DNA of 64,000 nucleotides from Mycobacterium sp. UM_CSW (GTDB lineage: Bacteria > Actinomycetota > Actinomycetes > Mycobacteriales > Mycobacteriaceae). This document shows positions 1 to 64,000 of the stretch, piece after piece; the stretch's first letter is position 1, and every line of letters begins with the position of its first letter. The notes below the pieces were generated by a model. It worked only from the letters and a program-made list of their open reading frames with translations. It did no database searches and was not told where the DNA came from. The stretch lies in the NCBI RefSeq assembly GCF_000455205.1, contig NZ_AUWQ01000001.1, forward strand, positions 124,001-188,000, in the 5' to 3' direction. Both the position numbers and the translations under genes were made by a program.

Positions 1-265
1 CGTCGTCGAAATGGTCGCCGTGGTAGTGCGACAAGACGATCAGGTCGATAGGTGGCAGGTCGGCGATCTGGCAGGCGGGCTCGACTTCGCGACGGGCCCA
101 TATGCCGTGGCCCAAATTGACGTGCTCGCCTTTGTGGAGGAAGGCGGGATCGGTCAGGATCGTCAGTCCGCAAAACCGGATCAAGGTGGTGGCGTTACCG
201 ATAAAATAAACATCGCCTTCGTCGAAATCGGCTGTGCCACTGCTCGTTAGGTTCAAGGAAGTCAT
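1..265 (-). CDS. MBL-fold metallo-hydrolase (partial, 5' part only)
   Basis: The first 88 codons of a leftward gene that runs off the left edge of the window. The protein opens MTSLNLTSSGTADF and has the beta-lactamase-fold N-terminus, with a TDPAF segment (around residue 39) and the metal-binding motif HYHGDH at about residues 80-85. That motif matches the HxHxDH signature of the metallo-beta-lactamase superfamily, which binds two metal ions and hydrolyses varied substrates. The ATG follows an AGGAG ribosome-binding site about 8 bases upstream. The gene is divergent from the MFS exporter, with about 170 bases between them. The substrate cannot be inferred; UlaG-like or quinoprotein-relay-type hydrolases are possibilities. 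Confidence 0.85.
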   Translation of the reverse strand, partial: MTSLNLTSSGTADFDEGDVYFIGNATTLIRFCGLTILTDPAFLHKGEHVNLGHGIWARREVEPACQIADLPPIDLIVLSHYHGDHFDD

Positions 266-434
266 CGCGTGTTCTCCTACCCTTGGTGATTCCCTGCCAT
301 TGTGATGCTCGTCCCGCTACCAGTTTTGGGATATGGCGATTCCAGTCTGGGGCAGATCATGCCGACGGGCTAGACCCGCGGCGTTCAGGTCCCGCTATGC
401 ACCGCGATGCGGCCATGGCGCAGAATGCTCAGCC

Positions 435-1931
435 GTGGACCAGCGCACGGGCAGTGAACCCGTCGGGCCACGCCAGTTGCCGTTGGCGTCGGCCGGTGCA
501 CGCTGGCTCATCGCCGCGGCCGTCCTGGGTTCGGGCATTGCGCTGCTGGACGGCACCGTCGTCAACGTCGCGCTGCCGGCTATTGGGCGCGACTTGGGCG
601 GGGGTTTGACCGGCCAACAGTGGGTCCTCGACGGCTACCTGCTGACGCTGAGTGCGCTGCTGCTCACCGGTGGCGCGGCGGGCGACCGCTATGGGCGCCG
701 ACGGGTTTTCGTCGCCGGGCTGGTCGTCTTCACCGCGGCCTCCGTCGGCTGCGGTCTTTCGCCGACGGTCGGATGGCTGGTCGGCGCGCGGCTGGTGCAG
801 GGTGTCGGCGCGGCGGCGCTGGTTCCGGGCAGCCTGGCGTTGATCGACGCCGGCATCGTCGACGACGACCGGGGCCGGGCGGTCGGGATCTGGGCGGGCA
901 TGTCCGGGGTGACGACTGCGCTGGGTCCGTTCATCGGCGGCTGGCTGGTCGATGCGGCGTCGTGGCGCTGGGTGTTCTTCCTGAACCTTCCGCTGGCCGT
1001 GGCGGTGCTGTGGATCGCCGCCCGGCACATCCCCGAATCGCGCGATCCCACTGCGCGGGGCGGTCCGGACGTCCTGGGGACCGCCGCCGTCACCGTCGGG
1101 CTGTCCGGGGTGATCTACGCGCTGATCGAGGCTCCTTCGCGCGGTTGGACTTTCGTCACGACGGTGTCCGCCGCCGTCGGTGTGGCGGCGCTGCTCGCTT
1201 TTCCGGCGATCGAACGACGCGCGCAATCGCCGCTGCTGCCGTTGCGGCTCTTGCGATCCCGGCAATTCACCGGCGCCAACCTCGCGACCCTGGCCGTCTA
1301 CACCGCCATCGGCGGGGCGCTGTTCCTGCTGGCCCTGCAGCTGCAACAAAGCCTGCACTACTCCGCGCTCGCCGCGGGGCTGGCGATGCTGCCGATGACG
1401 ATCATCATGCTGATCGGCTCGCCGTGGGCCGGCGCCCTCGGGCAGCGGGCCGGGCCGCGGCTGCCCATGACGGTCGGGCCGCTGATCGCCGCGGCGGGTT
1501 TGGCGTTGATGGCGCGGATCGCGCCCGGGGCGACCTATCTCGGCGCGGTGCTGCCCGCCGTCGTCGTTTTCGGCGTCGGGCTGGCAATCACCGTGGCGCC
1601 GTTGACCGCCGCCGTCCTCTCCGCCGTTCCCGACGGCTACGCGGGCACCGCCTCCGGCGTCAACAACGCCGTCGCGCGCCTCGCCGGGTTGCTTGCCGTC
1701 GCCGTGCTGCCGGCTGCGGCCGGCATCACCGCCGCGCCAGGACAGCCGCTCGGTCCCGGCTTCTCAGTGGCGATGATCATCACCGCCGTCGCATGCGTGG
1801 TCGGCGCCTTGATAGCGGCGCTGACCGTCCGGACCGGCGGGGACTACGCCCACCAGGTGCTGCCCGGCATCAACCACGCCTGCCAGGACCCGTGCACCAG
1901 ACGCCCGGGCCTCGCCGACGACGCGGCCTAG
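435..1931 (+). CDS. MFS drug exporter, DHA2 (EmrB/QacA) family
   Basis: An inner-membrane proton-driven exporter of the 14-helix DHA2 type. After a short N-terminus the protein shows the helix-1 motif LLDGTVVNVALPAI (motif D1 of DHA families), GDRYGRRRVFVAGL after helix 2 (motif A), GARLVQGVGAAALVPGSLALI (motif B with its Arg) and LGPFIGGWLVDAASWRWVFFLNLP (motif C, antiporter signature). Many hydrophobic segments follow to the C-terminus. GTG at 435 is preferred because residues before it (an in-frame ATG lies at 333) are Arg-rich and unlike the family; 498 residues is normal length. The stop overlaps the convergent MMPL gene by 4 bases. Substrate unknown. Confidence 0.88.
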   Translation: MDQRTGSEPVGPRQLPLASAGARWLIAAAVLGSGIALLDGTVVNVALPAIGRDLGGGLTGQQWVLDGYLLTLSALLLTGGAAGDRYGRRRVFVAGLVVFTAASVGCGLSPTVGWLVGARLVQGVGAAALVPGSLALIDAGIVDDDRGRAVGIWAGMSGVTTALGPFIGGWLVDAASWRWVFFLNLPLAVAVLWIAARHIPESRDPTARGGPDVLGTAAVTVGLSGVIYALIEAPSRGWTFVTTVSAAVGVAALLAFPAIERRAQSPLLPLRLLRSRQFTGANLATLAVYTAIGGALFLLALQLQQSLHYSALAAGLAMLPMTIIMLIGSPWAGALGQRAGPRLPMTVGPLIAAAGLALMARIAPGATYLGAVLPAVVVFGVGLAITVAPLTAAVLSAVPDGYAGTASGVNNAVARLAGLLAVAVLPAAAGITAAPGQPLGPGFSVAMIITAVACVVGALIAALTVRTGGDYAHQVLPGINHACQDPCTRRPGLADDAA

Positions 1932-4294
1932 GTTGGGAATGCGGAAAGCGCTTCGGGGAGAACGCAGCTTCTCGGCGCGGTCGTCTCGTGCGCTACGGCG
2001 CCACCCTCACTGATTCCGAACCGCTCGTGCAGCCGCGCCAGCCACTTGGGCGCCCACCAGTTCCACCGTCCCATCACATGCATGAACGCCGGCAGCAGCA
2101 CCACGCGCACCAGGGTGGCGTCCGCGGCCACGGCGAGCGTCAGGCCCACTCCGAACATCCGCATGAACGACACCTGCGCGGCGATCAACGCGGCGAACGA
2201 AATCGACATCACCAGCGCCGCCGCCGTTACTACCCGACCCGTGCGGGCCACGCCGAGCACGACGCTCTCGTCGTTGTCGGCGCGGGTGCGTCCCGAGGCG
2301 AGCCAGAATTCACGGATGCGCGAAACAACGAAGACTTCGTAGTCCATAGACAGGCCGAAGGCGATGCAGAACAGCAGCACCGGCATGTTGGCCACCAGCG
2401 TCCCGGTGGATGTGGTCCCGAGGCCGCCGAGGTGGTGGTCCTGGAAAATCCACACCATCGCGCCGAACGCCGCCGTCAGCGAAAGCATGTTGAGGACAAG
2501 AGCTTTGAGCGGCATCACGACGCTGCCCGTCAGGAGGAACAGCAATACGAACGTGACCGAGGCTATCAGGCCCAGCACCAGGGGCAGGCGTGACGTGATC
2601 GCGTTGACGCTGTCGCGATTGGTCTGCGCGGTCCCGCCGAACTCGACCGTCCTCCCGTCGGGCCGGGGTACCCCGTGCAGGCTGCGCAGCTGGGCTTCGG
2701 ACCGGTCGGAGAAGAGCGGCGCGGTGGTCCTGATGGTGAGAAACGCGCTGCCCTGTACCCGGCCGGTCGGCGCCGAGGGGGGTGCGACCAGCGCCCCGGC
2801 AACGAAGGTGCCGACCGGACCCGACACCGCCGACACGTCGGGCTCCCGCGATAGATCCGCTGAGTACCTGGCGATTTCGGAATCCGGCACGCCGTCGATG
2901 TCCGGGACGACGACGCTGATCGAGGTGGCCGAGTCGTTGGCGAAATCGCTGCGCAACTGATCGCCGACCTGGCGAGCCGACGCGGAGTTCGGCAGCACCC
3001 GGTCATCTGGAAATCCCCACCGCACCCCAAGGAACGGCATACCGACCAGCAACAACAACCCAACTACGCTCAGTCCGATGGGAATCGCGTGCCGGATGAC
3101 GAATCTCGTTGATCGATACCAGAATTCCTCTTCCACGGGCATGCGGGCCGGCGCCGTCCGGCCGCGCACGCGGCGCACTAGCCGGCGCACGTCCAGCGCG
3201 TTCAATCGATCCCCGAGTAAGACGATGGCCGCGGGCGTGATCACCACCGCCGCCGTCGCGGTGAACGCGACCGTCGCGATTCCCGCGTAGCCGAACGACT
3301 TCAGGAAGTGCATCGGAAACAGGATCATCGCGGCCATCGACAGCGCGACCGTCGTGGCCGAGAACAACACCGTGCGGCCCGCGGTCGCCATGGTGTGAAT
3401 GAGCGCGTCGTCGCGGCTTGCTCCTCCGGCCATCTCGTCCCGGAAGCGGCTGACGATGAGCAACGTGTAGTCGATCGCCAGGGCCAGGCCCAACGCGGTG
3501 CTGAGGTTGAGCGCAAAGATCGACACATCGGTGGTGAACGCGATCAGGCGGAGCACCGCGAGCGTGCCCAGGATCGACATTCCGCCGATCGCGATGGGCA
3601 AGGCGGCGGTGAACAAGCCGCCGAACACCCACACCAGCACGACGAAGCTGAGCGGGATGGCGATCGCCTCCACTACCAGCACGTCGCGCTGCGCCTGCTC
3701 CGTGATCTGCGCGTTGACCATTGCGACCCCGCCTGACCGCACGCCGACCCCGTTGCGGTCATGCGCGAACCGGTGCGACAGGGCGTCTGCGTACTTTTGT
3801 GAGTCGGTCTCGCCGCCACTGATACCCGCGACGATCAGCCCGGACCTTCCGTCCTTGCTCACCAGCGACGCGGCGGCGGCCGGCGGCGCGGTCCATGCCG
3901 ACGTCACGCTGGTCACGTGCGCGGACCGGCTCAGCTGATCGGCGATATCGGTGCCGACTGCGCGGGCCGCCGTGCTCGTGGCGCCGCCCGGGTCGGAAAC
4001 GATGAACAGCAATTGCACGTCGCCCTGGCCGAACTTGTCGGTCAGAAGCTTTGCTGCCCTTGCCGATTCGGACGTGGGATCCTGCAGTCCGCCGGCCGAC
4101 AGGCTCTTGGCGACCGGGATCCCGAAGATGCCCGCGGCCACCATCACGAGCCCTGCGATAGCGATCGTCCGCGCCGGGGCGGCAATGGCCAGCCCTGCGA
4201 TGCGGCGCAGCAGGCCGCCCCGGAATGCACGGGTGGTGTCGGTGACCGCCGTCCTACGGGTCGTGGCTCCAGACCGTCCGATGTCGCCCGCCAT
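1928..4294 (-). CDS. MMPL-domain RND transporter
   Basis: A 788-residue inner-membrane transporter with two repeated halves, each one transmembrane helix, a large extracytoplasmic loop and a five-helix bundle. The two membrane cores carry the Asp-Tyr pairs of RND/MMPL proteins: ALAIDYTLLIVSRFRDE in the first half and GLSMDYEVFVVSRIREFW in the second. It is shorter than the mycobacterial MmpL1-13 group and belongs to the general actinobacterial MMPL exporters of lipids or drugs. The ATG at 4294 is chosen over the GTG at 4303 because an AGGGCGG ribosome-binding site sits 9 bases before the ATG. It is divergent from a TetR gene across tandem GTCA/TGAC operators, which suggests local repression. 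Confidence 0.9.
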   Translation of the reverse strand: MAGDIGRSGATTRRTAVTDTTRAFRGGLLRRIAGLAIAAPARTIAIAGLVMVAAGIFGIPVAKSLSAGGLQDPTSESARAAKLLTDKFGQGDVQLLFIVSDPGGATSTAARAVGTDIADQLSRSAHVTSVTSAWTAPPAAAASLVSKDGRSGLIVAGISGGETDSQKYADALSHRFAHDRNGVGVRSGGVAMVNAQITEQAQRDVLVVEAIAIPLSFVVLVWVFGGLFTAALPIAIGGMSILGTLAVLRLIAFTTDVSIFALNLSTALGLALAIDYTLLIVSRFRDEMAGGASRDDALIHTMATAGRTVLFSATTVALSMAAMILFPMHFLKSFGYAGIATVAFTATAAVVITPAAIVLLGDRLNALDVRRLVRRVRGRTAPARMPVEEEFWYRSTRFVIRHAIPIGLSVVGLLLLVGMPFLGVRWGFPDDRVLPNSASARQVGDQLRSDFANDSATSISVVVPDIDGVPDSEIARYSADLSREPDVSAVSGPVGTFVAGALVAPPSAPTGRVQGSAFLTIRTTAPLFSDRSEAQLRSLHGVPRPDGRTVEFGGTAQTNRDSVNAITSRLPLVLGLIASVTFVLLFLLTGSVVMPLKALVLNMLSLTAAFGAMVWIFQDHHLGGLGTTSTGTLVANMPVLLFCIAFGLSMDYEVFVVSRIREFWLASGRTRADNDESVVLGVARTGRVVTAAALVMSISFAALIAAQVSFMRMFGVGLTLAVAADATLVRVVLLPAFMHVMGRWNWWAPKWLARLHERFGISEGGAVAHETTAPRSCVLPEALSAFPT

Positions 4295-4345
4295 GGGGAC
4301 CACCCGCCCTTAAAAAAATTCCGATCTCAACGGTCGGTGACTTTT

Positions 4346-4361
4346 GTCAACAATGGGTGAC
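4346..4361. promoter_or_regulatory. TetR operator candidate, copy 1 (GTCA-N8-TGAC)
   Basis: The sequence GTCAACAATGGGTGAC forms a perfect 4-bp inverted repeat around 8 bases and shares 13 of 16 positions with the second copy 45 bases away. It lies between the divergent MMPL and TetR genes, so binding by the TetR product is the simple reading. No binding data are implied. Confidence 0.5.
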
Positions 4362-4390
4362 TTGAAGCGTACGCCGCGTCGCGGCCTCAA

Positions 4391-4406
4391 GTCAACAGCG
4401 GCTGAC
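4391..4406. promoter_or_regulatory. TetR operator candidate, copy 2 (GTCA-N8-TGAC)
   Basis: GTCAACAGCGGCTGAC, the second copy of the repeat, ends 13 bases before the TetR ATG. A repressor bound here would cover the TetR promoter and start, consistent with autoregulation. Confidence 0.5.
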
Positions 4407-4419
4407 ATACAGTTTGGGG

Positions 4420-4980
4420 ATGGGTGCGAAGAGGCCTCGAAATGCAGCTCAGACCCGCGCCGACATCCTCGCGGCGGCGCGCCGCCGTTTCGCGACGGAA
4501 GGTTTCGAGCGCACCACCTTGCGGGCCATCGCGGCGGATGTCGGCGTGGACGCTGCGCTGGTGATCCGCTACTTCGGCAGCAAGCAGGACTTGTTCGCCA
4601 CAGCGACCGAATTCACCATCAAGCTGCCGGACCTGACCAGGGCCGACCCGAGCGACATCGCGGACATGCTGCTGCCGCGCTATTTCGCGGTGTGGGAAGA
4701 CGACCAGTCGTTCCTGGCGTTGCTGCGGGCGGCGATGACAAGCCGGGTCGCGGCGGACACGCTCAACGAAACTTTGGCCACGCATGTCGCGCCGACGCTG
4801 AGGGGCGCCACGCCGGACCATCACGTGCAGCGGATTGCGTTGACGGATGCGTTCGTCATTGGGCTTGCCGCGACGCGATCCGTGCTCGGCACACCGATAG
4901 CCAACCTCAGCCGCGAAGAACTCAGCCGCTGGGCCGGCCCGGTCTTTCGGCAGCTACTAACTGGGCCGGCCCCGTCGTAA
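4420..4980 (+). CDS. TetR-family regulator
   Basis: A 186-residue one-component repressor. Residues about 12-58 form the TetR helix-turn-helix domain, with ILAAARRRFATEGFERTTLRAIAADVGVDAALVIRYF in the expected arrangement, followed by an all-helical ligand domain. The ATG at 4420 gives the normal TetR N-terminus; an in-frame TTG lies at 4414. No strong ribosome-binding site is visible and the upstream operator is very close, which fits a leaderless transcript. The gene is divergent from the MMPL exporter and probably controls it and itself. The ligand is unknown. Confidence 0.88.
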   Translation: MGAKRPRNAAQTRADILAAARRRFATEGFERTTLRAIAADVGVDAALVIRYFGSKQDLFATATEFTIKLPDLTRADPSDIADMLLPRYFAVWEDDQSFLALLRAAMTSRVAADTLNETLATHVAPTLRGATPDHHVQRIALTDAFVIGLAATRSVLGTPIANLSREELSRWAGPVFRQLLTGPAPS

Positions 4981-5018
4981 TATCGCGCTGGTCACCCTGC
5001 TGAATGCGGCCCCCGTCC

Positions 5019-5732
5019 CTAACCGGTGACCGTCATCTGATCGTTGCTGCTGGCCCACGACCGGGCGAAGACGTCGATCGGCACCTGTTCGTCGCGGCCC
5101 TCCTCGCTGCCGCTGTCGTTGAGGTGCACGATGCCGGCCGCGGTGTCGACGCCGGTGACCACGACGGCGTGGTTGGCTTCCGGTTGGCCGTCCGGGGTCT
5201 TGTCCTCGACAGGCTCGCGCCAGATGACTTCGGAGTTGACCCCGACGATCACCTTGCGGCCCTTGGCCAGATCCTGCTCGAGCGCCGACATACCGGTCGG
5301 GACACCGGTCTTCGCGGCGCTCTCCTCGTCGGTGGAGGTGGCGCGGATGCCGTAGTGCGCGAGGAGCGCCGGCTCGTCGTCGAACGAGGTGCCGGCGCCG
5401 GGTTTGCGCTTCTTCGGCTTGGTGTAGATCGGTCCGGCGTGGACGGTGCTCGGCGTGGCCTGGGCCAGCTTGACGATGGCCTGCTCGGAGGGCGGCTTGC
5501 CGGTCAATTCACCGACCACGTCGGCGACCGCCATCTCCACGCAGTCGTCGTCGTATCCCTGGTAGCGCCAGAACGGGGCGGCCGCCGCGGGGTTGCCGTA
5601 CAGCGTGCCCGCGCCGCGCGGCGGGTCGGGGGTGGCGTGCGCGCTGACCACCGCCGGGCCCAGCGCGGTGGCGGCCGCCAGCAGGGCCACGCCCGCCGCC
5701 CGGGCCGCGGTCGCAGTGCGGGTGCCGATCAT
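5019..5732 (-). CDS. secreted C39-like (papain-fold) peptidase-domain protein
   Basis: A 237-residue exported protein. The start at 5732 gives a typical Sec signal peptide (Arg-rich start, hydrophobic VALLAAATALGPAVVSAHA, cleavage near residue 32). The mature part resembles the peptidase C39-like 2 family found in actinobacterial secreted proteins. It has a Cys in a DDDCVEMAV segment near the N-terminus, a His in NHAVVVTGVD, and an Asp or Asn in HLNDSGSEEG, which fit a Cys-His-Asp triad. It is divergent from an alpha/beta hydrolase gene. Whether it is a protease, a transglutaminase-like enzyme or inactive is not shown by the sequence. Confidence 0.75.
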   Translation of the reverse strand: MIGTRTATAARAAGVALLAAATALGPAVVSAHATPDPPRGAGTLYGNPAAAAPFWRYQGYDDDCVEMAVADVVGELTGKPPSEQAIVKLAQATPSTVHAGPIYTKPKKRKPGAGTSFDDEPALLAHYGIRATSTDEESAAKTGVPTGMSALEQDLAKGRKVIVGVNSEVIWREPVEDKTPDGQPEANHAVVVTGVDTAAGIVHLNDSGSEEGRDEQVPIDVFARSWASSNDQMTVTG

Positions 5733-5776
5733 GCCGTGAATATCTGAGGAGAGTGGCGCGGCGTTACTTTGTTGAG

Positions 5777-6685
5777 ATGCCACGTCCGATGCGCTTCGAC
5801 GTCAGCGACGCCGTCGGCGAGCAGGCCTGGCTGGCGGCCACCTACTACCCGGCGCCCCGCGGCGCCGACGCCCTACTCGTCTGCCTGCCGGGCGGCACCT
5901 ACAGTCGCGACTACTGGGACCTGAAGTTCCCCGGCCGCAGCGGCTACAGCTTCGCGGATTTCGCCACCGAGAACGGCTACGGCGTGGTGACGATCGATCC
6001 GCTGGGCACCGGCGAAAGTTCCAAGCCGGCAAGAGATTTCGATTTCACCGACATAGCCGCCGCGCTCGCGCGGGCCGTCTCCGCGCTGCCGGAGGCGACG
6101 GGCGAGCGCGTCCGCACGCTGGCCGTGGCGCATTCGCTGGGCGGTTACCTCGCAATCGTTCAGCAATCGCTGTTTTCCAGCTACGCGGGCCTGGCGGTCC
6201 TCGGCTGCACCAACCAGTACGTCGCGCCGCTGAACCTGGATGCCGGCTTCATCGCCCGGGCGGGCACCGCCGAGGGCCGCGCCGAGCTGGCCCGGCAGAT
6301 CCTCGCCGCCCTTCCCGAGCCGTATGCCGAGGGCCCGCGCGAGTACCTGCAGAGCTGGTTTCACCTGGCCGATGTGCCCGCCGACGTCGTGGCGGCGGAC
6401 TGTGTCACCGCAAAGTCGGTGGTACCGCGGGTATTCGGCACCGCAATGATCCCCGGCGTGGTCGCCGAGCACGCGGCACAGATCGACGTTCCGGTGCTCG
6501 TCGGCTTCGGCGTCGTCGACGTCTCACCGGACCCACGCGCGGAGGCCGGCCTGTACCGCCGCAGCCCCGACCTCACGACCGTCGTGCTTCCCGAAAGCGC
6601 GCACTGCCACAACATGGCGTCGAGCCGCCAGCGGCTGTGGAGGCGCGTGCTCGATTGGGCCGCGACCGTAAAGTGTGCGTCGTGA
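5777..6685 (+). CDS. alpha/beta-hydrolase-fold protein
   Basis: A 302-residue cytoplasmic hydrolase. It has the oxyanion-region segment LPGGTYSRDYWD, the nucleophile elbow AHSLGG (Ser about residue 119), an acid candidate in GVVDVSPDPRAEA and a late His in ESAHCHNMA, which gives a full Ser-Asp-His triad in order. The start at ATG 5777 gives MPRPMRFDV; an upstream in-frame GTG at 5753 abuts its own purine run too closely to be used. The 3' end overlaps the DoxX gene by 4 bases (GTGA), so the two are translationally coupled. Ester or lactone hydrolysis is likely, substrate unknown. Confidence 0.8.
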   Translation: MPRPMRFDVSDAVGEQAWLAATYYPAPRGADALLVCLPGGTYSRDYWDLKFPGRSGYSFADFATENGYGVVTIDPLGTGESSKPARDFDFTDIAAALARAVSALPEATGERVRTLAVAHSLGGYLAIVQQSLFSSYAGLAVLGCTNQYVAPLNLDAGFIARAGTAEGRAELARQILAALPEPYAEGPREYLQSWFHLADVPADVVAADCVTAKSVVPRVFGTAMIPGVVAEHAAQIDVPVLVGFGVVDVSPDPRAEAGLYRRSPDLTTVVLPESAHCHNMASSRQRLWRRVLDWAATVKCAS

Positions 6686-7146
6686 CCCAGACTCTCGATG
6701 CACGGCTCGCCCCATTTACGCCCTCGGTGCTCAGCCTTTTTCGGTTCGTCTACGGCTTGCTCTTCGCCGCGAGTGGCTCGATCATCCTCTTCGATTGGCC
6801 CGTCCGTCCGGCCTTTCCCGCGGGGTTCGGTACCTGGCCCACCTGGTATGCCGGCCTGATCGAGTTCGTCACGGGGCTCCTGATCGCGGCCGGGTTGTTC
6901 ACCCGCCCCGCCGCTTTCATCGCGTCAGGGCAGATGGCGGTCGCCTATTTCTGGATGCACCAACCGAAGGCGCTGTGGCCGGTCGGCGAACCGCCTGCGG
7001 GCAACGGTGGGCTGTTGGCGATCCTGTTCTGCTTCGCTTTCTTCCTGCTGGTCTTCACCGGCGGCGGGCGCTACTCGATCGACGCCCTGCGCGCCGGGCG
7101 CGCTACACCGCGCAGTGCGGGTGCGGTTCCGGGTCGAAACACGTGA
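6682..7146 (+). CDS. DoxX-family membrane protein
   Basis: A 154-residue protein with four hydrophobic helices and the DoxX-type arrangement: a first helix with RFVYGLLFAASGSIILF, a middle GLIEFVTGLLIAAGLFTRPAAF, and a last FCFAFFLLVFTGGGRYSID. DoxX proteins sit in the cytoplasmic membrane; mycobacterial members have been linked to oxidative stress and thiol metabolism. The GTG start is chosen from the 4-base overlap with the upstream hydrolase gene, so the pair forms one operon. The last 44 bases overlap a convergent small gene. Confidence 0.82.
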   Translation: MTQTLDARLAPFTPSVLSLFRFVYGLLFAASGSIILFDWPVRPAFPAGFGTWPTWYAGLIEFVTGLLIAAGLFTRPAAFIASGQMAVAYFWMHQPKALWPVGEPPAGNGGLLAILFCFAFFLLVFTGGGRYSIDALRAGRATPRSAGAVPGRNT

Positions 7147-7348
7147 CGGTTCCATAGGGGCAGCGGGGCAGGTAGATGCCGCCGCCTTTCCGCCAGCCTT
7201 TCCGGACCAGCTTTCTGGCCAGGTAGCGCGACGCCGTCAGCGCCTTGGCTTTCTCCGGCGCGGGGTAAAGGCGGGGGTTGTCGTAGGCGTCATAGATGTC
7301 TTCGGCGAGTGCGTCGATGAGTTCGATGACGTCGCGGGGTGTGGCCAT
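7103..7348 (-). CDS. small conserved-type hypothetical protein (81 aa)
   Basis: I do not recognise a named family. The protein is 81 residues, with an acidic helical N-terminal half (MATPRDVIELIDALAEDIYD) and a basic middle (ARKLVRKGWRKGGG) followed by a C-terminus with two Cys and several His/Pro residues. It starts at ATG with a purine-rich GGTGAAG stretch a few bases upstream. Codon choice looks normal for the genome. Its 3' end overlaps the convergent DoxX gene by 44 bases. No membrane segment or signal is visible. A nucleic-acid-binding role would fit the basic patch but is a guess. Confidence 0.55.
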   Translation of the reverse strand: MATPRDVIELIDALAEDIYDAYDNPRLYPAPEKAKALTASRYLARKLVRKGWRKGGGIYLPRCPYGTVTCFDPEPHPHCAV

Positions 7349-7442
7349 GCTTCACCAGGTTCCCGTTTCGATGACCAGGGAATCTTATCACCGGCACGTT
7401 CTCTGACCAGGCCCGTACTTCCGATCGACCAGCGATAATGGC

Positions 7443-7460
7443 ATTCTCTATATCCGAGAA
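7443..7460 (+). promoter_or_regulatory. TTCTC-N7-GAGAA inverted repeat upstream of SDR gene
   Basis: ATTCTCTATATCCGAGAA lies 31 bases before the SDR start. A near copy (ATTCTC-N5-CCGAGA in common, same orientation to the gene) lies before the enoyl-CoA hydratase gene at 12455-12472. It may be an operator for one shared regulator. Confidence 0.35.
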
Positions 7461-7491
7461 GCCATTTCCGCGCGGACGAGAGGACATCCAG

Positions 7492-8292
7492 ATGGGCGCA
7501 GACCGACGATGCGACGGGCTGGTCGCGCTCGTCACGGGAAGCAGCCGGGGCCTGGGCAAGGCGATCGCCGAGCGGCTCGCCGCGCACGGTGCCACGGTGG
7601 CGCTCACCGCCCGCACGATGGAACCAGATGCCAAGTACCAGGGATCCCTGAGCCAGACCCGCGACGAGATCGTGGCCGCCGGTGGCCGCGCAGTCGCGGT
7701 CCAGGCGGACCTTTCGCAATCCGACGAGCGCGAAAGGATTTTCGCGGAGGTGGTGAGCGCCGTCGGCTCCCCGGACATCCTCGTCAACAACGCCGCGGTC
7801 ACGTTCCTGCGGCCGCTCGACGGCTTCCCCGAGCGGCGGGCCCGGCTGATGATCGAGATGCACGTCCTCGGCCCGCTGCACCTCAGCCAGTTGGCGATCC
7901 CCGCGATGCGGGAGCGGGGGCGGGGCTGGATCCTCAACCTGACGTCGGTGGGCGGCGACCTGCCGCCGGGGCCCCCGTTCTCCGAATTCGACCGGACCGC
8001 CGGCTTCGGCATCTACGGCACGGCCAAGGCCGCGCTGAACCGGCTCACCAAGAGCCTCGCCGCCGAGTTGTACGACGACGGCATCGCGGTCAACGCCGCC
8101 GCCCCGTCCAACCCGGTCGCGACCCCCGGGGCCGGCACCCTGGACCTGGCCAAGACCGACACCGAGGACATCGAACTGATCACCGAGACGGCCTTTCGGT
8201 TGTGCACCTGCGACCCGAAGACGATGACCGGGCGCATCGCGCACACCCAGCCCTTCCTGGCGGAAGTCGGCTGGTCGAAGCCGGTCGGCTAG
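7492..8292 (+). CDS. short-chain dehydrogenase/reductase (SDR)
   Basis: A 266-residue classical-type SDR using NAD(P)H. It shows the cofactor motif TGSSRGLG near the N-terminus, the NNAA motif, a catalytic Ser region NLTSVGG, and the YxxxK pair in GIYGTAKAAL. The insert GDLPPGPPFSEFDRTAGF between the Ser and Tyr motifs is longer than usual, and the tail is unusual for a classical SDR. ATG 7492 follows a GAGAGGA ribosome-binding site. The next gene, an APH-like kinase, starts with a GTG directly after this stop, so the two form an operon and probably act on one pathway. Substrate unknown. Confidence 0.87.
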   Translation: MGADRRCDGLVALVTGSSRGLGKAIAERLAAHGATVALTARTMEPDAKYQGSLSQTRDEIVAAGGRAVAVQADLSQSDERERIFAEVVSAVGSPDILVNNAAVTFLRPLDGFPERRARLMIEMHVLGPLHLSQLAIPAMRERGRGWILNLTSVGGDLPPGPPFSEFDRTAGFGIYGTAKAALNRLTKSLAAELYDDGIAVNAAAPSNPVATPGAGTLDLAKTDTEDIELITETAFRLCTCDPKTMTGRIAHTQPFLAEVGWSKPVG

Positions 8293-9237
8293 GTGACCGA
8301 GCTCGAGCTGGACGAGCTGCGGGGACGGCTCGCGGCCGCGGGCGTTGCCGGCCTCGCCCCGCTGGCCGGTGGCGCGTCCAGCCTCACGTTCTCCGGTGAG
8401 CGCGACGGCCGCGCGGTGGTGATCAAAGTTGCCCCGCCCGGGGTCGCGCCGGTAGCACACCGCGACGTGCTGCGCCAGGCGCGCGTCATGAAAGCGCTTG
8501 CCGGGAGCCAAGTTCCGGTCCCCGAGGTGCTCTGGGAGGACGCGGGCGCCCCGCCGCTCTTCGTGATGTCGCGCGTCGAAGGCGACTGCGTAGAGCCGCT
8601 TTTCGACGGTTGCCCGCCGGCCGCCGACCTGGCCGGGCGTTACCGCAACGCATGCCGCGTCATGGCCGCCCTGCACCGGCTGTCACCGGCCAACCTCGGA
8701 TTTGCGGGTGAACCGGTCATGGAGCCGGCCGCGGAAGTGCGGCGCTGGTCCGACACGCTGCAGACCGTCGACGCGGCGCTGGTGCCCGGCTGGCCGGGCG
8801 TGCGGGACGCGTTATTTGCGTGCGCCCCAACGGCCCTGGGCCCGAGCGTGGTTCACGGGGACTTCCGGCTGGGCAACCTGCTGGCCGACGGCGACCGGAT
8901 CAACGCGGTGATCGATTGGGAGATCTGGGCGATCGGCGACCCGCGCATCGACGTGGGCTGGTTCCTGATCAACTCCGACCCCGACACCTATCGTCGCGTG
9001 CGATCGCCCGGCATCGCGCCACCGACCGACGAGCTCGCCGACATCTACCAACGCGAGTTGGGTTGCGAGGTAGCCGATTTGGGCTGGTTCAGCGCGCTGG
9101 CGTGCTTCAAGTCGGCCGCCACCTGGGCGCTGATCGTCAAGCACAATCGCCGAAGGCGCTCTCCGCGAACCGAATTGGAAGCGATGGCGGCCGTGTTGCC
9201 GAGGCTGCTGGAGCGAGCGCTGTTAATGCTGGACTAG
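8293..9237 (+). CDS. APH-family (aminoglycoside phosphotransferase-like) kinase
   Basis: A 314-residue kinase-fold protein of the phosphotransferase enzyme family (APH). The N-lobe has LAGGASSLTFSGERDGRAVVIKVAPP with the ATP-anchoring Lys, and the C-lobe has the catalytic loop VVHGDFRLGNLL (Asp base) and the metal-binding IDWEIWAIGDPRIDVGW. In mycobacteria such proteins usually sit with lipid-metabolism genes rather than conferring antibiotic resistance. Here it directly follows an SDR without a gap, which supports a metabolic role, for example phosphorylating an alcohol intermediate as in ACAD10/11-type pathways. That last point is inference. Confidence 0.85.
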   Translation: MTELELDELRGRLAAAGVAGLAPLAGGASSLTFSGERDGRAVVIKVAPPGVAPVAHRDVLRQARVMKALAGSQVPVPEVLWEDAGAPPLFVMSRVEGDCVEPLFDGCPPAADLAGRYRNACRVMAALHRLSPANLGFAGEPVMEPAAEVRRWSDTLQTVDAALVPGWPGVRDALFACAPTALGPSVVHGDFRLGNLLADGDRINAVIDWEIWAIGDPRIDVGWFLINSDPDTYRRVRSPGIAPPTDELADIYQRELGCEVADLGWFSALACFKSAATWALIVKHNRRRRSPRTELEAMAAVLPRLLERALLMLD

Positions 9238-9244
9238 CCGTGGC

Positions 9245-9490
9245 TCAGCGGCACCGGGCATACAAATTTTGGCAGACCATTCCGATACGATCCGAACGCG
9301 TTGACGGACCGACCTCGTCGCGCGGCGACGCGTACAGATCGGGTGTCTCCGTGATTATTCGGTCGATCACCCCTGGCCCCGGCGTGAAGGGATCCACCGG
9401 GTCTGCGCGCGCGATGCCGACGCCGCCCGCGAGCGTCATGGCCGGCATCCCTACGGCCAAAAGCGCAACGGCGAGCGGGTGACGTTTCAT
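9245..9490 (-). CDS. small secreted protein (81 aa)
   Basis: A short exported protein of no named family. It begins with a clear signal peptide (MKRHPLAVALLAVGMPAM and a hydrophobic core ending near GVGIARADP, cleavage after Ala about residue 29). The mature part is about 50 residues, Pro- and Asp-rich, with a Cys pair near the end (VCQNLYARCR) that could form a disulphide. The start is ATG. It is convergent with the upstream kinase gene, 7 bases apart. Mycobacteria have many such small secreted proteins of unknown role. Confidence 0.65.
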   Translation of the reverse strand: MKRHPLAVALLAVGMPAMTLAGGVGIARADPVDPFTPGPGVIDRIITETPDLYASPRDEVGPSTRSDRIGMVCQNLYARCR

Positions 9491-9610
9491 AGCAGACGAT
9501 CGTAGCGCTCCAGGGGAGGAAATGGTTGCCCCCCAGCATTACGGTCCAACGTCGCGTTTCAGTCACGAATGCAAAACAACTGCGGCGGTCCGAGCAGCAA
9601 ATGCGGCCAG

Positions 9611-10342
9611 ATGAATTCGGCACTGCCTACGGTGTCGTCCGTGAGGCCCATCGCCGTGGTCGTCCGCCGCGCCGCGGTTATCGCGGTCTGCCTAACCATG
9701 CTCGTGGCGACCGCGACGCCGGCCACCGCCGACCCCGAAGTCGACCCGGCGGCCGCCACGGCGCCGGCGGCCGAGGGACAGGTTCCCTCGAACCCTCCAG
9801 CAACCCTCCAAACCCCCGATGGCTGGACACTCGGCCTGGGCGCGAAGGACGAGTCGCAGGTTCCGGTGGCGCCGTTGACGACCGCCGCGTCGTCCCGCGA
9901 GTACCTGTCGAGCGGAATCTTCGTCGGCTCGCTGATCGGGCCGGAACAGCCCCGGGGCGAGCTCGAGGTGGGCTACGAGATCGGCTGTGGCATCGACATG
10001 AGCACGTCCAACGGCGTCACGATGGCGGGTAGTGCGGGCGTCACGCCGTCGCTCGGGACGACCGCACTTATCCCTGGTGTGACGACGGGCATTCTGCCGT
10101 TGATCTCCACACCGGTTAACGGTGTGCTGAGCGTCGGTCTCAAGCCCGGCCTGGTGATCGTGGTGCCGGTGATCAAGAAGGAGTTCAAGGGCGCGAGTCC
10201 GTGGGTGATGATCAGCAACTTCCACGTCAAGATCGACGGCTGCGTGGGCCAGTCATTCATCCGCTCCTATGCGACGCTGACGCGGATCACCGACCAATCC
10301 GACGTGATCTTGTCCTACGTCGGCGTCACCAAAGCCGTTTAG
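9611..10342 (+). CDS. MspA-family porin-like protein
   Basis: A 243-residue exported protein. After a long basic N-region and a hydrophobic segment (VIAVCLTMLVATATPATADP, cleavage near residue 40) comes a segment resembling the MspA family: a TPDGWTL opening, a SSGIFVGSL stretch, RGELEVGYEIGCGIDMS, an Ile/Val/Pro-rich middle and a beta-rich end (SFIRSYATLTRITDQSDV). MspA porins form octameric channels in the outer mycobacterial membrane; divergent members occur in slow growers. Two Cys in the mature part are unusual for MspA itself. The start could also be at 9569. The gene ends 4 bases inside the convergent acyl-CoA dehydrogenase gene. Confidence 0.7.
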   Translation: MNSALPTVSSVRPIAVVVRRAAVIAVCLTMLVATATPATADPEVDPAAATAPAAEGQVPSNPPATLQTPDGWTLGLGAKDESQVPVAPLTTAASSREYLSSGIFVGSLIGPEQPRGELEVGYEIGCGIDMSTSNGVTMAGSAGVTPSLGTTALIPGVTTGILPLISTPVNGVLSVGLKPGLVIVVPVIKKEFKGASPWVMISNFHVKIDGCVGQSFIRSYATLTRITDQSDVILSYVGVTKAV

Positions 10343-11637
10343 CTATAAGCGATGCCCGCCAGCTTGTCCGCGAACTTCGCCTCGGCGGCCGCGCGCAACC
10401 GGAGCAGGTGTTCGGAAGGGAACAAGTCGGGCGCCGGTTGACGGTCCTTCAGCAACAGGCGGGCCAGCGTCACCTTGTGGACTTCGGTCGGGCCGTCGGC
10501 AAGGCCGAGCACGAATGACTCGACCAGGTACTGCACGAAGGGCATCTCGTGCGTGGTGCCCAGCGACCCGTGCAGCTGAAGCGCCCGCGCCGACACGTCG
10601 TGTAAGACCTTCTGCATCATCGCCTTGACCGCCGAGATGTCCGCTCGCACCGCCTTGTAGTCGTTGAATTGGTCGATCTTCCAAGCGGTTTGCAGGGTCA
10701 GCAGCCGGAACGCCTCGATCTCCATCCACGAGTCGGCGACCATCTCCTGCACCAGCTGCTTGTTGGCCAGGACCTCGCCCTGGGTGTAGCGCGACACCGC
10801 CCGCTCGCAGATCATGTCGAAGATGCGGCGGACCAGGCCCACCGTGCGCATGGCGTGATGAATTCGCCCGCCGCCCAGGCGGGTTTGGGCGACGACGAAC
10901 GCCCCGCCGCGCGGGCCCAGCATGTGATCGGCCGGCACCCGCACGTCCTCGTAGCGAACATAACCTTCGCGCCCACCGCCGCCCAGCGGTTGGTATCCCA
11001 GCCCGACGTCGCGCATCACGTTGATGCCCGGCGTGCCGCCCGGCACGACGAACATCGAGTAGCGCTCATACGGGGGCGCCTCGGGGTCGGTCATCGCCAT
11101 GACAATGATGAACGACGCCATCGAGGCGAACGACGAAAACCACTTCTCCCCGTTGATGATCCAGTGGTCGCCGTCGGGCACGGCGCTGGTGCGGAACACC
11201 TTGGGGTCCGCGCCGCCCTGCGGCTCGGTCATCGAGAAGCACGACACGATGCGGTTGTCCAGCAACGGCTCCAGGTAGCGCGCCTTGAGCTCGGGGGTGC
11301 CGTAGTGCGCGAGGATCTCGCTGTTGCCCGAATCGGGGGCCTGCGAGCCGAAGACGATCGGCGCGCATTCCGAGCGGCCCAGGATCTCGTTGAGCAGTGC
11401 CAGCTTCACCTGGCCGTAGCCCGGGCCACCCAGGTGCGGGCCGAGGTGGGTGGCCCACAGCCCCCGCTCCTTCACGATCTCCTGCAGGGGCGGGATGAGC
11501 GCTTGGCGGACCGGATCGCCCAGGTCGTGCGACTCCTTGACGATCAGGTCGATCGGTTCGCACTCGCTGCGTACGAACTCCTCGACCCATTTCAGTTGTT
11601 CGGCCCACTGCGGGTCGGTGGAGAAGTCCCACGACAT
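10339..11637 (-). CDS. acyl-CoA dehydrogenase (FadE type)
   Basis: A 432-residue flavoenzyme for the first step of acyl-CoA beta-oxidation. It shows the N-terminal helical domain, the FAD and substrate-binding middle (CFSMTEPQGGADPKVFRTSA, then INGEKWFSSFASMA) and the C-terminal helical domain ending with ALQLHGSLGTTHEMPFVQYL and DGPTEVHKVTLARLLL. This pattern is closest to the ACAD10/11-like branch. The start ATG is 22 bases after the enoyl-CoA hydratase gene upstream, so both are one leftward operon giving consecutive beta-oxidation steps (dehydrogenation, then hydration). Chain-length preference cannot be read. Confidence 0.9.
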   Translation of the reverse strand: MSWDFSTDPQWAEQLKWVEEFVRSECEPIDLIVKESHDLGDPVRQALIPPLQEIVKERGLWATHLGPHLGGPGYGQVKLALLNEILGRSECAPIVFGSQAPDSGNSEILAHYGTPELKARYLEPLLDNRIVSCFSMTEPQGGADPKVFRTSAVPDGDHWIINGEKWFSSFASMASFIIVMAMTDPEAPPYERYSMFVVPGGTPGINVMRDVGLGYQPLGGGGREGYVRYEDVRVPADHMLGPRGGAFVVAQTRLGGGRIHHAMRTVGLVRRIFDMICERAVSRYTQGEVLANKQLVQEMVADSWMEIEAFRLLTLQTAWKIDQFNDYKAVRADISAVKAMMQKVLHDVSARALQLHGSLGTTHEMPFVQYLVESFVLGLADGPTEVHKVTLARLLLKDRQPAPDLFPSEHLLRLRAAAEAKFADKLAGIAYS

Positions 11638-11659
11638 CCGTCGTCCCCTCTCGGTTCGG

Positions 11660-12436
11660 TCACTGGGACCACTTTTTTCGGCGTTCGGCCGCTTCCTCGG
11701 TCGCGTGCGTGAGCACCTGGTTGCGGTTCTCCAGCTCCAGGGCCGACGACAAGCTCGTCGCGTCGGTATTCACCTGCAGCGCACGCTTTGTCAGCTGGAC
11801 TCCGAGCGGGGACAGGTCGGAGATCAGCACTGCCAACTCCGTTGCACGCTCGAGCAACCGATCGGGTTCGACGATCTCGCTGACCAGCCCGCGTCGATCG
11901 GCCTCAGCGGCCGAGACCGTGCGCCCGGTGAGCATCCAGTCGGCCGCGACGCTGGTGCCGACAATGCGGGGGAGGTGATAACTCATGCCCATCTCGGCCC
12001 CGGACAGCCCGAGCAGGATGGCGGCGTTGCCGAAAGAGGCTTGGGCCGAACAGATCCGGATGTCGGCGGCGAGGCACAGCGCGAACCCCGCGCCGACGCA
12101 TGGGCCGTTGACCGCGGCGATGACGGGCTGTGGCAACCGGTGCACCCCCTCGGCGAGCGCGGCCATGCCCTCCTGGAAGCGCATCCGGTCCAGCGCCGGG
12201 GCGGTCGCCTCCGGCACGTTCGGCCCGAAGTCGCGCATGTCGATCCCGGCGCAAAAGCCGCGACCGGCGCCCGTCAGGACAACGGCGCGCACCGCCCGGT
12301 CGACCGCCAAATCGCCCAGGGCCGTGGCCAATTCGGATTGCATGACCTCGTTGATCGCATTGAGCCGCTCCGGGCGGCTCAACCGGACGACGACGACGCC
12401 GTCGCAGGGCCGGTCGAGTTCGAGCGTGTGGGTCAC
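11660..12436 (-). CDS. enoyl-CoA hydratase/isomerase (crotonase family)
   Basis: A 258-residue crotonase-fold enzyme. It has the N-terminal strands with RLSRPERLNAIN, the oxyanion-hole segments GAGRGFCAGIDM and AAVNGPCVGAGFALCLAADIRICS, and the C-terminal trimerisation helices. The Glu of typical hydratases at the FGNAAILLGLSGAEMGM segment is not at its usual position, so hydratase or another crotonase-fold activity (isomerase, hydrolase) is possible. The GTG at 12436 gives the standard length; the in-frame extension upstream is not family-like. It is first in an operon with the acyl-CoA dehydrogenase. Confidence 0.85.
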   Translation of the reverse strand: MTHTLELDRPCDGVVVVRLSRPERLNAINEVMQSELATALGDLAVDRAVRAVVLTGAGRGFCAGIDMRDFGPNVPEATAPALDRMRFQEGMAALAEGVHRLPQPVIAAVNGPCVGAGFALCLAADIRICSAQASFGNAAILLGLSGAEMGMSYHLPRIVGTSVAADWMLTGRTVSAAEADRRGLVSEIVEPDRLLERATELAVLISDLSPLGVQLTKRALQVNTDATSLSSALELENRNQVLTHATEEAAERRKKWSQ

Positions 12437-12752
12437 CCACCGATCGTAAAGCGTCTCTCGGTCCAGGAGAATAGCCTTCTCCGAAATCGCGAATCTGTTC
12501 TCGTCACACCAGTCCCAGCGCAGAAGGGATCGGCTTTCTGCCCGCCTCAAAGCGACAACGCGACGAGTTGGCCGCCACGCGGAGCCATTGTCGCTGCGAG
12601 GCGGGCACAAAGGATGGTCCTTCCGGCGGCGCGACTAGGGTGGCGGATGCGGCCGCGAGGCGGAACACGATGGATTGCAACCTAATTCGGGACCGGAGCG
12701 ATGGTTGCCGATAACGACGCATAATCCGCCGCGCAGCGGGTAGCCCGCCGCC
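12437..12752. other. intergenic region between divergent lipid genes
   Basis: A 316-base non-coding stretch between the leftward enoyl-CoA hydratase and the rightward F420-dependent gene. It holds the inverted-repeat motif at 12455-12472 close to the hydratase start, an adjacent GGAGAA/TTCTCC hairpin (12466-12482), and a possible -10 CATAAT at 12720-12725 for the rightward gene. No small gene with a convincing start was found. Confidence 0.5.
12455..12472 (-). promoter_or_regulatory. TTCTC-N7-GAGAG motif upstream of enoyl-CoA hydratase
   Basis: On the leftward strand it reads ATTCTCCTGGACCGAGAG, ending 18 bases before the hydratase GTG. It shares ATTCTC-N5-CCGAGA with the site before the SDR gene at 7443-7460. 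Shared spacing and orientation suggest one regulator or a common promoter element. Confidence 0.35.
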
Positions 12753-13709
12753 ATGACCAAGATCGGATACTTCCTTTCCAGTGAGCAGTTCGGCCCCAAG
12801 GAACTGGTCGACCAGGCCAAGCGCGCCGAGGCGGCCGGCTTCGACGCGCTGTGGATCTCCGACCACTTTCACCCGTGGAACGACGAGCAGGGCCAGAGCC
12901 CGTTCGTGTGGGGCGTGATCGGCGCGCTGTCGGAGGCGACGTCGCTGCCGGTCAGCACGGCCGTCACCTGCCCGACGGTACGGACGCATCCGGCGATCAT
13001 CGCGCACGCGTCGGCCACCGCGGCCGTCCAGCTCGACGGCCGCTTCGTGCTGGGGGTCGGCAGCGGTGAGGCGCTCAACGAGCACATCCTGGGCGACCCC
13101 TGGCCGTCCGCCGGCGTGCGCCAGGAGATGCTGGAGGAGGCCGTCGAGGTCATCCGCAAGTTGCACCGGGGCGGCGAGGTGAGCCACCACGGCAAGCACT
13201 ACGAGGTTCAGGAAGCCCAGATTTACACGCGGCCAGAGCGGCCGGTGCCGATCTACGTCTCCGGCTTCGGCCCGCAGGCCGTTCAGCTGGCCGCGCGCAT
13301 CGGTGACGGATACAGCATCGCGATGCCCGAGGCGGACCTGGTCAAACAGTTCCGGGAGGCAGGCGGCGGCGACAAGCCGGTGCAGGGTGGCACCAAAGTG
13401 AGCTGGGACCAGGATCCCGACGCCGCGCTGAAGGTGGCGCATCGATTGTGGGCGAACGAGGGGCTGCCGGGACAGACGTCGCAGATTCTGCCGCGGCCCA
13501 AGGACTTCGCCGCGCTCATGTCGTTGGTGCCGCCGGAGAAGGTCGCCGAGAGCGTCGCGTGCGGACCGGATCCGGACAAGCACATCGCGCAGGTGCGCAA
13601 GTACCTCGACGCCGACATCGACGAGGTCTACGTGCAGCAGATCGGCCCCGACATGGACGGGTTCTTCGCGGCGTGGGAGCGCGACGTGCTGCCCGCGCTA
13701 CGCGGCTGA
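12753..13709 (+). CDS. F420-dependent LLM-class oxidoreductase
   Basis: A 318-residue luciferase-like TIM-barrel enzyme that uses coenzyme F420 for hydride transfer. It begins MTKIGYFLSSEQFGPKELVDQ, has the ISDHFHPW segment typical of the TIGR03557 group (related to F420-dependent glucose-6-phosphate dehydrogenase), the GRFVLGVGSGEALNEH loop that contacts the F420 phosphate, and YVSGFGPQAVQLAARIGDGY near the middle. It stands alone, head-to-head with the hydratase operon and convergent with an SDR 3 bases away. Substrate unknown; a sugar phosphate or hydroxy-lipid substrate is possible from family members. Confidence 0.88.
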   Translation: MTKIGYFLSSEQFGPKELVDQAKRAEAAGFDALWISDHFHPWNDEQGQSPFVWGVIGALSEATSLPVSTAVTCPTVRTHPAIIAHASATAAVQLDGRFVLGVGSGEALNEHILGDPWPSAGVRQEMLEEAVEVIRKLHRGGEVSHHGKHYEVQEAQIYTRPERPVPIYVSGFGPQAVQLAARIGDGYSIAMPEADLVKQFREAGGGDKPVQGGTKVSWDQDPDAALKVAHRLWANEGLPGQTSQILPRPKDFAALMSLVPPEKVAESVACGPDPDKHIAQVRKYLDADIDEVYVQQIGPDMDGFFAAWERDVLPALRG

Positions 13710-13712
13710 GCC

Positions 13713-14534
13713 TCAGCCGAAGTCGGTGCCGGTGGTGAGGTGTTCCCATTTCGCGATCTCGGCCGCGCGGGCGTCCGTGACGTAGCGGTAAAGGCCCAGG
13801 GCGTCCGGGCCCAGCAGCAGAAATCCCGGCGGCTCACCCGACTCGACCGCGGCCATGATCGCGGCGGCCGCCTTGGCGGGGTCGCCGGCCTGGTTCCCGT
13901 GCATCGTGTCGTTTTCCTTGCGGCGCTGCCCGGCGGTGGCCGCGTAGTCGTCGATCACCGTGGCCGTCTGCGCGAGCGAGCGCCCGGCGAAGTCGGTGCG
14001 GAACGCGCCGGGTTCGACGACCGTCACCGAGATGCCCAGCGGCGCGAGCTCCCCGCGCAGCGCCCCGCTCATCCCCTCGATGGCGGCCTTGGCGGCGGCG
14101 TAGTACCCGGATCCCACCGGGGTGACGGTTGCGCCGATCGAGGAGATATTCACGATCGCCCCGCTGCGGCGGGCTCGCATCCCCGGCAGGACGGCCTTGA
14201 TCATCGCGACGCTGCCGAAGAAGTGCGTCTCGAACAATTCGCGCACCGCGGCGTCCTCGCCTTCCTCCACCGCGGCGCGATAGCCGTAGCCGGCGTTGTT
14301 GACCAGAACGTCCACGCCGCCGAACCGCTCGTCGGCCTGTCGCGCCGCGGCGGCGACCAGCGCGGGATCGGTGACGTCGAGCGCGACGGCGAGCACCCGC
14401 TCCGTCGGGCCCAGGTCGGACACCTTCGCGACGTCACGCGCGGTGACGACCGCATTGTGTCCGGCGGCGATGACGGCCTCGGCGAGCGCGCGGCCGAGCC
14501 CGGTCGAGCAGCCGGTGATGAGCCAGGTGGACAT
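13713..14534 (-). CDS. short-chain dehydrogenase/reductase (SDR)
   Basis: A 273-residue classical SDR. Motifs are TGCSTGLG (cofactor), DVTDPA, NNAGYGYR, NISSIGA (catalytic Ser) and YYAAAK (catalytic Tyr and Lys). A strong GGAAGGAGA ribosome-binding site precedes the ATG at 14534. The gene is 28 bases downstream of ppk2 on the same strand and is probably last in the Hsp70-ppk2-SDR operon. The substrate is unknown; this subgroup includes retinol- or oxidoreductase-like enzymes that act on hydrophobic alcohols. Confidence 0.88.
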   Translation of the reverse strand: MSTWLITGCSTGLGRALAEAVIAAGHNAVVTARDVAKVSDLGPTERVLAVALDVTDPALVAAAARQADERFGGVDVLVNNAGYGYRAAVEEGEDAAVRELFETHFFGSVAMIKAVLPGMRARRSGAIVNISSIGATVTPVGSGYYAAAKAAIEGMSGALRGELAPLGISVTVVEPGAFRTDFAGRSLAQTATVIDDYAATAGQRRKENDTMHGNQAGDPAKAAAAIMAAVESGEPPGFLLLGPDALGLYRYVTDARAAEIAKWEHLTTGTDFG

Positions 14535-14562
14535 GACGTGTCTCCTTCCGTCGGGGCGCAAC

Positions 14563-15441
14563 TCAGTCCAGCAGCGCGCGGCCCACGATCTGCGGATCCG
14601 GCCCGCCCACGACTTCGTGGTCCTTGTCGTCGTAGTCGGACTTGGCCAGAACGTAGCGCATCGCGTTGATCCGGGCGCGCTTCTTGTCGTTGCTGCGCAC
14701 CACGATCCACGGGGCGGCGTCGGTGTCGGTCGCGGTGAACATCGCCTCCTTGGCCGCGGTGTAGTCGTCCCATCGGGTCACCGACTCCATGTCCATCGGC
14801 GAGAACTTCCACTGCCGCACCGGGTCGACCAGCCGGATGGCGAACCGGGTGCGTTGCTCGGCCGGCGAGACCGAGCACCAGAACTTCGTCAGGTCGATCC
14901 CGTTGTCGACCAGCATCCGCTCGAAAAGCGGTGCCTGCTCCATGAATTCGGCGTATTGCTCGGGCGTGCAGAAGCCCATCACCCTTTCGACGCCGGCGCG
15001 GTTGTACCAGGAGCGGTCGAACAGCACGATCTCGCCGCCGGCCGGCAGGTGGGTGATGTAGCGCTGGAAATACCACTGCGATCGTTCGCGATCGCTCGGC
15101 TTCTCCAGCGCCACCACCCGCGCGCTGCGGGGATTGAGATGCTCCATGAACCGCTGAATGGTCCCGCCCTTGCCGGCGGCGTCGCGGCCCTCGAACACGA
15201 TCACGTGCCGGGCGCCGGTGCGCTTGGCGTGGTTTTGCAGCTTCAGCAGCTCGATCTGCAGCCTGCGCTTCAGCCGCTCGTATTCCTCGCGCGGCATCCG
15301 GTGGTCGTACGGGTAGCGCTCGCGCCACGTGTCGACGTGGTTGCCGTCCCGGTCGAGCAGGACCGGGTCGTCGTCGTCCTCGTCGTTGACGGTGTAGCCG
15401 TGATCGCGCGTGGAAAGGGCGTCCAGATCTATCTCTGCCAT
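14563..15441 (-). CDS. ppk2: polyphosphate kinase 2
   Basis: A 292-residue soluble kinase that uses polyphosphate to phosphorylate nucleoside diphosphates (in mycobacteria mainly GDP to GTP) and can run in reverse. An acidic N-terminus (NDEDDDD) is followed by Walker A EGRDAAGKGGT (about residues 84-94), the Walker B-like FDRSWYNRAGVERVMGF (about 141-157) and the lid helix region. Length and motifs match the M. tuberculosis Rv3232c type, though Rv3232c is elsewhere in H37Rv. It lies 33 bases after an Hsp70-like gene and before an SDR, in one operon, which suggests a stress or energy role. Confidence 0.93.
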   Translation of the reverse strand: MAEIDLDALSTRDHGYTVNDEDDDDPVLLDRDGNHVDTWRERYPYDHRMPREEYERLKRRLQIELLKLQNHAKRTGARHVIVFEGRDAAGKGGTIQRFMEHLNPRSARVVALEKPSDRERSQWYFQRYITHLPAGGEIVLFDRSWYNRAGVERVMGFCTPEQYAEFMEQAPLFERMLVDNGIDLTKFWCSVSPAEQRTRFAIRLVDPVRQWKFSPMDMESVTRWDDYTAAKEAMFTATDTDAAPWIVVRSNDKKRARINAMRYVLAKSDYDDKDHEVVGGPDPQIVGRALLD

Positions 15442-15474
15442 AGTCCGGGGTATTCCCGGTGCGGCATCGATTCA

Positions 15475-17001
15475 TCAACCCGTGGCGGCGCAGCGCTCCA
15501 GCCGGAAGGTGCGCTTGAAGCCGGCCGGCTGCGTCGTCAGCGTCACCTCGACCGCGCCGCTCGGGGCGACGACGTAGCGTTCTTCGACGTCCGGGCCCTC
15601 GCTCCACCGCCCGACCGGCTGGCGGCCGAGGTCGTCGCGGTCGCGCAGGGCCGGGTCGAACGGGAAGAGCACCGGATCATACGGCGTGACGTCGCCGTCG
15701 GGCCGCCCGTCGATCAGGCGGCTGCACTCCACGAAGCGGAAGTGTCCGATGTTGTGCGCCGCCCGATAGGTGCGGCTGACGACCAGCGGCGTGCGCCCGT
15801 CCGCCGGAAGCGACGCGTCCTTGGGCACGATCGGGTCGAAGACCACGTCCGTGCCGGCCTGCGCCTCGCGGAAGACCCCGAAGTGCCGCGAAAAGCGTTC
15901 GGACAGCGCGAAACCCGCTTCCTTGTCGAGGAAGACCGCCAGGCCGATGGCCGTGGCCGCGAAGGGGTGCGGGGAGCGCTTGACCCGCTTTTCACCGAAG
16001 GCGCTGCGCAGCATCCGGGCAACCAGCGGGAAGCCCCCGGCCCCGCCCACCACGTAGATGCCCGCCACCTCCGACCAGTCCACGTCCTTGCCGTCCCGGG
16101 TCGGCCCCTGCAGGACGCGCTGCAGCAGTTCGGTCGTCTGGTCCACGAGCGGCGCACACACGGAGTAGACGTCATCGATGCCGCAGGAGAACGGGGGCCG
16201 GTCGACCGCGTCGATTCCGGTGAGGTCCACCAGGAAACGGCGCGTCTGCGGCCCGACGGCCTCCTTGCGGGCGGCGCACTCGTCCTTGAGCAGCTCGCGC
16301 GTGGCGGGGCCCGCCGCGTTCAGGTTCAGCCGGTCGAGGACGAGGTCCACGATCGCCTCGTCGAAGTCGTCACCGCCGAGGCGTTGGATGCCCTCGCTGA
16401 CCACGACCTCGTTCTCGTGCCCGGTCATCCTGAGCAGCGACGCGTCGAAGGTGCCGCCGCCGAGGTCGTAGATGAGGACGTGCTCGCGCTTGGCGGTGAT
16501 CGTGGAGCGGTACCGGTGCGCATACTCGAGGCTGGCGGCCGACGGCTCGTTCAGCAGCGCGACGACGTGGAAACCCGCCGCGACGAATGCGTCCAGGGTC
16601 AGCAGGCGCTGGGCGCTGGATGCGTTGGCCGGCACGCTGATCGCCGCCTCGATGGTCTCGCCGGGCGCGAGGGTGGCGTTGGACCGGGTTTGCAGGTCGC
16701 TCTTCAGCTGCTCCAGAAAGCCGGTGAGCAGGTCGGCCAGCCGATGGTCGCGGCCGGCCAGGTGTATCTCGGTCTGCGGACCCGCCTCGTTGAGAAGGCG
16801 TTTGAACGATCGCAACACCGACCACCCCGGCTCGTGGCGGACGGCGGCGGCGTCCGGCCCGAACCGCAACCTCCCGTCGGTGTGGGCGGCGATGAGCGAC
16901 GGCCAGGCGTCCAGACCGTCGAACGAGATGACCGGATAGTTGCCCCGGTCGACGGCCGCAACGACGGTGTGGGTGGTGCCGAAGTCGATACCGAGCCTCA
17001 T
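15475..17001 (-). CDS. Hsp70-family protein lacking the C-terminal lid
   Basis: A 508-residue DnaK-like ATPase. The nucleotide-binding domain is complete: phosphate-1 loop GIDFGTTHTVVA (residues 4-15), phosphate-2 DLGGGTFDASLL (about 179-190) and adenosine motif VVGGAGGFP (about 317-325). After residue 370 the protein has a short beta-type substrate region with no helical lid, and it ends at 508, against about 620 in DnaK. This matches the HscC-like or short actinobacterial Hsp70 group rather than the housekeeping chaperone. It heads the operon with ppk2. It may lack nucleotide-exchange partners here, since no dnaJ or grpE is adjacent. Confidence 0.88.
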   Translation of the reverse strand: MRLGIDFGTTHTVVAAVDRGNYPVISFDGLDAWPSLIAAHTDGRLRFGPDAAAVRHEPGWSVLRSFKRLLNEAGPQTEIHLAGRDHRLADLLTGFLEQLKSDLQTRSNATLAPGETIEAAISVPANASSAQRLLTLDAFVAAGFHVVALLNEPSAASLEYAHRYRSTITAKREHVLIYDLGGGTFDASLLRMTGHENEVVVSEGIQRLGGDDFDEAIVDLVLDRLNLNAAGPATRELLKDECAARKEAVGPQTRRFLVDLTGIDAVDRPPFSCGIDDVYSVCAPLVDQTTELLQRVLQGPTRDGKDVDWSEVAGIYVVGGAGGFPLVARMLRSAFGEKRVKRSPHPFAATAIGLAVFLDKEAGFALSERFSRHFGVFREAQAGTDVVFDPIVPKDASLPADGRTPLVVSRTYRAAHNIGHFRFVECSRLIDGRPDGDVTPYDPVLFPFDPALRDRDDLGRQPVGRWSEGPDVEERYVVAPSGAVEVTLTTQPAGFKRTFRLERCAATG

Positions 17002-17059
17002 CGCGCAATATTAGGACCGCGGCACGGCCGAAGGCATCAACCGTTACGGGCGTGGGCGA

Positions 17060-17176
17060 TCAATCCTCGAAGTGACGGTTGTAGTCGCTGCGCTCGAGCC
17101 ACCACTGCAGGCTGTAGGTCCCCTTCGCGATCATGAGCATCAGCACCGCGGAGGCGAAGGTGACGATCAGGTTCAC
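17060..17176 (-). CDS. 38-aa single-helix membrane microprotein
   Basis: A very small gene. Its product opens MNLIVTFASAVLMLMIAKGT, a single transmembrane helix, and ends with a conserved-looking amphipathic tail SLQWWLERSDYNRHFED. The GTG start overlaps the stop of the 99-residue gene upstream by 4 bases (GTGA), the typical signature of translational coupling. This is the main evidence that it is real, with the clean hydrophobic/charged split. I do not know a family for it. It could be an accessory subunit for a membrane complex or transporter; cstA is just upstream. Confidence 0.65.
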   Translation of the reverse strand: MNLIVTFASAVLMLMIAKGTYSLQWWLERSDYNRHFED

Positions 17177-17472
17177 AGTCTTTCCATTTCTCGTGCCATG
17201 AGCGAGTTCTCGAGGAATCCGTACTGCCTCGGGTAGTGCCTTCGCGGCGGGCCCGGTTCATCCGCCGAGGTCATGAGCGTGCGCCGCACGATTGCGATGA
17301 ACCGGCGGCCGATTCGCTGGCGGCGCGGCCCCAGGGCCGCCGCGGTGCCGAACACCACTTGCTGCGTGCTGATCAGGACTTCGGCGGACGACGCCTCGAC
17401 CGTGGGCGGCTGGCTTGTGCGCTGTTTGACGGGATCGGTTGTTCTCGCGAGTCCCGTTGGTGATGCCGACAT
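17173..17472 (-). CDS. conserved-type hypothetical protein (99 aa)
   Basis: A 99-residue basic soluble protein coupled to the 38-aa membrane microprotein. It has a Thr/Pro-rich N-terminus, a central ASSAEVLISTQQVVFGTAAALG stretch, a basic RRQRIGRRFIAIVRR stretch and a C-terminus PRRHYPRQYGFLENSLMAREMERL. No catalytic motif or membrane segment is clear. The start ATG at 17472 has a weak AAGAGA ribosome-binding site. It lies 102 bases after cstA on the same strand and may be part of the same transcript. No function is proposed. Confidence 0.65.
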   Translation of the reverse strand: MSASPTGLARTTDPVKQRTSQPPTVEASSAEVLISTQQVVFGTAAALGPRRQRIGRRFIAIVRRTLMTSADEPGPPRRHYPRQYGFLENSLMAREMERL

Positions 17473-17566
17473 TTCGTCTATCTCTTTTCGATGCGGTGGT
17501 CCCGTGACCGGATGAACCCGGCGTTGGTGAAATCACCGTAAGAGCGACGAGCGGCATTCGTCGTGA

Positions 17567-17574
17567 GTAGTCGA

Positions 17575-17578
<4 letters not shown>
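17567..17578. promoter_or_regulatory. 12-bp perfect palindrome GTAGTCGACTAC
   Basis: A perfect palindrome that overlaps the cstA stop codon and lies about 95 bases upstream of the 99-aa gene. It could be an operator for the small-gene pair. The site is too short to be sure it is not chance. Confidence 0.25.
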
Positions 17579-19833
<2,255 letters not shown>

Positions 19834-19884
19834 GGCGAAAACCCTACGCGCGCAAGGTTGACAATTCCTGTTTGCAAGGGCGTT

Positions 19885-21426
19885 TTAATACAGCGCCCGC
19901 ACCGCGTCGATGGTGTCGGCGTCGGCGGGGCCCTTGTCGTCGCGGTAGCGCACCACCCGTGCGAACCGCAACGCCAGGCCGCCGGGATAGCGCGACGACT
20001 TCTGCACGCCGTCCAGGGCCACCTCGACCACCTGCTCCGGCCGCAGCTGCACGACGTAGGAGTCGGTACCGCTTACGGCGAGTTCGCCGAACCGGGTGGT
20101 CTGCCAGTCGAGCATCGCATCGGTCATGCCCTTGAAAGTCTTTCCCACCATCACGAATTCGCCGGTGGCCGGGTCGCGGGCGCCCAGGTGGATGTTGGAG
20201 AGCTTGCCGCGGCGGCGCCCCGATCCCCACTCGACGGCGAGCACCACCAGATCCAGGGTGTGCACCGGCTTCACCTTCAGCCAGCCCGCGCCGCGGCGCC
20301 CCGCCAGGTACGGCGCGTCGGGCGCCTTGGCCATCACGCCCTCGTGGCCGGCGGCCAGGGTCGCGTCCAGAAAGGCGGCGGCCCGCGACGGGTCCGACGT
20401 CAGCAGCCGGTCCACCCGCTGCGCGGACGGCACCAGGGCGTCCAGGGCGGCCAACCGGTCGGCGGTCGGCGCGTCCAGCAGGTCCACGCCGTCGCGGTGC
20501 AGGATGTCGAAGAAGAACACCGAAAGCCGTTGGGCGGCAAGGGCCGCCTCGATGTCGACGGATCGGCCGAAGCGCGAGGCGGTGACCTGGAAGCGATGTG
20601 GCCGGTTGTCGGCCCGCAGCGCAATCGCCTCGCCGTCGGCGATCAGGTCGGTGGCCGGCAGCGCCAGCGTCGCCTCGACCACCTCCGGCAGCCGGGCGGT
20701 GACGTCGTCGAGGCTGCGGGTGTAGACCGTGACCTGGTCGCCGGAGCGGTGGATCTGCACTCGCGCGCCGTCCAGCTTCGCCTCGAAAATGCTTGTGCCG
20801 CCGTGTCGTTCGAGCGCATCGGCTACGCCCGGCGCGGTCTGGGCCAACATCGGGCTGACCGGCCGGCCCACCCGCAGGGTGAACGCGTCCAGGGCCGCGG
20901 TCGAGCCGGACAGGGCGGCCTTTAAACAAGCCACAGCCACCGCCGGCAAGTCCCCGCCCAGCATTGCGGCGCGTTGGACCGACGCGGTGGGGAGCCCGGC
21001 GGCCTTGGCCACGGCATCGGCCATGATCCCGGCCAGCGCCCCCTGGCGCAGCTCGCCGCCGAGCAGGCGCAGCAGGAAGGCCTGCTCGGTTTCGGTCGCG
21101 GCGGCGAACAGCGCATCGAGGAGTTCGGCCCGCCGCGCCTGCGATCCCTTGCCCGACACCGCCCCGATCTCGGTGAAGGTGGCGTCGACTCCGGTGACGG
21201 TCAGGGTCGGGTCTGACGCCGGCGGCGGCCGGGACCGCAGCGACGCCCAGCCGACCCCGATCTGGCGCTGCCGCAGCTCACCCGACAGCCACGAGACGAT
21301 GATCGCCGCCGCCTGCGGGTCGGCGCCGGCGCGGCGCAGCAGCTCGGCGATGTGGGCGACCTTGGCCAGCCGCGACGACGTCCCGCCGACATTAAGCGAG
21401 GTGCTTGCGACGTCGAAAAGGAGCAC
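19885..21426 (-). CDS. ligB: ATP-dependent DNA ligase LigB
   Basis: A 513-residue ATP-dependent DNA ligase that seals nicks with an AMP intermediate. The nucleotidyl-transferase motif I is [13 protein letters not shown], with the adenylated Lys at about residue 217. Motif III appears as [10 protein letters not shown], motif IV as EGVMAKA, and motif V as [21 protein letters not shown]. The N-terminal DNA-binding domain is also present. GTG at 21426 gives the start equivalent to the H37Rv Rv3062 protein; a longer frame to 21456 is not supported by a ribosome-binding site. The gene is 51 bases upstream of cstA on the same strand. Non-essential repair role in mycobacteria. Confidence 0.93.
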
Positions 21427-21548
21427 GCAATCGAGCTTGGCATGGCTCTTGAACAAGGCGGGGTCAACGTCGCCGGGTCGACACGCTAGCGTGCCTAGGA
21501 AACGTTACAAATTTCATGGATTCTGACAAGCCTAACGAGGAGGTCCGG

Positions 21549-22307
21549 ATGGAGATCAACGGGAAGAAGGTCGTCGTCATCGGCGGCGCGTCGGGCATGG
21601 GCCGTGCCAGCGCCGAGTTGCTGCACGAACGGGGCGCGGACGTCGCCATACTCGACCGCGAGGGTTCCGACGGCAAGACCGTCGCCGAGGCCGTCAGCGG
21701 TGCGTTCTACCCCGTCGACGTCACCGACTTCGCGGGAACCGAGGAGACGCTGCAGACCGCGGTCGACAAGCTGGGCGGCCTGCACGTCGTCATCACCACC
21801 GCCGGCGGCGGCATCGCCAAGCGGACCATGACCAAGTCCGGCCCGCACGACCTGGAGTCCTTCCAGTCGGTGATCGATCTCAACCTGATCGCCACCTTCA
21901 ACATCAGCCGGCTGGCGGCCGCCCACATGGCCAAGAACGAGCCCGAGGACGAGGAGCGCGGCGTCATCATCAACACGGCCTCGATCGCGGCCTTCGAGGG
22001 CCAGATCGGGCAGGTCGCCTACACGGCCGCCAAGGCCGGTGTCGCGGGCATGTGCCTGACCATGGCGCGTGACCTTGGTTCGCTGGGCATCCGGGTGCTG
22101 GCGATCGCGCCCAGCCTGTTCGCCACGGGGTTGACCCAGGGCATACCGGACGAGTTCGCGGCCGCACTCACCAAGGACGCGGCCTTCCCCAAGCGCCTCG
22201 GCCGGCCCATCGAGTACGCCAAACTCGCGGCGGCCATCGTGGACAATCCGATGCTCAACGGCCAGTGCCTGCGGCTGGACGCCGGACAGCGCTTCGCGCC
22301 GAAGTAA
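21549..22307 (+). CDS. SDR, 3-hydroxyacyl-CoA dehydrogenase-like
   Basis: A 252-residue classical SDR with GGASGMGRASAELL (cofactor), a VIDLNLIATFNISRLAA helix, NTASIAAFEGQIGQVAYTAAKAG (Ser and YxxxK) and the C-terminal PFPKRLGRPIEYAKLAAAIVDNPMLNG block (with AFPKRLGRP here). This resembles HSD17B10-type 3-hydroxyacyl-CoA dehydrogenases, which perform the third step of beta-oxidation. ATG 21549 has an excellent GAGGAGG ribosome-binding site 7 bases upstream. It lies just before fadE22 on the same strand, so a shared role in acyl-CoA breakdown is likely. It is not part of the H37Rv order as I recall it. Confidence 0.87.
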   Translation: MEINGKKVVVIGGASGMGRASAELLHERGADVAILDREGSDGKTVAEAVSGAFYPVDVTDFAGTEETLQTAVDKLGGLHVVITTAGGGIAKRTMTKSGPHDLESFQSVIDLNLIATFNISRLAAAHMAKNEPEDEERGVIINTASIAAFEGQIGQVAYTAAKAGVAGMCLTMARDLGSLGIRVLAIAPSLFATGLTQGIPDEFAAALTKDAAFPKRLGRPIEYAKLAAAIVDNPMLNGQCLRLDAGQRFAPK

Positions 22308-22335
22308 CCCACCCCCGGCGCGGGGCCTCCGCGGG

Positions 22336-22354
22336 AATAAGTACACTCTTTAGG
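22336..22354 (+). promoter_or_regulatory. fadE22 promoter/operator with AGTACACTCT motif
   Basis: AATAAGTACACTCTTTAGG lies about 60 bases before the fadE22 start. It contains a -10 TACACT (22342-22347) and shares AGTACACTCT-N-T-N-GG with the divergent promoter at 25006-25027. A common regulator is likely; the adjacent FadR-type gene is a candidate because its family favours GT/AC cores. Confidence 0.5.
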
Positions 22355-22359
22355 CAGCC

Positions 22360-22384
22360 GCCCCGCTCCCCCTCGGAGCGGGGC
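22360..22384 (+). other. hairpin in the fadE22 5' leader
   Basis: A perfect 10-bp stem (GCCCCGCTCC with GGAGCGGGGC) around a 5-base loop, between the proposed promoter and the fadE22 ribosome-binding site. There is no T-run, so it is more likely a leader structure that stabilises or tunes the mRNA than a terminator. Confidence 0.4.
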
Positions 22385-22416
22385 AGGCAGTCAGCCCGGT
22401 AGCGAGGAGGCCCCTC

Positions 22417-24594
22417 ATGGGTATCGCACTGACCGACGACCATCGCGAACTCGCCGAGGTGGCCCGCGCGTTCCTGACCTCACAGAAGGCGCGCTGGGCG
22501 GCGCGGTCGCTGCTCGACGCGGCCGAAGAGTCCCGCCCCCCGTTCTGGCAGAACCTGGTGGAGCTCGGCTGGCTCGGCCTGCACGTCGACGAGGAGCACG
22601 GCGGCTCCGGCTACGGGTTGCCCGAACTCGTCGTGGTCGTCGAGGAACTGGGCCGCGCGGTGGCGCCGGGACCGTTCGTGCCGACCGTGATCGCCTCGGC
22701 GGTGATCGCCAAAGAGGGCACCGCAGAGCAGAAGTCGCGGCTGCTGCCCGGCCTGATCGACGGAACCGTCACCGCGGGCGTCGGCCTGGACAGCAAGGTG
22801 CGGGTGACCGACGGCGTGGCGGACGGCGACGCCGGGATCGTGCTGGGCGCCGGGCTCGCCGAGCTGCTGGTGGTCGCCGTCGGCGACGACGTGCTGCTGC
22901 TGGACCGGGCCCGCGACGGGGTGACGGTGGACGTGCCCGACAACCTCGATCCGACCCGGCGCTCCGGTCGCGTGCGCCTGCAGGGCGTGCGCGTCACCGC
23001 CGACGACATCCTGCCGGGCGCGCGGCTGTCGGCGCTGGCCCGAGCGCGCACATTGCTGGCCGCCGAGGCCGTCGGCGGGTCGGCGGACTGCGTCGAGGCC
23101 GCCGTCGCGTATGCCAAGGTGCGCCAGCAATTCGGCCGGACCATCGCGACCTTCCAGGCGGTCAAGCATCACTGCGCGAACATGCTGGTGGCCGCCGAGT
23201 CGGCGACCGCCGCGGTCTGGGACGCCTCGCGCGCCGCGGGGGAGGACTCATCGGAGGACGAGGCGCAATTCCGCCTGGTCGCCGCCGCGGCAGCGGCGCT
23301 GGCGTTCCCGGCGTACACGCGCAACGCCGAACTCAACATCCAGGTGCACGGCGGCATCGGCTTCACCTGGGAGCACGACGCGCACCTGCACTTGCGCCGC
23401 GCGCTGGTGACCGCGGCCCTGTTCGGCGGGGACGCGCCGGCGCTGGATGTCTTCGAGCGCACCGCCGCCGGAGCCGTCCGGGACAACAGCCTGGATCTGC
23501 CGCCCGAGGCCGAGGAGCTGCGCACCCGGATTCACGCCGACGCCGCCGAGATCGCCGCCCTGGACAAGAAGGCGCAACTCGACAAGCTGATCGAGACGGG
23601 CTACGTGATGCCGCACTGGCCCAAGCCCTGGGGCCGCGCGGCCGATGCGGTGGAGCAGCTCGTGATCGAGGAGGAGTTCCGCGCCGCGGGCATCAAGCGC
23701 CCCGACTACTCGATCACCGGATGGGTGATCCTGACCCTGATCCAGCACGGAACCCCTTGGCAGATAGAAAGATTCGTGGAGAAGGCGCTGCGCCAGGACG
23801 AGATTTGGTGCCAGCTGTTCTCCGAACCCGAGGCCGGGTCGGACGCGGCATCGGTCAAGACCCGCGCCACCCGGGTCGAGGGCGGCTGGAAGATCAACGG
23901 CCAGAAGGTCTGGACGAGCGGGGCGCAGTATTGTGCGCGGGGCCTGGCCACCGTGCGCACCGACCCGGACGCCCCCAAGCACGCCGGCATCACCACCGTG
24001 ATCATCGACATGAACGCCCCCGAGGTCGAGGTGCGGCCCCTGCGCCAGATCACCGGCGGCTCGGAATTCAACGAGGTCTTCTTCAACGACGTGTTCGTGC
24101 CCGACGAGGACGTCGTCGGGGCGCCCAACTCCGGGTGGACCGTCGCGCGCGCGACGCTGGGCAACGAGCGGGTCAGCATCGGCGGCAGCGGCTCGTTCTA
24201 CGAGGGCCTGGCGGCCAAACTCGTCGAACTGGCGCAGCGGCACTCGGATCGGTTGGCGGGCGCCGAAGTTCGGGTCGGGTACTACCTCGCCGAGGACCAC
24301 GCGCTGCGGCTGCTGAACCTGCGTCGCGCCGCCCGCAGTGTCGAGGGGGCGGGCCCCGGTCCGGAGGGCAACGTCACCAAGCTGAAGCTGGCCGAGCACA
24401 TGGTCGAGGGCGGGGCGATCTCGGCGGCGCTGCTGGGGCCGGAGGTCGCGGTGCTCGACGGGCCCGGTGCCGTGGTCGGCCGGATGATCATGGGCTCACG
24501 CGGCATGACGATCGCCGGCGGCACCTCCGAGGTGACCCGCAACCAGATCGCCGAGCGGATCCTGGGCATGCCCCGCGACCCGCTGATCAACTAG
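22417..24594 (+). CDS. fadE22: fused acyl-CoA dehydrogenase FadE22
   Basis: A 725-residue protein made of two fused acyl-CoA dehydrogenase units. Residues 1 to about 355 form the first (YAKVRQQFGRTIATFQAVKHHCANMLVAAE, then the VHGGIGFTWEHDAHLHLRRA end block), and the rest forms the second, with the FAD/substrate motif WCQLFSEPEAGSDAAS, the GWKINGQKVWTSGAQYC block and the C-terminal GTSEVTRNQIAERILGMPRDP. Mycobacterial FadE dehydrogenases often work as alpha2beta2 pairs; here both subunit types are in one chain. Length matches Rv3061c. A GAGGAGG ribosome-binding site precedes the ATG. Likely acts in steroid or lipid side-chain beta-oxidation, with the neighbouring DUF35/thiolase-like pair. Confidence 0.92.
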   Translation: MGIALTDDHRELAEVARAFLTSQKARWAARSLLDAAEESRPPFWQNLVELGWLGLHVDEEHGGSGYGLPELVVVVEELGRAVAPGPFVPTVIASAVIAKEGTAEQKSRLLPGLIDGTVTAGVGLDSKVRVTDGVADGDAGIVLGAGLAELLVVAVGDDVLLLDRARDGVTVDVPDNLDPTRRSGRVRLQGVRVTADDILPGARLSALARARTLLAAEAVGGSADCVEAAVAYAKVRQQFGRTIATFQAVKHHCANMLVAAESATAAVWDASRAAGEDSSEDEAQFRLVAAAAAALAFPAYTRNAELNIQVHGGIGFTWEHDAHLHLRRALVTAALFGGDAPALDVFERTAAGAVRDNSLDLPPEAEELRTRIHADAAEIAALDKKAQLDKLIETGYVMPHWPKPWGRAADAVEQLVIEEEFRAAGIKRPDYSITGWVILTLIQHGTPWQIERFVEKALRQDEIWCQLFSEPEAGSDAASVKTRATRVEGGWKINGQKVWTSGAQYCARGLATVRTDPDAPKHAGITTVIIDMNAPEVEVRPLRQITGGSEFNEVFFNDVFVPDEDVVGAPNSGWTVARATLGNERVSIGGSGSFYEGLAAKLVELAQRHSDRLAGAEVRVGYYLAEDHALRLLNLRRAARSVEGAGPGPEGNVTKLKLAEHMVEGGAISAALLGPEVAVLDGPGAVVGRMIMGSRGMTIAGGTSEVTRNQIAERILGMPRDPLIN

Positions 24595-24604
24595 GTTTCG
24601 TTCG

Positions 24605-24664
24605 GCGAGCAGACGCAGAATCGCGTCAACGCCACGAATTTCGTGCGATTCTGCGTCTGCTCGC
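24605..24664. repeat. 20-bp perfect inverted repeat between convergent genes
   Basis: The arms GCGAGCAGACGCAGAATCGC and its exact reverse complement are separated by 20 bases, which themselves hold a small ACGAA/TTCGT repeat. It sits in the 76 bases between fadE22 and the convergent DUF35 gene, so it could act as a two-way terminator. I recall similar GCGAGCAGACGCA-type repeats in intergenic sites of other mycobacteria, but a genome search is needed to confirm. Confidence 0.75.
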
Positions 24665-24670
24665 GGAGAG

Positions 24671-25003
24671 TCAGGCCGGCGCGAACAACGGGGCGCCGCC
24701 GCTGCCCTTCTGGGGCTGGATGGCGACGGGCAGGCCGCACGTCACCGAATCCGGTTCGCAGCCAACGATGTTGGCGGCCACCCGCAGCCCGGTCTGCTCG
24801 GCGAGTTCGACGATTGCGATCACGTAGGGTGTCGGGATCTCGGGGTTGTACGGGTGGTGGTTCACGGTGTACGTGAACACGGTGCCCCGTCCCGACACCG
24901 GCCTCGCCACCAGCGGGCCGCCGCAGTCCCGGCATTCGCCGGCCGCCGGGTGCACCCAGCGCGCGCAAGCGTCGCAGTGTTCGATGAGCAACTCGCCTGA
25001 CAC
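24671..25003 (-). CDS. Zn-ribbon/OB-fold DUF35 protein
   Basis: A 110-residue acyl-CoA-associated DUF35 protein. It has a rubredoxin-like zinc ribbon at the N-terminus (CDACARWVHPAAGECRDC) and an OB-fold behind it (GRGTVFTYTVNHHPYNPEIPTPYVIAIVEL). DUF35 proteins partner thiolase-like enzymes, for example ChsH2 with the aldolase Ltp2 in cholesterol side-chain breakdown. The partner is the divergent thiolase-like gene 63 bases away. The GTG at 25003 lies just 7 bases after a -10 TACTGT on this strand, so the transcript is probably leaderless. Confidence 0.85.
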   Translation of the reverse strand: MSGELLIEHCDACARWVHPAAGECRDCGGPLVARPVSGRGTVFTYTVNHHPYNPEIPTPYVIAIVELAEQTGLRVAANIVGCEPDSVTCGLPVAIQPQKGSGGAPLFAPA

Positions 25004-25005
25004 GG

Positions 25006-25027
25006 CCAATACAGTACACTCTATTGG
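25006..25027. promoter_or_regulatory. palindromic operator shared by divergent DUF35/thiolase-like promoters
   Basis: The core ATACAGTACACTCTAT (25009-25024) is a 14-of-16 palindrome flanked by CCAATA and TATTGG. It covers a rightward -10 TACACT (25015-25020) and a leftward -10 TACTGT (25011-25016), so one repressor could shut both genes. The AGTACACTCT part recurs before fadE22. Confidence 0.6.
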
Positions 25028-25066
25028 TTCGGTGTGGGCGGCGGGTTGCTTGGACGGATGGTGCAC

Positions 25067-26260
25067 ATGACCTACTTCGAAAAAGACGCGATCATCTCCG
25101 GCCTCGGCATCTCGCGAATCGGCCGTCGCACCGGGGTCCCGGGCCTGGAACTGACCATGGAGGCGGTGCGCGGGGCCATCGCCGACGCCGGCCTGTCGCC
25201 GGCCGACATCGACGGGATCGCCACCCTCGGCGACACTCCCGCCGCGGACGTCAACGCCGAACTGCGCATCGAGGCGGCCGACTGCGGGGCCGGCTTCGGC
25301 ACCGGGGGCCTGCTGAGCCCGGTGATGTCGGCGTGCCGCGCGGTCGCCGAACGGCGCGCGCACCACGTGGTGATCTACCGGACGATACAAATGCTCGGCG
25401 GGACGGTCCCGGTCAAGCAGGAGGAAAACGCGCCCGCGCCGGCACTGGCGCGAATGTTCGAGGCGCCCGAAGGCGCGCCGAAGCCGGCGGTCGGCGCGAT
25501 GGACGACGTCAACGACCTGGTTGCGGCCCACGCCTATTCCGCCGCGAACTGGCTGGCGCTGAACTGCCGCCGCCACATGGAGCTGTACGGAACCACCAAG
25601 GAACAGCTGGGCTGGCTGGCGCTCAACGGCAGACGCAACGCCGCGCTGAATCCCCTTGCGGTCTACCGCGAACCGATGACCATGGCCGACTACCTTGCGG
25701 CGCGGCCGGTCTCGACGCCGTTCGGCCTGCTGGACTGCGACGTTCCCATCGACGGTTCGATCGCGGTGGTGGTGTCACACGCCGAGTACGCCCGCGACTG
25801 TCCGCACCGCGCGGTGGCGGTGGAGGCGATCGGCGGGTCCGACGGTGCGGGCGGCTGGTTCCACCGCGACGACTACCCGAAGATGGCGATGTCGGACGCG
25901 ACCGCGCAGATGTGGTCGCGCACCCAGTTGACGCCCGCCGACCTGGAGCTGGCCGAGTTGTACGACGGTTTCACGTTTCTCACCCTCGCGTGGCTCGAGG
26001 CGCTGGGGGTGTGCGGCGACGGCGAAGCCGGGCCGTTCGTCGAGGGCGGCGCGCGGATCGCCCGCGACGGCCAACTGCCGCTGAACACCTACGGCGGCCA
26101 GCTGTCGGCGGGGCGCATGCACGGCTACTGGGCCTTGCACGAAGGGTGCCTGCAGCTGCGCGGCGACGCGGGGGAGCGCCAGGTGTCGAAACGCCCCGAG
26201 GTCGGCGTGGTTTCCGTGGGCGGTGGCCCGGTCGCCGGATGCATGTTGCTCACCTGCTGA
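25067..26260 (+). CDS. thiolase-like lipid-transfer protein (possible Ltp2-type aldolase)
   Basis: A 397-residue thiolase-fold protein. It has the N-terminal GLGISRIGRRTG and MEAVRGAIADAGLSPADIDGI blocks and the late LAELYDGFTFLTLAWLEALGVCGDGEAGPFV and NTYGGQLSAGRMHG blocks. The usual HPxG catalytic His segment reads GRMHG, and a Tyr is in the YDGFT segment, features seen in Ltp2-type retro-aldolases rather than true thiolases. The head-to-head DUF35 gene supports that. Residues 88-98 lack a clear thiolase nucleophilic Cys motif. The start could also be ATG 25058. It is followed after 8 bases by the FadR-type regulator. Function as an aldolase is inference. Confidence 0.8.
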   Translation: MTYFEKDAIISGLGISRIGRRTGVPGLELTMEAVRGAIADAGLSPADIDGIATLGDTPAADVNAELRIEAADCGAGFGTGGLLSPVMSACRAVAERRAHHVVIYRTIQMLGGTVPVKQEENAPAPALARMFEAPEGAPKPAVGAMDDVNDLVAAHAYSAANWLALNCRRHMELYGTTKEQLGWLALNGRRNAALNPLAVYREPMTMADYLAARPVSTPFGLLDCDVPIDGSIAVVVSHAEYARDCPHRAVAVEAIGGSDGAGGWFHRDDYPKMAMSDATAQMWSRTQLTPADLELAELYDGFTFLTLAWLEALGVCGDGEAGPFVEGGARIARDGQLPLNTYGGQLSAGRMHGYWALHEGCLQLRGDAGERQVSKRPEVGVVSVGGGPVAGCMLLTC

Positions 26261-26268
26261 GATAGCTT

Positions 26269-27717
26269 GTGGCACAGCGCAGTTCCGGTCCCGCGGACAA
26301 ACTCGCCGCGCAGATTGCCCGCCGCATCGAGGCGGACATAGTCCGCCGCGGCTGGACCGTCGGCGAATCGCTGGGCTCCGAACACGCCCTGCAACAGCGG
26401 TACGGCGTGAGTCGATCGGTGCTGCGGGAGGCCGTCCGCCTGGTCGAACACCACCAGGTCGCCCGGATGCGCCGCGGACCGGGCGGCGGGCTGCTGATCT
26501 GCCGGCCGGACGCCGGCCCGGCGACCCGTGCCGTGGTGATCTACCTCGAGTATCTGGGCACGACGCTGGTCGACCTGCTCAACGCGCGCCTGGTCCTCGA
26601 GCCGCTGGCGGCTTCGCTTGCGGCGGAACGCATCGACGAGGCCGGCATCGACCGGTTGCGGGCGGTGTTGCGGGCGGAGGAGCAGTGGCGGCCGGGCCTG
26701 CCGGCGCCGCGCGACGAGTTCCACATCGCGTTGGCGGAGCAATCGAAAAGCCCGGTCCTGCAATTGTTCATCGACATCTTGATGCGGCTCACCACGCGCT
26801 ATGCCCTGCAGTCGCGGGCCGACTCGTCGACCGAGGCGATCGAGGCGGTCGAGCACATGCACCGCGACCACTCGCGACTCGTCGCCGCCGTCACCTCCGG
26901 CGACGCGGCCCGGGCCAAGACGCTTTCCGAACGGCACGTCGAAGCGGTGACCTCCTGGCTGCAGCGGCATTACCCCGGCGAGGGCAGCCCGCCGCGCGGG
27001 GCGCGCCGGCTGCGGGCGGGCCTGTCCCTCGAAGGTGACGCGCCTACCGGCAAGCTCGGCGAGATGCTGGCCGTCACCATCGGCGACGACATCGCCGCCG
27101 ACGGCTGGCAGGTCGGCTCGGTGTTCGGGACGGAGACGGCCCTGCTGGAGCGCTACCGGGTCAGCCGCGCGGTGTTCCGGGAGGCGGTGCGGCTGCTCGA
27201 ATATCACTCGGTCGCGCGGATGCGGCGCGGGCCGGGCGGCGGCCTGATCGTCACCACACCGCACGCCGAGGCCAGCATCGACACCATCGCGCTGTACCTG
27301 CAGTACCGCAGGCCGACGCGGGAAGACCTGCGCTGCGTTCGCGACGCCATCGAGATCGACAACGTCGCCAGAATCGTCAAGCGGCGCAGCGAGTCCGAGG
27401 TGGCGGCGTTTCTGGCGACCCGTCCGGACAGCCACCCGGGCGACGTACGCAAGGCCGTCGCCGAGGAGGCCCGCTTCCACCTCGGATTGGCCCAGCTGGC
27501 CGGCAACGCACTGCTGGATTTGTTCCTTCGCATCATCATCGAGCTGTTTCGCCGGCACTGGTCGAGCACCGCGCAGACGGAGCCGAACTGGGCCGACGTC
27601 GTCGCCGTCGAGCACGCGCATCTGCGGATCCTGCAGGCGATCGAAGCCGGCGACGACAGCCTCGCCCGCTACCGCATCCGTCGCCACCTGGACGCGGCGG
27701 CCTCGTGGTGGCTCTAG
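26269..27717 (+). CDS. tandem FadR-type GntR regulator (two full units in one chain)
   Basis: A 482-residue regulator consisting of two complete FadR/GntR-like proteins fused head to tail. Each unit has a winged helix-turn-helix (LAAQIARRIEADIV...VSRSVLREAVRLVEHHQVARMRRGPGGGLLI, then LAVTIGDDIAADG...VSRAVFREAVRLLEYHSVARMRRGPGGGLIV) and an all-helical effector domain. It matches Rv3060c in order and layout. A single chain can bind a whole palindrome. The GTG start lies 8 bases after the thiolase-like gene, so both are co-transcribed from the palindromic promoter at 25006-25027, which fits autoregulation by an acyl-CoA ligand. Confidence 0.9.
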   Translation: MAQRSSGPADKLAAQIARRIEADIVRRGWTVGESLGSEHALQQRYGVSRSVLREAVRLVEHHQVARMRRGPGGGLLICRPDAGPATRAVVIYLEYLGTTLVDLLNARLVLEPLAASLAAERIDEAGIDRLRAVLRAEEQWRPGLPAPRDEFHIALAEQSKSPVLQLFIDILMRLTTRYALQSRADSSTEAIEAVEHMHRDHSRLVAAVTSGDAARAKTLSERHVEAVTSWLQRHYPGEGSPPRGARRLRAGLSLEGDAPTGKLGEMLAVTIGDDIAADGWQVGSVFGTETALLERYRVSRAVFREAVRLLEYHSVARMRRGPGGGLIVTTPHAEASIDTIALYLQYRRPTREDLRCVRDAIEIDNVARIVKRRSESEVAAFLATRPDSHPGDVRKAVAEEARFHLGLAQLAGNALLDLFLRIIIELFRRHWSSTAQTEPNWADVVAVEHAHLRILQAIEAGDDSLARYRIRRHLDAAASWWL

Positions 27718-27818
27718 CCGTTTTTCGGATGTGACGCGTTCGGCGGCATAGCGAAAGCCCGTCTTGGGTACTGGCAAGGGAAGTAACGAATGGCCGGTCC
27801 AGCAGGGGGTTGGCACTT

Positions 27819-28823
27819 GTGATCGAAAGCGAGCGCGCACCGGTGACGGGAGGCTTCGGGGGGACGTACACCGACCACTCGGGTTTCGTTCATTCCGGGC
27901 TTCTTTACCGTTCGCAGGCGGAGTATCTGGACTTTGCGGTTCGCTTCGTCGCCGACGGGTTGGCGCGGGGCGAGGACGTTTTGGTGGCGGTGCCCGGCGC
28001 CAAGCTGGGCGGCCTGCGGGACGCGCTGGCCGGTCCCGGCGGCGGATTCCCGACGGAACTGCGGATGGTCGACATTGCCGAGATCGGCCGCAACCCGAGC
28101 CGCTTCATGGCCATGGAGGGTTCCTTCATCGACGAACACCAGGGCAAGCGGGTGCGAATTGTGAGCGAGCTCGCCTGGCCCGAACGCACCGACGAGGAAA
28201 TCGTCGCCTGCTCCGAGCACGAGGCGCTGGTGAACTCGGCCCTCGACGGATACCCGGCGACCCTGTTGTGTCTTTACGACGCGAGCGAGCTGGGTGACGC
28301 GGTGCTGGCGGATGCCCGCGCGACGCACCCGCTGCTGTGGAGCCGTGGCGCGCTGCATCGCAGCGCCGAATACGCGCCCGACGAGGTCTTGGATCGCTGC
28401 AACCAACCGCTCGTCGCCAAGCCGGGCGCTGTCACGTACATGGTCAGGAAGTCGGCGGACCTGCGGCCCGCCCGCTCGTTCGCCGTCGACTACGCCGGCT
28501 GGGTGGGAATGTCCCAGGAAGGCATCGAGGATCTGCAACTGATCGCGACGGAGCTGGCCAGCAACAGCCTGATGTACACCAACGGAGTCTGCCGGCTGGC
28601 GTTCTGGCGCGAAGACGAGCACCTGGTTTGTGAGGCGCGCGACACCGGACGGCTGGGCAACCCGCTGGTGGGCCGCCTGGACCCCGGCCCGAGCGGCCCG
28701 GCCAGTCGCGGTCTGTATCTGGTCAACGCCATTTCGGACCTGGTCCGCACGCACACCACCCCGGCCGGGACGACGATCCAGGCCTACCTGCGGTTCGACG
28801 CGGCGCCCGGGCCGAACGGATAG
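27819..28823 (+). CDS. MEDS-domain plus anti-sigma-like ATPase regulator
   Basis: A 334-residue soluble regulator. Residues about 15-175 form a MEDS (DcmR-type sensory) domain, with VHSGLLYRSQAEYLDFAVRFVADGLARGEDVLVAVPG and the SFIDEHQGKRVRIVSELAWPERTDEEIVACSEHE block. Residues about 200-330 are a HATPase_c (RsbW-like) domain with the N-box LIATELASNSLMYT, G1 ARDTGRL and G2 SRGLYLVNAISDL. Similar proteins in actinobacteria act as anti-sigma or anti-anti-sigma kinases. GTG 27819 follows an AGGGGG ribosome-binding site by 9 bases. No sigma factor gene is adjacent, so its partner is unknown. Confidence 0.82.
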   Translation: MIESERAPVTGGFGGTYTDHSGFVHSGLLYRSQAEYLDFAVRFVADGLARGEDVLVAVPGAKLGGLRDALAGPGGGFPTELRMVDIAEIGRNPSRFMAMEGSFIDEHQGKRVRIVSELAWPERTDEEIVACSEHEALVNSALDGYPATLLCLYDASELGDAVLADARATHPLLWSRGALHRSAEYAPDEVLDRCNQPLVAKPGAVTYMVRKSADLRPARSFAVDYAGWVGMSQEGIEDLQLIATELASNSLMYTNGVCRLAFWREDEHLVCEARDTGRLGNPLVGRLDPGPSGPASRGLYLVNAISDLVRTHTTPAGTTIQAYLRFDAAPGPNG

Positions 28824-28880
28824 GGCAACATCACGAAAGCGCTTGTCCGGCAGTGAGTTACCGGGCCGTGCGAAACGGAT

Positions 28881-28909
28881 TTGCATTGCCGGCCCGCGAC
28901 GTCTAGTCT
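28881..28909 (+). promoter_or_regulatory. SigA-type promoter of the LeuA-domain leader
   Basis: A -35 TTGCAT (28881-28886), a 17-base spacer and a -10 TAGTCT (28904-28909) place transcription start about 28916-28918. That is the first base of the leader peptide GTG, so the leader would be translated from a leaderless mRNA. Confidence 0.65.
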
Positions 28910-28917
28910 CGGCGCTC

Positions 28918-28968
28918 GTGCGTCTTCTTCAGCGTGCCGTAGTAGCCAGCACCCGCAGCGGGGTCTGA
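28918..28968 (+). CDS. 16-aa leader peptide with Leu-Leu and Val-Val codons
   Basis: The frame GTG...TGA encodes MRLLQRAVVASTRSGV. It has paired Leu and paired Val codons, and the stop sits within the upstream side of the hairpins at 28939-29007, which is the classic design of branched-chain amino-acid attenuators (leu, ilv). It probably serves as a sensor of charged tRNA-Leu or tRNA-Val and has no function as a protein. Confidence 0.65.
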   Translation: MRLLQRAVVASTRSGV

Positions 28969-29007
28969 TCCCAGACCGACCCCCCGCTGTGGGTCGGAAG
29001 CTACTAC
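28939..29007 (+). promoter_or_regulatory. attenuator with competing hairpins upstream of LeuA-domain gene
   Basis: Arm GTAGTAGC (28939-28946) pairs with GCTACTAC (29000-29007), and ACCCGCAGCGGGG (28951-28963) pairs with CCCCGCTGTGGGT (28982-28994) with one G-U pair. An alternative stem CCGACCC (28976-28982) with GGGTCGG (28991-28997) excludes the second. Ribosome stalling on the leader peptide would cover the left arms and switch structures. No T-run is visible, so the read-out could be translational or Rho-linked. Confidence 0.65.
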
Positions 29008-29044
29008 CGTCGGTCGCTCCTGCTGATCAGAGAAGACCGAGACC

Positions 29045-29518
29045 GTGGCTCTTACCAAATCCCTTCCCGCTTTAAGCGAGCACTTCGACGCCGCCCTGCC
29101 GCGCGGGCTGCGCGAGGAGGCCGACGCGATGTCGTGGGAGGCCTTCGTCGCCACCTACGGTCGCGCGGCCGGCCCGCTGCGACTGGGGCACTGGGCCTGC
29201 ACCGACACCGAGCGGCCCGCCGGGCGGCTCGGCCCCCAGGCCCGCAACTTTCGGGCGATGATCGCCGTCGGCGACCACATCAGCACGTCGACCGCCGCCG
29301 CCAGCGGTCCGATCGCCGCCCTCACCGCGATGCTGCACGAGCGCGGGATCACGGTGGAGATGCTGCGGTTTCACCAGATCCGTTGCGGCGCGGCCACCGC
29401 CACGTTTATCCGTGGCAGCAACGGGATTCGCGCCGAGTGGGCGATGGGCCTCTCGGAGGATCCGACCCAGTCGGCGTTGCGCGCGGTGATCGCGTGCGCC
29501 AACCGGCTGATCGCCTGA
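29045..29518 (+). CDS. stand-alone LeuA-type regulatory (allosteric) domain protein
   Basis: A 157-residue protein. The C-terminal two thirds (RNFRAMIAVGDHISTSTAAASGPIAALTAMLHERG through IRGSNGIRAEWAMGLSEDPTQSALRAVIACANRL) resemble the leucine-binding dimerisation domain of 2-isopropylmalate synthase; the TIM-barrel catalytic domain is absent. It cannot synthesise isopropylmalate itself. The leader peptide/attenuator in front, which senses branched-chain amino acids, strongly supports a link to leucine metabolism. It may modulate LeuA by mixed dimers or act as a leucine sensor. GTG start after a purine-rich GAGAAGACCGAGA stretch. Confidence 0.78.
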   Translation: MALTKSLPALSEHFDAALPRGLREEADAMSWEAFVATYGRAAGPLRLGHWACTDTERPAGRLGPQARNFRAMIAVGDHISTSTAAASGPIAALTAMLHERGITVEMLRFHQIRCGAATATFIRGSNGIRAEWAMGLSEDPTQSALRAVIACANRLIA

Positions 29519-29542
29519 CGGTGCCGAGCAGGGAGAGCCGCG

Positions 29543-31027
29543 TCAGAGCGGGCGCAGCACGATCGGCATGCCGTCCTTGGGCACCGGCATGCCGCCGTAG
29601 TCCCACTCGGCCTGGTAGCCCGGGCGGGGCAGCTCAAGTCGGTAACGGCGCAGCAGGCGGTGCAGGATCGACTTGATCTCCAACTGCCCGAACACCATTC
29701 CGATGCACTTGTGCGCGCCGCCGCCGAACGGCGTCCACCCATAGCGGTGCCGCTTGTGCTCGCTGCGCGGCTCGGTGAACCGGTCCGGGTCGAATTTCAG
29801 CGGGTCCGTCCAGAGTTCCGGCAGGCGGTGATTCATCCCCGGATAGGCGATCACGTTGGTGCCCTTGGGGATGTAGTAGCCCAGCAGGTCCGTGTCGCGC
29901 ACGGTCTGACGCATCGCCCACTGCACCGGCGTCACCAGCCGGATCGACTCGTTCATCACCAGGTCCAGCGACTCGAGCTTCTCGAGGGAGTCGATGTCGA
30001 GCGGCCCGTCGCCGATCAGGCGGTCCGACTCGTCGCGGCAGCGCTCCTGCCACTCCGGGTGGGCGGCCAGCTGGTAGACCATCGTGGTGGCAGTCGACGT
30101 CGACGTGTCATGCGCAGCCATCATGAGGAAAATCATGTGGTTGACGATGTCCTCGTCGGAGAACTTGTTGCCGTCCTCGTCCTCGGTCTGGCACAACACC
30201 GACAGCAGGTCGTTGCCGTCCTTCCCGCGCTGTTCCTTGACGCGCTCGCGGAAGTAGTTCTCCAGCAGTTCGCGCGCCTTCAGGCCGCGCCACCAGGTGA
30301 ACGGCGGGACACCCGTGCGGATGATCGCGTTCCCGGCGCGGGTGGTGACCGTGAACGCCTTGTTCACCTTGGTCACCAGCTCGCGGTCGGTGCCCGGCTC
30401 GTGGCCCATGAACACCATCGAGGCGATGTCGAGAGTCAGCTCCTTCATCGCCGGATAGAGAAGGAAGCGCGCGTCGTTGACCACCCAGTCGTTCGCGACC
30501 GTTTTGGTGATGACCTTGTCCATCTGCTCGACGTAGGAAACGAGCCGGGACCGGACGAACGCCTCCTGCATGATGCGCCGGTGGAACATGTGCTCTTCGA
30601 AGTCGAGCAGCATCAGCCCGCGGTGGAAGAACGGCCCGATCACCGGCACCCAGCCCTGCTGGGAGTAGTCCTTGTTGCGGTTGGAGTAGATGACCTGTGC
30701 CGCGTCAGGGCCCAGCGCCGCGACCCCTGGCAGGACCGGCGAGTCTCCGAACACGACCGGGCCCTTGGTCTGGTAGAGGAACAACAGATAGTCGGGTCCG
30801 CCGCGCAGCATCTCGATGATGTGCCCGAGGACCGGCAGCCCCGCGTCACCGAGTACCGGCTTGAGCCCGCTGCCCGGCGGCGGGTCGGCGAGCTTGTGCT
30901 CCGGAAACTGCGTGTTCAACAGCCTGCGTTCGACCAGGCCCATGCCGGGGAAGTTGTTGAACGACGGGGTCAGCCGCCGCCGCGCCTGATCGAGCAGGTA
31001 GTTGGGGGTGCTGATAGTGGCGGCCAT
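29543..31027 (-). CDS. cyp136: cytochrome P450 CYP136
   Basis: A 494-residue soluble P450 monooxygenase. Signature elements are the I-helix oxygen-activation segment MAAHDTSTST, the ExxR in MNESIRLV, the PERF-type DRFTEPRSEHKRHRYGW, and the heme-binding FGGGAHKCIGM with the Cys ligand near residue 435. It is longer than most bacterial P450s and matches the Rv3059 position in H37Rv order. The substrate is unknown; a lipid or sterol is plausible. It is divergent from a TetR gene across a 22-base palindrome, likely its operator. Confidence 0.93.
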   Translation of the reverse strand: MAATISTPNYLLDQARRRLTPSFNNFPGMGLVERRLLNTQFPEHKLADPPPGSGLKPVLGDAGLPVLGHIIEMLRGGPDYLLFLYQTKGPVVFGDSPVLPGVAALGPDAAQVIYSNRNKDYSQQGWVPVIGPFFHRGLMLLDFEEHMFHRRIMQEAFVRSRLVSYVEQMDKVITKTVANDWVVNDARFLLYPAMKELTLDIASMVFMGHEPGTDRELVTKVNKAFTVTTRAGNAIIRTGVPPFTWWRGLKARELLENYFRERVKEQRGKDGNDLLSVLCQTEDEDGNKFSDEDIVNHMIFLMMAAHDTSTSTATTMVYQLAAHPEWQERCRDESDRLIGDGPLDIDSLEKLESLDLVMNESIRLVTPVQWAMRQTVRDTDLLGYYIPKGTNVIAYPGMNHRLPELWTDPLKFDPDRFTEPRSEHKRHRYGWTPFGGGAHKCIGMVFGQLEIKSILHRLLRRYRLELPRPGYQAEWDYGGMPVPKDGMPIVLRPL

Positions 31028-31096
31028 GAAACTCCTTCGCGCTCCTTTGCGGGCCCGGGGCGGGTGACAGCGGTCACTGATTCATACCTTCGGGAA

Positions 31097-31118
31097 AAAC
31101 TTGACGGCTGTCAAGTTT
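31097..31118. promoter_or_regulatory. palindromic TetR operator (AAACTTGAC arms)
   Basis: Two perfect 9-bp arms, AAACTTGAC and GTCAAGTTT, around a 4-base centre, lie between the divergent cyp136 and TetR genes, 34 bases before the TetR GTG. This is the probable shared operator of both promoters. Confidence 0.6.
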
Positions 31119-31151
31119 GCTTTTCGTGTGGCGTGGTGCAAGGTCGATGGC

Positions 31152-31805
31152 GTGAGCAGCCATGCCGACTCGGACCCGGGCGAACCGGCCATTCGCCGCC
31201 GGGGCGACAAGCATCGGCAGGCGATCATGCAGGCGGTGCGCGACCTGCTCGAGGAACAGCCCTTCTCGGAACTGTCGGTCAGCACCATCAGCCTGCGCGC
31301 CGGGGTGGCTCGCTCGGGCTTCTACTTCTACTTCGACTCCAAGTACGCGGTGCTCGCCCAGATCATGGCCGACGCCGCCGAGGAACTCGAAGAGCTCACG
31401 CAGTACTTCGCCCCCCGCCAGCCGGGCGAGTCGCCGGAGCAGTTCGCCAAACGGATGGTCCGCAGCGCCGCCGCGGTCTACGCGCACAACGACCCGGTGA
31501 TGGCGGCTTGTGAGGTGGCCCGCCACACCGACGTTCAGATTCGCGAGCTCCTGGAGCGGCAGTTCGAGGTGGTGCTGGGCCAGATCACCGCGATCGTCGA
31601 GGCGGAGATGAAGGCGGGAACCGCGAACCCGATCAGCGACGACATCCCGGCGTTGGTGCGCATCCTGGCGGGCACCACCTCCCTGACGCTGAGCGGCGAC
31701 CCGCTGCTCGCCGGACGCCAGGGTCACCAAGACGACCTGGAGCGCCGCGTGCGCGTGCTCGAGCAGCTGTGGCTGAATTCGCTCTGGGGTGGCGGCCCGA
31801 AGTAA
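31152..31805 (+). CDS. TetR-family regulator (Rv3058c type)
   Basis: A 217-residue TetR repressor. After a disordered acidic N-terminus (SSHADSDPGEPAIRRRGDKH) comes the helix-turn-helix QAIMQAVRDLLEEQPFSELSVSTISLRAGVARSGFYFYFDSKYAVLAQIM and a helical ligand domain. GTG 31152 follows an AAGGT stretch. The gene is divergent from cyp136 and followed after 6 bases by an SDR on the same strand, so it likely controls both directions via the palindrome at 31097-31118. It matches the H37Rv order next to cyp136. Confidence 0.9.
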   Translation: MSSHADSDPGEPAIRRRGDKHRQAIMQAVRDLLEEQPFSELSVSTISLRAGVARSGFYFYFDSKYAVLAQIMADAAEELEELTQYFAPRQPGESPEQFAKRMVRSAAAVYAHNDPVMAACEVARHTDVQIRELLERQFEVVLGQITAIVEAEMKAGTANPISDDIPALVRILAGTTSLTLSGDPLLAGRQGHQDDLERRVRVLEQLWLNSLWGGGPK

Positions 31806-31811
31806 CGCGGT

Positions 31812-32738
31812 ATGGTCACGGCCATGAGGCCAAGGCTTCCGAGGACGTCGGGGCGGTATTTCGCGGGGAAGCGGTGCCTGGTCACCGGTGCGGCGAGCGG
31901 GATCGGGCGGGCGACCGCCCTGCGGTTGGCCGCGCAGGGCGCCGAGCTGTACCTGACCGATCGCAACGCCGACGGCCTCGAACTGACCGTGGCCGACGCC
32001 CGCGCCCTCGGCGCTGCGGTGCCCGCCCACCGCGCACTGGACATCGCCGACCATGACCAGGTGGCTGCCTTCGCCGCCGACATCCACGCCGAGCATTCGA
32101 CGATGGATGTCGTGCTGAACATCGCCGGCGTGTCGGCCTGGGGCACCGTCGACCGGCTGAGCCACGAGCAGTGGAGCAAGATGATCGCGATCAACCTGAT
32201 GGGTCCGATCCACGTCATCGAGGCGTTCGTTCCCGCGATGTTGGCGGCCGGCCGGGGCGGGCACGTGGCCAACGTGTCGTCGGCGGCGGGGCTGGTGGCG
32301 CTGCCGTGGCACGCGGCCTACAGCGCGAGCAAGTTCGGGTTGCGCGGCCTGTCCGAGGTGTTGCGCTTCGACCTGGCGCGCCACCGCATCGGGGTGTCGG
32401 TCGTAGTGCCGGGCGCGGTGAAGACCCCGCTGGTGGACACGGTCGAGATCGCCGGGGTCGACCGCGAGGACCCGCGGGTCGCCCGCTGGGTGGACCGCTT
32501 CAGCGGTCACGCGGTGTCGCCGGAACGGGCGGCCGAGAAGATCCTGGCCGGCGTCGCGAAGAACCGCTACCTGATCTACACGTCGGGCGACATCCGTGCG
32601 CTGTACGCGTTCAAACGGCTGGCCTGGTGGCCGTACAGCGTGGCGATGCGTCAGGTCAACGTGATCTTCACGCGCGCGCTGCGTCCCGCCCCGGCGCCGC
32701 TAGTCCGGCATGGCCAGCTCGAGTCGCACGCCGAGTAG
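31812..32738 (+). CDS. short-chain dehydrogenase/reductase (Rv3057c type)
   Basis: A 308-residue SDR. Motifs are TGAASGIG (cofactor), NIAG, NVSSAAGLVALPWHAAYSASK (Ser, Tyr, Lys) and a hydrophobic C-terminal extension (ALYAFKRLAWWPYSVAMRQVNVIFTRAL) that could bind the membrane. An alternative start is ATG 31824. It follows the TetR gene after 6 bases and is co-transcribed. The end overlaps the convergent dinB gene by 39 bases. Such SDRs next to a P450 may oxidise the P450 product; this is inference. Confidence 0.88.
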   Translation: MVTAMRPRLPRTSGRYFAGKRCLVTGAASGIGRATALRLAAQGAELYLTDRNADGLELTVADARALGAAVPAHRALDIADHDQVAAFAADIHAEHSTMDVVLNIAGVSAWGTVDRLSHEQWSKMIAINLMGPIHVIEAFVPAMLAAGRGGHVANVSSAAGLVALPWHAAYSASKFGLRGLSEVLRFDLARHRIGVSVVVPGAVKTPLVDTVEIAGVDREDPRVARWVDRFSGHAVSPERAAEKILAGVAKNRYLIYTSGDIRALYAFKRLAWWPYSVAMRQVNVIFTRALRPAPAPLVRHGQLESHAE

Positions 32739-33728
32739 GCGAATAGGCCGGTCCAGTTCGAACAGGTCCAGGAGGCGCAGGGCGGCTTGCGTGATGGTGT
32801 CCGCGTCGGTGGTGGGAGCGGGCAGCTTGCGGATTTTGGTGCGGGTGTAGAACGTCGCGGTCCGCACGGTGACGGCCACCCGGGTGACGATCCGTCCCCC
32901 CGCCAGCACGTCGTCCAATGCCTGGCGCGCCAATCGCGTTATGGCCGAATCCATTTCGGCCCTGTCGGTGAGGTCGCGCGGAAAGGTGACGACGTGGCTG
33001 CGGGAGCGCGGTATCCACGGCTCGGCGCTGACTTCCGCGTCCCCGCCGCCCTTGGCCAGCAGCAGCAGCCACAGGCCGGTGCGCGGACCGAACGTGGACG
33101 TCAGCAGTTCCGCGTCGGCGTTCGCAAGGTCACGCACCGTGGTGATATCAAGGGCCGCAAGCTTTTTCGCCGTCTTGGGGCCGACGCCCCACAGCGCGTC
33201 GACCGGGCGGTCCGCCATCACCGTCATCCAGTTCGCGTCGGTGAGCGCGAAGATGCCGGCCGGTTTCGCGAAGCCGGTGGCGACCTTGGCCCGTTGTTTG
33301 TTGTCGCTGATGCCGACCGAGCACGACAGTCCGGTCTCCGACGCGATCACCGTTCGGATCTGTTCGGCCACCTCGGTCGGATCCCCGCCCTCGACGCCGA
33401 CGTACGCCTCGTCCCAGCCCCACACCTCGACCGGATGCCCCAGGTCGCGCAGCAGGCCCATCACCTGGTCGGAGGCCGCGTCGTAGGCGGCCGGGTCCGA
33501 CGGCAGGAACGTGGCGTCCGGGCAGCGGCGGGCGGCGGTGCGCAACGGCATGCCTGCGTGCACGCCGAATTCGCGGGCCTCATACGAGGCGCAGGTGACC
33601 ACCTTGCGGGGTTCGGTCGGATCACCGCTGCCACCGACGATGACCGGCAGTCCGGCCAGTTCGGGGTGGCGTCGCAGCTCGACCGACGCCAGAAACTGGT
33701 CGAGGTCGACATGGAGGACCCAGCTCAT
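32700..33728 (-). CDS. dinP: Y-family DNA polymerase IV (DinB2/DinP)
   Basis: A 342-residue translesion DNA polymerase. It has the catalytic palm motif HVDLDQFLASVELRR (Asp metal ligands), the ASYEAREFGVHAGMPLRTAARRCP fingers, the second catalytic GWDEAYVGVEG (Asp-Glu), the helix-hairpin-helix DALWGVGPKTAKKLAALDI and the little-finger domain. Its length and context match Rv3056 (DinB2). The C-terminus RLELAMPD has no clear beta-clamp-binding QLxLF motif, as known for DinB2. It starts 7 bases after a TetR gene on the same strand and forms an operon with it. Confidence 0.93.
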   Translation of the reverse strand: MSWVLHVDLDQFLASVELRRHPELAGLPVIVGGSGDPTEPRKVVTCASYEAREFGVHAGMPLRTAARRCPDATFLPSDPAAYDAASDQVMGLLRDLGHPVEVWGWDEAYVGVEGGDPTEVAEQIRTVIASETGLSCSVGISDNKQRAKVATGFAKPAGIFALTDANWMTVMADRPVDALWGVGPKTAKKLAALDITTVRDLANADAELLTSTFGPRTGLWLLLLAKGGGDAEVSAEPWIPRSRSHVVTFPRDLTDRAEMDSAITRLARQALDDVLAGGRIVTRVAVTVRTATFYTRTKIRKLPAPTTDADTITQAALRLLDLFELDRPIRLLGVRLELAMPD

Positions 33729-33735
33729 CGCGCCC

Positions 33736-34338
33736 TCACCGCCCACAGAGCTTGCGCGCCAGGCTTTCCCACGCATCGCACAGCGTGTCCATGGTGTGTC
33801 CGGCGCCGTTGAGTTGGTGTTCCACGTAGTCCGGGTCGAGCAGGGCCAGCAGCGCGTCGGTCTGGATATCGAGGTCGCCGGTGGTGCCCGCCGAGGCCAG
33901 CAGCAGCCGCACGTGCGTGCGCTGCACGGCGCCCGCCCCGGCGTGGCGCAGCTGCGGATCGCGGTTGGCCGCCGACAGCAGCTCGTGGTGGGCGTGCACG
34001 AAGCACATCCGCTCGCGGCCGAAGGCGACCAGGCGATCCATCGGCGGGGCATCGGGCCCCAGCGGCGGGGGGCCGAACAGAAAAGCCTGCTGGCTGGCGC
34101 GCTCGTCCTCGTCGAGCAGCACCATCATCAGGCCCGCCCGGTTGCCGAAGCGGCGGAACAGCGTGCCCTTGCCGACGCCCGCGGCCGCGGCGACGTCGTC
34201 CATGGTGACTGCGTCCGCGCCGCGCTCGGCGACCAGCCTGCGTGCGGCCTGAAGCAGGAGCGTGCGGTTGCGCGCCGCGTCGCCCCGTTCCTGGGGAACC
34301 GACACGGGCAACTCGCGCGACCGCTCGACACCGCTCAC
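33736..34338 (-). CDS. TetR-family regulator (Rv3055 type)
   Basis: A 200-residue TetR repressor with the helix-turn-helix TLLLQAARRLVAERGADAVTMDDVAAAAGVGKGTLFRRFGNRAGLMMVLL at about residues 25-75 and an all-helical ligand domain. It is first in an operon with dinP (7-base gap) and divergent from the FMN reductase gene. The palindrome at 34365-34384 between them is the likely operator. Pairing a ligand-responsive repressor with an error-prone polymerase is unusual and conserved in H37Rv order as recalled. Ligand unknown, possibly a quinone or redox stress signal. Confidence 0.9.
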   Translation of the reverse strand: MSGVERSRELPVSVPQERGDAARNRTLLLQAARRLVAERGADAVTMDDVAAAAGVGKGTLFRRFGNRAGLMMVLLDEDERASQQAFLFGPPPLGPDAPPMDRLVAFGRERMCFVHAHHELLSAANRDPQLRHAGAGAVQRTHVRLLLASAGTTGDLDIQTDALLALLDPDYVEHQLNGAGHTMDTLCDAWESLARKLCGR

Positions 34339-34364
34339 ATCCGCACTTTAACGCTGCCGGAATA

Positions 34365-34384
34365 AACCGGACCATAGTCCGGTT
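34365..34384. promoter_or_regulatory. palindromic operator (AACCGGAC arms)
   Basis: AACCGGAC and GTCCGGTT form perfect 8-bp arms around a 4-base centre CATA, between the divergent TetR/dinP operon and the FMN reductase gene (27 bases from the TetR start). A likely site for the TetR product. Confidence 0.6.
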
Positions 34385-34427
34385 GGGGCGTGCAACGATG
34401 GTAGACCAACGGCCGAAGGGAACTAAG

Positions 34428-34985
34428 GTGGCAGAGATCCAAATCGTGGCGTTCGTGGGCAGTTTGCGCGCGGCATCGATCAACCGCCAGATCGCCGAGC
34501 TGGCGGGGGCGGTCGCTCCCGACGGCGTCAACGTCACGATCTTCGAGGGGCTGGCCGAGGTGCCCTTCTACAACGAGGAGATCGACCACGCGATGACCAC
34601 TGACGCCCCGCCGCTGGCCGCGGTGACCGCGCTGCGCGCTGCGGCGGCCGACGCCGATGCGGCGCTGGTGGTCACCCCGGAGTACAACGGCAGCTTCCCG
34701 GCGGTCGTCAAGAACGCGATCGACTGGCTGTCGCGCCCCTTCGGCGACGGCGCGCTGAAGGGCAAGCCGCTGGCAGTCATCGGGGGGTCCTTCGGCCAGT
34801 ACGGCGGGGTGTGGGCGCACGACGCGACCCGCAAGTCGTTCGGGATCGCGGGCGCCCGGGTGATCGAGGATCTCAAGCTCTCGGTGCCGTTCAAGACGCT
34901 GGCCGGCAAGGCGCCCGGCGAACACGCGGAGCTCTCGGCCAACGTGCGCGACGTCGTCGGCAAGCTGGCGGCCGAAGTCGGCTGA
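34428..34985 (+). CDS. NADPH-dependent FMN reductase family protein
   Basis: A 185-residue flavodoxin-like reductase of the ChrR/YieF type. It has GSLRAASINRQIAELAG (FMN phosphate loop), the VVTPEYNGSFPAVVKNAIDWLSRP block that is diagnostic of the family, and VIGGSFGQYGGVWAHDATRKSF. Such enzymes do two-electron quinone or azo reduction, protecting from redox stress. The GTG at 34428 is chosen because GAAGGGA sits 7 bases upstream and the length fits Rv3054c. It is divergent from TetR/dinP across a palindrome and is followed by a strong terminator. Confidence 0.9.
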   Translation: MAEIQIVAFVGSLRAASINRQIAELAGAVAPDGVNVTIFEGLAEVPFYNEEIDHAMTTDAPPLAAVTALRAAAADADAALVVTPEYNGSFPAVVKNAIDWLSRPFGDGALKGKPLAVIGGSFGQYGGVWAHDATRKSFGIAGARVIEDLKLSVPFKTLAGKAPGEHAELSANVRDVVGKLAAEVG

Positions 34986-35047
34986 ATTTAGCGAGAACCC
35001 ACAAGCCGGTCGCCGGCCACCAGCGACGTTTCGCTAACCGAATAGCC

Positions 35048-35075
35048 AAAGCCGCCAGCCCGCGCTGGCGGCTTT
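35048..35075. terminator. strong hairpin terminator after FMN reductase
   Basis: A perfect 12-bp stem, AAAGCCGCCAGC with GCTGGCGGCTTT, around a 4-base loop, with A and T runs at its ends. It separates the FMN reductase gene from the nrd operon leader and could work in both directions. Confidence 0.8.
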
Positions 35076-35261
35076 GCTGGTGATCGGACGGGGATGGGCG
35101 GGGTCGGCGCTCGCGCCGCCTTCGCCCGCTCGTTGTCGGTGGCCGCTGATATACCGGATGGCGTGGGCTTCCCGAGACCGATCTGTGATCTGCGACACGC
35201 CGAGCGGATGTCGTGCGGAGCCTTACGACCAGGGAATTTCAAAATTGTTATTCAGAACATC

Positions 35262-35299
35262 TTGTATCTAGACAACTTGTCGGCCACTAGGTGTAGTGT
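35262..35299 (+). promoter_or_regulatory. nrdHIE promoter with paired NrdR-like boxes
   Basis: Two inverted repeats, TTGTATCTAGACAA (35262-35275) and CACTAGGTGTAGTG (35285-35298), lie 23 bases apart centre to centre. The second overlaps a -10 TAGTGT (35294-35299). NrdR represses class I nrd genes from such pairs when dATP is plentiful. The same AGG-N-GTAGTGTTT element occurs at the nrdF promoter. Confidence 0.65.
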
Positions 35300-35524
35300 T
35301 TCGAGGCACCGGCAGATCCCAGGATCCCCACGCTGGCCGGGCTTGGGGACCTCCCCGAATCGGCTCGAAGAGGTCGAAGCAGCGCCTTCGGCTTCGAGCG
35401 CCGCAAGACGGGAATCTGGGGCCCTGGCGGGCCGCTGAAACACAGCGAAGACGCAGTTCGTTGCAGTACCCGAGTAGTTGCCAGTCCGTTACAGGTTCTC
35501 CCCTTCCGCAAAGGAGCGGCATCC

Positions 35525-35764
35525 ATGAGCATCACCGTCTACACCAAGCCCGCGTGCGTGCAGTGCAGCGCCACCTTCAAGGCCATGGACAAGCAGGGCA
35601 TCGCCTACCAGAAGGTGGACATCACGCTGGACGCTGAGTCGCGGGACTACGTGATGGCGTTGGGCTACCTGCAGGCTCCCGTCGTGGTTGCCGGGAACGA
35701 CCACTGGTCGGGTTTCCGCCCCGACCGCATCAAGGCGCTCGCGGAGTCGGCGCTCAGCGCCTGA
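35525..35764 (+). CDS. nrdH: glutaredoxin-like NrdH electron donor
   Basis: A 79-residue redoxin that reduces the class Ib ribonucleotide reductase. The active site is CVQC (residues 11-14) in the MSITVYTKPACVQCSATFKAMDKQGI start, and the C-terminal WSGFRPDRIKAL is the NrdH-specific signature that recognises thioredoxin reductase and NrdE. ATG follows an AAAGGAG ribosome-binding site. It is first in nrdH-nrdI-nrdE, with a long leader between promoter and start. Confidence 0.97.
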   Translation: MSITVYTKPACVQCSATFKAMDKQGIAYQKVDITLDAESRDYVMALGYLQAPVVVAGNDHWSGFRPDRIKALAESALSA

Positions 35765-35804
35765 GCAATAGCGGCAGACATTAGGTAAGGAAGGTTGCGG
35801 TGCC

Positions 35805-36314
35805 ATGGAGATCACTGGGCCCAACCTCGGTTGGATGAGTGACGACCCGCTTCGTTCGGCTGCGCCGAGCTTGCGATCGTCACTGGTCTATTTCTCTTCC
35901 GTGTCGGAGAACACCCACCGCTTCGTGCAGAAGCTGGGTGTTCCCGCCACGCGGATACCGCTGCACGGGCGCATCGAGGTCGATGAGCCGTATGTGCTGA
36001 TAGTGCCCACGTACGGCGGCGGCAGGGCCACACCGGACATCAATGCCGGGGGGTATGTCCCTAAACAGGTCATCGCCTTTTTGAACGACGAGCACAACCG
36101 GTCGCTGATCCGCGGCGTCATCGCCGCGGGCAACAACAACTTTGGTACCGAATTCGCCTACGCGGGCAACGTCATCTCCCGCAAGTGCGGCGTTCCCTAC
36201 CTTTACCGCTTCGAACTGATGGGGACCCCGGACGACGTGGATGCCGTCCGCGCCGGTCTCGCCGACTTCTGGAAGGAACAGACGTGCCACCAACCGTCAC
36301 TGCAGAGCCTGTAA
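35805..36314 (+). CDS. nrdI: flavodoxin-like NrdI
   Basis: A 169-residue flavodoxin that provides the oxidant for assembly of the dimanganese-tyrosyl radical cofactor of NrdF. It has the FMN phosphate loop [18 protein letters not shown], the VPTYGGG loop and the [39 protein letters not shown] end block. The ATG at 35805 follows GGAAGG. Its end overlaps the start of nrdE by 31 bases, so translation is coupled. Confidence 0.96.
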
Positions 36315-39300
36315 CCGCCGCCACGCATGGGTTGCCCGATGAAACGGACTACCACGCGCTGAACGCGATGCTGAATCTGTACGACGCGGACGGCAAGATT
36401 CAGTTCGACAAGGACGTTCTCGCGGCGCGCCAGTACTTCCTGCAGCACGTCAACCAGAACACCGTGTTCTTCCACAATCAGGACGAGAAGCTCGACTACC
36501 TGATCCGCGAAAACTATTACGAGCGTGAGGTTCTCGACCAGTACTCGCGCAACTTCGTCAAGTCGCTGCTGGACCGCGCCTACGCCAAGAAGTTCCGCTT
36601 CCCGACGTTCCTGGGCGCGTTCAAGTACTACACCTCCTACACGCTGAAGACGTTCGACGGGAAGCGTTACCTGGAGCGCTTCGAGGACCGCGTCGTCATG
36701 GTCGCGCTGACGTTGGCGTCCGGCGACACCGGGCTGGCCGAGAAGCTGGTCGACGAGATCATCGAGGGGCGGTTCCAGCCGGCCACGCCGACGTTCCTGA
36801 ACTCGGGCAAGAAGCAGCGCGGCGAGCCGGTCAGCTGCTTTCCGGCTGGAACACCGGTGGATACACCCGAGGGGCCGCAGGCAATCGAGACTTTGCGCGC
36901 AGGTGACCGGGTGCTTTCGCACGACGGATCCTTCTCCGTCGTCGAGTCCGTCATTGAGAACCCCAACGACCAAGCACTCATCTCGATTTCACACTTCGGG
37001 CACAAGGAACCAATTCTGTGCACTCCCGAGCATCCCATCCTGGTGTGGACCACGCGCGATGTGCAGACACTTATCGATGGTGACGGAGCCGACTCCTTCA
37101 GCGGATTCGTATGGTTGGCTGCCAAAGACATTCGTCCCACCGACTTCATCGTGACGGCAGCGCCGCTGGGGCAACGGTCGCGACGTGTCTACGACCTGAT
37201 GGAGCACGCCGGCGCAGGCGAGTATGAAGAGGTCGACGGCCTGATACGCAAGGTCAACACCGATCGGAAACACCGCAACAAGCAGCGCCATCACATGCGC
37301 TTCGTTTCGGTCAATCGCTATGTTGAGGAGTCGTACGACCTCGGCCTTCTCCTCGGCTGGTACGTCGCCGAAGGCCACATCTCCAAGCGATCGGGGCCTA
37401 CGGGCCGGATTCCCAACGGTATCCACTTCACGATCGGCACGCACGAATTGTTGTACCAGCAGGAGTTGGCCGCGGCATTCAAGCGAGTCTTTGCAGCGGA
37501 CCTGGCGGTCCACCAGAGTGTGTCCGACCAATCGGTGCGCATGATTTGCAACAGCAAGGTCGTTGCGTCGCTGTTTCTCTCCCTGGTCGGCACGGGATAC
37601 CACTCAAAGCGGTTGTCCCACGATGTCTTAACGGCCGGTGAAGAGTTTCAGCGTGGATTGCTGGCCGGTTTGTTCCGCGGAGACGGGTGCAGCACCGCCG
37701 GTGGCATGGTGCTCGACCTGGTGAATCCTGAGCTGGTTGATCAGGTGCAGCTACTGTTGCGCCGCAACGGAATCATGTCCAGGGTCCGTCAATACGTCAA
37801 CCAATCGGGCAATGCGACGGGCCAGGTCTTTGTACCCGGTCTGCCCGGGGCCAACGAAGACTTCATCTTCGACATCGGCAAGAACCTCCACAACTACGTC
37901 GGCCAGAAGGGGACGTCGCGCACGACCTATCGGGTCGTATATGGAAGACACGTGTACGGAATCCGTGAATTGAGGCGCACAGACGATGTTCCCTCAAAGG
38001 TGTACAACCTGCATGTCGAGGACACGCATACGTACACGATTCGCGGCACGGTCGTACATAACTGCTTCCTCTTGCGCATCGAGGACAACATGGAGTCGAT
38101 CGGGCGATCGATCAACTCCGCCCTGCAGCTGTCCAAGCGCGGCGGGGGAGTTGCGTTGCTGCTCTCCAACATTCGCGAGCACGGCGCGCCGATCAAGAAC
38201 ATCGAGAACCAGTCGTCGGGCGTCATCCCGATCATGAAGCTGCTGGAGGACTCGTTCTCCTACGCCAACCAGCTGGGCGCGCGCCAGGGCGCCGGCGCGG
38301 TGTACCTGCAGGCGCATCACCCCGACATCTACCGCTTCCTGGACACCAAGCGGGAGAACGCCGACGAGAAGATCCGGATCAAGACGCTGAGCCTCGGCGT
38401 GGTGATCCCCGACATCACCTTCGAGCTGGCCAAGAAGAATGAGGACATGTACCTGTTCTCGCCGTACGACGTCGAGCGCGTGTACGGGGTGCCGTTCGCC
38501 GACATCTCGGTGACCGAGAAGTACTACGAGATGGTGGACGACGCGCGCATCCGCAAGACCAAGATCAAGGCGCGCGAGTTCTTCCAGACGCTGGCCGAGC
38601 TGCAGTTCGAGTCGGGCTACCCGTACATCATGTTCGAGGACACAGTGAACCGGGCCAACCCCATCGAGGGCAAGATCACGCATTCGAACCTGTGCTCGGA
38701 GATCCTGCAGGTGTCCACGCCGTCGTTGTTCAACGACGACCTGTCGTATGCCAAGGTGGGCAAGGACATTTCGTGCAACCTGGGGTCGCTGAACATCGCC
38801 AAGACGATGGACTCACCGGACTTCGCCCAGACGATCGAGGTGGCGATCCGCGCGCTCACCGCCGTCAGCGACCAGACGCACATCACGTCGGTGCCCTCAA
38901 TCGAGCAGGGTAACAACGATTCCCACGCGATCGGCCTCGGGCAGATGAACCTGCACGGCTACCTGGCCCGCGAGGGCATCTTCTACGGTTCCGAGGAAGG
39001 CATCGACTTCACCAACATCTACTTCTACACGGTGCTCTACCACGCGCTTCGGGCCTCGAACCGCATCGCGATCGAACGCGGCACGCACTTCAAGGGTTTC
39101 GAGAAGTCGAAGTATGCAAGCGGCGAGTTTTTCGACAAGTACACCGAGCAGGTGTGGGAGCCGGCGACCGACAAGGTGCGCCAGCTGTTCGCCGACGCCG
39201 ACATCCGCATCCCCACCCAGGACGACTGGAAGCGGCTGAAGGAATCGGTTCAAGCGCACGGCATCTACAACCAGAACCTGCAGGCGGTGCCGCCCACCGG

Positions 39301-39676
39301 GTCGATCTCTTACATCAACCACTCCACATCGTCGATCCACCCGATCGTGTCTAAGGTCGAGATCCGCAAGGAGGGCAAGATCGGGCGGGTCTACTACCCG
39401 GCGCCCTACATGACCAACGACAACCTGGAGTACTACCAGGACGCCTACGAGATCGGTTACGAGAAGATCATCGACACGTACGCCGCGGCCACCCAGCACG
39501 TGGACCAGGGGCTGTCGCTGACGTTGTTCTTCAAGGACACCGCCACCACCCGCGACGTGAACAAGGCGCAGATCTACGCCTGGCGCAAGGGAATCAAGAC
39601 GCTGTACTACATCCGGCTGCGGCAGATGGCATTGGAAGGCACCGAGGTCGAGGGCTGCGTGTCCTGCATGCTGTAG
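36284..39676 (+). CDS. nrdE: class Ib ribonucleotide reductase large subunit with an intein
   Basis: Makes deoxyribonucleotides with NrdF. The 1130-residue precursor holds a 409-residue intein at residues 185-593; removing it leaves a 721-residue NrdE, close to the normal length. Extein motifs are GEPVS then the redox Cys at the splice point, NLCSEI (radical Cys with Asn and Glu), ISCNLGSLN (second redox Cys), the [18 protein letters not shown] block and the C-terminal GCVSCML redox pair. GTG at 36284 sits after GGAAGGAAC and within nrdI. The intein must be spliced out for enzyme function because the first redox Cys is the +1 residue of the intein junction. Confidence 0.97.
36836..38062 (+). 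mobile_element. NrdE intein with LAGLIDADG-type homing endonuclease
   Basis: A 409-residue in-frame intein. Splicing block A is [13 protein letters not shown] (Cys1), block B is CTPEHPILV (T-x-x-H), block F is [17 protein letters not shown] and block G ends VVHN before the +1 Cys of the extein. Two dodecapeptide motifs of a homing endonuclease, [11 protein letters not shown] and [10 protein letters not shown], lie in the middle, so the element looks both splicing-competent and mobile. It sits at the conserved redox Cys of NrdE. Sample composition is lower in G+C than the extein (35 of 60 at 37501-37560 against 40 of 60 at 38461-38520). H37Rv NrdE has none, as far as I recall. Confidence 0.95.
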
Positions 39677-39710
39677 GACGCGCAAGCCGTTGATGCGCCC
39701 GGTATCAGGG

Positions 39711-41258
39711 TCAGGTACCGGCGCCGCGCCCCTTGATGAGAGCCGCGGCCCGTTCGGCAATCGCGTAGACGGTTGCCAGCGTGTTGCTCGCGGGTAGCGA
39801 GGGCATGACAGACGCGTCCGCCACCCGGAGTCCAGTGATGCCGTGGACCCGAAGCTCGTCATCAACCACTGAATGCTGAGTTTGCCCCAGGGCGCATGTC
39901 CCTGCCGGGTGGAAGTAGGGGCCTACCGTCTGTTTGATGAACTGGCGCAATGCTTTTCTGCTGCTGACTCCGGGTCCCGGTGCCAGCTCCGCGCCCGGCC
40001 AGGCATCCAGCGCGGGTCCGGTCCCGATCTCTCGGGCGATCAAGAGACCCTCCAGCAAAGTCTCCACGTCGCGCGCATCCCCGAGGTAGTTCGGGTTGAC
40101 GACGGGTGCCGTGTCGGGGGCTGGTCCCGCCAAACGCACGCTGCCGCGGCTGAACGGCTGCATCGCGGATACGCCGAGCACGTAGATATTCGGTATGTCG
40201 AGTCCGGCCAAGGCGCCAGTGTCCACGAACAGAATCTGTAAGTCAGGCGCCGCGACGGCGAATGGGGAGCGGATTATGCCCATTATTTCGCCATGATTGT
40301 GCCGCGGCGTCGGAATCGGCTGAGTCGCTTGAAATATGACCCCGGTGAACGGGTGGTCTTGCAAGTTCGAACCGACACCAGGCAGGTCAAGCGCAACGTC
40401 AATGCCGAGGTCGCGGAGATGGTTCTGCGGTCCGACACCCGAAATCATCAGCAGTCGCGGTGAGCCAATTGCACCGGCGCACAGCACGACTTCGGCTGCC
40501 GCGGCCACCGTCGGAGGCTGCCCGGCGACGCGGTACTCCACTCCGCTACAGCGCCCGTCGGCGATTCGTAGCCGATGAACGACGGCATCCGCGACCACGG
40601 TCAGGTTTTCGCGGGGAAACACGGGCCACAGATAGGCATCCGCCGCGCTCTGCCGGCGCCCGTTGGAAATCGTCACATCCGGCGCTGCAAAACCAAACTC
40701 AAATCCGCTGCTCAGATCCTGCGCAGGCGGATGCCCACACTGCAACGCGGCGCGCAGCCCGGCAGCAAGTACCTCGTTCGGCGACCCCACCGGAGCTACC
40801 CGCAGCGGGCCTTTTTTGCCCCGCAAGGCAGGATCACCGTGGCGCGCGCTCTCGCTCGCTTTGAAGTACGGCAAGAGATCGTCGAACCGCCAGCCGGGTG
40901 GCCAATCGGCATAACTATCGCGGTGTCCGCGGACGAACATCATGCCGTTGATTGCCGAGGACCCGCCGATTCCGCGCCCGAGGGGTAAATGCACCGCCCG
41001 GCCGGTTGCCGCCTGCACCGTGGTGAGACCGCCGCAGTCGGCCGAACTTTTGATCAATGTCGGCCACAGGGGTGGTTGCGCGCTGGAGGGCAGAAGGGTG
41101 GCACTTCCAGCCTCGAGAAGCAAGATCCGGACGTCGCTGTCATCGCTCAGCCGGCGCGCCAACACGCACCCGGCGGTACCCGCGCCGATGACGATAAAGT
41201 CATATGACTCAGTTCCTGGCAAGTGGAGCCTCTTCTCAGGCGTTGGGGTCCAACCCAT
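39711..41258 (-). CDS. GMC-family FAD oxidoreductase (choline-dehydrogenase-like)
   Basis: A 515-residue flavoprotein. It opens with the FAD Rossmann motif VIGAGTAGCVLARRL, then the GMC signature 1 LPLGRGIGGSSAINGMMFVRGH, signature 2 GAIGSPRLLMISGVGP, and the C-terminal catalytic His pair region GPYFHPAGTCALG and ASVMPSLPASNTLATVYAIAERAA. GMC enzymes oxidise alcohols such as choline, aryl alcohols or sterols. It starts at ATG with weak ribosome-binding signal. It is the left gene of the accessory island, 35 bases from the convergent nrdE, and divergent from the methyltransferase. Confidence 0.9.
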   Translation of the reverse strand: MGWTPTPEKRLHLPGTESYDFIVIGAGTAGCVLARRLSDDSDVRILLLEAGSATLLPSSAQPPLWPTLIKSSADCGGLTTVQAATGRAVHLPLGRGIGGSSAINGMMFVRGHRDSYADWPPGWRFDDLLPYFKASESARHGDPALRGKKGPLRVAPVGSPNEVLAAGLRAALQCGHPPAQDLSSGFEFGFAAPDVTISNGRRQSAADAYLWPVFPRENLTVVADAVVHRLRIADGRCSGVEYRVAGQPPTVAAAAEVVLCAGAIGSPRLLMISGVGPQNHLRDLGIDVALDLPGVGSNLQDHPFTGVIFQATQPIPTPRHNHGEIMGIIRSPFAVAAPDLQILFVDTGALAGLDIPNIYVLGVSAMQPFSRGSVRLAGPAPDTAPVVNPNYLGDARDVETLLEGLLIAREIGTGPALDAWPGAELAPGPGVSSRKALRQFIKQTVGPYFHPAGTCALGQTQHSVVDDELRVHGITGLRVADASVMPSLPASNTLATVYAIAERAAALIKGRGAGT

Positions 41259-41446
41259 TTCGATCGGATATCGGCTTTCGGGTCACCCATGATTCGTCGC
41301 CAACGCCGAGCACCATAAGACAGCGAGTAGCGGGCCATCAAGTCCAGCGCGCCATGGCTGGCTTCGCCACCGCGTATTCCGGCCATCGGCCGCGTTATTC
41401 GGGTAGACCGGCGGCGACTGTAGCCCTAACTTTGCTGCAGAAAGCG

Positions 41447-41471
41447 CCCGGACGAGCGAGACTCGTTCGGG
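41447..41471 (+). other. hairpin in the methyltransferase leader
   Basis: CCCGGACGAG and CTCGTTCGGG form a 10-bp stem with one mismatch around a 5-base loop, 25 bases before the methyltransferase GTG. It may be an operator of the divergent GMC/methyltransferase promoters or an mRNA structure. The rest of the 238-base gap shows nothing clear. Confidence 0.35.
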
Positions 41472-41496
41472 CTCCAGACGATTCAAGGGGGCGACC

Positions 41497-42399
41497 GTGC
41501 CGCGGACCGATGACGACAGTTGGGACCTGAAGACCGGCGTAGGCGCGACGGCCACGATGGTGGCCGCGGCACGAGCCATCGCCAGCAGACAAGCCGATCC
41601 GGTGATCTGCGATCCGTTCGCCGAAATATTGGTCCGAGCAGTCGGATTGAAATTGTTCACCCAGATAGTCGACGGCACAATCACATTCTCGGACATCGAA
41701 GTCGAGTGGATGCCCGCGTACTTCGGCGTGCGCACGAGAAGCCTCGATGACTTCGCCCTCGACGCGTCCCGCTCTGGCGTTCGTCAAGCAGTGATCCTTG
41801 CCTCTGGATTGGACTGCCGCGCCCACCGTTTGACCTGGCCGCCGGGGATGTCCATCTACGAAGTCGACCAGCCACAAGTGATCGAGTGGAAACGCAGCGT
41901 CCTGGCCGGTTTGGGATGGGCACCTACGCACAGTCACCACTACTTGGGTATCGATCTGCGTCACGACTGGCCAACCGTATTGCAGCAAGAGGGTTTTGAT
42001 GTGACTGAGCCGACCGCCTGGATCGTCGAGGGACTCCTGATCGGGTATTTGCCGCCCAAGGCGCACGACGAAATACTCGACGCGATCACCACCTTGAGTG
42101 CGCCCGGCAGTCAACTCGCGGCTGACTACGTCGACAGCCCCAGAGCCGACGCGCTAGGGGATAATCTGAGAAAGCATCACGCGACCTGGAACGAACTAGA
42201 CCCCGAAATAGACTTGCGCACCGTGACTTTCGCCGGACAGCACGCAGATCCTGCGGTATATCTGACCGAGCGTGGCTGGACCACGCGCAGCGCGGACCTC
42301 GCCGAGGTGTTCCGCGCAGCCGGACAAACCGCTCCCACGACGGACGGCTTCGTCGAACTGGCAAGTTTCACGCGGATGCTCAGCGGTTTGCGCACCTAA
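41497..42399 (+). CDS. SAM-dependent methyltransferase, LCM/TIGR00027 family
   Basis: A 300-residue methyltransferase of the actinobacterial leucine-carboxyl-methyltransferase-like group, which is expanded in mycobacteria. Its SAM-binding blocks are DPFAEILVRAVG, VRTRSLDDF, ILASGLDCRAHRLTWPPGMSIYEVDQPQV (the family's A-G-x-D-x-R motif) and WIVEGLLIGYLPPKAHDEIL. GTG start after AAGGGGGC. It is the first rightward gene of the island and precedes mmpS by 71 bases. The substrate is unknown in most family members; a carboxyl or hydroxyl group of a lipid or small acid is likely. Confidence 0.9.
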   Translation: MPRTDDDSWDLKTGVGATATMVAAARAIASRQADPVICDPFAEILVRAVGLKLFTQIVDGTITFSDIEVEWMPAYFGVRTRSLDDFALDASRSGVRQAVILASGLDCRAHRLTWPPGMSIYEVDQPQVIEWKRSVLAGLGWAPTHSHHYLGIDLRHDWPTVLQQEGFDVTEPTAWIVEGLLIGYLPPKAHDEILDAITTLSAPGSQLAADYVDSPRADALGDNLRKHHATWNELDPEIDLRTVTFAGQHADPAVYLTERGWTTRSADLAEVFRAAGQTAPTTDGFVELASFTRMLSGLRT

Positions 42400-42470
42400 C
42401 CATCGCCCCTACACCAATCACACGCTCGGCGTCGGGCCCGCGTTTTGTAGCTGATCCTAGGAAGGCGATT

Positions 42471-42917
42471 TTGTTGACTGTATCCCTACGTCGGCGACTG
42501 GTCAGCAGGCTCTGGCTGCCCACGCTGGTGGTCGTCGGTGCCGTCTTGGCGGGATGCGTCATTGACTCCGCGCACGGGATCTTCGGCTCTCAGGACCGAA
42601 CTCGAAGTCCGGGCAACAAATTCTCGATAGCTCAGTTCAATCCCAAACACATCCAATACGACATCTTCGGCGATTTGGCCGGGTGGGGGAGAGCCAGCTA
42701 TTGGGACGTGAACTCTCGCGCAATTGCCGTCGACCTCGCGGCGTTGCCCTGGACACACACGGAAGTAACTGTGTTGACGACCGCTACCGCCGATATCACC
42801 GCGCAGGTGGCGGGCGGAAACATCGGCTGCCGCATCACCGTGGACGGGCAGGTGCGCTCCGAACATACGGCAACGGGCGAGCATGCCGGTGTCTGGTGCC
42901 AGGTGCTGTCCGCATGA
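42471..42917 (+). CDS. mmpS: MmpS-family membrane-associated accessory protein
   Basis: A 148-residue MmpS protein of the MmpS4 type. It has one N-terminal hydrophobic segment and the beta-rich periplasmic domain with FNPKHIQYDIFG, SYWDVNS, ALPWTH and NIGCRITVDGQVRSEHTATGEHAGVWCQVLSA, as in MmpS4/MmpS5, which assist siderophore or glycolipid export by their MmpL partners. Unusually, the helix reads VVVGAVLAGCVID, which contains LAGC, a possible lipobox absent from MmpS4. TTG start after AGGAAGG. The stop overlaps the mmpL start by 4 bases. Confidence 0.92.
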   Translation: MLTVSLRRRLVSRLWLPTLVVVGAVLAGCVIDSAHGIFGSQDRTRSPGNKFSIAQFNPKHIQYDIFGDLAGWGRASYWDVNSRAIAVDLAALPWTHTEVTVLTTATADITAQVAGGNIGCRITVDGQVRSEHTATGEHAGVWCQVLSA

Positions 42918-45778
42918 ACCACGACAGCGTCACCGTCAATGTGCGCAAACCCTTCGTCGCGCGGACCATCCGCAAGTTCGCCGGGCCCGTGGTGCTCGCA
43001 TGGATCGCGCTCATGGTTGGGCTCAACGTCATCGCTCCGCAGCTAGAACCGGTTACCGAGGCAAACCGGGGCCCACTGGTCCCTGTCGACGCGCCGTCGT
43101 CGCAAGCGCTCATTCATATCGGCGAAGTGTTCAAAGAATCCGACAGCAACAGTTTGTTGATGGTCGTTCTGGAGGGTTCTCACAAACTGGACGAAAACGA
43201 CCACTCGTTCTACGACCGGATGGTCGCAAAACTGCAGCACGACAAGCACGTTCAATATGTCATGAACCTGTGGGGTCAAGGCACCACCGCTGCCGGGGTG
43301 CAGAGCAATGACGGCATGGCGTCCTACACGCTGGTGCGGGTGGCCGGCGACCTGGGTTCGTCGCTGTCCGACCAGTCGATCAAGGCAGTGCGGGACTTGG
43401 TCTCGCAGATCAAAACCCCGCCGGGGCTAAAGGTATACGTCTCGGGTGCGGCGCCCTTGTCGGCGGACATGCTCGAGATCGGCAACAAGAGCCTGATCAC
43501 GATCATGTTCGTGACGATCGTACTCATCAGCGCAATGCTGCTGGCCGTGTATCGCTCCATCTCGACTGCGCTTCTCATCCTGTTGATGGTGATGATGGAA
43601 CTGATTTGCGGGCGCGGCTTCGTCTCGTTCCTCGCTTTCCACAAGTTCATTCAGATCTCCGAATTCGCGTCGAACATTCTTGTTTCTCTCATCCTTGGTG
43701 CGGGTACCGACTACGCGATCTTCTTGATCGGCCGCTACCACGAAGCACGCCAAGCCGGCGAAGATCGGGAAGCCGCTTACTATTCCGCAGTAAACGGCGT
43801 ATCCCACGTTATTCTGGGATCTGGTCTCGCGGTGGCCGGCGCGACCTTCTGCCTCACATTCACCCGGCTGAATTATTTCAATACATGCGGGATCCCCTGC
43901 GCTGTGGCCATGCTCACCGCAGTCGCCGCTGCTCTGACCTTCGGTCCGGCCGTACTGGCGCTGAGCATCCGCTTCGGTATCTTCGAACCGAAGCGCGCTG
44001 CGAGAGCGGGTATCTGGCGCAAAGTTGGCGCCCTGGTGGTGCGCTGGCCGGGACGGCTCCTCTTCGCCAGTTGCGTGGTCGTACTGGTGGGGTCGATCAC
44101 GCTGCCCAGCTACCACCCCAATTACGATGACCGGCTCTACGTCTCCGATGACGTCCCGTCGAAACAAGGCTATGCCGCGAGCGACAGGCACTTCCCGGTC
44201 AGCAAGCTGAACAGTGACATGCTGGCGGTCGAATCCGATCACGACATGCGCAATAGCACAGACATGCTTGCGCTGGATCGGGTGGCGCGCAACGTTTTTC
44301 ACACTCCCGGTGTCGGAATGATCCAGAGCACAACCAGGCCGCTGGGCACGCCGCTGGAGCATTCGTCGTTCACCTACACGATCGGCACGATGGGGACGAA
44401 GATCAAAGAACTGTTGCCGTTCCTCACCGACCTGAACAACCGGCTCACGGACACGGCGAGCATCACCGGCCGCATGGCGGGCCTCTTGCGTCGCCAGCAG
44501 GAGTTGACGTCACAACAGGCGGGCGCGGCGCATATTGCCGCCGACGCCGCCCGAGGCATGAAAGAGGTCACCGACTCGATACGGGACAACGTGGCCGACT
44601 TCGACGACTTCTGGCGCCCGATTCGTAGCTACTTCTATTGGGAGAAACACTGTTTCGATATCCCGTTGTGCTGGTCGCTGCGATCGCTGTTCGACGCCAC
44701 CGACAAGATCGACCAGCTGGATGAGCAGTTGGACAGGAACCTGAAAGCCGCGTTGATTCAGGATGCCGTGACGCCGCAACTCGTCGAGCTCATCGGTCAG
44801 AGCGCTGATCAACTCGATAACTTGCACCAGATCATTCTGACCGACCACAGTACGATTCAACCTCAGTTGACTCAGCTGGATGAGCTGAGCCGCCAGATGA
44901 TGGATCTGGGCTACGCCTTCGACAGTTCGAAGAACGACGACTTCTTCTATCTGCCGCCAGATGCGTTCAGCAATCCGTCTTTTCAGATCGATCTCAGATA
45001 CTTCATGTCCCCGGACGGCAGAACCGCGCGATACATGATCTTCCACGACGGAGAGGCACTCACCCCCGAAGGGATCAAGCAAGACCAGATCTATCTACCC
45101 GCCGCCAAAGAAGCGCTGAAGGGCACGACGCTCGCAGGAGCACGGGTCTATCTGGGCGGCGCCGCGGCCACTTACTGGGACATCCAGGATGCGGCGAGAA
45201 CAGACCTGATCATCGCGGCCACAGCAGCTTTCGCGTTGATCTTCCTGGTGATGCTGCTGATCACCAGGAGCATCGTCGCAGCATTGGTCATAATCGGGAC
45301 GGTGGCGTTCTCCTATTCCGGGGCGTTCGGTCTGGCGGTCCTGTTCTGGCAGCACTTGGTCGGCGTCCCCATGAGCTGGCTGAACCTGCCCCTCACCTTC
45401 ATCATCTTGGTGGCGGTCGGTTCGGACTACAACTTGTTGCTGATCGCCCGCTACCTCGAAGAGAGCAAGGCGGGGCTGAACACCGGTCTGCTCAGAGCGG
45501 TTGCCAATTCCGGCAAAGTCGTCACGACCGCGGGGTTGGTATTCGCCGTCACCATGATGGCGATGCTTTCCAGTGACTTGCTCAACATCGGCCAGATGGG
45601 CACCACCATCGGCTTCGGACTTCTGCTCGACACGCTGATCGTGCGTTCGTTCATCACTCCCGCGATCGCGCGCTTGCTCGGTCCGTTCTTCTGGTGGCCC
45701 CGAGTGATCCGTTCCAGGCCGCTGCGTACGAGTACCAGACGGCACGCCGCCCTGGTCGGCGCGAGTGTCGATCAGTGA
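42914..45778 (+). CDS. mmpL: MmpL4/MmpL5-like RND transporter
   Basis: A 954-residue inner-membrane RND-family transporter of mycobacterial lipids or siderophores. It is full length with 12 expected helices. Each half has the essential Asp-Tyr pair, GAGTDYAIFLIGRYHEARQAG and VGSDYNLLLIARYLEESKAG. A long second periplasmic region has a coiled-coil-like stretch (LTDLNNRLTDTASITG onward) and the EKHCFDIPLCWSLRSLFDA block found in MmpL4 and MmpL5. ATG overlaps the mmpS stop (ATGA), so the two proteins form one export complex. Codon use and G+C are lower than neighbours (32 of 60 at 43501-43560). Confidence 0.94.
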   Translation: MNHDSVTVNVRKPFVARTIRKFAGPVVLAWIALMVGLNVIAPQLEPVTEANRGPLVPVDAPSSQALIHIGEVFKESDSNSLLMVVLEGSHKLDENDHSFYDRMVAKLQHDKHVQYVMNLWGQGTTAAGVQSNDGMASYTLVRVAGDLGSSLSDQSIKAVRDLVSQIKTPPGLKVYVSGAAPLSADMLEIGNKSLITIMFVTIVLISAMLLAVYRSISTALLILLMVMMELICGRGFVSFLAFHKFIQISEFASNILVSLILGAGTDYAIFLIGRYHEARQAGEDREAAYYSAVNGVSHVILGSGLAVAGATFCLTFTRLNYFNTCGIPCAVAMLTAVAAALTFGPAVLALSIRFGIFEPKRAARAGIWRKVGALVVRWPGRLLFASCVVVLVGSITLPSYHPNYDDRLYVSDDVPSKQGYAASDRHFPVSKLNSDMLAVESDHDMRNSTDMLALDRVARNVFHTPGVGMIQSTTRPLGTPLEHSSFTYTIGTMGTKIKELLPFLTDLNNRLTDTASITGRMAGLLRRQQELTSQQAGAAHIAADAARGMKEVTDSIRDNVADFDDFWRPIRSYFYWEKHCFDIPLCWSLRSLFDATDKIDQLDEQLDRNLKAALIQDAVTPQLVELIGQSADQLDNLHQIILTDHSTIQPQLTQLDELSRQMMDLGYAFDSSKNDDFFYLPPDAFSNPSFQIDLRYFMSPDGRTARYMIFHDGEALTPEGIKQDQIYLPAAKEALKGTTLAGARVYLGGAAATYWDIQDAARTDLIIAATAAFALIFLVMLLITRSIVAALVIIGTVAFSYSGAFGLAVLFWQHLVGVPMSWLNLPLTFIILVAVGSDYNLLLIARYLEESKAGLNTGLLRAVANSGKVVTTAGLVFAVTMMAMLSSDLLNIGQMGTTIGFGLLLDTLIVRSFITPAIARLLGPFFWWPRVIRSRPLRTSTRRHAALVGASVDQ

Positions 45779-45815
45779 CGCCCATAGAGGGCACTACGAA
45801 AGGGGGATGTTGGCT

Positions 45816-47219
45816 GTGAATTTCCATGATTCGCATCTGCCGCCCGTGCGGCCCGAGGATGCCGCAGCCCTGGCAAAGACGGTCGGGGGTTCGGTTCTGC
45901 TGACGGGTGACGCGGGATACGACGAGGAACGCGCGGTCTTCAACCTCAATCACGAGCTCATGCCCGCGGTGATTGTGGTGGCGCAGAGCGCAATCGACGT
46001 CAAGGCGGCAGTTGCCTTCGCGGCGGCACAGCACCGACCGGTCCTGGTGAAGACGACCGGCCACCAGATCGTGGGCACGGCACAGGGTGCCGTGCTGATC
46101 ACTACCCACCGGATGAATGACGTCGACATCGACGCGATCGGCCGCACTGCCCGAGTCGGCGCGGGAGCGGTATGGGGCGACGTTGTCCAGAAAGCAGCCG
46201 AGGCGGGGCTGGCACCGCTGAACGGGTCGAACCCCACGGTGGGAGTCACCGGTTACACCCTGGGTGGCGGTCTCAGCCCGACCCTCGGGCGCTCCCACGG
46301 TTACGCCGCCGACCACGTCCGCTGGCTCGACGTGGTGACAGCGGACGGCGAATTGCGGCATGTCGACGCGGAATCCGAGCCCGAACTGTTCTGGGCGTTA
46401 CGCGGCGGCAAGGGCAACTTCGGGGTGGTCACGACGCTCGAATTCGACTTGTTCCCGGTTGCTCGCCTCTACGGCGGTGGCCTCTACTTCCCCGGTGAGC
46501 GAATGACCGACGTGCTGCGAGCCTGGACTGCCTGGCACCCGAACACGCCGGAAACCATGGTCTCTTCATTCGCGGCGCTGCGGCTGCCGCCGCTGCCCGA
46601 ATTACCCGAACCGCTTCGCGGCGTGTTCACGGTGGCTGTGCGGATCGCCTACAACGGCACAACTGACGACGGCGAACGGATGATCGCACCGCTGCGGGAA
46701 GTGGCGCCGCCAATCCTGGACACCGTGGCGGACATGCCGTACGCCGCGGTCGCATCGATCCACGACGAGCCGACCGAACCGTTGCCGTACTACGAGCGCA
46801 GCATCATGCTGCGGGAGTTCCCCCTGGAGGCGCAGGACAAGCTGGTCGAACTAGTCGGCCCTGGATCCGACACCACTATGTGGATCGCCGAAATGCGGGC
46901 CCTTGGCGGAGCCTGGGACCGAGATCCGTTGGTGCCCAACGCCGTGGCGACCCGAGGCCTGCCGTATGTCCTGTTGGGTGTCGAGGTTGGACCGCTGTCG
47001 GAGGAACGGCGGCTCAAGGAGTCGATCGCTGCCTTGCTTGACGGCATGGCGCCATGGCGGGGCGACCGACTGCTGGTGAACAATCTCGCCCCCGAAGAAG
47101 CAACGGACACCCTAGCGATCTATGGCCCCGAATGCCACGAGCGCCTGGCGCGTGTCAAGAAGGCGTACGACCCGACCAACATGTTCCGCCTTAACCACAA
47201 CGTGGTGCCCGCCGGCTGA
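45816..47219 (+). CDS. FAD-binding BBE-type (berberine-bridge-like) oxidoreductase
   Basis: A 467-residue flavin-dependent oxidase. The N-terminal FAD domain has KTTGHQIVGTAQG, whose His fits the covalent-FAD His of this family, plus NPTVGVTGYTLGGGLSPTLGRSHGYAADHV and GGKGNFGVVTTLEF. The C-terminal BBE domain ends YDPTNMFRLNHNV. Such enzymes oxidise sugars, alkaloids or polyketides. The GTG at 45816 is favoured since AAAGGGGG lies 9 bases before it, and an ATG at 45807 is too close. It follows mmpL by 37 bases on the same strand, so it belongs to the same operon. Confidence 0.88.
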   Translation: MNFHDSHLPPVRPEDAAALAKTVGGSVLLTGDAGYDEERAVFNLNHELMPAVIVVAQSAIDVKAAVAFAAAQHRPVLVKTTGHQIVGTAQGAVLITTHRMNDVDIDAIGRTARVGAGAVWGDVVQKAAEAGLAPLNGSNPTVGVTGYTLGGGLSPTLGRSHGYAADHVRWLDVVTADGELRHVDAESEPELFWALRGGKGNFGVVTTLEFDLFPVARLYGGGLYFPGERMTDVLRAWTAWHPNTPETMVSSFAALRLPPLPELPEPLRGVFTVAVRIAYNGTTDDGERMIAPLREVAPPILDTVADMPYAAVASIHDEPTEPLPYYERSIMLREFPLEAQDKLVELVGPGSDTTMWIAEMRALGGAWDRDPLVPNAVATRGLPYVLLGVEVGPLSEERRLKESIAALLDGMAPWRGDRLLVNNLAPEEATDTLAIYGPECHERLARVKKAYDPTNMFRLNHNVVPAG

Positions 47220-47332
47220 GCACCGACGGTCGTCTGGATGCGACATGCCGGGTGCTCGCTACGGCCGCGTGCGCCCGGTCGTCGCAGCGATATGTTCACT
47301 GGGCGGGGCCCCGTCACAATCGCCGGCGCTGG

Positions 47333-48115
47333 CTAGCGAACATCGGAGTCGAAATCCAGTACCGCCCGGACGATCTGTTGAGGGTCGTAGTCGACCGCCT
47401 GGTGCCCCTGGCCGCGCAAAGCGACGACCGTAGCGCCGGTTATTCGCGCAGCGACGGCCTGAGTGGCCGCCCGCAAATACGCGGGGCTCTCGGTCCCGAG
47501 CAACAGACGGACCGGGACGGTGATCTTGGCGAGCCGCTCTGTCGCGCGGTAGGTGCTGGCTTCCGCGAGTTCGCGGCCGGCGGTATGTCCGATCGAGTCG
47601 GCGAGATACGAGAACTCGCGATCCGCAAGGTCCTTGATGTCTGACGGGGACAGGTGGAGCGTCACACGATAGAACGCTTCGAGGATGTCGCGGGGGTCGG
47701 ACGTCCTGGTAATGCGGGCCATGCCCTCCGGCGAGACGACGTCGAAGCCTGGCGACGATATCGGTGGGTCGTACAGCATCACCCGGCGGAAAGCCGGTGT
47801 GATCAAGGCCGCTTCGAGAACCGCCAGGGCGCCGTAGGAATGGCCGAACACGTAGACGTTTCCGCCGAGGGCTTCGGCAACGGCTGCGACATCCTCGGCT
47901 TCGCGGGCCAGGCTGTAAGGCTCGACCTCGGCGGTGCTCAGCCCGCGGCCGCGGCGGTCCATCGCGTGGACGGTGTAGTGTTTCGCCAGCGCCGGTAGTA
48001 GCGGGGACCAGCGGGCACGCGTGCCGGTGCTGCCGTGCACAAGCAGCAAGGGTGGCCCGGCACCGACCGATTCATAACCGATCCGCGTTCCGTCGGGGGA
48101 GATCACGGTAGTCAT
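47333..48115 (-). CDS. alpha/beta-hydrolase (esterase/lipase-like)
   Basis: A 260-residue hydrolase. It has the oxyanion segment LLVHGSTGTRARW, nucleophile elbow VFGHSYGALAV (Ser about residue 94), an acid residue near LLGTESPAYLRAA and the catalytic His in LRGQGHQAVDYDP. ATG 48115 gives MTTVISPDGTRIGYESVG, the standard start of this group. It is convergent with the BBE oxidoreductase gene and divergent from the AraC gene, which probably regulates it. The role could be ester or thioester cleavage in the island product pathway. Confidence 0.85.
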   Translation of the reverse strand: MTTVISPDGTRIGYESVGAGPPLLLVHGSTGTRARWSPLLPALAKHYTVHAMDRRGRGLSTAEVEPYSLAREAEDVAAVAEALGGNVYVFGHSYGALAVLEAALITPAFRRVMLYDPPISSPGFDVVSPEGMARITRTSDPRDILEAFYRVTLHLSPSDIKDLADREFSYLADSIGHTAGRELAEASTYRATERLAKITVPVRLLLGTESPAYLRAATQAVAARITGATVVALRGQGHQAVDYDPQQIVRAVLDFDSDVR

Positions 48116-48375
48116 GTCGAATGCAACACCGCCGCTTTTTCTGGACGCCTGCACATAGTGCCTTGATTCCCACAGAATGCGCCATGGCCGAGTAGGCAGA
48201 CTCCGAACATCTGTCTATCGCTCGTAATGCGCCATCTTTTCCACGGAAACCGACGCCTCGGCTTTCAGGCGGCACACGCGACGTGGGGTCGTCGTTGTCC
48301 TTATCGAACGCCATAACTCGATGAAAGGTATCGAATGAGTCGTACGCTGCCGCCCCACCATCGGGCCACAGTCGC

Positions 48376-49353
48376 ATGATCGACGTGCTGCGTATCCGTC
48401 TCGACACGTCGGACCCCGATCACGCGTGCACCCGCATGGCCGCTCTCTACTGTCCCCACCGGCTCACCCTCGAAGGCGGCAAGGCCTCTTTCCGTGCCAG
48501 GCATGCCGAAGGGGGTACCAGCGGGCTCGGCGTCTACTCGCTGACTTACGGTGCGGGGACTACGGTGCTGGACTCGTTTGCCTTCGATGACTTTGTGCTG
48601 GTGTCCCAACAAGTCAGCGGTCGGTTGCTGGTCAGCACGGACACCGGCGAACGGTTGCTGGTGCCCGGCGAGCACATTGTGTTGGATGCCCACACCGCCT
48701 ATCGACTGCGCTGGGAGGAGAACTGCAGCATCTTCCACGCGCGGATCCCTCGTAGGGCACTCGAGACGACGGTCGCTGAGTTCACCGGCGCGAGTCAGCT
48801 GAATTCCGTTCGCTTCCCGCTGAGTTGGCGTCCATCCAAGCCGGGTGCGGCTGCCGTGGCGAAGGCGATGCACGTGCTGCTCCGAAATGCCGGTCCGAAC
48901 GGCCTCTTGGCGTCCGGACCGCTAGTGTCGGCCCAGATGCGTCGCATTTTGATAGCAAGCATCGTCGAGGCATACCCTGCGGTTCATCGCGCGGCCGAGG
49001 ATGAACTCCGCGGCCGCGTAAGACCCCCGGCCGTGCGTCGTGCAATCGCCTACCTCGAGGACAGGGCGGCCGAGGACGTCCGGATCCACGACGTGGCGGC
49101 CGCAGCACGGGTGAGCACCCGCGCCCTCCAGGAGGCGTTCCGTAACCATTTGGACACGACCCCGATGGCCTATCTGAAGTCGATCCGTCTCGCGCGCGCA
49201 CATGCCGACCTGTGCCGGGCGTCCGCCGAGGACGGAGCGACCGTGGCAGCCGTCGCGTACCGCTGGGGGTTCGCCAACCTCGGCCGTTTCGCGGCCGACT
49301 ACCGCCGGGAGTTTGGCCGCACTCCCAGCGAGACACTGCGCGCACTGTCCTGA
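48376..49353 (+). CDS. AraC-family transcriptional regulator
   Basis: A 325-residue regulator. Residues about 40-190 form an AraC-binding-like domain (GTTVLDSFAFDDFVLVSQQVSGRLLVSTDTGERLLVPGEHIVLDAHTAYRLRWEE), and the last 100 form two helix-turn-helix units (IHDVAAAARVSTRALQEAFRNHLDTTPMAYLKSIRLARAHADL and VAAVAYRWGFANLGRFAADYRREFGRTPSETLRAL). It is the right-most gene of the accessory island and the likely activator of the divergent hydrolase gene and possibly the mmp operon. The 260-base gap to the hydrolase shows no clear repeat. Confidence 0.9.
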   Translation: MIDVLRIRLDTSDPDHACTRMAALYCPHRLTLEGGKASFRARHAEGGTSGLGVYSLTYGAGTTVLDSFAFDDFVLVSQQVSGRLLVSTDTGERLLVPGEHIVLDAHTAYRLRWEENCSIFHARIPRRALETTVAEFTGASQLNSVRFPLSWRPSKPGAAAVAKAMHVLLRNAGPNGLLASGPLVSAQMRRILIASIVEAYPAVHRAAEDELRGRVRPPAVRRAIAYLEDRAAEDVRIHDVAAAARVSTRALQEAFRNHLDTTPMAYLKSIRLARAHADLCRASAEDGATVAAVAYRWGFANLGRFAADYRREFGRTPSETLRALS

Positions 49354-49404
49354 CAAGTGGTGACCCTCGCAGCGGTCTGCCCAGGTCAGCAGGCATCACG
49401 CGGT

Positions 49405-50148
49405 ATGGTGCTTGATGTGGTGAGAATTCCTCGACCCCCCCATCCGAGCGTGAAGCCCGGGGTGAAGGTCGACGCGCGCAGCGAACGGTGGCGCGAACAC
49501 CGCAAGAAGGTGCGCGGTGAAATCGTGGACGCCGCGTTCCGCGCCATTGACCGCCTGGGCCCCGAGCTGAGCGTGCGGGAGATCGCCGAGGAGGCCGGCA
49601 CCGCCAAGCCCAAGATTTACCGGCACTTCCACGACAAATCCGATCTGTTTCAGGCGATCGGCGAGCGGCTGCGCGACATGTTGTGGGCGGCGATCTTCCC
49701 GTCGATCGACCTCAAGACCGATTCGGCCCGCGAGGTGATCCGCCGCGCCGTCGAGGAGTACGTCAACCTGGTCGACCAGCACCCCAACGTGCTGCGGGTC
49801 TTCATCCAGGGCCGGTCCGCGGCGAGCCCCAAGATCCTGGAGGAGGGCCGCGGGATCACCCTGGCCGTGGCCGACATGTTCGACAACGAGCTGCGGGAGA
49901 TGGAGCTGGACCACGCGGCGATCGAACTGGCCGGGCACGCGGCCTTCGGATCGGCCGCGTCGGCCACCGAATGGTGGCTGGGCCCCGACGCCGACAGCCC
50001 GCGGCGCATGCCGCGCGAGCAGTTCGTCGCCCACCTGACGACCATCATGATGGGCGTCCTCGTCGGCACGGCCGACGCGCTGGGCATCGCAATGGACCCC
50101 GACCAGCCGATTCACAGCGTGGTGCCCAGCAACCCCGCCGCCAGCTGA
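49405..50148 (+). CDS. TetR-family regulator (Rv3050c type)
   Basis: A 247-residue TetR repressor with a long basic N-terminal arm (RIPRPPHPSVKPGVKVDARSERWREHRKKVRGE), the helix-turn-helix IVDAAFRAIDRLGPELSVREIAEEAGTAKPKIYRHFHDKSDLFQAI, and a helical ligand domain. The ATG at 49405 gives the length of Rv3050c (about 246 residues); in-frame codons further upstream are not family-like. The next gene, the flavin monooxygenase, is on the same strand after 115 bases and matches Rv3049c, so regulation of that enzyme is likely. Confidence 0.9.
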   Translation: MVLDVVRIPRPPHPSVKPGVKVDARSERWREHRKKVRGEIVDAAFRAIDRLGPELSVREIAEEAGTAKPKIYRHFHDKSDLFQAIGERLRDMLWAAIFPSIDLKTDSAREVIRRAVEEYVNLVDQHPNVLRVFIQGRSAASPKILEEGRGITLAVADMFDNELREMELDHAAIELAGHAAFGSAASATEWWLGPDADSPRRMPREQFVAHLTTIMMGVLVGTADALGIAMDPDQPIHSVVPSNPAAS

Positions 50149-50213
50149 AGACCGCTGGAGGACTCTGCCACGTTGACATGGTCCCGGCGATCGTCAACAC
50201 TCGCCCTATCCGA

Positions 50214-50224
50214 TACCCTGGGTA
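50214..50224. promoter_or_regulatory. inverted repeat TACCC-T-GGGTA before the monooxygenase gene
   Basis: A short perfect repeat, followed by a further GGGTAT (50227-50232), lies in the 115-base gap. A GTTGAC/GTCAAC repeat (50172-50198) is also there. TACCCT may serve as the -10. Weak evidence for a regulatory site. Confidence 0.3.
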
Positions 50225-50263
50225 CTGGGTATTTGCGCTAACCAACAGGAAGACCGATCCGCC

Positions 50264-51817
50264 GTGACCGATGCCATGACACAAGCCGATCCGACACAAC
50301 AGGCGCAGGAGCCGGTGCACACCCGCGCCCTGATCATCGGGACCGGATTCTCCGGCCTGGGCATGGGCATCAAGCTGCAACAGCAGGGCGTGGACTTCGT
50401 CATCCTGGAGAAGGCCGACGACGTCGGCGGCACCTGGCGCGACAACAGCTATCCCGGCTGTGCCTGCGACATCCCCTCGCACCTGTACTCCTTCTCCTTC
50501 GAGCCCAAGCCCGACTGGAAGAACCCGTTCTCGTATCAGCCCGAGATCTGGGACTACCTCAAGGGGGTCACCGAGAAATACGGCCTGCGCCGCCACATCG
50601 TGTTCAACTCGCTGGTCGACCGGGGCCACTGGGACGACGACGAGAACCGCTGGCACGTCTTCACCACCGACGGGCGCGAGTACGTCGCGCAGTTCCTGAT
50701 CTCCGGGGCCGGCGCGCTGCATATTCCGTCGTTCCCCGACATCGAGGGCCGCGACGAATTCGCCGGTCCCGCTTTCCATTCCGCGGAGTGGGACCACAGC
50801 GTCGACCTGACCGGCAAGCGGGTGGCCGTGATCGGCACCGGCGCCAGCGCGATCCAGATCGTGCCCGAGATCGTCGGGAAGGTCGCCGAACTTCAGCTCT
50901 ACCAACGCACCCCGCCGTGGGTGGTGCCGCGGTCCAACCCCGAGCTGCCCGTGGCGCTACGCCGGGCCATGGAGAATGTTCCCGGCCTGCGCGCGGCGGT
51001 ACGCCTGGCGATCTACTGGGGCCAGGAGGCGCTGGCCTTCGGCATGACCAAGCGGCCGAACGCGCTGAAGATCATCGAGGCCTACGCGAAATACAACATC
51101 CGGCGCTCGGTCAAGGACCGCGAGCTACGCCGCAAGCTGACCCCGCACTACCGGATCGGTTGCAAGCGAATCCTGAACTCCTCCACGTACTACGGCGCGG
51201 TCGCCGACCCCAAGACCGAGCTGGTCACCGACGGCATCACCCGGATCACGCGCGACGGCATCGTCACGGCGGACGGCAAGGAGCGCAAGGTGGACGTGAT
51301 CGTCTACGGCACCGGCTTCCACGTCACCGACTCTTACACCTACGTCCAGATCAAGGGGCGGAACGGCGAGGACCTGGTCGACCGCTGGAACCGGGAGGGC
51401 ATCGGCGCGCACCGGGGCATCACCGTGGCCGACGTGCCGAACCTGTTCTTCCTGCTGGGGCCCAACACGGGGCTCGGCCACAACTCTGTGGTGTTCATGA
51501 TCGAATCCCAGATCCATTACGTCGCCGACGCGATCGCGAAATGCGACAAGCTGGGCGCCCAGGCGCTGGCCCCGACCCGCGCCGCGCAGGACCGGTTCAA
51601 CGACGAACTGCAGCAAAGGCTTTCGCAGTCGGTGTGGAACAGCGGCGGCTGCAGCAGCTGGTACCTCGATGAGCATGGCAAGAACACCGTGCTGTGGGGC
51701 GGCTACACCTGGGAGTACTGGCGAGCGACCCGCGCGGTGAAGCCGGAGGAATACCAGTTCTTCGGGGTCAAGACGGGCTCAGGCGCCAACCGCCGCGCGG
51801 CGGCCGTTGGGGGCTGA
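50264..51817 (+). CDS. flavin-containing (Baeyer-Villiger-type) monooxygenase
   Basis: A 517-residue class B flavoprotein monooxygenase. It has the FAD motif LIIGTGFSGLGMGIKLQ, the DVGGTWRDNSYPGCACD block, the fingerprint region FAGPAFHSAEWDHSV, the NADPH motif VAVIGTGASAIQIVPEI, and the LLGPNTGLGHNSVVFMIESQ segment. It matches Rv3049c in position. Such enzymes insert oxygen into ketones or oxidise N/S atoms. GTG start after AGGAAG. Its end overlaps the convergent SDR gene by 39 bases. Confidence 0.9.
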   Translation: MTDAMTQADPTQQAQEPVHTRALIIGTGFSGLGMGIKLQQQGVDFVILEKADDVGGTWRDNSYPGCACDIPSHLYSFSFEPKPDWKNPFSYQPEIWDYLKGVTEKYGLRRHIVFNSLVDRGHWDDDENRWHVFTTDGREYVAQFLISGAGALHIPSFPDIEGRDEFAGPAFHSAEWDHSVDLTGKRVAVIGTGASAIQIVPEIVGKVAELQLYQRTPPWVVPRSNPELPVALRRAMENVPGLRAAVRLAIYWGQEALAFGMTKRPNALKIIEAYAKYNIRRSVKDRELRRKLTPHYRIGCKRILNSSTYYGAVADPKTELVTDGITRITRDGIVTADGKERKVDVIVYGTGFHVTDSYTYVQIKGRNGEDLVDRWNREGIGAHRGITVADVPNLFFLLGPNTGLGHNSVVFMIESQIHYVADAIAKCDKLGAQALAPTRAAQDRFNDELQQRLSQSVWNSGGCSSWYLDEHGKNTVLWGGYTWEYWRATRAVKPEEYQFFGVKTGSGANRRAAAVGG

Positions 51818-52687
51818 GCTTTTTGCGAAGGACCGAAGGTTCAGGCGCACAATGCGATCCAGGACCCGGTCCGATACGACACGGCTGATCCGCAGCAGGA
51901 CCGCGGCGTCCCGGCCGATCGTGTAGCGAGTCCGCGGGCGCGACGCAGTCGCGGCCTTGACGATCACTTTGGCGGCGTGCTCGACCGAAACGCCGTCCTC
52001 GCCGAACGATCGGGCTTGGGCGGTGACGGCCGCGGCGAGATCCTCATAGCGTGCGAGCTGTGCGGCGGTCATGTTGGCCATCAGCCCCTCCGCGGTGGCG
52101 ATCCCACGCTCCGCCATCTCGGTTTTGACGGCGCCGGGTTCGACGACGACGACCTTGATACCGAGCTCGCCGACCTCTCGGCGCAGGGCATCGCTGACCG
52201 CCTCCAGCGCGAACTTCGAGCCGGCATATGCGCCGTACGTCGGCAACACGACCTTCCCGCCGATGGAACTGATGTTCACGACGGTGCCCGAGCTGAGCAG
52301 CAGCGCCGGCAACAACGCCTGGGTCATCGCGATGTGGCCGAACAGGTTGACCTCAAACTGCTTGCGCCACTGGTCCATTGGCAGCGCTTCCACCGGGGCG
52401 TTGATCGCGATCCCGGCGTTGTTGATCAGCGCGCGCAGCGGACGGCGCAGCGGATCGTTCGCGACGCGTTCGGCGATCGCGGCGACGTCCGATTCGACGG
52501 TGATGTCCAGGATGCGCGGCTCCAGCCCGTCGGCCGCCAGCGCTACGGCGTCGGCTTCGCGGCGTACGCCGGCGAGCACGTGAAAACCCTTGCGCGCCAG
52601 TTCACGAGCCGTCGCCGCGCCCATCCCCGTCGACGCGCCGGTGACGACGATCAGCTCGTTGCGGTCGGCGCGATTCGAGGAATTCAT
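51779..52687 (-). CDS. short-chain dehydrogenase/reductase (SDR)
   Basis: A 302-residue classical SDR with TGASTGMG (cofactor), NNAGIAINAP, NISSIGGKVVLPTYGAYAGSK (Ser, Tyr, Lys) and a C-terminal extension rich in Arg and hydrophobics. ATG 52687 follows GGATGGAGA. It is divergent from a TetR gene across two AGTTGAC-type palindromes, which points to control by that TetR. The last 39 bases overlap the monooxygenase gene. Not part of the H37Rv order as recalled. Confidence 0.88.
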   Translation of the reverse strand: MNSSNRADRNELIVVTGASTGMGAATARELARKGFHVLAGVRREADAVALAADGLEPRILDITVESDVAAIAERVANDPLRRPLRALINNAGIAINAPVEALPMDQWRKQFEVNLFGHIAMTQALLPALLLSSGTVVNISSIGGKVVLPTYGAYAGSKFALEAVSDALRREVGELGIKVVVVEPGAVKTEMAERGIATAEGLMANMTAAQLARYEDLAAAVTAQARSFGEDGVSVEHAAKVIVKAATASRPRTRYTIGRDAAVLLRISRVVSDRVLDRIVRLNLRSFAKSSAPNGRRAAVGA

Positions 52688-52715
52688 GGCTGTCTCCATC
52701 CGGTGAATGCATCTG

Positions 52716-52732
52716 AGTTGACGTTGTCAACT
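52716..52732. promoter_or_regulatory. operator copy 1 (AGTTGAC-N3-GTCAACT)
   Basis: Perfect 7-bp arms around GTT, 29 bases from the SDR start. Its centre lies 32 bases from that of the second copy. Arrangement suits cooperative binding by two TetR dimers. Confidence 0.65.
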
Positions 52733-52747
52733 GAAGCTAGGCGTTTG

Positions 52748-52764
52748 AGTTGACATTGTCAACT
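52748..52764. promoter_or_regulatory. operator copy 2 (AGTTGAC-N3-GTCAACT)
   Basis: Perfect 7-bp arms around ATT, just upstream of a -10 TATGCT (52777-52782) for the TetR gene. A bound repressor would block that promoter. Confidence 0.65.
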
Positions 52765-52788
52765 GGGCGTCGGGCTTATGCTCTGCGG

Positions 52789-53361
52789 GTGACGAGTCGA
52801 GCGGAGAGCGCTGCGGCGACACGTCGTTCGCTGCTCGAGGCCGCCGAGGTCTTGCTGGATCTCGGCGGAGTCGAGGCGGTGACGCTGCGCGAGGTGGGTG
52901 CGCGCAGCGGCGTGTCGCGTTCGGCGGCGTATCGCCACTTCGCCGACAAGGAGGCTCTGCTCGCGGTTGTCGCGACCAACGCCTTGACCGACCTGGGCGA
53001 TGCGCTGGAGGCGTTGGCCAACAGCGGGGACCCGCCGGAGGAGTCGTTGCGATCCGGCCTGCTTTCCCTGATCGCCATCGGCCGAACCCGGCCTCACCTG
53101 TATCGCTTGATGTTCACCCCGCCGGCGGGTGATCCGGCCGCGGCGATGCGGGCGGCCGAACGCGCGCAGGATCTGTTCCTCGACATCATGGGCCGCATTG
53201 TCGGACCACAGCAGGCGCGCCGCTATGGTGCCCTGGTGCTGACCAGCGCCCACGGCATCACTGGCCTGGATCTGAGCGGCCACATGGATTTGGACAAGTG
53301 GCACACCAACGCCGAGGAACTCGTCGACACGCTCATCGCGCTGTTGCCAAAAGCTCGATGA
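52789..53361 (+). CDS. TetR-family regulator
   Basis: A 190-residue repressor. The helix-turn-helix SLLEAAEVLLDLGGVEAVTLREVGARSGVSRSAAYRHFADKEALLAVV fills residues 12-60, followed by a helical domain of the TetR C-terminal type seen with WHG-like motifs. GTG at 52789 lies 7 bases after a -10 TATGCT, so the transcript is probably leaderless. Divergent from the SDR gene across twin operators. Its end overlaps a convergent TetR gene by 29 bases. Confidence 0.88.
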   Translation: MTSRAESAAATRRSLLEAAEVLLDLGGVEAVTLREVGARSGVSRSAAYRHFADKEALLAVVATNALTDLGDALEALANSGDPPEESLRSGLLSLIAIGRTRPHLYRLMFTPPAGDPAAAMRAAERAQDLFLDIMGRIVGPQQARRYGALVLTSAHGITGLDLSGHMDLDKWHTNAEELVDTLIALLPKAR

Positions 53362-53881
53362 ACGCTTGCGCGGCCGCGTCGACGCCGGCCTCGTCTTCGG
53401 TGGCCACCAGGTCCAGCAGCAGCCCACGGGTGACGGCCAGCCCGAGCCTCGCCATCGCGCCGTCGTAGGCAACACCGGCGGCGGCCGATTCCACCTCGCG
53501 CAGCCAGCCGTCGACGGCGCCGGGAACCATTCGCGTAAAAGGCTTTTCGCCCTGGGCGGCCCGCGAATAGCACTCGAAGAAAAGGCGCTCCAGTTGGCGC
53601 AATTCGGGTCGACGGAGGTCGGCCCACATCGCGGCGAAGCCCTCGGCCGGGTTCTGCGGCAGGTCGGGGACGAGGGCCATCTGGCGACGCTCGGCCTCCT
53701 CGACGATCGCAATCAGCAGGTCTTCGCGAGAACCGAAGTGGTGCAACAGCATCCGGTGGCTGGTGCCGATTGCGGCGGCGACATCGCGAAGCGACCGATC
53801 GCCGATGCCGTTCGCGGCGAACTCGTCGAAGAGCGCATCCAGTAGTTCGCGGCGCCGCTGACGGTCAGGCGTGCGGGCCAT
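53333..53881 (-). CDS. TetR-family regulator
   Basis: A 182-residue TetR repressor with the helix-turn-helix ELLDALFDEFAANGIGDRSLRDVAAAIGTSHRMLLHHFGSREDLLIAIV at residues 12-60. Its start overlaps the SRPBCC gene end by 17 bases, so the two are co-transcribed. The palindrome over the SRPBCC start (54307-54330) is the likely autoregulatory site. It overlaps the convergent TetR gene by 29 bases. Ligand unknown; an apolar molecule bound also by the SRPBCC partner is possible. Confidence 0.88.
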   Translation of the reverse strand: MARTPDRQRRRELLDALFDEFAANGIGDRSLRDVAAAIGTSHRMLLHHFGSREDLLIAIVEEAERRQMALVPDLPQNPAEGFAAMWADLRRPELRQLERLFFECYSRAAQGEKPFTRMVPGAVDGWLREVESAAAGVAYDGAMARLGLAVTRGLLLDLVATEDEAGVDAAAQAFIELLATAR

Positions 53882-54311
53882 TGGCGCGGCTGACCTGTTC
53901 AGACCGCGCCTTGAGGCCCTTGGCCTCCATCTCGAGGAAGCGCTGGGTCCGCTTGACCGTCAACCGCCCGACCAGCGTGCCGAGGAAGCCCCGCTGGTCG
54001 AGTTCCTGGCGCACCAGGGTGCGGCCGCCGGGCAGGGCGGTGACGTAGTGGCGCGCGGTCACCTGCACGCCGGGGGAGCGGGTCACCCAGGTCCAGGAGG
54101 TGCCGGGATCGATCTCGGCGACCTTCCAGATCAGCTTCTGCAGGCCGGGTTGCTTGATCGCGAACCGCCTGCCCGCGGCCAGGGCGGAACCGTCGCGCCC
54201 GGTCAGGGAGGTGACCGACGCGGTCCACTCGGGCCAGCGTTCGACGTCGCTGAAGACGTCCCAGACGACCTGCGGCGGCGCGTCGATCTCAATGCTGTCT
54301 TCGGTAAACAT
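53865..54311 (-). CDS. SRPBCC (START-like/polyketide cyclase) family protein
   Basis: A 148-residue hydrophobic-ligand-binding protein. It begins MFTEDSIEIDAPPQVVWDVFSDVERWPEWTASVTSLTG, the typical SRPBCC start, has a strand-rich middle and a long C-terminal helix (TVKRTQRFLEMEAKGLKARSEQ) that closes the cavity. The start codon lies inside a 24-base perfect palindrome and 7 bases after a leftward -10 TACCAT, so the mRNA is probably leaderless and repressor-controlled. It lies 33 bases downstream of a desaturase-like gene and is coupled to a TetR. Confidence 0.88.
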   Translation of the reverse strand: MFTEDSIEIDAPPQVVWDVFSDVERWPEWTASVTSLTGRDGSALAAGRRFAIKQPGLQKLIWKVAEIDPGTSWTWVTRSPGVQVTARHYVTALPGGRTLVRQELDQRGFLGTLVGRLTVKRTQRFLEMEAKGLKARSEQVSRANGPHA

Positions 54312-54330
54312 GTACCAAATGGTACATGTT
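54307..54330. promoter_or_regulatory. 24-base palindromic operator over the SRPBCC start codon
   Basis: Perfect 11-bp arms AACATGTACCA and TGGTACATGTT around AA cover a leftward -10 TACCAT and the ATG itself. Probably bound by the TetR encoded at 53333-53881. Confidence 0.7.
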
Positions 54331-54344
54331 AGTTCCGGCTTTGC

Positions 54345-55925
54345 CTATGCCCTTGCGACGCGGGCGTTGAGGTGCTTGAGGGCAGCCTCGGCGCCGTTCC
54401 AGCCGGGGATGCCCGTCACCCCCGGCCCGGGGTGCGTGCACTGGCCGCACAGGAAGAGCCCGTCGACCGGGGTGGCGAACTTGTCGGCGCCCTCGACGAC
54501 GCGGCCGGTCCACAGCTGGTTGGGCTGCAGCAGGCCGTGCGAGTAGTCGCCGGCGTGCGCGCTGAAGGTGCTGCCGAAGTAGCGGTTGGAGAACACGACG
54601 CGGTTCGTGACGGAGTCGGCGAACCCGGGCGCGAAGCTGTCGAAGATGCGTACGCAGGTGTCGGCGTATTGCTCCTTCCAGCTTCGGTTTTCGTCGGCGT
54701 CCAGGCCAGTGGGGAAGTACGGGGTGAAGATGGTCGCGCTGTGCTTGCCCGCCGGCGCCAGCGACGAGTCGACCATGCTGGGGATGTACAGGTAGGTGGG
54801 CGGCGCGTCGGGAAGCTGCCCCTTGCGGTATTGCTCCCACGCGTCGCTGATGTACTCCGGCGACGGGGCATAGGCGACGGTGGGACACCATTGGCCGTTG
54901 TCGTGCATGTAGGGCTGCAGCCGCTCGATCCATTGGGGCGCTTGGTCGATGGTGAGATGCGCCTGGATGTAACCCAGGTTGAAGTTGATCTCCTTGATCT
55001 TGCGGATGTAGTCGGGCGGAAAGTTCTGCGCCCCGGCCAGATTCACGAAGGTGGTGTACGGGTCGAGCGACGAGAGCACCGCATCGGCGGAAATCGTTGT
55101 GCCGTCGCGCAATTGGACCCCAGTGGCGCGCCCGTCGGTGACCAGGATGTCCTTGACGTGCTGCTTCATCTGCACCTCGGCGCCCAGTGACTCGGCGCGC
55201 CGGCACAGCGCGGCGCTCAGCGAGCCGATGCCCCCGCGCGGCATGATGTATTCGACGTTGCCGCCGCCGATCAGGTAGTGGTACAAGGTCGACGCGTTCG
55301 AACCGGGGGTCCAGGGTCCGCCGTCGAACGCGTCGATCGACATCGCCGCCAGCGAGCCCTGGATGCAGCGGGCCTGGTCGGGCGCCAGGAATCGCCGGAC
55401 CGTGTCCATCGTGCTGCCGTACCACATCTGGGCGAAATCGTGGCGGTCCTCCGGCGTCGGCTGGGAGGCGATCACCTCGATGATGTCCAGCGGCGGGCCG
55501 AACGCAGAGTCGACGAAATACGGTGCGAACCGGCCGATGTGGGCGAACAGGGACCCCAGCGCCGCCGCCGTGTCGGCGCCGTGGTCGTCGAGCAGGTGGC
55601 GCGCCATGCGCTCGAGGTCGTTGTACATCACGAACGGGGTGTCCGCGGCATCGCCGAACGTGCACGTCGAGGTCCACTGATCCATCAGCTCGAAGCCCCA
55701 CTTGGTGAGCTCGAGCCGTTCGGTCATCTCTTGCCGCCAGATCAGCACGGCCCATGCGCCGACGCTGTGCTTGTATCCGTCGAAGAGTTCGCGGGTGGCG
55801 GCCATCCCGCCGAGGAAGTGTGCCCGTTCCAGGACAAGCACTTTCGCGCCGCCCTTCGCCAGCACGTTGGCGGCGACCAGACCGTTGTGGCCGGCCCCGA
55901 TGATGATCGCGTCGTAGTCCGACAT
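54345..55925 (-). CDS. NAD(P)/FAD-dependent oxidoreductase, phytoene-desaturase-like
   Basis: A 526-residue amine-oxidase-fold flavoprotein. It has the FAD motif AIIIGAGHNGLVAANVLAKGGAKVLVLERAHFLGGMAAT and the C-terminal DGLFLCGQCTHPGPGVTGIPGWNGAEAAL block, as in PYROXD2-like and CrtI-like enzymes. No other carotenoid gene is near, so a lipid or polyprenoid substrate is more likely than phytoene. It is divergent from a TetR gene with an ATGTCAC palindrome in the 78-base gap, and followed by SRPBCC and TetR genes in the same direction. Confidence 0.88.
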   Translation of the reverse strand: MSDYDAIIIGAGHNGLVAANVLAKGGAKVLVLERAHFLGGMAATRELFDGYKHSVGAWAVLIWRQEMTERLELTKWGFELMDQWTSTCTFGDAADTPFVMYNDLERMARHLLDDHGADTAAALGSLFAHIGRFAPYFVDSAFGPPLDIIEVIASQPTPEDRHDFAQMWYGSTMDTVRRFLAPDQARCIQGSLAAMSIDAFDGGPWTPGSNASTLYHYLIGGGNVEYIMPRGGIGSLSAALCRRAESLGAEVQMKQHVKDILVTDGRATGVQLRDGTTISADAVLSSLDPYTTFVNLAGAQNFPPDYIRKIKEINFNLGYIQAHLTIDQAPQWIERLQPYMHDNGQWCPTVAYAPSPEYISDAWEQYRKGQLPDAPPTYLYIPSMVDSSLAPAGKHSATIFTPYFPTGLDADENRSWKEQYADTCVRIFDSFAPGFADSVTNRVVFSNRYFGSTFSAHAGDYSHGLLQPNQLWTGRVVEGADKFATPVDGLFLCGQCTHPGPGVTGIPGWNGAEAALKHLNARVARA

Positions 55926-55964
55926 GCCGGCTCCTTCGGTGGTGATCCGTCGACAGAAGGCACA

Positions 55965-55980
55965 ATGTCACATGTGACAT
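55965..55980. promoter_or_regulatory. palindromic operator ATGTCAC-AT-GTGACAT
   Basis: A perfect 16-base palindrome between the divergent desaturase-like and TetR genes. A second, imperfect copy (GTCA-N4-TGAC core near 55987-55998) lies closer to the TetR start. Likely bound by the TetR at 56004-56633. Confidence 0.65.
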
Positions 55981-56003
55981 ATTTGCGTCAATGGTGACAT
56001 TTG

Positions 56004-56633
56004 GTGTCTGCTTACAGCGTGCAATCTCGGAGCCAGCGCACACGCCAGGCGCTGCAACAGGCGGCGATGAAGCGCTTCGTCGCCGATGGCGTGCACCAGA
56101 CCAGCGTCTCGGACATCGCCGCCGACGTCGGCGTCACCGAGCGAACCTTCTATCGGCACTTCCCGTCCAAGCACGCGGTGATCTTCGCCGACTACGACAT
56201 CGGCTTCGAATGGTTCGCCCGCGCGCTGGCGTTGCGCCCCCACGGCGAACCCATCACGGCGTCGGTGCGAAAAGCCGTGGACGCCTTCCCCTTTGATTTC
56301 GCGATGGTCCGCGAAGCGGCCACCATCCGGTCGCGGGACCTCGACCAGGACATCATCACCACGCACATTCGCCGGATGCGCGATCAGGTCGCCGACGAGA
56401 TCGCCCGCTTCATCCACGAACGATCGGCGCCCACCGCGGACGGCGCGATGATCGCCGACATCGCCGCGCACAGCCTGGCCACCGCCGTGTTCGCGTCGCT
56501 CGAAGCCTGGATGAGCAACGGCGGAGACGGCTCGGACCTAGAACAAGACGAACTCAGTCGCCTCACCGACATCGCGTTGCGGGCCCTCGAGGACGGCCTC
56601 ACGCATACTTTGCGGGAGGTCGGGTTGGACTGA
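56004..56633 (+). CDS. TetR-family regulator
   Basis: A 209-residue TetR repressor with the helix-turn-helix ALQQAAMKRFVADGVHQTSVSDIAADVGVTERTFYRHFPSKHAVIFADY at residues 16-64 and a helical ligand domain ending in a long helix. GTG 56004 (an in-frame TTG lies at 56001) starts only a few bases after the second half-operator. It is divergent from the desaturase-like gene and probably represses it. The next gene is nrdF on the same strand, but that has its own promoter. Confidence 0.88.
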   Translation: MSAYSVQSRSQRTRQALQQAAMKRFVADGVHQTSVSDIAADVGVTERTFYRHFPSKHAVIFADYDIGFEWFARALALRPHGEPITASVRKAVDAFPFDFAMVREAATIRSRDLDQDIITTHIRRMRDQVADEIARFIHERSAPTADGAMIADIAAHSLATAVFASLEAWMSNGGDGSDLEQDELSRLTDIALRALEDGLTHTLREVGLD

Positions 56634-56648
56634 CGGCGCGACACGCAA

Positions 56649-56696
56649 ACACAACTTATTGTGTTGCCGCGGGTTGTCGGACCCCAGGGGTAGTGT
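56649..56696 (+). promoter_or_regulatory. nrdF promoter with NrdR box
   Basis: ACACAACTTATTGTGT (56649-56664) is a near-ideal NrdR box, a 6-bp perfect inverted repeat extended by one more base pair on each side. A second, weaker box (AGGGGTAGTGTTT near 56685-56697) overlaps the -10 TAGTGT (56691-56696) and resembles the element before nrdH. Both nrd operons are thus likely co-repressed by NrdR. Confidence 0.75.
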
Positions 56697-56733
56697 TTGT
56701 GGCCTAGACATCGAAGTCAAAACCGGCTGGTGA

Positions 56734-57720
<987 letters not shown>

Positions 57721-57767
57721 AGCTGCGTTGTCAGCGAAACGGCGACGCTGCGAGGCCCACAAGGCCC

Positions 57768-57819
57768 CAAAAGTTCACGGGGTTGGAGTCAACTAAAACT
57801 CCCCAAAAACAAACTTTTG
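57768..57819 (+). terminator. nested hairpin after nrdF
   Basis: CAAAAGTT (57768-57775) pairs with AACTTTTG (57812-57819), and inside it GGAGT (57785-57789) pairs with ACTCC (57798-57802) in a GGGG...CCCC context. It lies about 50 bases after the nrdF stop and probably ends that transcript. Confidence 0.55.
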
Positions 57820-57917
57820 CCCTCCTTTATCTGGTCTACTCATGACGTCGGGCCCAAAGTTCTCCTACGACTTCTCGCGCTGTGAGCGGCGACGTTTTTT
57901 GGGGGGTTTGCCGACCG

Positions 57918-59054
57918 ATGTCCGGGGCGAGGTATCGGCCGAATAGGCCCGACAAGTACGAGCGGATCAAGGCCTTGCTATGCCAGCGGGGACGGTTACG
58001 CGCCGCACAGCGGATCATGGCCGTTGTCTGCGCGGCGGCGGCGTTGCCGCCGTTGACCGTGTTGATCAGCCAGCGCCGGCCGAGCGCAGCCGCGGTGGTC
58101 ATAGGCGTGCTCACCGCCGCGTTTGCCATCGGCATGACGGCTTTCTGGCTGACGCGTTGGCCAACGCGACGGCAGTCAGAGGCCGTCGCCGCCGCTGGCG
58201 TGCTGTTGGTCGGCGGATGGAGCTTGGTCCAGCCCACTGCGGCGCTCTCCGCCCTGGCCTGCACCGCCACGACGGTCACGGGGGCCTACAGCGCAATCTT
58301 TCACCGTCAAAAGGTGGTGGTGTTCCATTCCGCGGTGGCAGTCGCAGTCGCGCTGGCGGCGCTGGCGCGGCTGGCCGGTGACGTCGGCATCGCCGCGGCG
58401 ATAGCGGCGTTCTGGCTGATCACATTCGTCAATGTGTCTACGGTGCTTGGCGCTTGGGGCATGTCGCAGGCGATGGGAGGGTACGCGCAGCGCTCGGAAG
58501 AGGATGCGCTCACCGGCCTGCTGAACCGGCGCGCATTCGTCGAGACGGTCGGTAATCGGGTTGCGAACCCGTCGCGTGCGCACACCCATCTGACCGTGGT
58601 GATGCTCGATCTCGACAACTTCAAACGCATCAACGACACCCACGGTCATTGCGTTGGCGACGATGCGCTCCGAGCGGTGAGCGGGCTGCTGATCGAGCAC
58701 ACCCCTCCCGACGCCGTCGTCTGCCGCGCCGGCGGCGAAGAGTTTCTCATCGCGCTGACGTGCGAGACTTCCGAGATAGAACCGCTGGCGGCGCGGATTT
58801 GCGCTGCCCTGACGGGCCTTTCCCCGAAGATGACGGCGAGCATCGGCACTGCCAGCGCCGAGTTGACATCGTTGAGCGTTCGCGAGAGTCACGCCCGCAT
58901 CGAGGAGCTGATCGCGATCGCTGACGGCGCGATGTACGCCGCCAAACGCAGCGGCGGGAACCAGGCTCGCCACGCGAGCCGGGTAGCCGGGCCGAGCACG
59001 GCCCGTCCGACGCGAAGCGCCACTTCGTCGGCGGCTCCGGCTCGCGGTGCGTGA
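57918..59054 (+). CDS. membrane-anchored GGDEF diguanylate cyclase
   Basis: A 378-residue protein with about six transmembrane helices in the first 200 residues (for example RIMAVVCAAAALPPLTVLI, AVVIGVLTAAFAIGMTAFWLT and VVVFHSAVAVAVALAALARLAG), then a GGDEF domain. The domain has DALTGLLNRRAFVE, MLDLDNFKRINDTHGHCVGDDAL and the active loop RAGGEEFLIAL (GGEEF, a competent form). It should make cyclic di-GMP. The Arg/Ser/Ala tail after residue 345 overlaps a degenerate copy of the nrdF 3' end. An in-frame GTG at 57882 is an alternative start. No EAL domain is seen nearby. Confidence 0.88.
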   Translation: MSGARYRPNRPDKYERIKALLCQRGRLRAAQRIMAVVCAAAALPPLTVLISQRRPSAAAVVIGVLTAAFAIGMTAFWLTRWPTRRQSEAVAAAGVLLVGGWSLVQPTAALSALACTATTVTGAYSAIFHRQKVVVFHSAVAVAVALAALARLAGDVGIAAAIAAFWLITFVNVSTVLGAWGMSQAMGGYAQRSEEDALTGLLNRRAFVETVGNRVANPSRAHTHLTVVMLDLDNFKRINDTHGHCVGDDALRAVSGLLIEHTPPDAVVCRAGGEEFLIALTCETSEIEPLAARICAALTGLSPKMTASIGTASAELTSLSVRESHARIEELIAIADGAMYAAKRSGGNQARHASRVAGPSTARPTRSATSSAAPARGA

Positions 59055-59079
59055 TCGGCAAGGCCCTGGTCGCGGTCGG
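59027..59079 (+). repeat. degenerate copy of the nrdF 3' end (first segment)
   Basis: These bases align without gaps to nrdF 57649-57701, including the 16-base identity CGTGATCGGCAAGGCC. In one frame they translate as HFVGGSGSRCVIGKALVA against [18 protein letters not shown] in NrdF. It overlaps the end of the GGDEF gene in another frame. It looks like a relic of a second nrdF end. Confidence 0.7.
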
Positions 59080-59092
59080 CAGAATGTGTGGA

Positions 59093-59581
59093 ATGAGCAG
59101 TGACGACAGTGTGGGCGCGGCGGACTTCCGTCGCGCATTGGCGCTCATCCAACACGGCGAGCGCGGCGACGAAGCGGGCATGCGCGTCATCGTCGACGAT
59201 GAGGTCATCCCGGCTGGCCGGCTGCCACAGCTGATCCGGGCCACCGTGTCGATCCTGTGGCAACTGGTGGCTCAGCTCTGCGACCCGGACGAAGTCGCGG
59301 AAATCGGCGAAACCCTGGCCTTGGCGTCGACCGACGACGAGATCGGTCTCGACCGTGACAACCGGCTCGTGGCCCGGATGTCCATGGCACAACATTCGGG
59401 GGATCCCAACGCCGAGTATGCGGTGCTCCGCGACGCCGCCACGGCGCCCGACGGTCTGGTACGCCTCGCGCTCACCGCCGCCGGTGTCGTCTCCGCGATG
59501 CTGCCTCAGTTACGCACAGCTGCCGGCCGCCAGTTGATCAACAACTTGGCGATGCAAGCCCTGCGCGAGGAGAACAGTTGA
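59093..59581 (+). CDS. hypothetical protein (162 aa)
   Basis: I do not recognise a family. The 162-residue acidic, helical, soluble protein starts at ATG 59093 (SSDDSVGAADFRRALALIQHGE) and has Leu/Ala-rich helices (LPQLIRATVSILWQLVAQL and VRLALTAAGVVSAMLPQLRTAAGRQLINNL). A frame open from 59051 covers the nrdF-like remnant and is probably not translated. It lies between two nrdF 3'-end remnants, so it may have been brought in by an insertion. Its role is unknown; proximity to a GGDEF gene hints at signalling but proves nothing. Confidence 0.6.
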   Translation: MSSDDSVGAADFRRALALIQHGERGDEAGMRVIVDDEVIPAGRLPQLIRATVSILWQLVAQLCDPDEVAEIGETLALASTDDEIGLDRDNRLVARMSMAQHSGDPNAEYAVLRDAATAPDGLVRLALTAAGVVSAMLPQLRTAAGRQLINNLAMQALREENS

Positions 59582-59586
59582 CCTAG

Positions 59587-59606
59587 GACGAGGACTGGGA
59601 CTTCTA
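59587..59606 (+). repeat. 20-base exact copy of the nrdF terminus
   Basis: GACGAGGACTGGGACTTCTA is identical to nrdF 57700-57719 and encodes the tail DEDWDF plus most of the stop. It is 521 bases after the other remnant, while the two segments are 12 bases apart in nrdF itself. It looks like the far end of an interrupted nrdF copy. Confidence 0.8.
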
Positions 59607-59648
59607 AATCCGCTGGCGCGCAACGTAACCGAGAGCGAGCGCCAGGGA

Positions 59649-59885
59649 TCAATCGGGGTTCAGCCCGTCCTCTTCAAGGCGCTGGAAGGCCCGCACGGGG
59701 TCGTTATGGCGGACTACCTCCTCGGCGACCTGCCACATGGGCAGCTTGCAGCGCTGCGACATTCGGCGGAGCACGTCCAGGGCTTGCTCGGTGTCGAGAT
59801 CGAAGCGGTTCATGATGATGCCCGTCGCCTGCCAGACAACGGAATCCGCGGGCCAGACCGGGCGCGGGTGGGCGGTGGCAATCAT
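59649..59885 (-). CDS. ANTAR-domain-only protein
   Basis: A 78-residue protein in which nearly all the length is an ANTAR RNA-binding domain: VVWQATGIIMNRFDLDTEQALDVLRRMSQRCKLPMWQVAEEVVRH. ANTAR domains bind paired hairpins in mRNA and cause antitermination, usually after a sensor domain such as GAF. Here the sensor is missing, so it is either a truncated relic or a stand-alone regulator. ATG at 59885; a TTG at 59897 is possible. It is divergent from the CsbD gene and convergent with the unknown protein gene. Confidence 0.75.
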   Translation of the reverse strand: MIATAHPRPVWPADSVVWQATGIIMNRFDLDTEQALDVLRRMSQRCKLPMWQVAEEVVRHNDPVRAFQRLEEDGLNPD

Positions 59886-60036
59886 TAAGTTGACCAATCA
59901 ATTCAAAGCCGCCCCTGCAGACACCCCATTGTCCTCTGCCGATGTCACGAATGGAAGCCCCGGGTGGGCCGGACCGAAAAGGGGTAACCGCGTCTTAGCG
60001 CACGATTCGGAAACCTGGAAGAGTAAGGACACGCCA

Positions 60037-60249
60037 GTGAGCGGTGCGAATAAAGCCCGGAACAAAGTCGACCAGATCACCGGCAAGGCCAAGGCGGCAA
60101 TCGGCCGTGTGATGAACGATCCAGCGCTGGAAGCCGAGGGCAGGGCCGATCAGCGCGCGGCCCACCTGCGAGACGCCGGCGAAAAGGTCAAGGACGCCTT
60201 CCGACCGCGACGCCGTCGGGCGACGGTGCGACGGCGTCGGCAGGTCTAG
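60037..60249 (+). CDS. CsbD-family stress-response protein
   Basis: A 70-residue protein with the CsbD pattern SGANKARNKVDQITGKAKAAIGRVMNDPALEAEGRADQRAAHLRDAGEKVKDAF and a very basic tail (RPRRRRATVRRRRQV). CsbD proteins are abundant under general stress in other bacteria. GTG follows GTAAGGAC. The upstream sequence has GGGTAAC, which resembles the -10 of stress-sigma promoters (SigF/SigB type), but no good -35 is present. The 215 bases between this gene and the DUF3349 gene show nothing clear. Confidence 0.8.
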   Translation: MSGANKARNKVDQITGKAKAAIGRVMNDPALEAEGRADQRAAHLRDAGEKVKDAFRPRRRRATVRRRRQV

Positions 60250-60464
60250 CGCGATCGGCGTCGCTGGCGCGCGTCGGTTCTTGATACCACGCACCCGGCT
60301 GCACCATCGCGCACTCCCATTCGTACCTCGACTGCGAAAACGCCATCCCCGTCGAGGCCCCATAAAAAGTGGAGTGAAAGGGCAAGATGTTCGCGTCGTG
60401 AACGGCGCATGAATTGTGGGTCGGCTGCGACGCCCCCGAAGCGCGCCAACGTGAGACTTATTGG

Positions 60465-60881
60465 GTGACTTCAACCCACGCGAACCACAAGCACGCCAAG
60501 TTTCTCAAGTCAGTGATCCGTTGGCTGGACGTCGGGTACCCGCAGGGCGTTCCCGGGCCGGACCAGGTGGCCCTGTTCGCCCTGCTCAGGAGCACACCGC
60601 TGACCCAGGATCAGCTGGAGGAAGTGGTGGAAAACGTCATCGCCAAGCACCGCGCCGAAGGCGACGGGCCCATCAGCAAGGACGAGATCTCCGAGTTCAT
60701 CACCAAGACCACCCACCACGACCCCGGCCGGGAGAACATCATCCGGGTGGCGGCCACGTTGGCCGCCGCAGGCTGGCCGCTGGCCGGAATCGACGTCAGC
60801 GAAGTTTGCCCCGGCGACGAGCACGGGGAGGCCGCCGAGGAGGTCGCCTGCCGGCGAGAAGAGGCCGCATCACAGGGTTGA
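60465..60881 (+). CDS. DUF3349-family protein (Rv3046c type)
   Basis: A 138-residue protein of the mycobacterial DUF3349 group. The core [47 protein letters not shown] is followed by [36 protein letters not shown]. It is all-helical with no catalytic motif. GTG at 60465 gives the family length. The last 12 bases overlap the convergent adhC gene, the same arrangement as in H37Rv (Rv3046c/Rv3045). Function unknown. Confidence 0.85.
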
Positions 60882-61910
60882 GATGTCGATGACGAAGCGG
60901 TAGCGCACGTCGCTGGCGAGCACCCGCTCGTAGGCCTCGTTGACGTAGGCCGCCTCGATCACCTCGATCTCGGGCGTCACGTCGTGCTCGGCGCAGAAGT
61001 CCAGCATCTCCTGCGTCTCGGCGATCCCGCCGATGTTGGAACCGGACAGGCTGCGCCGCGCCAGCGCCAATGGGAAAGCGTGCACCTGCATCGGGTGTTC
61101 GGGGATGCCGAGCTCGACCAGCGTGCCGTCGACGTCGAGCAAGTTCACGTAGTCGTCGAGCGGCAGGTTCGCCGACACCGTGTTCAGGATCAGGTCGAAG
61201 CTGCCGCGCAGGTTGCGGAAGGTGTCGGGATCGGCCGTCGCGTAGTAGTGGCTGGCGCCCAGACGAAGGCCGTCCTCCATCTTCTTCAGCGACTGGGACA
61301 GCACACTCACCTCGGCGCCCATCGCGGCGCCCAGCTTGACGCCCATGTGCCCCAGGCCGCCGAGGCCGATGATCGCCAGGCGGGTGTCCTTGCCGGCCTT
61401 CCAGTGCCGCAGCGGCGAGAACAGCGTGATGCCGGCGCACAGCAGCGGCGCGGCCTTGTCCAGCGGCAGCGAGTCGGGGATGCGCAGGACGAAGTTCTCG
61501 TCGACGACGATCGCCTGGCTATAGCCGCCCTGCGTCGGCGTGCCGTCCTTGTCGATGGAGTTATAGGTGAAGGTCGCGCCCGGCTTGCAGTACTGCTCGA
61601 GCCCGGCCTTGCAGCTGCTGCACTGGCCGCAGGAGTTCACCATGCAGCCCACGCCGACGTGGTCGCCCACCTTGTACTTCGTGACCTCGGCGCCCACGTC
61701 GGTCACCACGCCGGCGATCTCGTGGCCGACGACCACGGGGTAATTCGGCACGCCCCATTCGCCTTTGGCGGTGTGGATGTCCGAGTGGCAGATCCCGGCA
61801 AACTTGATGTCGATGGCGACGTCGTGCGGGCCGGGCTCGCGGCGCTCGATGGTGGTCTTGGTCAGCGGTGCGGTCGCCGAGGTGGCGGCGTACGCCGAAA
61901 CAGTGCTCAT
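60870..61910 (-). CDS. adhC: zinc- and NADP-dependent alcohol dehydrogenase AdhC
   Basis: A 346-residue CAD/cinnamyl-type medium-chain dehydrogenase. Catalytic zinc ligands are in [17 protein letters not shown] (Cys) and GHE (His/Glu), and the structural zinc site is [15 protein letters not shown]. The cofactor motif is [15 protein letters not shown] with the Ser in SQSLKK that favours NADPH. It matches Rv3045. It reduces aldehydes to alcohols in the cytosol. ATG follows a GAGGGATATTC region. The 78-base upstream gap has an AT-rich TTTAGCTAAGGTAAA stretch. Confidence 0.94.
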
Positions 61911-61988
61911 GAATATCCCTCTTCGAGTTTCGATGCGTCCTACAGAAGTTTAGCTAAGGTAAAGTTCTCGGGCCAATTGGCGGGCGGG

Positions 61989-63116
61989 CTAGTTGATCGG
62001 GGCGTTGAGCAGGCGCAGGTCGTCGACGATGCCGCGGGCCGCGATCAGGCCCTCGCCGGTCTGCCATACCTCGTCGTTAACGACGTAGACCCGGTTGTCG
62101 TGGTTGGCGGACAGCTTGCGCCAGGGGTTGCTATCCAGGACGGCGGCGGCGCGATCCGCGGCGGCCGGGGTGGCGCATGACACATAGACCACGTCGGCGT
62201 CCGCGGCGGCGAGATCCGGGTTTTTGGCGAGGTCGGCGTCGGTGGCGCCGATCTCGATGTAGGGCTTGTCGGTGAACCGCTGGGCGGCCGGCCGGTCCAC
62301 CCCGACGGCCCCGAGCACGCTGGCCGGAAAGTTGTTGGCCCCGTACACCCGGATGGCGGTGGTGGTCAGCTGCACGATCGACGCCTGGAAGTGGGACGCG
62401 TCGTGCGCCGTGCCGATCTGGGTGGCCCGCTGCGTGAACCCGGCGATCAGGGCGTCGACGGCGCCGGTGCGCGCGGTGGCGGCGCCGACGCCGCGCAGGT
62501 TGGCCTCCCAAGCCGCGCCGGGCGCCGCGGTGAACACGGTCGGGGCGATGGCGGCGAGCTGCGGGTAGAGCTTTGGGGTCAGGCCCTGCGATCCCAGGAT
62601 CAGGTCGGGGTGGGCGGCGGCGATGCCGCCCAGGTCGGGATTGGTGCGGGTACCGACGCCCGGCAGGCCGTGCACCGCACCGCCGAGGTACGACGGCTGG
62701 CCGGACGACCCGTCCGGGAGCGCGGCGGCGACCACCCGCGATTGCAGGCCGAGCGCGCACAGGGCGTCGAGCTGGTCACCGGAGAGCACCACGATGCGCT
62801 GCGGCTCCGCGGGGACGGCGACCGTGTCGGGGGTGACGCCGGCGGCGTTGCGGGCCTGGCGGGTGGGCGGCCCGGGATCGGCCGCGGCGGCGTCGCGCGG
62901 GCACGACTCGTCGGGCTTGCGGTCGTTTCCCAGCACACCGGCGCCCGCGATCTGGGTGGTGGGCGTGATCAAGGACCGGGTCGATGCGTTGCTGCCCGAG
63001 CCGCCGGCACCGCATGCGCCGCAGGCCAGGACGGCCACGGCCAGAACCGCTGCGGCCACGGTCGATCGCCTTCCCAGCACGGGTCCGACGCTAACATCCG
63101 GCGACTTCGCAGCCAT
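61989..63116 (-). CDS. fecB: FecB-type periplasmic binding lipoprotein
   Basis: A 375-residue substrate-binding lipoprotein of the ferric-siderophore (FecB/FhuD/BtuF) type. The lipobox is VLACGAC at about residues 30-36, where a Cys would be lipidated after export. The body has IVVLSGDQLDALCALGLQSRVVAA, an AAHPDLILGSQGL segment and a late DNRVYVVNDEVWQTGEGLIAARGIVDDLR, which fit the two-lobed fold with one linking helix. It matches Rv3044 by order. No permease or ATPase gene is adjacent, so the partner is elsewhere. Confidence 0.92.
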   Translation of the reverse strand: MAAKSPDVSVGPVLGRRSTVAAAVLAVAVLACGACGAGGSGSNASTRSLITPTTQIAGAGVLGNDRKPDESCPRDAAAADPGPPTRQARNAAGVTPDTVAVPAEPQRIVVLSGDQLDALCALGLQSRVVAAALPDGSSGQPSYLGGAVHGLPGVGTRTNPDLGGIAAAHPDLILGSQGLTPKLYPQLAAIAPTVFTAAPGAAWEANLRGVGAATARTGAVDALIAGFTQRATQIGTAHDASHFQASIVQLTTTAIRVYGANNFPASVLGAVGVDRPAAQRFTDKPYIEIGATDADLAKNPDLAAADADVVYVSCATPAAADRAAAVLDSNPWRKLSANHDNRVYVVNDEVWQTGEGLIAARGIVDDLRLLNAPIN

Positions 63117-63222
63117 TTACGACAGTTTGTAGGACTGCCCCTGACGGCGAGTTGTCGGAAGGCTAAGATTCGGAGCAATACTCGGTTCGGGCCCTGTCCG
63201 ATACGGATGTTTGGAGGAGCTG

Positions 63223-64000
63223 TTGACAGCCGAAGCCCCCCCGTTGGGAGAACTCGAGGCCGTCCGTCCGTTCCCGGCCCGGACGGGTCCCAAAGGGAAC
63301 CTCGTCTACAAGCTGATCACCACCACCGATCACAAGATGATCGGCATCATGTACTGCGTCGCCTGCTTCATCTTCTTCTTCCTGGGCGGGTTCCTGGCGC
63401 TGTTGATGCGCAGCGAGTTGGCGTCCCCGGGCCTGCAGTTCTTCTCGAACGAGCAGTTCAACCAGCTGTTCACCATGCACGGCACGATCATGCTGCTGTT
63501 CTATGCGACCCCGATCGTGTTCGGCTTCGCCAACCTGGTGCTGCCGCTGCAGATCGGCGCGCCGGACGTCGCCTTCCCGCGGCTGAACGCGTTTTCGTTC
63601 TGGCTGTTCCTGTTCGGCGCCCTGATCGCGACCGCCGGGTTCATCACGCCGGGCGGGGCGGCGGACTTCGGCTGGACCGCCTACACCCCGCTGTCCGACG
63701 CGATCCATTCGCCCGGCGCCGGCGGTGACCTGTGGATCATGGGCCTCGCGGTCGCCGGTCTGGGCACCATCCTGGGCGCGGTCAACATGATCACCACGGT
63801 GGTCTGCATGCGCGCGCCGGGGATGACGATGTTCCGGATGCCGATCATGACCTGGAACATCCTGGTGACGTCGATCCTGGTGCTGATCGCCTTCCCGCTG
63901 CTGACGGCGGCGCTGTTCGGTCTGGCCGCTGACCGCCACCTGGGCGCGCACGTCTACGACCCGGCCAACGGCGGAGTCCTTTTGTGGCAGCACCTGTTCT
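63223..64000 (+). CDS. ctaD: cytochrome c oxidase subunit I (partial, N-terminal)
   Basis: The first 259 residues of the aa3 oxidase main subunit, cut by the window end. The start TTG gives [16 protein letters not shown] after a GGAGGAG ribosome-binding site. Helix 2 contains [46 protein letters not shown], where the His is a low-spin heme a ligand, and [14 protein letters not shown] follows. It is the terminal oxidase that pumps protons. It is divergent from fecB (106-base gap), as Rv3043c is next to Rv3044. Confidence 0.97.

Follow-up and report, generated by a model that had tools for sequence, protein, structure and literature searches.

Strain H37Rv has inteins in RecA, DnaB and SufB and is not known to have one in NrdE. 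Mycobacterial DnaB, RecA and SufB inteins lie, like the one described here, in important genes, but they differ from it in host gene and insertion site. According to PMC6195587, mycobacteria variably carry six intein-containing proteins, and the DnaBi1 intein of M. smegmatis is of class 3 and has no endonuclease, whereas the present intein has class 1 features and an endonuclease. Among inteins of ribonucleotide reductase (RNR), there is the CP1201 RIR1 intein of Corynebacterium phage P1201, for which PMC3653736 reports that functional activity of the gene was demonstrated. The P1201 intein likewise interrupts a class Ib NrdE, but at another site, C-extein residue 211. The related Corynebacterium phage Stickynote has a large NrdE insertion at this same residue 211 (locus L136); its annotation goes no further than ribonucleotide reductase large subunit. 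A search of open-access papers, judged by title and start of abstract, returned no report of an NrdE intein for mycobacteria. Nor was one found in the portions consulted of PMC3653736, PMC5050341, PMC6195587, PMC7765530, PMC2814812 and PMC10643990; words beginning with 'nrd' or 'ribonucle' are absent from the main text of PMC6195587. The words intein, nrdE and Mycobacterium all occur in PMC6145125. The intein that we describe is a new, well-documented case of a mobile element whose kind was already known.

The window, by which we mean the whole 64,000-nucleotide stretch of Mycobacterium sp. UM_CSW DNA that was analysed, contains nrdE on the + strand. The reading frame from 36185 to 39676 is open throughout extein, intein and extein, and the GTG at 36284 was chosen as the start of NrdE within it. 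From this GTG, the precursor comprises 184, 409 and 537 residues (1130 aa) and the predicted spliced NrdE 721. The N-extein (36284..36835, +; 184 aa) ends in GEPVS and matches RNR_N and Ribonuc_red_lgN. The C-extein (38063..39673, +; 537 aa) has the +1 Cys as its first residue, matches PF02867 and is followed by the stop codon at 39674-39676 (+). With the class Ib NrdE profile TIGR04170, the sequences flanking the intein reach 1246.7 bits. Upstream lie nrdI (35805..36314, +; PF07972 NrdI, E 6e-44) and, before it, an ORF of 79 aa (35525..35764, +) labelled NrdH redoxin-like by eye from its sequence and the gene order. Within the C-extein, a stretch at about 39023-39203 is only 0.88-0.89 identical to the sister allele (G051), with 0.98 in neighbouring stretches, and has low identity to each of the 13 relatives in the comparison; it may be a short tract of recombination or a segment that changes fast locally.

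The intein (36836..38062, +) is a stop-free, in-frame insertion of 409 aa that begins with CFPAGTP directly after the N-extein and ends with VVHN before the +1 Cys. Its N-terminal Hint part (about residues 1-110; 36836..37165, +) contains Cys1 and the block B motif TPEH at residues 63-66, and Hint_2 matches residues 1-61. The LAGLIDADG endonuclease domain (about residues 161-335; 37316..37840, +) has both dodecapeptides, with E179 and D283 as the acids of motifs 1 and 2, and LAGLIDADG_3 (PF14528) matches residues 270-326 with an E-value of 7e-13. The C-terminal Hint part (about residues 336-409; 37841..38062, +) includes block F and the block G sequence VVHN. In Pfam, Hint_2 and PT-HINT were above their cut-offs and Intein_splicing scored under its own. 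In NCBIfam, the intein_Cterm profile TIGR01443 matched residues 388-409 with 22.7 bits (cut-off 15.6), and the intein_Nterm profile TIGR01445 remained below its cut-off (14.0 bits vs 24.5, E 0.08), which is a profile threshold and no defining biochemical feature of class 1 inteins. The features of that class are present: Cys1, TxxH in block B, a C-terminal His-Asn and the +1 Cys. The preliminary description had placed an intact intein with a LAGLIDADG endonuclease at exactly these coordinates, and the splicing blocks, both dodecapeptides and the profile matches bear it out. It had also called the intein richer in AT than the extein. This is a small difference overall (58.9% GC vs 61.6% and 61.5% in the two exteins) and a clear one at third codon positions (GC3 73.6% vs 90.2% and 94.0%).

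The predicted fold agrees with this anatomy. The final AlphaFold2 model, built from 29 sequences of which eight are viral intein relatives, has a mean pLDDT of 85.7; it replaced an earlier model from 25 close homologues in which the Hint part was poor (mean pLDDT 60). The best PDB matches by Foldseek are the endonuclease-bearing inteins TliVMA, PI-SceI and PI-PfuI. For the top 10 matches, the TM-scores normalised to the query are moderate (0.49-0.54), with an rmsd of 8-12 Å over two domains. The endonuclease domain matches the folds of I-DmoI, PI-SceI and TliVMA; for I-DmoI, the TM-score (target) is about 0.63-0.76 at a probability of 1.00. Together, these data indicate that 36836-38062 almost certainly encodes a class 1 intein in NrdE with a retained LAGLIDADG homing endonuclease.

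By alignment, the +1 Cys corresponds to residue 225 of E. coli R1, a redox-active cysteine of that enzyme, and in NrdE of S. Typhimurium (1pem) to residue 178. The equivalence to Cys225 that had been proposed earlier thus holds. The intein splits the N-terminal domain of NrdE from the barrel, immediately before the redox-active cysteine.

Homologous inteins occur in the same gene and at the same site in Mycobacterium, Nocardia and Lolliginicoccus, for example in M. genavense, M. helveticum, M. gastri and N. exalbida. The copies measured have 405-414 aa, are 71-93% identical to the window's intein and share its catalytic residues. A scan of genome contigs with the intein, by a method limited to close relatives, yielded 25 loci (71-93% identity) from Mycobacterium, Mycolicibacterium, an uncultured member of Mycobacteriaceae, Lolliginicoccus and Nocardia; in 24 of them a complete intein occupies this same position, and the other is truncated by the end of its contig. 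With so many relatives at one position, chance is excluded as the source of the window's intein. The nearest relative that we found outside Actinomycetota is in Enterococcus phage vB_Efa29212_3e (Herelleviridae), whose host belongs to another phylum (Firmicutes). Its NrdE intein occupies the same site (GEYVS/CFPEG...VHN/CFLIQ), is 45.7% identical over 409 residues and has both endonuclease acids. The NrdE ORF that bears it (L057) is annotated as a hypothetical protein and ends after GGGVG, soon after the intein. This phage is one of seven phage records matched in the intein search; the other six either align with most of the query at 26% identity or less, or cover just a quarter of it. For scale, the NrdE N-extein matches 548 phage records. 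From inspection of the junctions by eye, two further inteins lie directly before a cysteine of the equivalent motif: one in Tenacibaculum phage PTm1, in a protein annotated as RNR alpha, and one in an uncultured viral RNR that appears class II-like by eye (IMG/VR contig L146). These are in other RNR types and only 25-28% identical to the window's intein.

The key splicing and endonuclease residues are conserved. In a set of 46 intein sequences, 43 of them distinct, C1, T63, H66, E179, D283, H408 and N409 are invariant (43/43) and H398 is kept in 42. The median dN/dS was 0.092 for Hint-N, 0.116 for the endonuclease part, 0.154 for Hint-C and 0.097 for the extein. The endonuclease part is thus under purifying selection, with a dN/dS near the extein value. 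We suggest that NrdE is translated as the 1130-aa precursor with the intein in place and that Cys1, His66 of block B, His408, Asn409 and the +1 Cys would carry out an N-S shift, transesterification, Asn cyclisation and an S-N shift, releasing the 409-aa intein and the 721-aa NrdE. In nrdE alleles that lack the intein, the endonuclease would cut at the junction, whereupon repair would copy the intein in. By such homing, the element would spread sporadically among mycobacteria, nocardias and their kin, and it would have arrived horizontally in the window's lineage. For this account as a whole, a self-splicing, homing and horizontally acquired NrdE intein, we estimate a probability of about 80%. 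Confidence is held to this level because the tree tests described below are uncorrected for their number and because the intein resembles its best match no more closely than the extein does.

To find occupied and empty junctions, we searched one set of 396 Mycobacterium genomes, sampled from a larger group, with degenerate exact patterns for both. The junction was occupied in 34 genomes (about 9%, the window's own included) and empty in 322, none falling in both classes; 40 matched neither pattern, and the C-extein was found in 386. The comparison for intein-free alleles that the preliminary description had proposed thus finds an uninterrupted junction in most of the sample. More widely, among sampled genomes the intein protein was matched in 14 of 301 from the family (five of 31 genera) and in three of 396 from the phylum (all of one genus), with the window's own genome counted each time. 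The nearest intein that was fetched is 93% identical to the window's at the protein level, whereas the closest sampled relatives of the window's NrdE are empty. The intein might also have been fixed in all close species, which would have spoken against recent mobility, but the 29 sampled alleles nearest the window by C-extein DNA are empty without exception (29/29). Occupancy varies within at least one tight group, since an empty allele (L072, genome G007) clusters with two occupied M. asiaticum alleles (L006 and L008; SH-aLRT 100). Two oddities were seen among the occupied genomes. One (G163, locus L056) has two occupied nrdE junctions and 5% contamination; in another (G045, locus L038), a single-contig assembly, the frame of the occupied nrdE is off in both intein and N-extein, perhaps because of assembly indels.

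We compared the history of the intein with that of its host gene in a tree of extein DNA from which 45 nt on each side of the site had been removed. This tree has 30 occupied and 56 distinct empty rows, the latter from 59 loci of the 322 empty genomes (the 30 first listed and the 29 nearest the window). Rows were left out for L024 and L028 (same contig end), L038 (frame off) and the identical G123, G600 and G626. Also left out as repeat contigs were 16 of 30 junction-scan loci and three of 14 family-search loci besides the window's own, as were five of 35 occupied junction sites without a locus; one of these five genomes, G123, was recovered in the family search and dropped as identical. On the extein tree, occupancy requires 18 state changes, at least 11 of them forced by well-supported (starred) branches, although parsimony cannot separate gain from loss. 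An empty allele forms the sister of the window's NrdE (96/89), and the two fall in a group of 13 rows of which 12 are empty (100/93). In the intein protein tree, the window groups with M. genavense (SH-aLRT 98), a clade that the extein data disfavour at an AU p of 0.015, which would fail correction for eight tests. Overall, the intein data rejected four of five extein clades and the extein data two of three intein clades, the remaining extein and intein clades giving p 0.119 and p 0.30; these eight clades were chosen post hoc after the trees had been seen, some are nested, and the p values are uncorrected. Conflict is most marked within Nocardia (p 2e-5 and 4e-4) and in the neighbourhood of Mycobacterium sp. 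1164966.3 (p 2e-4).

Synonymous divergence gives a less simple picture. Nocardia exalbida and N. gamkensis differ by 0.074 in the part of the extein compared and by 0.616 in the intein. Between the window and M. genavense, the closest known copy, the intein divergence is 0.334 and the extein divergence 0.351, and the majority of the pairs reported have a more diverged intein than extein. Because intein divergence is about equal to or above that of the extein, there is no sign of recent transfer from a sampled donor. On the sequence comparisons, the intein came either from a donor outside the sample or in an old transfer, with losses of the intein elsewhere. The mobility put forward earlier is therefore supported, given the patchy occupancy and the tree conflict, whereas these divergences do not point to a recent date. 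That the intein reached the window's lineage horizontally, in this direction, we regard as likely.

The DNA around the site gave some further hints. At a resolution of 120 nt, none of the extein sequence close to the site looks like that of the occupied lineages in the comparison. Occupied alleles, each set against the closest empty allele, have excess codon differences in the 10 codons around the site (Mann-Whitney p 1e-4), and the window ranks 2 of 244 for such differences. They also share synonymous codons, CTC at +3 being seen in 16 of 30 occupied and five of 56 empty alleles; these traits were chosen once the data had been seen. Phylogenetic pairing on a composite flank trait gave 5.2 of 11 pairs the same way and 0.0 the other way (median p 0.06). 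With traits defined post hoc, these data are suggestive only of co-conversion of the flanks around the insertion site.

We also looked for a vector. A single-protein scan of IMG/VR for a vector homologue found none. An alignment scan of IMG/VR gave 34 loci, of which the full-length matches are 23-36% identical in the best segment; the junctions of 19, examined by eye, lie in various genes, and no viral vector for the window's intein was identified among the 34. A search of plasmids gave two weak partial matches only.

A different history would be that of an old intein kept vertically and lost many times independently, with no horizontal entry into the window's lineage. It would fit the divergences, where intein values are at or above those of the extein in most pairs reported and about the same for M. 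genavense, and the inability of parsimony to tell gains from losses leaves room for it. However, it requires losses in the lines leading to all 29 nearest sampled alleles, and it has to contend with the conflict between intein and extein trees in six of eight AU tests (post hoc and partly nested) and with the very different inteins in the near-identical exteins of N. exalbida and N. gamkensis. In addition, homing is what maintains the endonuclease of an intein, and a strictly vertical intein is not expected to keep its endonuclease under selection as strong as that seen here. We therefore consider this history unlikely, and horizontal entry by homing remains our preferred reading. Much further from the evidence is a dead intein that leaves NrdE as a non-functional precursor while another RNR serves the cell. 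Splicing of NrdE is indeed a prediction from sequence, but the key splicing residues are intact and under purifying selection. Furthermore, the whole genome has only one gene over the cut-off for the RNR large subunit (PF02867), in a draft assembly of 186 contigs that is 99.99% complete; a second PF02867 match below the cut-off (E 0.58, with two stops) looks like noise. A dead intein is thus extremely improbable. As only one large-subunit gene was detected in the draft genome, dNTP synthesis in this mycobacterium should depend on splicing of NrdE. This dependence had been proposed before and is supported by gene content, which is indirect evidence.

It was also proposed that splicing might be sensitive to redox state. 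In its fullest form, the intein would have been domesticated as a redox or metal switch, in which oxidation of Cys1, the +1 Cys or extra cysteines stalls NrdE splicing and curbs dNTP synthesis. Thiols serve as catalytic residues, the +1 Cys has a redox role of its own, a single RNR large subunit was found in the genome, and three non-catalytic cysteines, Cys62 (beside block B), Cys238 and Cys285, are invariant in all 43 distinct actinobacterial copies. The intein of M. tuberculosis SufB is reportedly a second analogy, besides DnaBi1. In M. smegmatis, oxidative insults reversibly inhibit the DnaBi1 intein, whose catalytic cysteine enters an intramolecular disulfide on oxidation (PMC6195587). 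By contrast, the same paper reports no redox response for DnaBi2, so a mycobacterial origin does not itself predict redox sensing. Since 151 of the 409 alignment columns are invariant anyway, the invariance of the three cysteines is a weak argument, and the Enterococcus phage homologue has Ser, Val and His in their places. Sporadic occurrence and absence from most relatives are unlike a needed regulator, and selfish homing explains the conservation of the endonuclease. It is consequently improbable that these cysteines and the catalytic thiols make NrdE splicing redox- or metal-responsive, a reading drawn by analogy with DnaBi1, and domestication as a switch is just as doubtful. If it were true, a mobile element would gate dNTP supply through the cell's only detected RNR large subunit.

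Apart from this question, the data document a family of full-length inteins whose endonuclease is apparently kept intact and which, in this mycobacterium, sits at the redox cysteine of the sole RNR large subunit that was detected. Its empty and occupied alleles, found side by side, make it a good natural system in which to study homing in mycobacteria and to ask whether an essential redox enzyme is spliced conditionally. The genome also holds a second intein, in DnaB as judged by eye (G000:C5:87274-87342, - strand; locus L088), with the junctions LRESG/CLTAST...GVHN/SLEQDADVV and a score above the TIGR01443 cut-off.
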